From positions 1-40,986 of the forward strand of contig CALVKN010000008.1 of the NCBI GenBank assembly GCA_944332715.1: DNA of 40,986 nucleotides. The letters run 5' to 3'. Positions 1 to 40,986 of the stretch are shown here, piece after piece; position 1 is the first letter of the stretch; every line of letters starts with the position of its first letter. The notes under the pieces were generated by a model that was not told where the DNA came from, made no database searches, and saw only the letters and a program-made list of their open reading frames with translations. Source of the DNA: an uncultured Bacilli bacterium. GTDB lineage: Bacteria; Bacillota_I; Bacilli_A; RF39; UBA660. The translations under genes were made by a program, and so were the position numbers.

Positions 1-11
1 CGAGGGGCTTA

Positions 12-46
12 CCTGCCACCGCTCTACTTCATAGAGATGTGGCAGG
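12..46 (-). other. Strong hairpin downstream of the surface-protein gene
   Basis: An 8-bp perfect stem (CCTGCCAC with GTGGCAGG) encloses a 2x2 internal loop and a second 5-bp stem (CTCTA with TAGAG) closed by a 5-base loop. It begins about 95 bases past the stop codon of the surface-protein gene. Neither strand has a T-run after it, so it is not an ordinary intrinsic terminator. A second palindrome, CCGTACGG, lies at 112-119, inside a weaker stem (GCTTG/CAAGC). Hairpins just after the variable region are a known feature of DGR target genes, but here the role is only inferred. A minus-strand open frame with an ATG at 52-54 runs off the left edge; it is too short to call. Confidence 0.6.
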
Positions 47-140
47 ATATTCATCAATCTATTTTATCAACCTTTATCACTCATAGCAAAAAGTATGCCC
101 CGCTTGCCTCACACCGTACGGCGCGTAGACAAGCATTTGC

Positions 141-1580
141 TTAGCCAAGATTCAAAACAAATGGATCAGTACTTGTTCCTGTACCGCCGGAAATTGTAGC
201 TGTGGATGTCAGACTAAAGGACGGGCGAACAGCATTCGTACTGCCCACACCGCCAATACTCACGCCACCACCGCGGCCGGAATCCACGAAGAACGCAGGA
301 TCGGTAAAGTCCATAGTACGGGAAAGTAACCATTCATAATCACCTAAATATAGCCAATTATCTGTTCCATAATTGTCTTCAGATAATGCTGTTGTCCATT
401 TTTCAGGACTTGCTCCATATCCATAATCTGATACATACATTAATCCTATTTTCATTGTTTCTTCATAACCCGTTTGATTTATTCCTACTTCATCATCATA
501 TATTGCTTTTGCAGTATTTATAATATTAAATCCACCAACTTGCCAAGTTGTTTCTGCTATTAGATTTTGCCATTCACTTCCTAGTATATTATAGTATGTT
601 TCATTTAATGTGGTATATATATCTGGTTTGGTACTTGCATCCCAGATATTTCCTTGCGTAACCAAATCAGACTCCCAAGCATAATTTCCATAACTTGTTG
701 CTTTTATTAATTTTACTTGATTATTAAATACTCCAATTATTCTATATTGGTTATCTGCTTCTTGGCAATCTGCTCCGGTTGCTCCAAAGCACACATAGTT
801 ATTTGGATTTGCTCCACTATATCTATAACTATTATCTTGTGCTCCATTTGCTAAATCAGCATCGTGATAATATAGTCCATTATCTCCATCTGTTCCGGTA
901 TATAATGTTTGAGTTATATATTCAGCAAAATTTCCTAAACTTGTTACCATTGGTTCTTCTTGTATTATTAAATTTGCACTAAGACTTTTTCCAGTATTGG
1001 CATTTTGATCACTATCTAGATTTGCAAATATTACTTCTATTTGCCAATCTTGGGTTACTGTTCCAGTCGATGTTATTTCATAATTATCTGCTATTGTGAT
1101 TAACCCTTGAGATGTTGTTATATCAAATCCTGTTTCTCCCCCACTTGTCTTTCTATCTAAGTTTCCAAGTGTTGTTACTTCTGTACCATCTGGATCTGTT
1201 ACCTTTAATAACAACTCTGCTTGTTCATCTACTGTTGTGTATTCAAAATTATTACTTGTAATATCTAAATAAACATAATAATTTCTTGTTGCATTATTTG
1301 TAGCATTATTGGCAGTAAGTGTTGCTCTTGCATATGTACCACCACTTTTATTTCCTGCTCCACTACCAAAATCTTCTTGATTTGCTGTTAAACTTATGGC
1401 ACTTCCTACTTGAAATGATAAGTTATCGGTTGTTGCAGTACCTGCACTAACATTGATATTACCAGTCCCTCCACCTTGAGCTGTAAAGTATGCATAGGTT
1501 GCTCCAACTACTACTGCAATAAATGTTATTACACCAAGAAATGATAACACTAATACTTTTTTCTCATTTTTTACATTCAT
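141..1580 (-). CDS. TasA-like secreted surface protein with candidate hypervariable C-terminus
   Basis: A 479-residue exported protein. The start chosen is the ATG at 1578-1580, which has AAGGAG ten bases upstream; an in-frame TTG at 1658 lacks such a site. Residues about 7-25 form one hydrophobic segment followed by ATYAYFT, the arrangement seen in SipW-processed TasA/camelysin-type proteins. Residues 25-230 are Thr/Asn/Gly-rich and look like a beta-sandwich fibre module. The C-terminal half has two cysteines, a YRIIGVF...VKLIKA stretch and ends with VRPSF followed by a Gly/Thr-rich tail, a layout common in surface proteins of gut Bacillota and reminiscent of C-type-lectin/FGE-like folds. 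Residues 421-457 have a base composition unlike the rest of the gene (see the separate entry). It has its own promoter and lies past the terminator of the yihY operon. The ligand is unknown; adhesion or fibre formation is inference. Confidence 0.8.
   Translation of the reverse strand: MNVKNEKKVLVLSFLGVITFIAVVVGATYAYFTAQGGGTGNINVSAGTATTDNLSFQVGSAISLTANQEDFGSGAGNKSGGTYARATLTANNATNNATRNYYVYLDITSNNFEYTTVDEQAELLLKVTDPDGTEVTTLGNLDRKTSGGETGFDITTSQGLITIADNYEITSTGTVTQDWQIEVIFANLDSDQNANTGKSLSANLIIQEEPMVTSLGNFAEYITQTLYTGTDGDNGLYYHDADLANGAQDNSYRYSGANPNNYVCFGATGADCQEADNQYRIIGVFNNQVKLIKATSYGNYAWESDLVTQGNIWDASTKPDIYTTLNETYYNILGSEWQNLIAETTWQVGGFNIINTAKAIYDDEVGINQTGYEETMKIGLMYVSDYGYGASPEKWTTALSEDNYGTDNWLYLGDYEWLLSRTMDFTDPAFFVDSGRGGGVSIGGVGSTNAVRPSFSLTSTATISGGTGTSTDPFVLNLG
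210..320 (-). other. Candidate DGR variable region (A-depleted tract)
   Basis: These 37 codons encode residues 421-457 of the surface protein. On the coding strand I count A 13, T 34, C 27, G 37, so A is 12% while T is 31%. The coding strand for 361-420 has 26 A in 60 (43%). None of the 37 codons ends in A; 29 end in C or T. The eight G-ending codons (GTG x3, GCG, ACG, ATG, CCG, CTG) look like a fixed scaffold, with NNY codons between them. The tract ends in VRPSF coded by GC-rich codons. DGRs mutate template adenines, mostly in AAY codons, and so leave NNY codons poor in A near the 3' end of C-type-lectin genes. The matching template repeat is not in this window. Confidence 0.55.
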
Positions 1581-1660
1581 ATAAACTTTTCTCCTTCTTA
1601 TGACAAGTATAACAGATAATACATAAATTTTATGCCGAATCATATACTCTATCTGCAATA

Positions 1661-1689
1661 ATTTTAGGCAATTTTTGTCTAAAAGTCAA
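1661..1689 (-). promoter_or_regulatory. Promoter of the surface-protein gene
   Basis: TTGACT (1684-1689) and TAAAAT (1661-1666) are separated by 17 bases on the minus strand, giving a leader of about 75 bases before the ATG. It starts downstream of the yihY terminator, so the gene is transcribed on its own. Confidence 0.65.
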
Positions 1690-1723
1690 TGTGAGTATTT
1701 TGTTTTAAAATTAATTTAACGTA

Positions 1724-1758
1724 AACAAAAAACAAAGTTTCCCAATTATAGGAAACTT
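1724..1758 (-). terminator. Intrinsic terminator of the pcrA-yihY operon
   Basis: An 8-bp stem AAGTTTCC/GGAAACTT (1735-1742 with 1751-1758) with an 8-base loop is followed, in the minus direction, by a T-rich tract over 1724-1733. It lies about 100 bases past the yihY stop. Confidence 0.75.
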
Positions 1759-1860
1759 CAAGATATTACTCTTTAATATCGTTAGTAAATTAATACTAGA
1801 TTGATATCAAAAGGAATCATGTACATAAGTAATACCCGTTGTACATATCCTTATTATTGA

Positions 1861-2721
1861 CTATTTATCTACTTTTATAGTACCAGTTTTTTCTAATTCT
1901 ACTTCTTCCTTGCGATAATTTAGGGCCATACCTATAGTGAAGGCATAAGCCAGTAAATATATCCAAATCATTAAAATTACTATATTTGCAAGACTTCCAT
2001 AAAATGTCGCATAGTAAGCGATATTATTAATGTAATATGAATAAATATAAGTAATAATTATCCAAGCAAAACTGGTAAATAAAGCTCCATATCCTACCGT
2101 TTTACTTCTAATTTTTTTATTTGGAGCAATTGTATAAAGTATTTTTATAAAGAAATACATTATTAACCAAGTTACTGGGCCTTGTAATAAAGTTATTACC
2201 ATAGTAACTTTTTCAGTTATACCACTAGCTACATCTACAAATTGAAATAACTCAATTATTTTATCACCAAATACGGGAACAATTAACATAAATATAAATA
2301 GTAAAACTAAGAAAAAAGTCATGATAATTGCTTTAAATCTTCTTTTAAAGAAACCTGTTTGTTCTTCTCCATAAATAATATTTGAAGTAACAATTATTGA
2401 TGCTGGACCATTCGATGCAATAAAGTATCCCATTAAAACTACTGCAAAAAAACTTAATCCTGAAATATTATCGGCATGAGGAATATCTAATAATAAAGAT
2501 GCAATATCTCTTGAAAAGGCATTAGATAAAAATTCATAAATCACATCTGTCGATAAATTTAAGGCAGTTGCACCATAACTTATAAGTGTTATGGTAGGAA
2601 CTATTGCTAAAACGAAGAAAAAGGCTAATTGCCCAGGCAAAATAGCCATATCTGGTCTTTTTAAGACTTTTAAGAAATTATCAAAGAATTCTTTTAAATT
2701 ATTTCTTAGTTTCTTTTTCAT
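1861..2721 (-). CDS. YihY/BrkB-family inner membrane protein
   Basis: A 286-residue integral membrane protein with about six hydrophobic segments, including ones near residues 28-52, 88-112, 130-155 and 180-200 and two near the C-terminus. The N-terminal pattern (about 25 basic residues, then GQLAFFFVLAIVPTI) and the length match the YihY/virulence factor BrkB family (once misnamed RNase BN). No catalytic function is established for this family; a transport or envelope role is usually assumed. The start overlaps the end of the upstream sensor-like gene by 23 bases, which indicates translational coupling, and a terminator follows. The last gene of the operon. Confidence 0.85.
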   Translation of the reverse strand: MKKKLRNNLKEFFDNFLKVLKRPDMAILPGQLAFFFVLAIVPTITLISYGATALNLSTDVIYEFLSNAFSRDIASLLLDIPHADNISGLSFFAVVLMGYFIASNGPASIIVTSNIIYGEEQTGFFKRRFKAIIMTFFLVLLFIFMLIVPVFGDKIIELFQFVDVASGITEKVTMVITLLQGPVTWLIMYFFIKILYTIAPNKKIRSKTVGYGALFTSFAWIIITYIYSYYINNIAYYATFYGSLANIVILMIWIYLLAYAFTIGMALNYRKEEVELEKTGTIKVDK

Positions 2722-4723
2722 TTTTTCCCGTTTCTTTTTGCTTTTTCATATCTTCCACTGCTTCATTTAAAGCATCTTCAATTGTTTTAATATCATCCAT
2801 AATCATACTATAACCAAATTCTGCACCATGATCATATGGTAATTTCTTTATTTCTTTATTTAATTTATGAATATAATTACTTATTTGTTTTTGACTATAT
2901 CCCACTAAATATATGACAAATTCATTACCATCAGTACGCATTATTTCACTATTATCAAGTTGTGTTTTAACCAAGATATTTGCAGCAGCTTTAATTTGCC
3001 TATCCCCTTCATTATAACCATACAAGTCATTAATTTCTTGTATCTTATTTAAATCAACTACCACAATTGTTTGAGGATAGATAGTATTATTATTCCACGT
3101 TTCGATATTTTCATTTAAGAAATTTCTATTTTTTAAAGATGTAAGTTGATCAATAAATTTCATTTTATCTTCTCTTTTTATCTTACGAGCAATAGATATT
3201 TTCTTACTCTTGCGTATTATTATTAAAGCAATAATTATAGCAATAATTACAATATAAATGATATATTCAGCAATACGAGTAATAATTCCCCCACTTTTCA
3301 TAGTTTCAAAGTGATTATCTAATCCTTCTAATATTATTTCTTCTTCATCAAGTACACTAATATATTTATTTAAAAGTTCATATAAAGCACTATCAGTTCT
3401 AACTTTAAATGTATATACAGAATTTATATAATCACTATATCTAGCAGTATAATTATCTAAATTATTATCACTATAATAATCAAAAGCATTCTTATCTAAT
3501 ACAATATATACATTCTCTTTATTTAATTTAAATAAATCCTTTGTTGTTGAAAAAGTCTCAACAGTTATCCCCGAAATACCTGATACATAATCAAATATTT
3601 TACTATTTTCTTGAACATATACGGTTTTACCAATTAAAGAATTGATAGATTTGATAACTTCATTATTATCTCTTCGTGCTGCAACAACATATTCTATATT
3701 AATACCACTAGTTTCGTTATAATCATCAGTAAAATTATAATAATTAAAATATAAATCGATATCACCATTTGCTAAAGCATTTGTAAATCTATTATAATTA
3801 CGATACTTTTCAAAATTAAACTCTACTCCCGCAAAATCACTAAAATGGCTTAAAATAACTGCAACAATTCCACCATATTTACCACCAGTAATTACTTCAT
3901 ATGGTGAAGCATTTACAAATCCATATTCATAAGTAACACTTTGTAGGGAATCTATTTCTGTATCACTAATACCTAAAGATGTGGTAAATGTATCAAATAA
4001 AGCTGTATTATAATCATCATTAAAATTATCTTGCCACCTAGCATAAAACTTACGTAAAATACTACTTAAAGTACTATCTTCTGTTTGCATCGTATAATAT
4101 ACTTTTATATCACTAAAATGATATACTATATTATAATCATTACTTAAAATTGTATCTAAATATTGTAGTAATGGAACAACCACAAAGTTAATATCACTAC
4201 CAAGAGCATTAAATAATTCTTCAGTTGTTTCATATTGCGTAAAACTTACATTAGTAACATCATTAATATATCTAGAAACATAACTTAAATCACTAGTTAG
4301 TATTCCCACAGTTCTTCCCGATAAATCAGTTGCATCACTCAACTTCTCATCATCAGTACCCACTAAAACATAATGATCTTCAAAAAACACAACATCATTT
4401 TCTGTAACACTAGTTTTACTTCCAAAAGTTAATCCAGATGGATTAGCACCAGCATTAAATGTTATAGCATTGGTATCCATTCCATATTCTGCTTCAAAAT
4501 CTTCAATAAAATCGTAAAATACACCTTCACCATTTTTACCAAATACATTAGCATTATTTATAACATTAATATTTTGAACACTATTAATATTTTCATTAAT
4601 CCAATTTCTTTCTGAAACAGTTAAATTATTTTCATCACTTAAAATATTATATAATAATATACCTAAGATTATTACTACAACAACACTAATTACAATAACT
4701 AATAAACTTCTTTTTCGCTTCAT
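2699..4723 (-). CDS. Membrane sensor: tandem solute-binding domains plus degenerate GGDEF
   Basis: A 674-residue protein. Residues 7-27 are a membrane anchor. Residues about 50-245 and 265-465 look like two extracellular SBP_bac_3-type (amino-acid/polar solute-binding) domains, as found in transmembrane sensor proteins. A second membrane segment at about 483-503 leads to a cytoplasmic GGDEF-like domain starting near LTSLKNRNF (528-536). The Asp of VVVDLNKI (D557) is kept, but the signature is TDGNEF at 597-602 rather than GGDEF: the first Gly is Asp and the catalytic Asp is Asn, so diguanylate cyclase activity is doubtful. It may bind nucleotide or signal by conformation. Its ATG overlaps the stop of the upstream gene as TAATG, and its end overlaps yihY. 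The ligand is unknown. Confidence 0.8.
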   Translation of the reverse strand: MKRKRSLLVIVISVVVVIILGILLYNILSDENNLTVSERNWINENINSVQNINVINNANVFGKNGEGVFYDFIEDFEAEYGMDTNAITFNAGANPSGLTFGSKTSVTENDVVFFEDHYVLVGTDDEKLSDATDLSGRTVGILTSDLSYVSRYINDVTNVSFTQYETTEELFNALGSDINFVVVPLLQYLDTILSNDYNIVYHFSDIKVYYTMQTEDSTLSSILRKFYARWQDNFNDDYNTALFDTFTTSLGISDTEIDSLQSVTYEYGFVNASPYEVITGGKYGGIVAVILSHFSDFAGVEFNFEKYRNYNRFTNALANGDIDLYFNYYNFTDDYNETSGINIEYVVAARRDNNEVIKSINSLIGKTVYVQENSKIFDYVSGISGITVETFSTTKDLFKLNKENVYIVLDKNAFDYYSDNNLDNYTARYSDYINSVYTFKVRTDSALYELLNKYISVLDEEEIILEGLDNHFETMKSGGIITRIAEYIIYIVIIAIIIALIIIRKSKKISIARKIKREDKMKFIDQLTSLKNRNFLNENIETWNNNTIYPQTIVVVDLNKIQEINDLYGYNEGDRQIKAAANILVKTQLDNSEIMRTDGNEFVIYLVGYSQKQISNYIHKLNKEIKKLPYDHGAEFGYSMIMDDIKTIEDALNEAVEDMKKQKETGKNEKETKK

Positions 4724-5217
4724 TATGACTCTTCTTCACTTTCTACTGGGGTATTATTATTCCAAACAATTCCTGAACCAGCAACATTTTTTGCTCCCAT
4801 TATTGTAAATCCTTCACTATTTTCTGTTGCTTCACTAATAAGGGTAAAATCAATATCATAATAACTTAATAAGTTTTCACTAAATTGTTCAAGTGATGCT
4901 GCAGCCTTACTTTGAGCTTCAACTAATGATGTATCCCCTACAAAATTTATAGTTACATAAATAACTCTTCCCTTTACATCAAAAGTAGCTGAGTTAATCA
5001 TTTCATCACTTTCCAAATTAGCAATATATTCTGAGACAAATGTATCCTCAATTGGGTAATCTTCTATATCTTCCAAACGATCCCCATAAACAGATTCACC
5101 ACTTCCAAAAAAGTAAGAAACTGTTACAAATAATATTGCAATAAAACAGATGATGAGTATAAGTCCTAAGACTATTAATATTTTATATTTCCCCCATATC
5201 TCTTTTAATTTATCCAA
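4723..5217 (-). CDS. Small membrane-anchored protein of unknown function
   Basis: About 164 residues with one strong transmembrane segment near the N-terminus (the hydrophobic stretch ILIVLGLILIICFIAILFV) and a soluble outer part containing one compact alpha/beta region (DVKGRVIYVTINF...). I do not recognise the family. The start is uncertain: the TTG at 5215-5217 has AGGAG ten bases upstream; a GTG at 5226 is too close to that site; an ATG at 5241 (172 residues) has no ribosome site. The stop overlaps the ATG of the tandem-SBP/GGDEF gene, so the two proteins are probably made together and may work as a pair; that is inference. Confidence 0.6.
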   Translation of the reverse strand: MDKLKEIWGKYKILIVLGLILIICFIAILFVTVSYFFGSGESVYGDRLEDIEDYPIEDTFVSEYIANLESDEMINSATFDVKGRVIYVTINFVGDTSLVEAQSKAAASLEQFSENLLSYYDIDFTLISEATENSEGFTIMGAKNVAGSGIVWNNNTPVESEEES

Positions 5218-5263
5218 ATTATTCACTCTCCTAAGTAACATAATTATACTACATATTTATTAG

Positions 5264-8149
<2,886 letters not shown>

Positions 8150-8153
<4 letters not shown>

Positions 8154-10240
8154 TTTTCGCTCCTTTTCAAACCTTGATAATTACTTAAAAATTTCTTTAT
8201 GCCAAATCGTTTATCAAAAGCAACTGTCACAAATCGATCATCACAGTCAACTACTACACCTTTACCAAAGCTTAAGTGATACACAACCTCACCATGCTTA
8301 TAATTAATTCCTTCTTCACTATAATACTTATCTTTATTAAATGCTACTTCTTCTCTAACTCCTAAATCTTCTTTATCGATTAAACTTGGATCAATTTCCC
8401 CGATAAAACGGCTCGGTGGATTCATATTTGTATTACCAAATAGCATTCTTCTTTTAGCATTGGTTATATATAACCTTTCTTTCGCTCTAGTTATGGCAAC
8501 ATAACAAAGTCTTCGCTCTTCTTCTATGCCATCTTTATCTTGTAAAGACATCGAATGTGGCATGATATTTTCTTCCATACCCGCTAAAAATACCACTTTA
8601 AATTCTAAGCCCTTAGCTGAATGCATAGTCATCAAAGTTATGGCCTCATCATTATCATTATGTTCTGACATATCAGCAACTAAGGAAATATCTTCAAGAA
8701 AATCTTCCAAGTTAACTGTTCCTGTTTCTTTTTGATAATTTTCCGTAATACTCTTAAATTCCATTAAGTTTTCAAGTCTAAGTTCGGCTTCTAGCGTCTT
8801 ATCTTTTTCCATCTCTGCTTTTATACCAGTTTTATCTAAAACTAAATCAATTAATTGGGTTAAATCAATATCTTTGCTTTTCATCGTTAATTCCAAAATC
8901 AAATTCTTAAATTCAATTTCTTTAGATTTACTTAAAACTTCAAACATTGAGGTGTTTTTTTCTGCTGCTTCTTTTGCTAAATCTTCAATAGATTTGGCCC
9001 CAATCCCTCTTTTAGGTACATTTATAACTCTAGTTAAGGAAACATCATCAGCATGATTAGAAATAAGACGCAAATAACTAATTAAATCTTTAATTTCTTT
9101 TCTTTTATAGAAATAATAACTTCCTACTACTTTATATGGATAATTCATCTTAAGCATTCCTTCTTCTAGTGCTCTTGATTGGGCATTAGTCCTATAAAGA
9201 ATGGCAATATCTTGATAACTATATCCACTACTAAGAAGTTTTTTTATCTCTTCCATAATAAGTGTTACTTCATGCTTTTCATCATAACTACGCATGTATT
9301 TTACTTTAACACCATCACCTAGTTCACTAAATAAATTTACATCCTTACTAGTAACATTATTTTTAATCACCGAATTAGCGGCATTCAAAATTGTATTCGT
9401 ACTACGATAATTTTGATTTAAAGTAATACTCACAGCCTCCGGATAATCTTTTTCAAAATTTAGAATATTCCGATAATTTGACCACCGAAAACCATAAATC
9501 GATTGAGAAGGATCTCCAACTACAAAAATATTACGATATTTTTCAGCCAACTTTTTAATCCACTTATACTGTACTTCATTGGTATCTTGATATTCATCAA
9601 TTAATATATATCGGTACTTTTCTTGATAATAATCAAGTACTTCTTCATCACGCAAGAATAACTCTGCTGGTAACTTTAACAAATCATCAAAATCCACTGC
9701 ATTATTTCTTTTTAAAACCTTCTGATATTCAAAATAAACTTTAACAGCTACTTGTTCGGGTGGACTATTCAAGTATTTTTCAGCTTCACTATCACTAAGC
9801 ATCTCATTTTTAATAAAACTTATTTTATTTCTAATAAATCCCGGACTATATTGTTTAGGATCATAATCCATATCTTTTAAGATTTTTTTTATTATGCTGT
9901 TTACATCATCAGAATCAATTATTGTAAAATTTTTAGAAAGCCCTAATTTTTCATAGTTTTCTCTAATAACACGCAGACCAAAAGAATGAAATGTTCCAAC
10001 AAAAGCATAATTATCTTCCACAACATTGCTAATTCGATCACGCATTTCTTTTGCGGCTTTATTAGTAAACGTAATTGCTAAAATATTCCCCGAATAAATA
10101 CCATGCATAATTAAATTAGCAACTCGCATTGTAAGTACCTTTGTTTTACCAGACCCAGCGCCAGCAAGTACTAAACAAGGCCCATCTATATGTTCCACTG
10201 CTTTAATTTGTTCTTTGTTAAGTCCATCTAATATATTCAT
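8150..10240 (-). CDS. pcrA: ATP-dependent DNA helicase PcrA/UvrD
   Basis: A 696-residue SF1 helicase. Walker A is AGAGSGKT (26-33), ILIDEYQDT is motif II near 220, followed by VVGDPSQSIYGFRWS and, near the C-terminus, TMHSAKGLEFKVVFLAG and YVAITRAKERLY. The end (HGEVVYHLSFGKGVVV) matches the Tudor-like PcrA tail that contacts RNA polymerase. It unwinds DNA in repair and rolling-circle replication and dislodges stalled complexes. The ATG has GGAGG upstream and is preceded by an extended -10 promoter; it heads the operon that contains ligA, as in many Bacillota. Confidence 0.96.
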
Positions 10241-10257
10241 GTTGCCTCCACATTAAA

Positions 10258-10266
10258 ATTATATCA
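10258..10266 (-). promoter_or_regulatory. Extended -10 promoter of pcrA operon
   Basis: TGATATAAT on the minus strand, 18 bases before the pcrA ATG, with no convincing -35 (the region is T-rich). The same TGATATAAT sequence appears before the RNase J, TarI/IspD-like and small secreted protein genes. Confidence 0.6.
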
Positions 10267-10280
10267 AATATACCACAATT

Positions 10281-10304
10281 AAAAAAGGTTTACTTAGCCT
10301 TTTT
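10281..10304 (-). terminator. Terminator after ftsY
   Basis: AAAAAGG/CCTTTTT stem (10282-10288 with 10298-10304) with a 9-base loop, running into a T-tract in the minus direction. It separates ftsY from the pcrA promoter. Confidence 0.65.
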
Positions 10305-10370
10305 AAAGATATTTTTTATTATATCAAACAAACAAATGTATGACAATAAAAAATACACAAATTTGTGCAT

Positions 10371-11357
10371 TTATAACATATCCTTAAATAATCCATATAT
10401 ATAGTTTTCAATATCAAACGGAATTAAATCCGTCATTTTTTCACCAAGCCCTACAAACTTAACAGGTATATTTACAGCTTCCTTAATAGCTAGTACTATT
10501 CCTCCTTTAGCAGTTCCATCAAGCTTAGTTAAAACTATTCCCGTTATATTAGTAATTTCTTTGAAAGCTTCAGCTTGCATAATTCCATTTTGACCAGTAG
10601 TTGCATCAATTACCAGCAACGTTTCATGAGGTGCCCCATTTATTTGATTTCCTATTACTTTATTTATTTTTTCTAATTCTTTCATTAGATTTACTTTATT
10701 GTGAAGTCGACCTGCGGTATCTATTAAGACAATATCCACATTTTCTTCTTTGGCTTTAACAAGGCCATCAAATATTACTCCAGCAGGGTCAGTGTTTTCG
10801 CGTCCATAAAATAATGAGTCAGTACGATCAGCCCAAATTCTTAATTGTTCAACAGCTCCAGCTCTAAAAGTGTCTCCAGCAATCATCATAACACGCTTAT
10901 CTTCACTTTTATACTTGTGAGCAAGTTTTGCAATAGTAGTAGTTTTACCTACTCCATTTACTCCAACCATCAATATAACTGTTGGACCATCCTCATTCAT
11001 ATTAATCTTATCCGTAATCGATTCATTATTAACATAAATGATAAATAATTCATCAACGATTACTTCATTTAAATACTTTGTATCCGTTATATTTTCCCCT
11101 TTTACCCTCTTACGTAATCTTTCAATAAAATCCATTACTGTTTTAACTCCAATATCAGCCATAATAAGTAAATTTTCTAATTCTTCAAAATATTCTTCAT
11201 TTACTTTAGTATATTTAATACCTAATAAATTAAGTTTTGAAACAAATTCATTTCTCGTTTTTTCTAATCCTTCATCATATTTCTTTACTTCTTCACTTAT
11301 CTTTTCTTCTTTTTCTTTACTTTTAAATATATCTTTTAATTTATTAAATAATCCCAT
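10371..11357 (-). CDS. ftsY: Signal recognition particle receptor FtsY
   Basis: A 328-residue SRP GTPase that receives SRP-ribosome complexes at the membrane for co-translational insertion. The start is the ATG at 11355-11357, six bases after GGAGGA; an upstream frame extension lacks a site. A short charged N-terminal region (1-30) is followed by the helical N domain and the NG GTPase: GVNGVGKTT (132-140), DTFRAGA, DTAGR (213-217) and TKLD (277-280). The acidic A domain is very short, as in many Gram-positives. It is monocistronic, diverging from the RNase J gene and ending in a terminator. There is no ylxM or ffh beside it, although these often neighbour ftsY in Bacillota. Confidence 0.96.
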   Translation of the reverse strand: MGLFNKLKDIFKSKEKEEKISEEVKKYDEGLEKTRNEFVSKLNLLGIKYTKVNEEYFEELENLLIMADIGVKTVMDFIERLRKRVKGENITDTKYLNEVIVDELFIIYVNNESITDKINMNEDGPTVILMVGVNGVGKTTTIAKLAHKYKSEDKRVMMIAGDTFRAGAVEQLRIWADRTDSLFYGRENTDPAGVIFDGLVKAKEENVDIVLIDTAGRLHNKVNLMKELEKINKVIGNQINGAPHETLLVIDATTGQNGIMQAEAFKEITNITGIVLTKLDGTAKGGIVLAIKEAVNIPVKFVGLGEKMTDLIPFDIENYIYGLFKDML

Positions 11358-11406
11358 AATTTTTCCTCCGATTAACAATATAATAACATATTTATAGATT
11401 GAATTA

Positions 11407-11435
11407 TAGACAAAATAGATTATTTTTGATATAAT
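11407..11435 (+). promoter_or_regulatory. Promoter of the RNase J gene
   Basis: TAGACA (11407-11412), a 17-base spacer and TATAAT (11430-11435) preceded by TG, giving an extended -10. The leader to the ATG is about 50 bases. Confidence 0.7.
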
Positions 11436-11492
11436 TTTATCAGTTCGAAACTTTATCAGAAAAATAATTTTAAGAAAGAAGGAATTTTTTTA

Positions 11493-13166
11493 ATGGAAAA
11501 TAATATGCAACCAACTAGAGTTATCGCTTTAGGTGGTTTAGGTGAAGTTGGAAAAAATATGTATATCATTGAACATGAAAATGAAATACTTGTAATTGAT
11601 GCTGGAGTTATGTTTCCAGAAGATAACTTACTTGGAGTTGATTATGTTATTCAAGATATATCATATTTAAAGAAAAATGAAAATAAAATAAAGGGGTTAT
11701 TTATCACCCATGGACATGAAGACCATATCGGTGGTATTCCCTTTTTACTCCAAAGTGTACATATACCTGTTATTTATACACCAAAGATTGCTAAGGATTT
11801 AATTGAAAAGAAGTTAGTAGAAAGAAACATAAAATATGAAAACTATGAAATAATTACACCAGATTTTAATGTAAAAACTAGATATTTTGATATATCTTTC
11901 ATTAATACTACGCACTCTATTCCTGATTCATTTGCTTTAATTATTAAAACACCAAATGGAACAATCTTTGAAACGGGAGACTTTAAATTTGATTTAACAC
12001 CAGTTGGACCAATGGCTGATATTCACAAGATGGCTAAAGCTGGTGCTGATGGCATTACTCTACTTCTAAGTGATTCCACTAATGCCTTATCAACAGGATA
12101 CTCTAAAAGTGAAAGTGCCGTTGATGGAACTATTAATGATATGATTAGTAAACATCATGGTAGAGTTATTATTGCAACATTTGCATCAAATATCTATCGT
12201 ATTAAACACATTGTTGAATCTTGTAAAAAATATAACCGAAAAATAATCGTTTTTGGTAGAAGTATGGAAAATAGTATCGAACTAGCTTTAAATAACGGCT
12301 TAATCAAAGACAAATCAATGTTTATTGATGCGAATAATGCTAAAAGTCTTAAACGTAATGAAATTTGTATTTTATGTACTGGTTCGCAAGGTGAACCTCT
12401 TGCGGCACTATCTAGAATTGCGAATGGTCAACACAAACAAATATCATTGCTTGGTGATGACTTAGTAATATTCTCATCAAGCCCTATTCCAGGAAATGCT
12501 GAAAGTATTAATAGAATTATTAACAAACTATATTTAAAAGGAGTTAGAGTATTTACCAATTCCGAATTTAGTGATATCCATACATCAGGACACGCTAAAG
12601 AAGAAGAATTAAAATGGATGCTTAGAATAATAAAGCCAAAATACTTTATGCCAATGCATGGTGAATATCGTATGCTTAAAAGACATGCAGAAATCGGTAC
12701 TATGTGTGGCATACCCAAAGAAAATACATTTATATGTAGTAATGGTGATGTTGTTGAACTACTAAATGGTGAAGTTCGTAAAAATGGTACAGTTCAAGCT
12801 GGAGATGTATATGTTGATGGTTCACGCATCGGAGACATTGGTAGTGTTGTAATAAAAGACCGTAAATTAATGAGTCAAGATGGTATTTTAATAACTATTT
12901 TAAATATTAATACCCTATCCAGAAAATTATTATTAAAACCAAATGTAACTGCCAGAGGATTTGTCCTAGTTAATGAAAATCAAGAATTAATGCAAAAAAT
13001 AGAAAGAAAAATCGCGGAAATAGTAAATGGCTTCTTACAAAAGTCTCCATATTCCTATACCGATTTAAAAAATCAAATTATTTTAGAATTATTACCATTC
13101 ATAAATAACTTAACTGGTAGAAAGCCAATAATTTTACCAGTAATTATGGAAGTAAATCAAGCATAG
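11493..13166 (+). CDS. rnj: Ribonuclease J
   Basis: A 557-residue metallo-beta-lactamase/beta-CASP ribonuclease with 5'-3' exonuclease and endonuclease activity in mRNA decay and rRNA maturation. The metal site HGHEDH spans 73-78, followed by GIPFLLQ, the beta-CASP motifs (SDSTNA, IIATFASNIYR, ILCTGSQGEP) and SGHAKEEELKWM, PMHGEYR near 390. The C-terminal domain has the usual length. The ATG has AAGGA upstream. It is one of the few plus-strand genes in the window, and it converges on the RNase Y gene over a shared terminator. Whether it is the J1 or the J2 paralogue cannot be told here. Confidence 0.95.
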   Translation: MENNMQPTRVIALGGLGEVGKNMYIIEHENEILVIDAGVMFPEDNLLGVDYVIQDISYLKKNENKIKGLFITHGHEDHIGGIPFLLQSVHIPVIYTPKIAKDLIEKKLVERNIKYENYEIITPDFNVKTRYFDISFINTTHSIPDSFALIIKTPNGTIFETGDFKFDLTPVGPMADIHKMAKAGADGITLLLSDSTNALSTGYSKSESAVDGTINDMISKHHGRVIIATFASNIYRIKHIVESCKKYNRKIIVFGRSMENSIELALNNGLIKDKSMFIDANNAKSLKRNEICILCTGSQGEPLAALSRIANGQHKQISLLGDDLVIFSSSPIPGNAESINRIINKLYLKGVRVFTNSEFSDIHTSGHAKEEELKWMLRIIKPKYFMPMHGEYRMLKRHAEIGTMCGIPKENTFICSNGDVVELLNGEVRKNGTVQAGDVYVDGSRIGDIGSVVIKDRKLMSQDGILITILNINTLSRKLLLKPNVTARGFVLVNENQELMQKIERKIAEIVNGFLQKSPYSYTDLKNQIILELLPFINNLTGRKPIILPVIMEVNQA

Positions 13167-13196
13167 AAAAAGGAAAGCACCAACTTTCCTTTTTTT
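13167..13196. terminator. Bidirectional terminator between RNase J and RNase Y genes
   Basis: The stem AAAGGAAAG/CTTTCCTTT around the loop CACCAA (13178-13183) is flanked by A-run and T-run, so it can act in both directions. Its right end overlaps the stop codon of the RNase Y gene. Confidence 0.85.
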
Positions 13197-14751
13197 ATTT
13201 TGCTTCTTCTTGAACTCTTGTTTCCCGAATTACCGTTATTTTGATAGTACCAGGATATTGCATTTCACTTTCAATTTTTTCTTTAATATCTCTTGCCATC
13301 TTATAACTTTTAGCATCATCAACTTCTTCAGGTTTAACAATAACTCTAAGTTCCCGACCTGCTTGCATTGCAAATGTTTTTTCAACACCTTCATAAGAGT
13401 TACCAATTTCTTCAAGTTGTTCTAATCTCTTAATATAATTTTCTAAAGTATCATTACGAGCACCAGGACGAGCAGCTGATAGTGTATCTGCAACTGCCAC
13501 TAATACAGCAATTGTTGATTTAGCTTCGGTATCACCATGATGACTTGCTATAGCATCAAGTACTACTTCTGGTTCATGATGCCTCTTTGCAAAATCAAGC
13601 CCAATTTCTACGTGACTTCCTTCAATTTCAAAATCAATAGCTTTACCAATATCGTGTAAAAGTCCAGCTCTCTTGGCAAGTGTTACATTTTCACCAAGTT
13701 CTGCAGCCATTAAACCAGCAAGATTAGCAACTTCAATTGAATGCTTCAAAGCATTTTGGCCATAACTTGTTCTAAAATTAAGCTTACCTACTAATGTTAC
13801 AAGTTCCGGATCCATCTTAGCAATACCCAAATCATTAATCGTTTGGTTACCTATTTGAATAATCCTTGCATTGACATCTTTTACAGTCTTATCATAAATT
13901 TCTTCAATTCTCCCTGGATGAATTCTTCCATCTTTAATTAAAGATTCAATAGTAAGTTTTGCAATTTCTCTCCTTAAAGGATCAAATGAAGATATCGCTA
14001 TTGCCTCAGGTGTATCATCAATTATTAAATCTACTCCTGTAACAGATTCAATTGTCCGAATATTTCTTCCCTCACGACCAATAAGTCTACCCTTCATATC
14101 ATCATTAGGTAAATCAATAGTACTAACTGTTTGCATACCAACTACATCATCTGCATAGCGTTCCATGCTATTAACAATTAGTTGTTTAGCAATATCATGC
14201 GCCTCTAACTTAGCTTTAGCTTCTTCTTCTTTTATGTAATTAGTAATTTCTAATTCCATATCAGCTTCTACTCTTTGCATTATTGCTTCTCTTGCTTTTT
14301 CTTTACTATACTTAGCAATAGTTTCTAATTTTGCTACTTCTTCTTTAAGTAGCGCATCCATTTTTTCCTCTTTGTCTTGTAAATTTTTTTGCTTTGCTAA
14401 TAAATCATTTTCTTTTTCTTGGAGATTATTATCTCTATTTTGAAGCATTTCTTCTCTCTTATCAAGATTATTTTCTCTTGCTAAAAGACGGTCTTCACTT
14501 TGTAAAAGTTCAGCCTTTTTTTCTTTTATTTCTGCTTCTGTTTCTTGCCTCAAGCGAAAACTTTCTTGTTTTAATTCAAGTAAAGTATCACGTTTATTCC
14601 TTTCTGCTTCCTTTTTGGCATCTTCAATAAATTTATTAGCTTTATTCATCGCTCGGGATGCTTTAAAAGTAAATATCGCCCAAACAATGACAGAACCAAC
14701 TAAAATTCCAACAACAAGAGCTAAAATGGAAAATAATAATACATTATCCAT
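13195..14751 (-). CDS. rny: Ribonuclease Y
   Basis: A 518-residue membrane-anchored endoribonuclease that starts bulk mRNA turnover. One N-terminal transmembrane helix (about 5-28) leads to a long charged coiled coil (35-190, rich in E/K/Q/R/D repeats), a KH RNA-binding domain with GRLIGREGRN (221-230), and an HD domain with LLHDIGKAID and later SHHGD. Length and order match Bacillus RNase Y. The ATG has GGAGG and a promoter upstream. The gene faces the RNase J gene tail to tail; the two enzymes cooperate in RNA decay in Bacillota. Confidence 0.96.
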   Translation of the reverse strand: MDNVLLFSILALVVGILVGSVIVWAIFTFKASRAMNKANKFIEDAKKEAERNKRDTLLELKQESFRLRQETEAEIKEKKAELLQSEDRLLARENNLDKREEMLQNRDNNLQEKENDLLAKQKNLQDKEEKMDALLKEEVAKLETIAKYSKEKAREAIMQRVEADMELEITNYIKEEEAKAKLEAHDIAKQLIVNSMERYADDVVGMQTVSTIDLPNDDMKGRLIGREGRNIRTIESVTGVDLIIDDTPEAIAISSFDPLRREIAKLTIESLIKDGRIHPGRIEEIYDKTVKDVNARIIQIGNQTINDLGIAKMDPELVTLVGKLNFRTSYGQNALKHSIEVANLAGLMAAELGENVTLAKRAGLLHDIGKAIDFEIEGSHVEIGLDFAKRHHEPEVVLDAIASHHGDTEAKSTIAVLVAVADTLSAARPGARNDTLENYIKRLEQLEEIGNSYEGVEKTFAMQAGRELRVIVKPEEVDDAKSYKMARDIKEKIESEMQYPGTIKITVIRETRVQEEAK

Positions 14752-14805
14752 TTTAAGTCCTCCATTTTCTTATAGAATATATAATATATATTTATGTAAT
14801 ATTTA

Positions 14806-14835
14806 TTTATATCTATAATTCAATTATAATTGCAA
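14806..14835 (-). promoter_or_regulatory. Promoter of the RNase Y gene
   Basis: TTGCAA (14830-14835), an 18-base spacer and TATAAA (14806-14811) on the minus strand, about 55 bases before the ATG. Confidence 0.5.
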
Positions 14836-14861
14836 ATGGATAAATAATCAAGTTATTTTTT

Positions 14862-14895
14862 AAAAGAAAAAGAATACTAATTATAGTGCATTAGT
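14862..14895 (-). terminator. Terminator after the DUF4143 ATPase gene
   Basis: ACTAAT/ATTAGT stem (14876-14881 with 14890-14895) overlapping the ATPase stop codon, followed in the minus direction by a T-rich tract. The stem is short and A/T only. Confidence 0.5.
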
Positions 14896-16201
14896 CTTCT
14901 GATTTGCCAATACAAAATGTAGCATATAAAGGAACCGATTTAATATTGTTTTCAAAGCCAAAATTTTTAGCACTTATTCTAATAGCATATTTCGGTTTGA
15001 ATTTTTCTATAAATATATTTAAGCTTTTTGAATTATTATTAGTGTCCGCTTTCACTTCAATAGGAATTATTCCATCTTTATTGTATATCAAAAAATCTAT
15101 TTCTGCTTTATTTTCTGATTGCCAATAATACAATGTTTCATAATTATGTATTAATTCTGTTGCTACATAATTTTCAGCTATTACTCCTTTATACATAAAT
15201 TCTTTATTTAACATTATATCCTCAAATCGTATTTCTAAATTTGAAACAAGCAACCCTACATCACTTAAATAAAGTTTAAAATAATCATCATCAACGTATG
15301 CTTTTAATGGTATTTCTATTCTTCTAACATAATTAGATTTTAAAATCATTTTGCTTGAAATCAGCCAATTTAATGAATCGTTATAATCTCTTTTTCTTGC
15401 ATTATTATTTATTTTAGAATACTGAAATTTTTTGCTAGTATTTGCTAATTGTGTAGAAATAGAATTATAAATTGCTTCATTTTTTATTCCTTCATTTACA
15501 TTTGTGATATACTTATTCATATCCATCAAATATTCCTTATAAATATTCGATATTACACTTTTATCTACTTCCAATATATTTTGTTTATTTTTCAAATTAA
15601 GAACCATTTTAGGCATTCCACCAGTACATAAAAACATACGATAATAATTTAAAAGTTTTTCATGAATTGGTTTAGACATTTGTATATTTTCTTGATAACA
15701 TTTTTCTATTTCTGGTATTACCATTTCATAATTCATTGCCCATAAAAATTCTTCGAAATTCATAGGATACATTGTAACAATACTAACTTTACCAACAGGG
15801 AATGAAGAATGAAACCTATTAATTTTGACACCTAAAAGAGACCCTGCACAGACAATTTTATATGCAGTTTTACTCTCACAAAAATATTTTAAAGCACTTA
15901 TCAATTCTTCTGATTCCTGAATCTCATCAAAAAATATCACCGTATTTTCATAGTCAATTGTATGACCTATAGCCAATTCCATTTTTTTAACTTTTTCTTC
16001 AACATTAATGTTTTCATGGAAAATATTAATAATATCTTTATTATTTAAAAGATTTATATATTCATAATTTTGAAACTCATTTCTGCAAAACTCATCTATA
16101 ACATATGTTTTTCCAATTTGTCTAGCTCCAACTATCATCAATGGTGTAGAAATATCAGTATTTTTCCACTCTAATAGTTTTTCATATATTTTTCTTTTCA
16201 T
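14891..16201 (-). CDS. AAA ATPase with DUF4143 / nuclease-like C-terminal domain
   Basis: A 436-residue protein. Walker A is GARQIGKT (25-32), Walker B is VIFFDEIQE (88-96), and an arginine-finger region follows in the AAA_14 pattern. The C-terminal part is DUF4143-like and contains AEIDFLI...IPIEVKA, which resembles the E-D-ExK core of the PD-(D/E)XK fold. Such proteins are common, often in many copies and patchily distributed in Bacteroidota, Bacillota and archaea; their role is not settled, with links to mobile elements and toxin-like modules suggested. It stands alone between rny and the polymer locus, with its own promoter and terminator and 32-bp repeats beside it. That isolation suggests it was inserted there (inference). 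Confidence 0.85.
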   Translation of the reverse strand: MKRKIYEKLLEWKNTDISTPLMIVGARQIGKTYVIDEFCRNEFQNYEYINLLNNKDIINIFHENINVEEKVKKMELAIGHTIDYENTVIFFDEIQESEELISALKYFCESKTAYKIVCAGSLLGVKINRFHSSFPVGKVSIVTMYPMNFEEFLWAMNYEMVIPEIEKCYQENIQMSKPIHEKLLNYYRMFLCTGGMPKMVLNLKNKQNILEVDKSVISNIYKEYLMDMNKYITNVNEGIKNEAIYNSISTQLANTSKKFQYSKINNNARKRDYNDSLNWLISSKMILKSNYVRRIEIPLKAYVDDDYFKLYLSDVGLLVSNLEIRFEDIMLNKEFMYKGVIAENYVATELIHNYETLYYWQSENKAEIDFLIYNKDGIIPIEVKADTNNNSKSLNIFIEKFKPKYAIRISAKNFGFENNIKSVPLYATFCIGKSED

Positions 16202-16216
16202 ATTACCACCAATATA

Positions 16217-16245
16217 AATATATTATATTTTAGGTTTTTTGTCAA
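16217..16245 (-). promoter_or_regulatory. Promoter of the DUF4143 ATPase gene
   Basis: TTGACA (16240-16245), a 17-base spacer and TATATT (16217-16222) on the minus strand, leaving a leader of only about 10 bases that holds GGTGG. The -35 borders the 32-bp repeats. Confidence 0.65.
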
Positions 16246-16251
16246 TTTTTT

Positions 16252-16341
16252 CACGTTTTCGGCACGAGTTTTTTGAAAATTTTCACGTTTTCGGCACGAG
16301 TTTTTTGAAAATTTTCACGTTTTTGATATGAGTTTTACAAA
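16252..16341. repeat. 32-bp tandem repeats at a gene end
   Basis: Two near-identical units start at 16252 and 16284 (CACGTTTTCGGCACGAG followed by a T-run and GAAAATTTT), with a degenerate third from 16316. The unit length of 32 is not a multiple of three, so each copy shifts frame. The stop codon and last residues of the GT39-like gene fall inside the array. GAAAATTTTC in each unit is a palindrome. There are no spacers, so this is not CRISPR. Confidence 0.85.
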
Positions 16342-17605
16342 TAATGCTAAATATTAACTGTAAACCCATAGCAATAACTATAAATCTAATTGGAAATAAT
16401 GTTATAGAATACCTTTCATAAGCAAATGAATAACTATACAAAGCAATATGATATCCATATATAATTACTAAAAATAAGTATTCAAGTATATGCTTTCTTT
16501 TTATAAAAATTATTATTGAAGCTATGCAAAATAATAAAATATCAATAATTCGAAAAATTAAATTTACTTTAATATCAATATTAAATATTTCATCCCAATA
16601 AAAACTAGAATATAACATTATTTTTGGTTTATATAATAAATATGATTTTAACATTGAAATCTTGTCATTATCCCACCAATATTGCATGCGGTATTCTGCT
16701 TTTATCCGATCATATTCTAATAAATAATACACTTTATATTCATCACGTGGATAATCACTACTTAAAATTCTCCTTATTTCATCACTCATAACATCATCAA
16801 CATTTGTTTTATAATCTAACTTATCATCACTTGGATACCCCACCCCTTGATAAGTTCCAAGAAGTAAAGGATTACCCATTCCATAAGTTAGAGGAATAAA
16901 TTTATCAAATACTTGGTAGTTTCTTATAATCCAAGGAGTTAAACAAGTCAAAACAGCAATTGCTGCAATCACAGTTTTTTTCATTAGATCTTTATAATTA
17001 TATTTTTTGATAAGCAAACAAATTATTAAAATTATTGGCAGTAAAGCTATGGTTGGTCTTATAAATAAACAAATAATGTAATAAATAATTATTAAAATAT
17101 AATCACTATTTTTATTTTCTTTAATAAATTTTATTGAATGATAGATAAGCAAAAGAAGTAATAACATAAATGGTGTTTCTGTTAGTATTAAGTTACTCAT
17201 CCACAAATAATCGGGAGCTAATAAAAATAAACAAATAAATGTAGAAATATATTTGTTAGCAAAAATACGAGCAGTCTTATATAAAACTATCATAGTTAAA
17301 ATAGCCATTAACATATAAAATATTTTTAAAGCTATTAACATTGCTGTTCCTGTGCCAAAAGCAAGGCAAAAAAATGCTATTAGAAATGTTAACCCTGGCA
17401 TAATTTGAGCAGACACTACGCCATGCATCGTAATTTTACCAGTTTCATAAAAAGTTATTCCGCTATTAATATAACTTAAATCATCACTATTAATAGAATA
17501 ATCATATCCTAGATAAGCAAAAACTATCACATTTAATATTATATATATTATTAATAATATTGAAAATGACCAGTTGTTTTTTAAAATGTTAATCATCTTT
17601 TTCAT
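16283..17605 (-). CDS. GT39-like polytopic glycosyltransferase
   Basis: A 440-residue membrane protein with roughly ten hydrophobic segments. An acidic motif NSDDLSY sits in the first outer loop (about 38-44), the position of the catalytic acid in GT-C enzymes such as ArnT/PMT family members, which use polyprenyl-phosphate sugars. A later extracellular part (about 230-300) is hydrophilic. It is probably a lipid-linked-sugar transferase that decorates the polymer or a protein; the donor and acceptor are unknown. AAGGTG precedes the ATG. The last dozen or so residues are encoded by the 32-bp repeat, so the original C-terminus may have been changed. It follows the epimerase gene after 18 bases and is the last gene of the locus. 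Confidence 0.75.
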   Translation of the reverse strand: MKKMINILKNNWSFSILLIIYIILNVIVFAYLGYDYSINSDDLSYINSGITFYETGKITMHGVVSAQIMPGLTFLIAFFCLAFGTGTAMLIALKIFYMLMAILTMIVLYKTARIFANKYISTFICLFLLAPDYLWMSNLILTETPFMLLLLLLIYHSIKFIKENKNSDYILIIIYYIICLFIRPTIALLPIILIICLLIKKYNYKDLMKKTVIAAIAVLTCLTPWIIRNYQVFDKFIPLTYGMGNPLLLGTYQGVGYPSDDKLDYKTNVDDVMSDEIRRILSSDYPRDEYKVYYLLEYDRIKAEYRMQYWWDNDKISMLKSYLLYKPKIMLYSSFYWDEIFNIDIKVNLIFRIIDILLFCIASIIIFIKRKHILEYLFLVIIYGYHIALYSYSFAYERYSITLFPIRFIVIAMGLQLIFSIICKTHIKNVKIFKKLVPKT

Positions 17606-17623
17606 GATACACCTTACATTTAA

Positions 17624-18733
17624 TTATTTATTATTATATTTATCTATGATGGCATCAACTATACGTTCACTAGCATGGCCATCTCCATAAGGATTAGATG
17701 CATGACTCATATTTTCATATTCGTACTTATCAGTTAATAACTTTTTAGTTTCATTATATATTGTTTCTTCATCAGTTCCTACTAGTTTTAAAGTTCCTGC
17801 CTCTATTCCTTCAGGTCTTTCTGTGGTATCTCTAAGCACTAATACAGGTTTTCCTAAAGATGGTGCTTCTTCTTGAATTCCTCCACTGTCAGTAAGAATT
17901 ATATATGATTTATTTTGAAAATTATGAAAATCAAATACTTCAAGTGGTTCAATTAGCTTTACTTTATCACAACCATTAAATATTTCCTGAGCAACTTCTC
18001 TAACTTTCGGATTCATATGTATTGGATAAATCACTTTAACATCATTAAATTCATCAACTATTCTTCTTATTGCTTTAAATATATAACGCATTGGATTACC
18101 TAGATTTTCTCTTCTGTGTGCTGTAAGTAAAATCATTCTTTCTCCTGGTTTTATCCAATCAAGTTCTGGATGTGTATAATCGTCATCAACAGTTGTACTC
18201 ATAGCATCAATTGCTGTGTTACCAGTAACATATATCTTGCTTTCATCTTTATTTTCCTTAAGTAAGTTTTCTTTACTTAAATTTGTTGGGGCAAAATACA
18301 TATCGGTCATACAGTCCACCATTTGTCTATTCATCTCTTCAGGAAATGGTGAATATTTGTTATTTGTTCTAAGTCCTGCTTCAACATGACCAATTGCCAC
18401 TTGATTATAAAACGCTGCAAGTGCACCAGCAAAGGTTGTTGTAGTGTCCCCATGAACTAAAACTATATCTGGTTTTACGTTCTTAATTATTTCTTCAAGA
18501 CCATTTAAAGCTCTTGTAGTTACATCTCCAAGTGTTTGACCTTGTTTCATAATATTTAAATCATAATCAGGTGTTATCTTAAATGTTTCCAAAACTTGAT
18601 CAAGCATTTCTCTGTGTTGGGCTGTAACACAAATAATACTCTCTATTTCACTTCTACTTTCAAGTTCTTTTACAAGTGGAGCCATTTTAATTGCCTCTGG
18701 TCTTGTTCCAAAAATACTCATTACTTTAATCAT
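17624..18733 (-). CDS. mnaA: UDP-N-acetylglucosamine 2-epimerase (non-hydrolysing)
   Basis: A 369-residue enzyme that converts UDP-GlcNAc to UDP-ManNAc, the donor for TagA. Motifs typical of WecB/MnaA are present: FGTRPEAIKMAPL near the N-terminus, VHGDTTTTFAG, GHVEAGLRT, HRRENLG, and DSGGIQEEAPSLGKPVL followed by RDTTERPE. Length is normal and every expected region is intact. It lies ten bases downstream of the TagA-fusion gene, which matches its role in supplying that enzyme. Confidence 0.95.
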   Translation of the reverse strand: MIKVMSIFGTRPEAIKMAPLVKELESRSEIESIICVTAQHREMLDQVLETFKITPDYDLNIMKQGQTLGDVTTRALNGLEEIIKNVKPDIVLVHGDTTTTFAGALAAFYNQVAIGHVEAGLRTNNKYSPFPEEMNRQMVDCMTDMYFAPTNLSKENLLKENKDESKIYVTGNTAIDAMSTTVDDDYTHPELDWIKPGERMILLTAHRRENLGNPMRYIFKAIRRIVDEFNDVKVIYPIHMNPKVREVAQEIFNGCDKVKLIEPLEVFDFHNFQNKSYIILTDSGGIQEEAPSLGKPVLVLRDTTERPEGIEAGTLKLVGTDEETIYNETKKLLTDKYEYENMSHASNPYGDGHASERIVDAIIDKYNNK

Positions 18734-18743
18734 TATACTTCAC

Positions 18744-20804
18744 CTACTTTTTGATTTTAAACATAAATTTAATATTATTATTCCAAAACCTTTTTAATCT
18801 TTTGGGTTCTGTCACAATTCTATATAACCATTCCAAGTTTAATTTAATAAATATTTTTGGAGCCCTTTTTTTTGTACCACTTAATACATCAAATGATCCC
18901 CCAACACCAATAAATATTCCTTTATCAAATTTATTTAAATATTTATATATCAGTTTTTCTTGATCAGGTATTCCTAAAGCTACCATACAAATATCGGGTT
19001 TTAATTTAATTACTTCCTTCATTACTTTATCTCTATTATCAACATATCCATTACTATATCCTAACACTTTAATATTAGGATATTCATTTTTTATTACAGT
19101 TAGTAATGAATCTATTACTTCTTCCTTAGCTCCAAAAAGATACAAAGAATATCCTTTTCTATTAGCTTCTTCTAATAAATATGTGGCAATATCAATACCA
19201 GCAATTCTTTCTTTAACATCATTGTTAAGTATTCTAGCAGCCTTAACAACAGCAATCCCATCGGGAATAAAACTAACACTCTTATCTTCAAGTATTTGAG
19301 CCATTTCTTTATCACTTTCACTCATCATTAAAGTTTCTGGATTTACAGTAACTATAAATCTCTTCTTCTTATTTTTTAAATCTTCCCTCAATTCGTTATA
19401 ATAACTTTTTTTAGTATCATTATAAATATTTTGAATATAAGCTTGCATTTTTTCCTCACCTATATTTATATTATCTACTTTTTCTTTAATACTATTTATC
19501 AAAAACAATAATATTATTGCAAAATATATACTACAAGAAGGATAACCAATAATATGTCCCGATACAAATGATAGTCCTACTAATAATAATGCTGTAAACA
19601 AATAGACAGCTATATCAAAAGTTAATTTTTTTATTTTTAATAGCAATTTAAATATATAAATAAATGGTATTAATACTATTAATAAACCAACTACTCCATA
19701 GTGAAATAAGACATCCAACAAATCTATTTCTGAATATATTTCTACATAACAATTACCAATAACTGAATTATTTGTAAATCCAATACCTAATAACTTATTA
19801 GTTATAGTACCATTATTGTATATATTATATAAAGTATAAGCTTTATTTTCTCTACCACTCAATATCTTATTTAACAAATCGCTATTAAAATTATAGTATG
19901 TCCCGCAATGATTTCCAACATAATTTTCTTCAGTTATCAATATTTCTTTATCACCTATTGCTTCATCAAAAGATTCATCAACAACATTTATTACCTCATC
20001 ATTTAAACTTTTTTCAAAATTTTTAATAGTTGGGGCAAAAAAACTCAAAACAATAACTAATAAAAATATACCCAACACTGGAAATATTTCTTTTTTATGC
20101 TTCCACTTTTTTTTAATAAATAAAATAGTTATTACTGGCGTAAGCAACAATATTCCAAACCAACTTACTTTGGTACCAATAATAAATATACTAAATATTA
20201 TAGGAATAAATAATAATAAATATGGTATTTTATATTTTCTATCTATATAATTATATTTAATAAAATAACTGGGATATAAAATTAAAATAATTGCACTAAG
20301 TTCATTACCAGCAAAAAACCAACCAATAGTTCCATAAAAATTTTCACGAAGAGGATAAGTAGCAAAACCAGTATCAGTAAAATAGGAGATTAATAAAGAC
20401 GAAGAATAAATAATTAAAGTGAAAAATAATACATCATTTATTTTTTTCCTATCCAGTTTCAAGTCATCTACTAAAGTTAAAAAGCCAAAGAAAACAAATC
20501 CAGTATAAATAAATTTAGCTAAATTTGATAATTCTATAAAAACATTTTTTTCCATAAATATATATTGTTTAGATAAAAAATAAACAAATACATATAAAAG
20601 ACAAATTAACCAATATATAATATTAATAGTTTTATATTTACTCTTACTAAAAAGAAGTATGTAAATCACTAAAAAAATACCTATTAAAAATTTATAGATA
20701 ATGCCTATTGATATTGGCATAAATCCATATCTTTCATTTAATGCTGTAATTAAATCAACAAACGGTAATAATATTATAAATAATAAACTAATTTTTCTTT
20801 TCAT
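18744..20804 (-). CDS. Fusion: O-antigen-ligase/polymerase-like membrane domain plus TagA-type ManNAc transferase
   Basis: A long two-part protein of about 686 residues. The first 440 or so form about ten to twelve membrane segments with a large outer loop (265-365) and a GTKVSWFG element, in the manner of O-antigen ligase/Wzy proteins. From about 483 to 685 it is a cytoplasmic WecG/TagA/CpsF (GT26) domain: VNPETLMMS, PDGIAVVKAAR, RIAGIDIATYLL, LYLFGAKEEV, MVALGIPDQEKLIY and GVGGSFDVLSG. TagA adds ManNAc to GlcNAc-PP-undecaprenol to make the teichoic-acid linkage unit. The start is uncertain: ATG at 20804, or TTG at 20813 closer to a weak AAAG; neither has a good site. Joining a ligase-like domain to TagA is unusual. 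The mnaA gene follows after 10 bases. Confidence 0.85.
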   Translation of the reverse strand: MKRKISLLFIILLPFVDLITALNERYGFMPISIGIIYKFLIGIFLVIYILLFSKSKYKTINIIYWLICLLYVFVYFLSKQYIFMEKNVFIELSNLAKFIYTGFVFFGFLTLVDDLKLDRKKINDVLFFTLIIYSSSLLISYFTDTGFATYPLRENFYGTIGWFFAGNELSAIILILYPSYFIKYNYIDRKYKIPYLLLFIPIIFSIFIIGTKVSWFGILLLTPVITILFIKKKWKHKKEIFPVLGIFLLVIVLSFFAPTIKNFEKSLNDEVINVVDESFDEAIGDKEILITEENYVGNHCGTYYNFNSDLLNKILSGRENKAYTLYNIYNNGTITNKLLGIGFTNNSVIGNCYVEIYSEIDLLDVLFHYGVVGLLIVLIPFIYIFKLLLKIKKLTFDIAVYLFTALLLVGLSFVSGHIIGYPSCSIYFAIILLFLINSIKEKVDNINIGEEKMQAYIQNIYNDTKKSYYNELREDLKNKKKRFIVTVNPETLMMSESDKEMAQILEDKSVSFIPDGIAVVKAARILNNDVKERIAGIDIATYLLEEANRKGYSLYLFGAKEEVIDSLLTVIKNEYPNIKVLGYSNGYVDNRDKVMKEVIKLKPDICMVALGIPDQEKLIYKYLNKFDKGIFIGVGGSFDVLSGTKKRAPKIFIKLNLEWLYRIVTEPKRLKRFWNNNIKFMFKIKK

Positions 20805-20837
20805 AAATGACAATTTTCTTTCTATTTTTTGGAAGTA

Positions 20838-21575
20838 TTAAATTTCCATAAACTTTTCGTATTCTTTTATAATTTCTTTTGGTTTTCCAACCTTTACAAT
20901 TTTACCATCGTTTAACCAGACGACCTCATTGCATAGTTCTTTTATTGTATCAAGACTATGCGAAACTATTAAAACAGTCCTTTTATCATCTGATATTAAT
21001 TCTTTCATTTTATTATAACTTTTCTTTTTAAACTTAGCATCACCTACTGATAGAACTTCATCAATTAAAATTATATCAGTCTCTAGGATTGCTGTTATAG
21101 CAAAAGCAAGTTTAGAATGCATACCAGAAGAATAAGTTTTAACTGGTTTATACATAAAGTCTCCAATATCTGCAAAGTCAATTATTTCTTTTTCTTTTTT
21201 CTTTATTTCGCTTTCACTAAAACCTAAAAGCATACCTGATAAATAAATATTTTCATAACCAGTTAATTTATTATTGAAACCTACTCCAATTGACAATAAT
21301 GATATAGTATTGTTATGTAGGTTTACACTTCCTTTATCTGGAGAGAAAATCCCAGCAATAGCTCTTAGCAATGTCGATTTGCCACTACCATTTTTACCAA
21401 TAATTCCCAGTATTTTTCCTTCTTCCACCTCAAAACTAATACCTTTTAAAGCTTCAAACACTTCAACTTTATTATTAAACTTCGTCCACGATGCACGAAT
21501 TGAGTTTTTACTTAAACCCTTATAATAAATATGTAAATCTTTAACTGTTATAGCAATGTTTTTATCTTTTTTCAT
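20838..21575 (-). CDS. tagH: Teichoic-acid/polysaccharide ABC exporter, ATPase subunit
   Basis: A 245-residue ABC ATPase with Walker A GKNGSGKS (60-67), signature SSGMHSK (149-155) and Walker B ILIDEV (169-174). The N-terminal extension before the ABC core (KNSIRASWTKFNNKVEVFEAL) is typical of the TagH/RfbE/Wzt subfamily. It lacks the long C-terminal extension of Bacillus TagH and the carbohydrate-binding domain of Wzt. With the permease encoded just upstream, it would export a finished undecaprenyl-linked polymer. The ATG overlaps the permease stop as TAATG after AAGGTG. Confidence 0.9.
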   Translation of the reverse strand: MKKDKNIAITVKDLHIYYKGLSKNSIRASWTKFNNKVEVFEALKGISFEVEEGKILGIIGKNGSGKSTLLRAIAGIFSPDKGSVNLHNNTISLLSIGVGFNNKLTGYENIYLSGMLLGFSESEIKKKEKEIIDFADIGDFMYKPVKTYSSGMHSKLAFAITAILETDIILIDEVLSVGDAKFKKKSYNKMKELISDDKRTVLIVSHSLDTIKELCNEVVWLNDGKIVKVGKPKEIIKEYEKFMEI

Positions 21576-22366
21576 TATATCACCTTAGCATAACTATTTT
21601 CATTTTTATGAATAATATTTATTCCAATAATATTTATAGTAATAGCAATTAACAACCACACTGCCAATCCTTCAAAACTAGGAAACTTTACTTCTAACAT
21701 AACTTTTCTTAATTCATCCATACAAAATGCAATTGGATTACCACGCAATAATACATATTGTAATACACCATCAAGTCTTTCTCTAATATTATAAAAAACA
21801 CCAGATAAATAAAATATCATTCTTAAAACTATTTTTATTAAATTTGATAAGTCATTAAATAATACACCAAAATGCATTAGTATCATTCCAATTCCAAAAG
21901 ACAAAATATATAAAATTATGATTATAGGAATTATAAACAAAATATGAAAAGAAAATGGAACACCTTGAAATATCATTAAAACAAAGGTAATAATTAAAGA
22001 AATAAACCATTTAAATATATAAGTATAAGACTTGGAAAGTAATAAAATATATTTTGGAATATATACTTTACTTACTAAACCTCTATTACTCATAATTAAT
22101 TTTACACTTCCAGATAGCATTCTATTAAAAAAATCCCAAGCAGCAAGCCCAATAAAGACAAAAGAAGCAAAGTATGGGGTATCATTTTCAAATACAACAC
22201 TAAAAATGAATACATAAATAAGCATAAAACATAATGGTTCAATAATCCACCATAACCAATTCAAGTATGAATCAGCAACTTCACTTTTAAGTTCCGCCTT
22301 AGCGGATCTAATTGCATATTTATTATATTTTTTTATATTTTTAAAAAACAATTTAATATTTTTCAT
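21575..22366 (-). CDS. tagG: Teichoic-acid/polysaccharide ABC exporter, permease subunit
   Basis: A 263-residue ABC-2 type permease with about six membrane segments. The N-terminal YLNWLWWIIEPLCFMLIYVF and the later MILMHFGVLFNDLSNLIKI and YLSGVFYN are hallmarks of TagG/RfbA/Wzm proteins. It forms the membrane channel for the polymer with the TagH-like ATPase. GTAGGTG precedes the ATG. Upstream there is a 180-base gap, and the preceding gene pair ends in a terminator, so tagGH probably starts a transcription unit that continues into the TagA-fusion, epimerase and GT39-like genes. Confidence 0.9.
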   Translation of the reverse strand: MKNIKLFFKNIKKYNKYAIRSAKAELKSEVADSYLNWLWWIIEPLCFMLIYVFIFSVVFENDTPYFASFVFIGLAAWDFFNRMLSGSVKLIMSNRGLVSKVYIPKYILLLSKSYTYIFKWFISLIITFVLMIFQGVPFSFHILFIIPIIIILYILSFGIGMILMHFGVLFNDLSNLIKIVLRMIFYLSGVFYNIRERLDGVLQYVLLRGNPIAFCMDELRKVMLEVKFPSFEGLAVWLLIAITINIIGINIIHKNENSYAKVI

Positions 22367-22549
22367 TGCTTACACCTACATTTATATTTTAGCAAATATA
22401 AACAATAAAGTCCATAAGTTGTATTAATATAAACCAAAAGAGTATAATTTTGCTATATATACCTCATGTGAACATTCTAGTTACTACTAAGTTTCTTGAA
22501 CTACCCATAAATGTTTTCATACCTCTATACTTACATTATTTCTCATAAA

Positions 22550-22580
22550 ATAAAAAGGAAGTTAATTTAATTTTCTTCCT
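22550..22580 (-). terminator. Terminator overlapping the end of the SDR gene
   Basis: AGGAAG/CTTCCT stem (22556-22561 with 22575-22580), 13-base loop, then T-rich in the minus direction. It covers the SDR stop codon and separates the cytidylyltransferase-SDR pair from tagGH. Confidence 0.65.
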
Positions 22581-23668
22581 AATATTTCCCCTGGTTTTCT
22601 TTTCTCAATTTCTAATTCTTCTTGTAAATGTTCCAATGTTCTTTTAAATCCTTCTTTGATACTATATTTAGGATGCCAATTTAATTCTGTTCTAATCTTT
22701 TCGGTAGATAAAATGCCAATTTTAAATGAGGAAGCTCCTTTATCTGCAGTTTCTGGAATATCAAAAACTAATTTTAACTTTTTCTCAGGTTCAATCGAAA
22801 CTAAAGTTTCAGCCAACTCCTTTATTGAAGTTTTGGATTGCTCATCCGCAATATTATAAACTAAATCATTGGAATAAAGCAAGACAAGTAACATGCCTTT
22901 TAAAGCATCAGCAATATACGTATATGTACGAATTGAAGAACCATCACTTTTTAAAACTATATTTTCATTATTTAAGACATTTTTTAAAAAATCAGCTTGT
23001 ACTCTACCATCGTAAATTGACATACCAGGACCATAAGTGTGTGCTAATCTAACAATTTTTGTATTTAAACCATATTCTTCTTTGAAAGAACTACACATGT
23101 TTTCTGCTGCTTTCTTTCCTTCGGCATAGCCATTTCTAGGAACCAATGGATTAACTTGTCCCAAGGGACCATCTTCAGTAAATAATTCTTGACCAGGACT
23201 CGGTTCCCCATACACCTCCCTAGATGATATAAATAAATATCCTTGAGATTCATTAGCTAAAGCTAGTTTTAAAGTATTAGCTGTTCCAATCGTATTAGCA
23301 AAGTTTGTTTCAACTGGATGTTCTCTCATTATTTTAGGACTAGCAGGAGAAGCAGCATGAATAATAAAATCAATTTTTTGATTAATATTTATAGAGTCTG
23401 TTACATCACCTATTATTATTTCTACATTTGGATTATTTTTTATATTTTCATCTAATTTTGAAGTATTTCTCAAAAATGCTAATATTTTTATATTTGCATC
23501 AAACATTTCATTTAATTTCATTAATGTATATATGAAATAAGACCCTATCATTCCAGATGCCCCTGTAACTAAAATTGTTTTATTACTGAGTTTTTCTTTT
23601 AATTTATTTCCATCACAATATTTTATGATATCTTCTACATCTTCGTTTACTATTTTAGTATATTTCAT
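22562..23668 (-). CDS. Extended SDR, NAD-dependent epimerase/dehydratase family
   Basis: A 368-residue protein with the Rossmann motif TGASGMIG (35-42), Ser149 in ISSREVYGE and the catalytic YAEGK (Tyr181, Lys185). The fold is that of NDP-sugar epimerases, dehydratases and UDP-glucuronate decarboxylase, all acting on nucleotide-linked sugars. Its ATG overlaps the stop of the TarI/IspD-like gene, a tight coupling that suggests it acts on the CDP-linked product or its precursor. It is not TarJ, which is a zinc-dependent MDR enzyme. The ribosome site is GGAGAGG. The reaction is not identifiable from sequence; a CDP-sugar modification is the most natural inference. Confidence 0.85.
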   Translation of the reverse strand: MKYTKIVNEDVEDIIKYCDGNKLKEKLSNKTILVTGASGMIGSYFIYTLMKLNEMFDANIKILAFLRNTSKLDENIKNNPNVEIIIGDVTDSININQKIDFIIHAASPASPKIMREHPVETNFANTIGTANTLKLALANESQGYLFISSREVYGEPSPGQELFTEDGPLGQVNPLVPRNGYAEGKKAAENMCSSFKEEYGLNTKIVRLAHTYGPGMSIYDGRVQADFLKNVLNNENIVLKSDGSSIRTYTYIADALKGMLLVLLYSNDLVYNIADEQSKTSIKELAETLVSIEPEKKLKLVFDIPETADKGASSFKIGILSTEKIRTELNWHPKYSIKEGFKRTLEHLQEELEIEKRKPGEILGRKLN

Positions 23669-24423
23669 TATCTACCTCTCCTTTTATCTTGCATATTTCT
23701 CTCTAGACTTAAAAACTGAGCATAATCATGAGCATTTAAATTTCCAATTAAAGTACAAAAATCTTCTGGAGTAGTTACTTTTATATTTCCTCTATTTCCT
23801 TCAATTAAATGGCATTTAATTCCATACTTAAACATCAAGCCACAAGAATCTACTATACCATCATAACTTGGATTAACTTTTCTTTCTTTTAAATGAACTT
23901 CATAAATATCATTCAAATAAAAACATTGAGGGGCTTGTGCAGTATAAACTATTTTTCGACTTGGCATAGATTCTACTAAATCACCATCATTACTTATGAT
24001 AGGAGTTTCAAAACAGGGTGTTGATGTAATAGCATTGCCATAAGTATTTACACTTTCAATACAACGATTTATTACTTCTTGAGTAATTAGTGGCCTTACA
24101 CCATCGTGAATTAAAACAATTGCATTATCATGATCATTTTTTACTTCGCTTAAACCAATAAAAATTGAATCTTGTCCAGTATTTCCACCAGGAAATACTC
24201 TTCTTACTTTTGTTATACTTGAACGTTTAATCAAATTTTCTAAATAAGGTATCCATTCACTAATACAAGCCACATAGATTTCATCTATATTTTCATTTTC
24301 CTCAAAACGATTTAAAGTGTGAATAATAATAGCATTACCATTTACTTCTAAAAATTGTTTTGGAAGCTCAGAACCCATACGGCTTCCAGTACCTCCTGCA
24401 AACACGATTGCTATATTTTTCAT
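23668..24423 (-). CDS. TarI/IspD-like cytidylyltransferase
   Basis: A 251-residue CTP-dependent nucleotidyltransferase. Motif AGGTGSRM (9-16) and Lys22 bind CTP; IHDGVRPLI, the TAQAPQCF element and the TTPEDF near the end match the IspD/TarI family. IspD makes CDP-methylerythritol in isoprenoid synthesis; TarI/Bcs1-type members make CDP-ribitol or related CDP-alditols for teichoic acids and capsules. Because it sits inside a polymer locus next to CDP-glycerol-type transferases and an SDR, the second role is more likely (inference). A promoter and AAGGAGG precede the ATG. No TagD-type glycerol-3-phosphate cytidylyltransferase is in the window. Confidence 0.85.
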   Translation of the reverse strand: MKNIAIVFAGGTGSRMGSELPKQFLEVNGNAIIIHTLNRFEENENIDEIYVACISEWIPYLENLIKRSSITKVRRVFPGGNTGQDSIFIGLSEVKNDHDNAIVLIHDGVRPLITQEVINRCIESVNTYGNAITSTPCFETPIISNDGDLVESMPSRKIVYTAQAPQCFYLNDIYEVHLKERKVNPSYDGIVDSCGLMFKYGIKCHLIEGNRGNIKVTTPEDFCTLIGNLNAHDYAQFLSLERNMQDKRRGR

Positions 24424-24449
24424 ATCATTCCTCCTTTTAATTGAAAAAT

Positions 24450-24458
24450 ATTATATCA
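24450..24458 (-). promoter_or_regulatory. Extended -10 promoter of the cytidylyltransferase-SDR pair
   Basis: TGATATAAT on the minus strand about 27 bases before the ATG, in the 62-base gap after the pyruvyltransferase-like gene. A clear -35 is not visible. Confidence 0.5.
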
Positions 24459-24485
24459 TAACTAATTAAAAATTTATAGTAAATA

Positions 24486-25877
24486 TTATTTTTTATGTAT
24501 CAATAAACTTCTAATTTTTCTCAAAGGACTAGTTATTTTCCACGATAAAGAATTTCTTAATTTTATATTTTCCCTTTTAGCAGAATTTAACTTTTTATTA
24601 ATATTTATAATCTTTTCCGTTAGCTCTTGTATAATATTTTGATTTTCTTTATTTTTCTTATCCAATTTTTTTATCTTTATTTCTTTTTCCTCTAACTTTT
24701 TCTTTGTAATTTTTAATTCTTTTTCTATTTTTTTAAATTTATCATCTTTATTTAAATAACTATTTTCGCCCTTTTTTATTTTATAAAACATATCAATACA
24801 ATCGTCATTTATTTTATATGATTTCAACTCTTCAGTAATTCTATTAAAGTTAAACATTTCTACATTCTGATTTTTACAGAATATTTCAAATAAATAAAAA
24901 TATAAAGACATCATATATTTTTTTCTTGGAACAAATCTTTTTGAATTTTTAATTTTTTGTAGTATTTTATCTAAATTAATTTCATCTATATAAAACATAT
25001 CCCCTTCTCTTTTTATATTTTTATAGAAATGTTTTATTTTTTCATTCCATATTATATTTATTGAAGGAATTCCAAATGAATAAGATATAATTGCTGAATG
25101 CATCCTTATAGAACAAACAAATTTAAAATTAGAAACCATTTCTACTAATTCTTTTGATGTATTAATTAATTTATAATGATTTTTATCAATATCATATTTC
25201 TTAACAATATGTCTTAAAGCAACATTATCTAAAAAACTGCCATTAGTATAAAAAACATAATTAATATTTTCTTTTTCTAACATTTCTTTTAAAGATATTA
25301 AATAATTTATTTCATCTTTAAATTTCCAATCTACATTATTATCTTTAAATAATCCTCCTCTTACAACATTTATTCCCACTACATCATTATATTTAGGAAT
25401 AATATTGTAAACATATCTAACCCATACTGCGGGGTCGCAAACTTCACTGATTTTAATTTTATTACTATATTTTTCAAAAAAATCTTTATTTTCCCTAACA
25501 GCAATTTTTTTAATACAAGGGCTATTTAACAATTTTTGTAAATTGTTGTTTATTTCATTTGAACCATCATCCATATTATTAATTCCAATAGAGGAAAAAT
25601 AGACAGGAATATTAAAATTTGTGCATAAATCTAATATTTTTTTAACATATTTATAAAAATCTAAATAACTATTACCAATTAGACCACCACCAGCAAAAAA
25701 GACAATATTAGATTTTTTTATTTTATCCTCGTCAATTTCTTTAAGAGGCATACATGATATCAAATAATCACTTTCATTGCAGTTTTTTAAAACAACTTTT
25801 AATAAACATTCAAAACATGTTCTTATTAACATATCTCCAAAATTATCGTCAAAATAAGAAATAATTAATATATTCAT
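24486..25877 (-). CDS. Polysaccharide pyruvyltransferase-like protein with coiled-coil tail
   Basis: A 463-residue protein. Residues 1-310 follow the PS_pyruv_trans (CsaB/WcaK/GumL) pattern: YFDDNFGDMLIR at the start, VFFAGGGLIGNS, GINVVRGG and SIRMHSAIISYSFGIPSI. These enzymes add ketal pyruvate to sugars from phosphoenolpyruvate. From about 370 it is strongly charged and likely a coiled coil of K/E/N-rich heptads, ending in SLSWKITSPLRKI, a tail often seen on surface-polysaccharide glycosyltransferases. Its ATG overlaps the acyltransferase stop. Pyruvylation of the polymer is the likely role, but some family members have other functions. Confidence 0.8.
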   Translation of the reverse strand: MNILIISYFDDNFGDMLIRTCFECLLKVVLKNCNESDYLISCMPLKEIDEDKIKKSNIVFFAGGGLIGNSYLDFYKYVKKILDLCTNFNIPVYFSSIGINNMDDGSNEINNNLQKLLNSPCIKKIAVRENKDFFEKYSNKIKISEVCDPAVWVRYVYNIIPKYNDVVGINVVRGGLFKDNNVDWKFKDEINYLISLKEMLEKENINYVFYTNGSFLDNVALRHIVKKYDIDKNHYKLINTSKELVEMVSNFKFVCSIRMHSAIISYSFGIPSINIIWNEKIKHFYKNIKREGDMFYIDEINLDKILQKIKNSKRFVPRKKYMMSLYFYLFEIFCKNQNVEMFNFNRITEELKSYKINDDCIDMFYKIKKGENSYLNKDDKFKKIEKELKITKKKLEEKEIKIKKLDKKNKENQNIIQELTEKIININKKLNSAKRENIKLRNSLSWKITSPLRKIRSLLIHKK

Positions 25878-26977
25878 ACTTGCCTACTTTGTAATATAAA
25901 TAATACCACTAAAATTAAAACCATACTAACTCCAATAATTGCTTTATGTGTTTTATTATATTTTTTTAAATTTCCTACTACAAAAGGAAAATATTTTTCC
26001 ACAATAAATGTTAAAGGAAGCAGTACTATGAAAAGTAAACAACCTATAAACAATGATTTTACAGAAGGCACATTAAAATCAGGATAATAATAAGATATAA
26101 ATTTTATTATTGGAGAATGTAATGCTAAAATTATAATTGAATTTCTTCCAATAAATGATAATAATTTTGATTTTTTTATATTTTTTACTAATAATACAAA
26201 ACCAAAAATTAATAAATAACAAGCTAACATAGTATAAATAATTGACTTATACTTATTTCCCCCAAAAGAAACATTTCCATTTAAAAATACAGCAATAATA
26301 CCACCCACAATTAAAAATAAAATTGATATAAGTAATGTTTTAAATTTATGATTATCACTATATTCAAATAGAGTTTTACTCCAATAATTAATAAATAAAT
26401 ACCCTATTATTGTAAAAGAACATGCAACAGGCACAGAATTAAGGTGCCATGGCATAAAAATTTCATTACTAGTAATGCTTTCTGAATATCCTATTGAAAT
26501 AAGAAGCAATGAAAATAAAAACAGGCTTTTTTTATCTCTATTAAATACCTTATAAGCAATATATAAGACTATTTCACATAAAAATAATGTAGGAATAAAC
26601 CAAGTTGGACCATTTACAATTGGTAGATAATCTGGTTGAGCATATATAAGGCCTTTCAAAAAGTAAACCAAATCAAAACTTTGGTGATATAAATGTACAT
26701 ATCGCACATATACAATTGGTAAAGTAAAAATATTTATAAATAAATAAGGAATTAATAATTTTTTTGCTTTATCAATTACTACTTCTTTTAAATTATTATA
26801 TTTATCAGGTTTAAATGTTAATCCACCTATTAAAAAGAAAAGTGGCATATGAAAGGCATATATAAACTTTCTTATTCCTAAAGGACAAAATGAATGACCT
26901 ATTACTACCAAAAAGATACCTATTGCCTTTAAAAAGTCAATCCAATCAATTATTTTTTTTGTTTCTTTTCTTTTCAT
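25874..26977 (-). CDS. Membrane acyltransferase (acyltransferase 3 family)
   Basis: A 367-residue polytopic protein with about ten membrane segments. The N-terminal IDWIDFLKAIGIFLVVIGHS carries the conserved His28 of the acyltransferase-3 (OafA/WecH) family; RKFIYAFHMPLFFLIGG follows. Members O- or N-acylate cell-surface sugars, often with acetyl groups. GAGGTG precedes the ATG. The gene overlaps its upstream neighbour by 32 bases and its downstream one by four, so it is part of a tightly coupled run. The acyl donor and target sugar are not readable from the sequence. Confidence 0.9.
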   Translation of the reverse strand: MKRKETKKIIDWIDFLKAIGIFLVVIGHSFCPLGIRKFIYAFHMPLFFLIGGLTFKPDKYNNLKEVVIDKAKKLLIPYLFINIFTLPIVYVRYVHLYHQSFDLVYFLKGLIYAQPDYLPIVNGPTWFIPTLFLCEIVLYIAYKVFNRDKKSLFLFSLLLISIGYSESITSNEIFMPWHLNSVPVACSFTIIGYLFINYWSKTLFEYSDNHKFKTLLISILFLIVGGIIAVFLNGNVSFGGNKYKSIIYTMLACYLLIFGFVLLVKNIKKSKLLSFIGRNSIIILALHSPIIKFISYYYPDFNVPSVKSLFIGCLLFIVLLPLTFIVEKYFPFVVGNLKKYNKTHKAIIGVSMVLILVVLFILQSRQV

Positions 26978-29504
26978 TTTCTAACACCTCATCGTAAATA
27001 CGTTTGCAATTATTATAATCATGGTATTCAAAAAATTCATCAATTCTTTTTTTATATTGTACTTCTAATTTACAATCATTTTCCATATATTTGCATAATT
27101 CTTTTATTAAAGTTTTATGATCTTTTATTATTTTACCTAAAGACATAGAATCATATTTATATGCACCTTCATCATATGAAGGTGGTAATTCATTTGGTTG
27201 ATAGTATAATATTGGTTTATACATATATGCAAAATCAAATTGTACACCAGAATAGTCAGTTACCATTAAACTTGATTCCGTTAATATTTTTTCATAATTC
27301 ATATTATCAGTGGCTGCTACTAGTTCCACATATTCATTTTTATCAAAATCGTCAATTTGGGAACTTGTGCAAGGGTGTAATAGATATACTATTTTATAAT
27401 TATTCTTTTTAGCACAATTAATAAATTCCTTATCATTAATTAAATTATTATAAATTTTAAAATATATAGATTCTTTAAAATCAGAATTTTTATCTCTTGT
27501 TTCTTCAATATTTACAACTGGTACAGCCAAATAATTTCTCCATGATGGAGTTATTAAAATTTGTCGTTTATCATTGTTTTTCAAGCCATCATATCGTGGG
27601 CAACCTGTTATTTTTAACTCATCCCCATTATAAGCAAATCCATTTTCCATAATATTTATTTTTTCTACATTTGATGCTAACATATACAATTGTATATTAT
27701 CATTTATTTTATTAGTTAAATGCGGAATATTTTGGACTGTCAAACCATGTTGAATACATATATTATAACTATTATAAATTCCTCTAAAAAATTTCTCTCT
27801 TTCTTTTCCAAAATCGTGATGCGATGGAACCCCATTATGAGTAGAAAAAACTATATCGCTATTTAAAAACAACAAATGATGCTTAATACTTCCATATTTT
27901 AAAAATTTTATTCCTTCATTTTTAAATCTTTTAGCATCGTCACAATCTTTTTTTAAAACATAATATTTTTCATAACCATCATTTTGCGATAGACAATACC
28001 TATATAAATATTCTCCATTATCTCCGCCTTTATATATTTTATCCTCAAATAACCAAATTTTTCTGTTTTTATATATTGGTTTTGTAAAATTGTAAAGCAT
28101 TCTTATTAAAAAAGCATCTTTATTTCTAATCAATAGACTAAGAACATATAAAACCTCTCTTTTCAAATGTTCCAGCTTTGTGTTTCTCTTTATCAAAAGA
28201 CCAGGTTTATAATATTTTATTGTAAAATTTCCACATTCCCAATATGCGTATCTCATTTTTGTTAATCTAGATAAAGGTCGAACAAAATTAATATTACTAC
28301 TTATACTGCCGAACCCAGTTTCAATAAAAAATTTAACCATTTTTTCTTCATCAATATCAACTAATGGCACAATAATTTTAAAATTATAGGTCGAACATAT
28401 ATCTTCACCAAATACTTTTATTTTTGTAGTTAAATCAATTTTACTTGCATAATATTTCTGATTGTTGTAACTAGCATAAATTCTTATCTTATCTTCTAAA
28501 ATAGAAAATTTAATATTTCCAAAAATAATTAAACTATTTTCTTTATATTCCATTAATAAAATCCTTATATTATTTTTATTTGATTGATCAATTATTTGAT
28601 TTCTATATAATAAATATAAAACATCATTATATCTGTTATAAAAAGGCTTTTTTAAATTATTATATTTATTATTCAATAAATACAATACATATAATTTATT
28701 GCTTATATCACTTATTTTATCATCAGAAATATTCTTTAAAATCTCTATAATAGAATCCATAAATTTTTCAGACTCATTTTTATTTAATACTTGCTTATTT
28801 TTCGTGTTTTCATTTCTCGAAAATAAAGTTTGAATAGTTAATAAAAATGAATATTCTATATCATCACATTTAATTTTATAATAATTTAATTTTTTAAATA
28901 TTTCATTATATATATCCAAAAACTCAGTATACCATTGCTTTTGATATTCCTCTAATAAATTTTCTTTAGAAACTTCATAATTTGATCTTATAAGAATTTT
29001 AAATTTCAATAAAAAGATTCTAGTTGTTTTTTTTAAAAACAATTCCAATAACAAATATAAATCGTTATGAAAAAAATAAACATTTTCAATATTATTTAGG
29101 GCTGCAACAAACAATTTCTTATTTATAAAATACGTATCTAATATATTGCTTATATAATTAAAATTTTTACTTAAATGCTTTTGTTTTGAATTAATATTTA
29201 CTAAATCAGCATCTAATTTTATAATTTGAGAAAAATCAATATTTATGTATTCGTTTCCTTCTTGAATTATTGTTATAAATTTATATTCTTCATTTTCTAG
29301 AATTTTTTTTGTATTTTTCCTATTATTCAAATCAATAAATTCTATTTTATCATAACAGCTCAGTTCACTTTCTATTTCATTTTTATCGCAAGCAACAAAT
29401 ATTTTACAATTACCACTATTATTTACAATAATACTTTTCAAAGTATTATTTAAATTATTTAAATTGCCATAAGTAATTATTAAAAATAATATTGTATCAT
29501 TCAT
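26946..29504 (-). CDS. Large CDP-glycerol-type polymer transferase with degenerate GT-A N-terminus
   Basis: An 852-residue protein. Residues 1-100 begin like a GT2 enzyme (LFLIITYGNLNNLNNTLKSI) but the place of the DxD motif reads IIQEGNEYINID, so that domain is probably inactive. A middle part (about 320-430) looks like a beta-rich module. Residues about 470-850 form the Glyphos_transf (PF04464) domain of TagB/TagF proteins, with IQHG (His586), LLHP (His710) and TDYSG (Asp750 region), corresponding to the catalytic His residues. It would transfer CDP-activated polyol phosphate units. The ATG at 29502-29504 follows GTGAGG; a GTG at 29519 is possible. It starts a few bases after the stop of the 372-residue transferase. 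Confidence 0.85.
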   Translation of the reverse strand: MNDTILFLIITYGNLNNLNNTLKSIIVNNSGNCKIFVACDKNEIESELSCYDKIEFIDLNNRKNTKKILENEEYKFITIIQEGNEYINIDFSQIIKLDADLVNINSKQKHLSKNFNYISNILDTYFINKKLFVAALNNIENVYFFHNDLYLLLELFLKKTTRIFLLKFKILIRSNYEVSKENLLEEYQKQWYTEFLDIYNEIFKKLNYYKIKCDDIEYSFLLTIQTLFSRNENTKNKQVLNKNESEKFMDSIIEILKNISDDKISDISNKLYVLYLLNNKYNNLKKPFYNRYNDVLYLLYRNQIIDQSNKNNIRILLMEYKENSLIIFGNIKFSILEDKIRIYASYNNQKYYASKIDLTTKIKVFGEDICSTYNFKIIVPLVDIDEEKMVKFFIETGFGSISSNINFVRPLSRLTKMRYAYWECGNFTIKYYKPGLLIKRNTKLEHLKREVLYVLSLLIRNKDAFLIRMLYNFTKPIYKNRKIWLFEDKIYKGGDNGEYLYRYCLSQNDGYEKYYVLKKDCDDAKRFKNEGIKFLKYGSIKHHLLFLNSDIVFSTHNGVPSHHDFGKEREKFFRGIYNSYNICIQHGLTVQNIPHLTNKINDNIQLYMLASNVEKINIMENGFAYNGDELKITGCPRYDGLKNNDKRQILITPSWRNYLAVPVVNIEETRDKNSDFKESIYFKIYNNLINDKEFINCAKKNNYKIVYLLHPCTSSQIDDFDKNEYVELVAATDNMNYEKILTESSLMVTDYSGVQFDFAYMYKPILYYQPNELPPSYDEGAYKYDSMSLGKIIKDHKTLIKELCKYMENDCKLEVQYKKRIDEFFEYHDYNNCKRIYDEVLENEKKRNKKNN

Positions 29505-29515
29505 TTTATCATGCC

Positions 29516-30634
29516 TCACTTCATAAATTTTTCAATATTTTTTACTATTTTATATGTACAATTTTTCGTATTACTTACATATTTTTTTATAAATTTTTTC
29601 AAATAGTTCATATCATATTTTTTTTCTAAGTATAAACATAGTTTTTTAGCACTTTCAGTTTGATATCCAGGAAGTTCATTATATTTCAATTCTATTCCCC
29701 TCACTACTTCATAATCATTTTTGTCAAACAAATAAAAATACAAAGGAATATTTCTAATGCCAGCCTCATAGATTATACATGAATAATCACTAATTAATTT
29801 ATTAGTGATAAAAAGCATTTCAAACGTAGTGAACTTTTTATCAATTATCGCTTTATCGGAACAAATAGTAATTTTTGATAACGGATGCAATTTAATTATT
29901 AAATTGTATTTATTAAAATCCATCTTGTTTATTAATTTATCAATGTTTTTTTTCAATTCTTTTTCTTTTTTTCTAAAAGTCGGGGCATATAAAACATTTT
30001 CTTTTTCTTTTAATTGTGGATATTTTTCATATATTTTCGTTTTAATTTTTTTCTCATATATTTTATTATTTAACAAATCAACTCTTGGCAATGTAAATAT
30101 TTTTACCTTTTCAGGAGGAATTCCAAATCCTTTAGCAATATTTTGGGCATAATTTTTAGAAGACGCATATACTACAGTATAATTTTTATGCATTTTCATT
30201 GCTTTTGCAATTTTAAAATTACTACCTTCTTCTTTGCTTAATATACTATAACCAAACTTTTTCATAGTTCCAATTGAATGCCACATTTGTATAATCACTA
30301 ATTTTTTTTTATGTTTTAATATGCTAACTACTGGGCAAAATGAATCTAACAAACAGACTTTAGAAGTAGCTAGGTGATACATTTGTCTAAACATATGAAA
30401 TACATACTTAATTTTTGTTGGAAACGTAGAATTTATACCACCATCCAACGTTTTACACAAACAAACAACTTCATGCTTTTTTTCTAATTCTTTTTTTAAC
30501 AATTTAAAATCAACATTAATCTTATTAGATTGTCTACTAATCATAGTAATTTTATTCTTCGTTGGTAATAATTTTAAAAATACATACACAATATTCATAA
30601 AACAAATAAATATTTTAATCAGTAATCCTAACAT
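29516..30634 (-). CDS. CDP-glycerol glycerophosphotransferase-family protein (TagB-like)
   Basis: A 372-residue single-domain member of the Glyphos_transf family. Residues 1-22 are a hydrophobic membrane-associating segment, as in TagB. The catalytic signature includes QMWHS (His119), IKLHP (His250) and SDYSC (Asp283 region), and LYAPTFR lies between them. The compact size and N-terminal segment fit a primase that adds the first phosphate unit to the linkage lipid, but the family has several activities and the substrate may not be glycerol. Ribosome site AAGGAG is only three bases from the ATG. It overlaps the upstream transferase gene by 20 bases. Confidence 0.85.
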   Translation of the reverse strand: MLGLLIKIFICFMNIVYVFLKLLPTKNKITMISRQSNKINVDFKLLKKELEKKHEVVCLCKTLDGGINSTFPTKIKYVFHMFRQMYHLATSKVCLLDSFCPVVSILKHKKKLVIIQMWHSIGTMKKFGYSILSKEEGSNFKIAKAMKMHKNYTVVYASSKNYAQNIAKGFGIPPEKVKIFTLPRVDLLNNKIYEKKIKTKIYEKYPQLKEKENVLYAPTFRKKEKELKKNIDKLINKMDFNKYNLIIKLHPLSKITICSDKAIIDKKFTTFEMLFITNKLISDYSCIIYEAGIRNIPLYFYLFDKNDYEVVRGIELKYNELPGYQTESAKKLCLYLEKKYDMNYLKKFIKKYVSNTKNCTYKIVKNIEKFMK

Positions 30635-32165
30635 CTTCTTCTCCTTTCAAAATTATTTTTTCTATAATTTGACAACTTTCATTTTTAGTTATAACTACAT
30701 TATTAAATTGTTGTTTACAATTTACGTTTTTCATTTTTTTTAATAAAGTCATCAAATCATCAAAGGTTTCAACTTCATATTGACATTTTGAAAAAAAATT
30801 AATAGTATGCATTGGCCGTTTAAACTCATATAAATATTTATCAAATCTATAGAAAATCAAAGGACGATTAAAATAAGAGTATTCATATGCACATGAAGAA
30901 TAATCAGTAATTAATATATCAGTTATAAATAATAAATCATTTATGTTTTCATGTGATAAGTCAACTATATTATTTTGATATTTGTTTTTGATTTTCAATT
31001 TATTTTTTATAAATGGATGATTTTTTAAAACAAAAATAAATTTATTAAGTTCACAAAAATTATTTATTTCATCTAAGTTTATATTGCTAAAATCATAATA
31101 AGCATTTTCAGCACTTTCTCCTCTATATGTAGGAGCAAACAAAATTACTTTTTTATTTTTAATAATAGGATATTTTTCTATCAAATTATTGCTTATATGT
31201 TTAATATTATACTTGTTAATATAGTTTTCTAATCTTGGCATTCCACATGATATAATTTTGTTTTGTGATATACCAAAAACTTCTTTATAAGTGTCAGTCA
31301 GTTCTTTTTTATCAACAATTGCATAGTCATATTGTCTATGTGAAGACACAAAAGCATGTGGACTATTTTCCTTCCCAAACCTAGCATAACCAACAGCTTT
31401 AAATCCAATGCCAGCATGCCACAATTGTACTAATATTTGATTCTTATTTTTTTTAATAATATTATACAAGGAGACATAATTATCAACAAAAACATATTTA
31501 GATTTTCCTAAAAAAATAAGTTCTTTAATCCTTAATATTTTGGAGTTTTTTTTATATAAATTATAATTCCAAACATAAATAGAATATTCTTTTTTTGTGT
31601 CCAAATAATTATATAAACTTTTTAAATTACCTGATAATTCGTCAGAATTTTCTGATAAAAATAGTATATTATTTTTTTTGCTATTAAATATAAAAATCAG
31701 ATTATAAATAGCATTTATCAAATTAATCATCAACAATTTCAAAACTATTTGTACTTTTTCTTTAATTTTATTTCCTTCATTTAATCTAATATATTTTTTA
31801 TATTTATTGTTTTTCATATAATAAGAACTTTCTAATACAAAAGCATCATTATTTAATACATTAAAAGTAATTGTAAGAGCATAATAACCTCTTCTATATT
31901 TAAAAATTCTTGATTTATCATCCAATTTAGGCAACAACTCATCTATAATTTTTACACATTCTCCATTAACTTCTATATTCCAAGAATCTTCTTCTATTGA
32001 TGATTCATTAATATTAGTAACACAAATTTTAATAATGTTATCTTTAAAAGCTGGGATAAAAAAGTTTTTCTTTCCTATAACCTCACAACTTTTTACTTTT
32101 TCATTCAACTCTAAAATCAAATTACTTCTTTCCCATTTTATATCATTTACTACAATAAACCCCAT
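30615..32165 (-). CDS. CDP-glycerol glycerophosphotransferase-family polymerase (TagF/TarL-like)
   Basis: A 516-residue protein. Residues 1-125 are a beta-rich N-terminal domain, like the extra module of several TagF/TarL relatives, followed by a short hydrophobic stretch (145-162). The catalytic Glyphos_transf domain runs from about 165 to 510 with QLWHAG (His250), LKNHP (His383) and ITDYSS (Asp421 region). Such enzymes add repeated glycerol- or ribitol-phosphate units to a lipid-linked primer at the inner membrane face. The ATG has GGAGG, and an extended -10 promoter lies about 100 bases upstream, so this gene opens a transcription unit. It probably acts with the TagB-like and the 852-residue transferases. 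Confidence 0.88.
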   Translation of the reverse strand: MGFIVVNDIKWERSNLILELNEKVKSCEVIGKKNFFIPAFKDNIIKICVTNINESSIEEDSWNIEVNGECVKIIDELLPKLDDKSRIFKYRRGYYALTITFNVLNNDAFVLESSYYMKNNKYKKYIRLNEGNKIKEKVQIVLKLLMINLINAIYNLIFIFNSKKNNILFLSENSDELSGNLKSLYNYLDTKKEYSIYVWNYNLYKKNSKILRIKELIFLGKSKYVFVDNYVSLYNIIKKNKNQILVQLWHAGIGFKAVGYARFGKENSPHAFVSSHRQYDYAIVDKKELTDTYKEVFGISQNKIISCGMPRLENYINKYNIKHISNNLIEKYPIIKNKKVILFAPTYRGESAENAYYDFSNINLDEINNFCELNKFIFVLKNHPFIKNKLKIKNKYQNNIVDLSHENINDLLFITDILITDYSSCAYEYSYFNRPLIFYRFDKYLYEFKRPMHTINFFSKCQYEVETFDDLMTLLKKMKNVNCKQQFNNVVITKNESCQIIEKIILKGEEDVRITD

Positions 32166-32262
32166 GTTACCTCCGCTTTTAATGTACTTTTTAAAAGAAT
32201 TTTTAATATCAAAAATATTTTCTTAATTATAAAGAATCTAAACAAAAAAATCTTATAATGCA

Positions 32263-32271
32263 ATTATAACA
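32263..32271 (-). promoter_or_regulatory. Extended -10 promoter of the polymer-transferase unit
   Basis: TGTTATAAT on the minus strand, about 100 bases before the TagF-like gene and after the tagO terminator. A good -35 is lacking. The leader holds no evident riboswitch-like structure. Confidence 0.5.
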
Positions 32272-32330
32272 CAAATATAGTAAATTAAAAAGAATTTTCA
32301 AAATACAGGCATAAAAGTACAAAATTTCTT

Positions 32331-32358
32331 AAAAAAAATTACTTTTTTCGTAATTTTT
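32331..32358 (-). terminator. Terminator at the end of tagO
   Basis: AAAAATTAC/GTAATTTTT stem (9 bp) with a 7-base loop, followed by T's in the minus direction; it overlaps the last codons and stop of tagO. Confidence 0.65.
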
Positions 32359-33397
32359 CTTTTTTGTGAGCAAATAATATATCCGTTTTCAAAACTAAAA
32401 ATAATAGTAAAATCATTAACGCCACATATAATCCAATAGCAATTTGATTATCACCAATTACATAAAAAATTGACACTGCTGAAAATAATATATTAATAAA
32501 ATAAATAATTAATACAGATTTTCTAGTAGAAAATTTCATTTTCAATAATTGATGATGAAAGTGTTCTTTATCTGGCGTACCAATAGATTCTCCTTTTAAT
32601 AATCTTCTAAATATAGCAAGTAAAGTATCAAATATTGGAATTGCTAATATTAAAAGAGGTACTAATAAAGAAGTAATTGTAGTCATCTTAAAACCTAATA
32701 AAGATATGACTGCAATCATAAAGCCTAAAAATAAACTTCCTGTATCTCCCATAAATATCTTTGCAGGAGGAAAATTGTGTATTAAAAAACCTATCGTTGC
32801 TCCTAGCATTATAACAGATAGTATTATATCTAACCCACCAATTTTATTGACGATAAAGGCAATTATAGCAATCGTTGCAAAATTAATTGCACTAATACCA
32901 GCAGCTAAACCATCCAAACCATCAATTAAATTAATGGCATTAGTTATAGCAACGATAAATATTACAGAAATTATTGTATTAATTATATAGGGAAAATTAA
33001 AATGTAAACCAAGTAAAGTTATTTCATTAAAGTAAGTTTCACCGTAAAAAACTACAATACATGCCGCCAAGACTTGAAAGAAAAATTTAGTTCTTGCTTT
33101 AATAGGTTTAATATCATCGACAAAACCAGTTAAAACAATAATAAATGAACCAATCAAAATAGAAAGCATCTGAGTAGTTGGACTACCATAAATCATATAT
33201 CCTAAAATAAAACTACCAAATATAGCAATTCCTCCACACCTAGGCATCGGCTTTTTGTGAACTTTCCTTTCATTTGGTAAATCTAAAGCATTTACATGCA
33301 AAGCAATTCTTTTAGCTAAAAAAGTTAAAATAAAACTTGCCAAAATTGTTACTAATAAAATTATATATATTGAATAGCCATTTACTTCTAATTTCAT
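32339..33397 (-). CDS. tagO: Undecaprenyl-phosphate GlcNAc-1-phosphate transferase
   Basis: A 352-residue membrane enzyme with about ten helices that attaches GlcNAc-1-phosphate to undecaprenyl phosphate, the first step of wall teichoic acid synthesis. Motifs are VDDIKPIKARTKF with Asp94-Asp95, NLIDGLDGLAAG (156-167), GDTGS (217-221) and HFHHQLL, plus ERKVHKKPMPRCGG near the N-terminus. This is the TagO/WecA group, not MraY, which has a different set of loops. The ATG at 33395-33397 is five bases after AGGAG; the GTG at 33403 is too close to the site. It follows the GT4 gene by about 30 bases and ends in a terminator. Confidence 0.93.
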   Translation of the reverse strand: MKLEVNGYSIYIILLVTILASFILTFLAKRIALHVNALDLPNERKVHKKPMPRCGGIAIFGSFILGYMIYGSPTTQMLSILIGSFIIVLTGFVDDIKPIKARTKFFFQVLAACIVVFYGETYFNEITLLGLHFNFPYIINTIISVIFIVAITNAINLIDGLDGLAAGISAINFATIAIIAFIVNKIGGLDIILSVIMLGATIGFLIHNFPPAKIFMGDTGSLFLGFMIAVISLLGFKMTTITSLLVPLLILAIPIFDTLLAIFRRLLKGESIGTPDKEHFHHQLLKMKFSTRKSVLIIYFINILFSAVSIFYVIGDNQIAIGLYVALMILLLFLVLKTDILFAHKKEKLRKK

Positions 33398-33428
33398 ATG
33401 CACTCCTATTAATATAATACCACATTTT

Positions 33429-34553
33429 TTAAGTGTTATCTAAAAAATTTAACCAAATTTTTTTTACTTCTTCAAAAGAGTAACTATGTGCTACTTTTCT
33501 TGCTTCATCTCCCATATTTACTAATACATCCCTATTATTTAGTAAATATAATATTTTTTCTACCATTAAATCAATATTTCTATTTTCTATTATATACCCA
33601 CTTTTATTATTTTTGATAATTTCATTTGCTCCTTGAGCACTGCTAAATGCCATCGCTGGAACCATGTGAGATCCAGCTTCAATTAAAACAATTCCAAACG
33701 ATTCTTCATAAGAAGTCATCAAATATAAACTAGAATTATTATATATTTCACTAATATAATCTTGATTTTGAAAACCATGCAACGTAATATTTTTTTCTAA
33801 AGAATATTTTTTTATTAAATTCATAATATTATTATATTCTTCTCCATCACCAATAAGATCTAAATGTATTTCTCTATCTTTAGCAACTGCTCTTTTAATA
33901 ACTTCTATTAAATCTAAAAACCCCTTTTCTTTAGAAAGTCTTCCAACAGATACAATATTTTTATTATTAAGTTTAGAACATTCCATTGGCCAAGAAGTTA
34001 AACTATTAGGAATATAAATACACTTTGCATCAATAATATTTTTATAGTATTCATTTAAATGTTCAGAAACACTTACTAAATAATCAATATTATTTGTATT
34101 TTTTTTCAAGGTATTTACATATTTTAAATTATTATTATGATGTACATGTTCTTCTGCAATTTTAACAATGTTTTTCCCTTTTAACTTATTTAATATCTTT
34201 GTAATTTCTATTCTACTAGAAATAACAATATCAGCATCTATATTTTTAATATATTTCTTTAATGAAGATTTCTTTTTAAAAAGAATGTATATACTTTTAA
34301 TTCCCTCTAAAAACATCTTTATATAATTTTTATTTTTATATAGTTCTAAAAACTCTTTTTTATTAGGTTTTACATTAGTTAAATATTTTATTTTTACTTT
34401 TTTATTAACTTCAAATGCTGGTTTATCAGTTAATTTATAAACAACTACTAATTCTACATCATAATTATCACATAGCATATTAGCTTGATTAATTATAGCT
34501 TGCTCTACTCCTCCATAATTTAGATGTAACCCCAATATCTTTATTTTCTTCAT
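33429..34553 (-). CDS. GT4-family glycosyltransferase
   Basis: A 374-residue GT-B glycosyltransferase. The N-terminus has LHLNYGGVEQAIINQANML, the acceptor-side glycine loop; the donor half has VSVGRLSKEKGFLDLI, LIGDGEEY and EESFGIVLIEAG, the EX7E element that holds the donor sugar. Retaining GT4 enzymes add hexoses from NDP-sugars in the cytoplasm. The C-terminal helix SYSFEEVKKIWLNFL is typical. AAGGAAA precedes the ATG. One base separates it from the GT32 gene upstream. Donor and acceptor cannot be read. Confidence 0.92.
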   Translation of the reverse strand: MKKIKILGLHLNYGGVEQAIINQANMLCDNYDVELVVVYKLTDKPAFEVNKKVKIKYLTNVKPNKKEFLELYKNKNYIKMFLEGIKSIYILFKKKSSLKKYIKNIDADIVISSRIEITKILNKLKGKNIVKIAEEHVHHNNNLKYVNTLKKNTNNIDYLVSVSEHLNEYYKNIIDAKCIYIPNSLTSWPMECSKLNNKNIVSVGRLSKEKGFLDLIEVIKRAVAKDREIHLDLIGDGEEYNNIMNLIKKYSLEKNITLHGFQNQDYISEIYNNSSLYLMTSYEESFGIVLIEAGSHMVPAMAFSSAQGANEIIKNNKSGYIIENRNIDLMVEKILYLLNNRDVLVNMGDEARKVAHSYSFEEVKKIWLNFLDNT

Positions 34554-34554
34554 T

Positions 34555-35256
34555 TTATTTCCTTCTTACTATCCTTCTGTATAACTCTGCTCTATTTTTA
34601 GTAGTTAATCTTAATTTTAACCATTTTGTAAATTTGTATTTCACCGATCTTTTATCAGTTAACCAAGTTCCTGTAAATATATGTATACTTATTGAATTTT
34701 TAGAGGGATTGCATAAAACATAATCAGGATATACCACAATACCATCTTTTAAAATTTGAAATTTATTATTTTTTTTACATTTATATTCTTTAACCAATAA
34801 ATTAGATACCGACAAAGTATTATTATCTGCAAAATTAAAACTATAATTATCTAATTCATCATAATAATCAAGTATTTTTTTTACAAATGGATGCTTTCTT
34901 TTAGCACCAAAAACTGCAGTAAAAGGATTTTCAGTATTTTCAAAACCAACAAAAGCATCATGATCTAAAAACTTATCAAAATTATCTAAAAGAATTATAT
35001 CCGTATCCAAATATATTCCCCCTTCATGATATATAACATATGCCCTTATATAATCACTTACAAATGCCCATTTTTTTGCTTCATATGCCTTTTTACAAAA
35101 AGGATGAGCATTTATATCAAAATTATCTTCATTCCACTCAATTATTTCATAACCCTCTAGATGCTTAGACCAAGTTTTCATACATCTTAATATATCTTTA
35201 CTTTTTGGACTTTTACCCACCCAAACATAATGAATTTTTTTAGGAATTTTACTCAT
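34555..35256 (-). CDS. GT32-family glycosyltransferase (DXD sugar-binding)
   Basis: A 233-residue GT-A enzyme. The start IPKKIHYVWVG, the WAFVSDYIRAYVIYHEGG stretch and the metal-binding YLDTD (Asp84, Asp86) are the signature of the Gly_transf_sug/capsular polysaccharide synthesis group (OCH1-like). It probably transfers a hexose in building the polymer repeat. The start chosen is the ATG at 35254-35256, with GGTG upstream and the start MSKIPKKIHYVW usual for the family; an in-frame GTG pair upstream would lengthen it by four residues. It overlaps the stop of the ligase/GT2 gene by eight bases. Confidence 0.9.
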   Translation of the reverse strand: MSKIPKKIHYVWVGKSPKSKDILRCMKTWSKHLEGYEIIEWNEDNFDINAHPFCKKAYEAKKWAFVSDYIRAYVIYHEGGIYLDTDIILLDNFDKFLDHDAFVGFENTENPFTAVFGAKRKHPFVKKILDYYDELDNYSFNFADNNTLSVSNLLVKEYKCKKNNKFQILKDGIVVYPDYVLCNPSKNSISIHIFTGTWLTDKRSVKYKFTKWLKLRLTTKNRAELYRRIVRRK

Positions 35257-38050
35257 GATTATCACCACTTTTTATTATGCTTATTTTAACAAAAGGATAA
35301 ATACACATAAATTTTGTTATATTGACAACTTTTTCATACTCTTTTTTAGTAGTCTTTATTTCATCAAATCCCACTAGCATTTCATCAAGAAAATTATCAT
35401 ATAATTTGCTTAAATTGTTATTCAATAAATTTTTATTAAATTTTCTAATATCTGAACCAAGATATATAAATTCATTTTCTGGAATATTTTTTATTACAAT
35501 ACTTCTTTTTTGATAATTTTCATAAAAACTTACTAAGGCTTTTAGACTCTTATATTTATCATAATCTGCCCCATATCTTTTATTAATTATAAATTTTATT
35601 ACTTCAACTTTATTTTTACTTTCTTTTTTAAAATAAATAGGAAAATAAATATTGGTTAATTTCAATTTATTAAAACATCTAAATAATATATATTGATATT
35701 TATAAAATGGAACATAAAAATATTTCATAAGTCTTGTTGCGGTTCTTAATTCTCCATTTATTACATTAAGCATCCCTATTTCATTATTAATATAATTACC
35801 TTCAAACACACGATATCTAATAAAACTGTAATTTACTTTATTAATATTTAACATATCACAATCATCCCCAAGCAATAACCAATTTGGAGTATTCCATGTT
35901 AAATAATTTTTAGCAACTTTTTTTATGAAAACATCTCTTTTATAAATTGCTACATCAACAAATAAATTTCTACCTAACCAAAGTAAACATAAAGCCATGT
36001 TTTTTTGCCATTTATTATAATCTAATACTCTAATAACCCCGGTTTTATTCATGTTATTATCCATAGTAATTATATCACCAATAATAGCATCATAATCATT
36101 ATTAGCAAGAATCTTAGAAGTTTTTAAAAGAGTTATCTCATCATATAACACATCATCTGAATGAAGTATTAAAATATAATCTCCCGTAATTTCATCAAGA
36201 ACACTACTTATCGCCCTTAATTGATCCTGATTTTCTTGATAAAAATATCTAATATTTTTTATACCTTTAATTTTATTTTGCACAACATTTTTTGTATTAT
36301 CAGTTGAACCATCATCAACTACTAAAAGTTCCCAGTTATTATATTTTTGTTTTAATACTGAATTTATAGATTCTTCTATGGTTTCAGAATCATTAAATGT
36401 TGGCATAATTAAAGTAAACTTTATATTTGTATTTACTTTTTCCTTTTTAAAAACACTATTAATTAACTGCCCAATTACAAAGCCAAGCATTAAGGTTACA
36501 ATCAAACCATCCATTACGTTACCAGAATAAAAAGCTGCAAATAGTGAAATACCTATTCCCATTAAAAGAAAGTAATTTTTCAAATTAATCTTATTCTTAT
36601 AATTAATTAAGATTTTAATGCCACATACAATAACAACAATTAAATATGGTACTAACAATAAAATTAAACCTACAATACCAAGTGTATAATAATGTGACAA
36701 AAAGTCTCTTTCTAAATCAAATACATTGCCCATACGCGTAAAAGTAATTCCAAAAAAATCATCTAACTTATTAGCATTGACATTTTTTATTCGTTCAAGC
36801 ATCGCTTGTTCTATATAGCGAAAGTCGAGTCTTTTATCTAAATCCAAATTCATAATATCATACCAAAATATTGGATCCATTTGGTAAGGATAAGAGTCTA
36901 TTATAAACTGAGGATTAATACGATATTCTTCATAGTTATCTTCAATAAAAGAAAATAATAATTCATTTTGTTGTTTTTTAGATAAGCTGACAAGCATTTC
37001 TCTATAACTTTTGGAAGTATCATTATTTTCTTTTAAATATTCTTCTTTAATTGTTTCATTCAAATCAGTCATAATAGTTTCATTTTCGCTCAAAGCCCCA
37101 TCAACATTTGAATTATAATCAGTTATTAGTATATTATCAACATGATTTCTATTTATAGCTGGAGAATTAGGTAAAATTATAATAGTTATAACTAATAATA
37201 TTACTAAAAAAGCACTAACTTTAAATGAATAAAACAATTCCTTCTTAATTAAACTAAAGAATAAATAACCTAATAAAGAAAATATTAAAATCATTAAAAA
37301 ACCATATGTACTAACTTTCGTACCTAACATAAACATACCTAAAAACATTAATATAATCAAGAAAGCATTTTTATAATTTGTTTTCCTTATAAAACTGTAA
37401 AATAATAAAGGTGCAATTAAAACTAAAAGAGCTGACAATCTATTTGGATCATTAAAAAATGCTTTAGAGGCTAAATCTAAATAATTTAAATCACACTTAT
37501 CAGCTGTAAACCAGCAAAAAATATTTCCCTTTATAATTTCTTTGCTATAAGAACCTAAAGATATTTCAAAAATATTGGTAATTACTATAAAACCACAAAT
37601 AATAAACACTAACCAAGAAACAATTTTTCTAATTTTATTATCATCAAATGCATAATGGGAAGATATTATAATCATTGCTAAAGGCATAAGCATTCTGATT
37701 ATGTAAAATAATTCTCCGACTACACTATAGCCAAAATCATATCCACCATAAAACGATGTAAAATTAAGAGCATTATAGTGATGCATCACAAAATAAATAA
37801 CCACTAAAATTAAATAAATAACGTAATACTTTAGTTCTTTATTTTTATTCATAACTATTAAAAATAAACAACCTAAAACTCCCATTCCAACAATTCTAAA
37901 AATAGTGGGAATAGAAAAGCCCAAAAAGTTAAACTTACTTTCATCATATAAAAAATAAAAATCCAATAATGGTTGTATAATTAGAAAAATCATTAAAATT
38001 TTTTCTATAAATTCTTTTCTAGTAATATATTCTTTAACTTTTTGATACAT
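35249..38050 (-). CDS. Fusion: O-antigen-ligase/polymerase-like membrane domain plus GT2 glycosyltransferase
   Basis: A 933-residue protein. Residues 15-535 contain about ten to twelve membrane helices with one very large outer loop (about 295-450) between them, in the Wzy/O-antigen-ligase style. They share the element GTKVSTYG (243-250) with the TagA fusion (GTKVSWFG). Residues about 543-760 are a cytoplasmic GT2 domain: LIMPTFNDSETIEESINSVL, LLVVDDGSTDNT and ILHSDD, followed by a tail of about 170 residues. The first half would polymerise or ligate a lipid-linked saccharide outside, while the second transfers a sugar inside; linking both in one chain is unusual. AAAGGAG precedes the ATG. 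It follows the flippase gene after two bases. Confidence 0.85.
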   Translation of the reverse strand: MYQKVKEYITRKEFIEKILMIFLIIQPLLDFYFLYDESKFNFLGFSIPTIFRIVGMGVLGCLFLIVMNKNKELKYYVIYLILVVIYFVMHHYNALNFTSFYGGYDFGYSVVGELFYIIRMLMPLAMIIISSHYAFDDNKIRKIVSWLVFIICGFIVITNIFEISLGSYSKEIIKGNIFCWFTADKCDLNYLDLASKAFFNDPNRLSALLVLIAPLLFYSFIRKTNYKNAFLIILMFLGMFMLGTKVSTYGFLMILIFSLLGYLFFSLIKKELFYSFKVSAFLVILLVITIIILPNSPAINRNHVDNILITDYNSNVDGALSENETIMTDLNETIKEEYLKENNDTSKSYREMLVSLSKKQQNELLFSFIEDNYEEYRINPQFIIDSYPYQMDPIFWYDIMNLDLDKRLDFRYIEQAMLERIKNVNANKLDDFFGITFTRMGNVFDLERDFLSHYYTLGIVGLILLLVPYLIVVIVCGIKILINYKNKINLKNYFLLMGIGISLFAAFYSGNVMDGLIVTLMLGFVIGQLINSVFKKEKVNTNIKFTLIMPTFNDSETIEESINSVLKQKYNNWELLVVDDGSTDNTKNVVQNKIKGIKNIRYFYQENQDQLRAISSVLDEITGDYILILHSDDVLYDEITLLKTSKILANNDYDAIIGDIITMDNNMNKTGVIRVLDYNKWQKNMALCLLWLGRNLFVDVAIYKRDVFIKKVAKNYLTWNTPNWLLLGDDCDMLNINKVNYSFIRYRVFEGNYINNEIGMLNVINGELRTATRLMKYFYVPFYKYQYILFRCFNKLKLTNIYFPIYFKKESKNKVEVIKFIINKRYGADYDKYKSLKALVSFYENYQKRSIVIKNIPENEFIYLGSDIRKFNKNLLNNNLSKLYDNFLDEMLVGFDEIKTTKKEYEKVVNITKFMCIYPFVKISIIKSGDNHE

Positions 38051-38052
38051 TC

Positions 38053-39561
38053 TTACTCTCCTTTATTTAGTTTTTGTTTGATAAAATAAACACCACGTGC
38101 TACAAGCATCCTAAATGACCTGAATAAAACATAATATATTCCAAACAAAATAGTTAAAACCAATAAACTAAATACTAACACATAAATTATCCAACTAATA
38201 ATAGTATTAACATTTAATTTCAATAAATTAAACAAAACAACAAATATAATATTTACCAAAAAAATCACCAAATAATTTCTAAAATATTTAATAACTTTCT
38301 CTTTGAATATTTTATTATATATTAGTTTTGTATTCATTATAAAAGTTGTTAAAAATGTCGATATTATAGTACCAATTAAAACTCCAGATATACCCATAAC
38401 ATTTACTAGAGCAATTGATAATAATAAATTAATAATTGCTTGTAATATTGCTGATAATCTTGTTTCTTTAAATAAACCTTCACTATTTATAACTACTGTA
38501 AATGGCCTTTCAGTAATAAGTTGAAAAGCAATTAAGCAAAAAAGCAAAAGAACAAAATTATTTACAATATATTCTTCACCTACCCAAAATGTTATTAATG
38601 GAGTCAAAAAGCCATAAAGCATTATAAAAACAAAACTAGCTATAAATAAGAATAATATATTTATTTCTGAAAAAACAGAAAAACTTTTATCAGTGTTTTC
38701 TTTGTTTAATACATTAGCATAACTAGGAACAATTGAAGAAGATATAACATAAATGGTATCTGTTATATACTTAGTTATATAATTATACGATGTATATATG
38801 ATAACGCTAATAGGATTAATAAAAGATGATATCAATATAATGTCAGTATTAGAATTTACTAAACCAGATATTTTTTGAAATACAACATCCTTAGTTCCTT
38901 TTAAATGCTTTTTATCAAACTTATCTGTTGTTTTTAACCAAGGATATAATTTATATATCTTTTTATTGATGTACATATCAATTACAATGGTTAAAAATAT
39001 ACCCGGAAGTAATATTATTAAATAATCCACCCCCAATAAAACAAGTATAATTTCAATGATTGTTTCTAATATTTTAATACCTTTTACTAAATAATTTATC
39101 TTGTAAAGTTTTTGGTCTGCCTCCAAAACATATCTTGGTGCAATAAAGAAATAATCAATAGTATTTTTTATAATAAATATAATAAATATTAATTGTATAT
39201 AATAATTACTAACATTGGCTTTCGTTAGATATTGTACAAAGGAACTTATTATTAAAGCAATAAAAATAATTATAAAGCCTATACATTTATAAAACTTTTT
39301 AGAAGTACTAAATATATTATTAACTTCATCTAAATCATCTTTGGCAAAAGCTTTATATAACTTTTTATTCAATATTAAACCAAAGCCAATATCAGTTATA
39401 ATAATATAACTAAATATTTGATAAAATAATTGGTTTAGAGAATAAATATCATTACTTAACCCATTAACAAAAACTCGGACTTTAATAAATCCAAGAATTC
39501 CAACTATTAAATTAAAGATTACAACGGATAAAATATTTCTAAATGAATTATTTGTTCTCAT
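38053..39561 (-). CDS. Wzx-type polysaccharide flippase
   Basis: A 502-residue membrane protein with about twelve to fourteen hydrophobic segments, in the MOP superfamily (RfbX/Wzx, Polysacc_synt). The N-terminus (NILSVVIFNLIVGILGFIKV, then IYSLNQLFYQIFSYI) and the middle VFQKISGLVNSNTDIILIS fit the family: N-terminal bundle, pseudo-repeat, loop. It would move a lipid-linked oligosaccharide across the membrane. It is the first gene of the locus. Upstream, a TATAAT at 39590-39595 is the best -10, without a matching -35. The start codon is fused to a TATAATG and has only a weak ribosome site. Confidence 0.88.
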   Translation of the reverse strand: MRTNNSFRNILSVVIFNLIVGILGFIKVRVFVNGLSNDIYSLNQLFYQIFSYIIITDIGFGLILNKKLYKAFAKDDLDEVNNIFSTSKKFYKCIGFIIIFIALIISSFVQYLTKANVSNYYIQLIFIIFIIKNTIDYFFIAPRYVLEADQKLYKINYLVKGIKILETIIEIILVLLGVDYLIILLPGIFLTIVIDMYINKKIYKLYPWLKTTDKFDKKHLKGTKDVVFQKISGLVNSNTDIILISSFINPISVIIYTSYNYITKYITDTIYVISSSIVPSYANVLNKENTDKSFSVFSEINILFLFIASFVFIMLYGFLTPLITFWVGEEYIVNNFVLLLFCLIAFQLITERPFTVVINSEGLFKETRLSAILQAIINLLLSIALVNVMGISGVLIGTIISTFLTTFIMNTKLIYNKIFKEKVIKYFRNYLVIFLVNIIFVVLFNLLKLNVNTIISWIIYVLVFSLLVLTILFGIYYVLFRSFRMLVARGVYFIKQKLNKGE

Positions 39562-39660
39562 TATATCAGCTCAATAATAATTCTATCAAATTATAAGGGA
39601 AAAGTCTATAAATGTATGGCAATCAATAAAAATAATTATGCAGTTATAATAAATATGTAA

Positions 39661-39966
39661 CATTTATTCCAATTTACCATCAAAATTTCAGTAACCAATA
39701 ATAGATTAGAATTTACCAAACAGTTAATTGCTAAAAATAAAAACAATCTTACAATATTTGAATATAGCCTAGCTAAGGCAATTATCCGACATAACTTAAT
39801 TAAACCTTATACACCTAAACATAATGGTAAGGTCGAAAGAAGTCAACAGAAGGATAATAAACAGTTTTATGTTACTCGCCACCTTTATTCAAATGAAGAT
39901 GCCAATAAAGAGTTGCAACCATATTTAAAAAAATATAATAATTTCTCTATGCACATACTTAATTAA
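39661..39966 (+). pseudogene. Remnant of a DDE (integrase-core) transposase
   Basis: A plus-strand reading frame without a usable start encodes the C-terminal end of an integrase-core transposase of the IS3/IS481-like group. It keeps RHNLIKPYTPKHNGKVERS, QFYVTRHLYS and KYNNFSMHIL, which match the usual IKPYTPRHNGKVERSH...FY...NNFPMRPL. The second catalytic Asp, normally TDNGxEF, is changed to TNNRLEF, so the active site is broken; the Glu of KVERS is kept. The N-terminal half is missing. This is a dead fragment, pointing to past IS insertion beside the polymer locus. Confidence 0.8.
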
Positions 39967-39990
39967 AAATCTTAAACTGAAGTACTTCAT

Positions 39991-40016
39991 GATTATTTTA
40001 ACAAGTCAAAATAATC
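39991..40016. repeat. Perfect 9-bp inverted repeat
   Basis: GATTATTTT and AAAATAATC flank an 8-base loop 25 bases after the transposase remnant. There is no T-run after it on either strand. It could be an end or transcription stop of the lost IS. Confidence 0.6.
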
Positions 40017-40113
40017 TATAGTTGGTTTGTCATTACTTTGTCACTTTTATTTGACAAAACTACAATAAAAGAATTAACGTTTAATTTCTAATATGATTTA
40101 ATTGTTAATTTTA

Positions 40114-40326
40114 CTAAACCTTTTTTGAAATTTGACAATATAACTTTTCATACGCATCATAAATTCTAGATAATCCTTCATCTAAAGATTCAAAATCATA
40201 TTCAGTTTTACAATATGAGCAAGTAAAAACATAATTATCAACATAAACACCCTTGCCTTGAATAATTTTGTCTTTTCAACTCTTACATTACCAGTAATTT
40301 CTTAATCACAATAAAAAACAGTACAT
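40114..40326 (-). pseudogene. Frameshifted YgiT/MqsA-like zinc-finger remnant
   Basis: Read on the minus strand from ATG 40324-40326 across two frameshifts and one in-frame stop, the segment gives MYCFYCD, then EITGNVRVEK, then DKIIQGKGVYVDNYVF and TCSYCKTEYDF, ending ISKKV. Two CxxC pairs separated by a beta-rich I-Q-G-K-G-V/V-D-N-Y stretch resemble the N-terminal zinc finger of YgiT/MqsA-type antitoxins. The last part from about 40262 down to 40114 is open. Without the HTH domain it cannot be a full antitoxin. The family call is tentative; the frameshifts are directly visible. Confidence 0.55.
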
Positions 40327-40367
40327 CTTTTCTATTTATTTAACTCCTCTGAACTCTATTTAACTCA

Positions 40368-40408
40368 GCCACCATTAAAATTTATTTATTTTTAATGGTG
40401 GCTTTTAT
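40368..40408 (+). terminator. Terminator-like hairpin
   Basis: A 13-bp perfect stem GCCACCATTAAAA/TTTTAATGGTGGC (40368-40380 with 40390-40402) followed by TTTTAT on the plus strand. In the minus direction it comes just after the small secreted protein gene but has no T-run, so it may serve either way. Confidence 0.6.
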
Positions 40409-40426
40409 AAAATAAAATTTTGTAAA

Positions 40427-40600
40427 CTATTTCATAATATAATTGCCATACGTATCCCTCTTATCAGTTCCAGTCCAAACAATTAAATCTCTTCTACAGC
40501 CTACTACTCCTCCATGATGGGAACAACAGCCTCTTTGGGCAAATGCTGTCACTGGGAACATACATATAAATAAAATCACAATAATTAAAATTTTCTTCAT
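40427..40600 (-). CDS. Small secreted Cys/His-rich protein
   Basis: A 57-residue protein too short for usual gene finders. Residues 1-21 are a signal peptide (MKKILIIVILFICMFPVTAFA) with an AFA cleavage site; the mature part begins QRGCCSHHGG and contains a third Cys in VVGC. The CCSHHGG motif recurs in small exported proteins of many bacteria, where it usually opens a longer Cys-rich tail; here the tail is short and ends GNYIMK. AAGGAAGG lies about seven bases before the ATG, and a strong promoter lies upstream. Function is unknown; metal binding is plausible from the Cys/His set. Confidence 0.75.
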   Translation of the reverse strand: MKKILIIVILFICMFPVTAFAQRGCCSHHGGVVGCRRDLIVWTGTDKRDTYGNYIMK

Positions 40601-40629
40601 AATATTGCCTTCCTTTACAACTTGTAAAT

Positions 40630-40658
40630 ATTATATCAAATCTACTAATTCTTGTCAT
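40630..40658 (-). promoter_or_regulatory. Promoter of the small secreted protein gene
   Basis: ATGACA (40653-40658), a 17-base spacer and TATAAT (40630-40635) with an upstream TG. It sits directly after the ATPase terminator. Confidence 0.7.
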
Positions 40659-40662
40659 TATC

Positions 40663-40691
40663 AAAAAAATAATCTGTATAAAACACAGATT
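40663..40691 (-). terminator. Terminator after the P-type ATPase gene
   Basis: AATCTGT/ACAGATT stem (40671-40677 with 40685-40691) followed by seven T's in the minus direction. It overlaps the ATPase stop codon. Confidence 0.8.
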
Positions 40692-40986
40692 ACTTATCTT
40701 TAAATAGCCATACAATAAGCGGCTTAAATAATTCAAGTACAATAAACGATGCAAAATTAACAAGCATTACAAAGACAAATTGAGAAATGCTAATAATTTC
40801 CAAACCAAATAACCGACCTACCGGTGTAAAGAAGACAATAAGTTGAATTATAAATAATATTAAAATGCCTATATTTAAATACTTATTAGATAGTATTCCC
40901 TTCTCATATATTTGTTCTTTTAGACTTCGACAGTTATAAGCAAAAACAAATTCATTAATTACTATACTAAATAAGGCCAGAGTTTG
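40690..40986 (-). CDS. P-type cation (calcium-type) ATPase, C-terminal end only
   Basis: The last 98 codons of a gene cut by the right edge of the window. The visible part, from TLALFSIVINEFVFAYNCRS through SNKYLNIGILILFIIQL to a final helix, matches the Cation_ATPase_C domain (membrane helices M8-M10) of P2-type calcium-transporting ATPases; FAYNCRS corresponds to the conserved HAFNCRS. The catalytic DKTG and nucleotide-binding parts lie outside. The ion cannot be fixed from this portion, but calcium or Mn/Ca export is the usual role. Confidence 0.85.
   Translation of the reverse strand, partial: QTLALFSIVINEFVFAYNCRSLKEQIYEKGILSNKYLNIGILILFIIQLIVFFTPVGRLFGLEIISISQFVFVMLVNFASFIVLELFKPLIVWLFKDK

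Follow-up and report, generated by a model that had tools for sequence, protein, structure and literature searches.

The locus described here raises the question of why the 3′ end of a gene encoding a 479-aa protein contains so little adenine. The window, i.e. the whole stretch of DNA that was analysed, is the entire contig C8 (40,986 bases) of a draft genome (G000; 1.52 Mb, 75 contigs) of an uncultured Bacilli species, and the contig ends at base 1. In our assessment the A-depleted tract is almost certainly the variable region (VR) of a target gene of a diversity-generating retroelement (DGR), made by means of an A-rich template (TR), a reverse transcriptase (RT) and Avd. The sequence-only reading had interpreted the tract as a DGR variable region near the end of a target gene, and the TR/VR pair, RT and Avd found in the genome support this. 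The features are listed in Table 1.

Table 1. Features of the window (positions without a contig name) and of contig C1 of the same genome
Feature	Position	Strand	Description
Target-to-TR spacer	1..140	-	cut by contig end; near-identical to cassette B of G000 to base ~50
Hairpin 2	12..46	-	CCTGCCAC..CTCTAT-GAA-GTAGAG..GTGGCAGG; fold of 1-50
Hairpin 1	102..134	-	after stop codon; GCTTGTCT-A-CGCGCC-GTAC-GGTGTG-AGGCAAGC, 14 bp
DGR target gene	141..1580	-	479-aa protein; ORF
A-depleted NNY tract as first delimited	210..320	-	most of VR and conserved VRPSFSL end
Candidate IMH region	212..236	-	about GCTGTTCGCCCGTCCTTTAGTCTG; conserved VR end and following bases
Variable region (VR)	226..329	-	gapless alignment to TR-B
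Cassette A	C1:1,166-4,761	-	target, TR-A, MutS-domain-I-like protein, Avd, RT
RT-A and Avd	C1:1,166-2,597		cassette A
TR-A	C1:3,240-3,342		within cassette A
Cassette B	C1:82,194-84,555		target B, TR-B, broken MutS-I-like gene, Avd, degraded RT start
TR-B	C1:83,028-83,134		non-coding, A-rich, outside any target gene, adjoins Avd

Composition of the tract and its template

The coding strand of the tract contains 13 A (12%), 27 C, 37 G and 34 T (31%) in 111 bases, and that of positions 361-420 contains 43% A (26/60). The sequence-only reading had described a loss of A with T retained, and all of its numbers hold. A recount also agrees with its statement that no codon of the tract (37 codons) ends in A and 29 end in C or T; the other 8 end in G. 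This is strongly atypical against the whole gene, in which 216 of the 480 codons end in A. Every 111-base segment of either strand of the contig was considered; 13 or fewer A occurred only in 13 overlapping ones (starts 210-222, this strand), and the tract is therefore not a product of chance.

A local compositional effect, i.e. a 3′ end that is foreign, rich in GC or biased in codon use, would agree with positions 1-300 being GC-richer than the rest of the gene. It would not predict the retention of T, and in those C-terminal-domain paralogues of the same genome that match no template, the corresponding stretch mostly contains 32-40% A and 11-17 A-ending codons out of 37. Since, moreover, the template described below accounts for the tract base by base, we assign this explanation a negligible probability.

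TRs were sought by genome searches and in fetched stretches. A search of the genome with positions 1-360 identified C1:83,239-83,549 (89%), with further, weaker similarity on C1, C5 and C16. The near-copy that had been predicted to differ almost only at its own A is TR-B of cassette B. In a gapless alignment that scores A mismatches cheaply, TR-B (ISRNTDNTDNAFNVNSNNGGNVNNDNVNNANAV) and the window VR (LSRTMDFTDPAFFVDSGRGGGVSIGGVGSTNAV) differ at 25 of 37 template A and at 4 of 67 non-A positions (Fisher p=3e-11); symmetric BLASTN also hit TR-B at this place, without a shift in register (77/107 identical). Only one of the 13 A in the window VR faces a non-A of TR-B. The changes comprise 14 A>G, 6 A>T and 5 A>C, distributed over codon positions 1, 2 and 3 as 10, 14 and 1, so that the expected excess at the first two positions (24/25) is borne out, and 13 of the 14 AAY codons of TR-B are altered. 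The tract as originally delimited is real, with its limits slightly displaced from the TR-homologous stretch (226-329).

Comparison with the paralogous target B places the A bias in the VR. Upstream of it the two genes differ at 43 of 301 A and 72 of 397 non-A positions (p=0.93; no A bias), and in the 3′ flank at 5 of 175 (2.9%), whereas the VRs show 25 mismatches in 104 positions, 21 of them at template A; 57% of the template-A columns differ.

The four non-A differences show that the window VR was not copied from TR-B exactly as it stands. Two of them (GCG>ACG, GTG>GTT) are accounted for by the TR of the relative G014, and the true parent is probably a TR-B variant absent from the assembly. 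TR-A was rejected as the source, since aligning it to the window VR requires a gap of 6 bases and changes at 15 of 64 non-A positions. The sequence of the candidate IMH region is common to the window target, target B and the cassette target of the relative G029, and by analogy with the model of Bordetella phage BPP-1 it may function as an IMH.

Cassettes on contig C1 and comparison with a sister species

The window's own contig contains no RT or TR (it ends at base 1). The DGR RT and Avd-like gene predicted from the tract are both present in the genome; the predicted place of RT and template, left of base 1, is only partly borne out, as those that were found lie on contig C1.

Cassette A encodes a target of 394 aa, a MutS-domain-I-like protein (MSL) of 126 aa, Avd (120 aa) and RT (364 aa). 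TR-A and the VR of this cassette differ at 17 of 39 A and at none of 64 non-A positions. RT-A was classified as DGR-type from its motif and profile matches: the best PDB match is 8ub7 (E=5.5e-19), which we take to be the BPP-1 RT, the PHROG "Reverse transcriptase" was matched with E=1e-64, and the motif IGNMTSQ is of the DGR type ([I/V/L]GxxxSQ replacing QGxxxSP), as in nearly all homologues of the genus. Avd matched NF033474 (E=2e-6, below the curated cut-off) and the PHROG "Avd protein of DGR" (E=5e-9). In the gene neighbouring Avd, MutS_I was detected above the Pfam cut-off; MutS-like genes accompany some DGRs, and MSL may act as a DGR accessory. Two further RTs of the genome were rejected as DGR RTs: that on contig C14 (L001:1405-2397, 330 aa) has the motif QGAPSSP and is not DGR-like, and that on contig C17 (L002:1540-2034) is broken by a stop and reads PQGSPASS.

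In cassette B, target B is cut off by the contig end, the RT has been reduced to a remnant of about 90 bases with stops, and the frame of the MSL gene is lost (read by eye; ORFs).

Cassette A occurs at the same chromosomal place in G012, which represents a second species of the genus (G012 and the other named relatives are MAGs, with contigs from draft genomes). The mismatches between the two species number 0/103 in TR, 0/286 in the TR-MSL spacer, 2/381 in MSL, 0/337 in Avd and 0/1,069 in RT, i.e. 2 in 2,176 aligned bases, and the target 3′ end with the following spacer is also identical (0/307). The VR, in contrast, shows 24 differences, all in template-A columns (24/39 vs 0/63 others, p=2e-13). 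Divergence amounts to 4.7% in the 5′ part of the target and to 5-16% in the outer flanks, whereas fpg, beside the cassette (L022:4859-5685 vs L133), is 99.9% identical (1/827) and polA, 1 kb further, differs by 16%. Because a near-identical block including fpg is set in diverged surroundings, the block has probably been exchanged recently; alternatively, it has been kept. The confinement of change to template-A columns is direct evidence that RT-A performs adenine-directed retrohoming in this lineage and has been active recently. For the window VR, A-directed variation is indicated indirectly, through the paralogous target B only. Some possibility of mis-binning is left, though cassette A and the window both flank housekeeping genes.

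These data also bear on an origin that involves no retroelement, in which positive selection on the binding surface of a multigene family, combined with gene conversion among paralogues, would have produced the tract. The family is indeed large (36 matches in the genome, and 31 matches to the C-terminal domain). Conversion may occur, as two targets of G012 (L064 about 6706-7500 on G012:C16 and L133 about 4989-5783 on G012:C3) share about 790 identical bases that include the VR; a recent conversion or duplication event, or an artefact of the assembly, could account for this. Neither process accounts for a non-coding A-rich copy located outside any target gene and adjoining Avd, nor for changes that follow template A alone between species while third positions hardly drift, and we consider such an origin very improbable.

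A further possibility is that the window VR is now a fossil, i.e. a DGR-made sequence that became fixed after its cognate cassette decayed. With neither an RT nor an intact MSL frame left in cassette B, diversification of the window VR may have stopped, and the non-A differences from TR-B, set against the perfect conservation of non-A positions in cassette A, point the same way. RT-A is nevertheless intact and recently active, a TR more similar to the window VR may be located beyond the contig end, left of base 1, and the divergence from target B at template-A columns far exceeds that of the 3′ flank. We regard fixation as possible without favoring it; a DGR origin of the VR is common to both readings.

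Hairpins, proposed mechanism and related systems

Hairpin 1 (full stretch 102-134: GCTTGTCTACGCGCCGTACGGTGTGAGGCAAGC) occurs in the genus in 9 distinct versions with 100% of cells paired; 5 of its 14 pairs show compensatory change, and its covariation score was reached in 0 of 500 shuffles. It was found behind cassette-type targets only; those remote targets of the window genome that were inspected lack it. By analogy with BPP-1 (PMC3240598) this candidate hairpin/cruciform may mark the target for recognition; it may also be a transcription terminator. The stem sequence of hairpin 2 varies among cassettes and its position is kept (alignment with cassettes B, G014 and G029). In G014, a homologous target (75% identical) lies directly before TR-MSL-Avd-RT. 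The presence of hairpin 1 and the following spacer indicates that the window gene is, judged by its sequence, a cassette-type target, and that a further TR likely lies just left of base 1, as the first 140 bases match the cassette spacer; on G012:C16, the spacer of such a target is not accompanied by a TR.

In the mechanism that we propose, the template RNA would be provided by TR-B or by a near-identical TR immediately beyond the left end of the contig. Its reverse transcription by a DGR RT together with Avd would miscopy adenines, and the cDNA would take the place of the gene's 3′ end as far as the fixed VRPSF stretch, with the hairpin behind the stop codon probably helping to mark the target. 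NNY codons would arise at AAY positions of the template, giving a variant family of a secreted, probably ligand-binding protein. RT-A would act on TR-B and the window VR in trans, the RT of cassette B being only a remnant.

The assignment of the element to the known kind of DGR is well supported; it has some unusual traits: an RT-less second cassette, many targets and a covarying hairpin. Like the DGR of BPP-1 (Mtd/TR/Avd/bRT), it shows A-directed TR-to-VR transfer, has RT and Avd, and carries the VR at the 3′ end of the target gene with an inverted repeat behind it (PMC3240598). It differs from BPP-1 in being chromosomal, in its extra MutS-I-like gene and in the order target-TR-MSL-Avd-RT; its 14-bp hairpin, without a GRNA loop, lies about 90 bases behind the VR, as compared with 7-10 bp and 4-34 bases in the phage type. 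A core cassette with far-off genomic targets, including lost-cassette leftovers matching another TR, is also known from Treponema denticola (PMC4891356), but the 1.5-Mb genome analysed here has at least two TRs and three classes of VR, and one cassette retains TR and target in spite of having lost its RT. Cyanobacterial DGRs with dispersed CLec paralogues are similar in that remote variable proteins were detected via VR/TR homology at paralogue 3′ ends (PMC7517822), whereas the proteins described here are secreted, belong to another domain family (near DUF6273) and occur in Bacilli.

Target protein and dispersed targets

The target protein starts MNVKNEKKVLVLSFLGVITFIAVVVGATYAYF and has an N-terminal hydrophobic segment, judged to serve for secretion or anchoring; this is followed by a beta-rich domain and by a C-terminal domain (residues 215-479) that bears the VR and is distantly like DUF6273. 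This similarity is weak, with one paralogue just above the cut-off, and homologues within the genus are 75-80% identical. The structure model contains an N-terminal helix (residues 4-34) and beta strands at residues 51-200 (pLDDT 66-93); the C-terminal part is poor, and mean pLDDT is low (54.6 for the whole target, 48.2 for the C-terminal domain). The C-terminal family profile had no match among PDB sequences, and fold searches with these low-confidence models gave no usable match. The lectin-like character proposed in the sequence-only reading, i.e. a C-type lectin (CLec) fold of the C-terminal domain, was not confirmed. The target, a secreted protein judging from its sequence, would probably bind a ligand. 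In some paralogues, of 600-900 aa, fibronectin type III domains precede the C-terminal domain (L079:379-2265, L066:4186-6795).

About 11 VR-bearing paralogues, of three template classes, are present in the genome. VR/TR comparison placed in the TR-B class (i) the window target, (ii) target B, (iii) a gene at C5:29 kb and (iv) a decayed fragment at C16:12.4 kb, and in the TR-A class target A and those at C5:8.3 kb, C37 and C28:15.8 kb, perhaps joined by C71, a weak assignment with 16/63 non-A changes. The VRs of the third class fit a template known only from relatives; compared with the G029 template, their A and non-A changes are 18/35 vs 4/60 (C2:7.3 kb), 18/35 vs 4/59 (C3:3.8 kb) and 19/33 vs 1/55 (C27:1.0 kb). 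In the relatives this template is positioned behind the RT of a second DGR lineage of the genus (L128 G012:C32, L129 G029:C1, L127 G014:C41), whose RT is about 48-50% identical. The second-lineage RT was not found in the window's draft genome, and the third template was not seen in the stretches of that genome that were read.

The neighbourhoods look chromosomal, with polA and fpg beside cassette A and a DNA ligase-like gene in the window, and a search of viral contigs, sensitive to close relatives only, revealed no relative; the DGR was not observed to be phage-borne.

We tentatively propose a trans-acting network, in which one RT would serve several template cassettes (one of them RT-less) and about 11 dispersed surface-protein genes, with a MutS-domain-I-like accessory and a long covarying hairpin marking cassette targets, and in which cassettes would move between species with only the VR changing.

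DGRs are enriched in Firmicutes and in gut samples according to a large survey, which itself states that its RT-neighbourhood approach misses remote targets (PMC8144416). The window gene would escape surveys of this type (PMC8144416), yet a DGR target proved recognisable from one composition tract even with RT and template on another contig. Our results add an uncultured Bacilli genus with a homologous DGR RT in 23 of 30 genomes, and a natural experiment in the form of a cassette that is near-identical in two species outside the template-A columns. Cassette B, with an intact TR but no RT, offers a way to test whether one DGR cassette complements another in trans.

A decayed 3′ fragment of a VR-bearing target (L024:3440-3740, G000:C16) is located between two housekeeping genes and adjoins several copies of the short repeat CTTCGAAATCTGGTGGGGAG.
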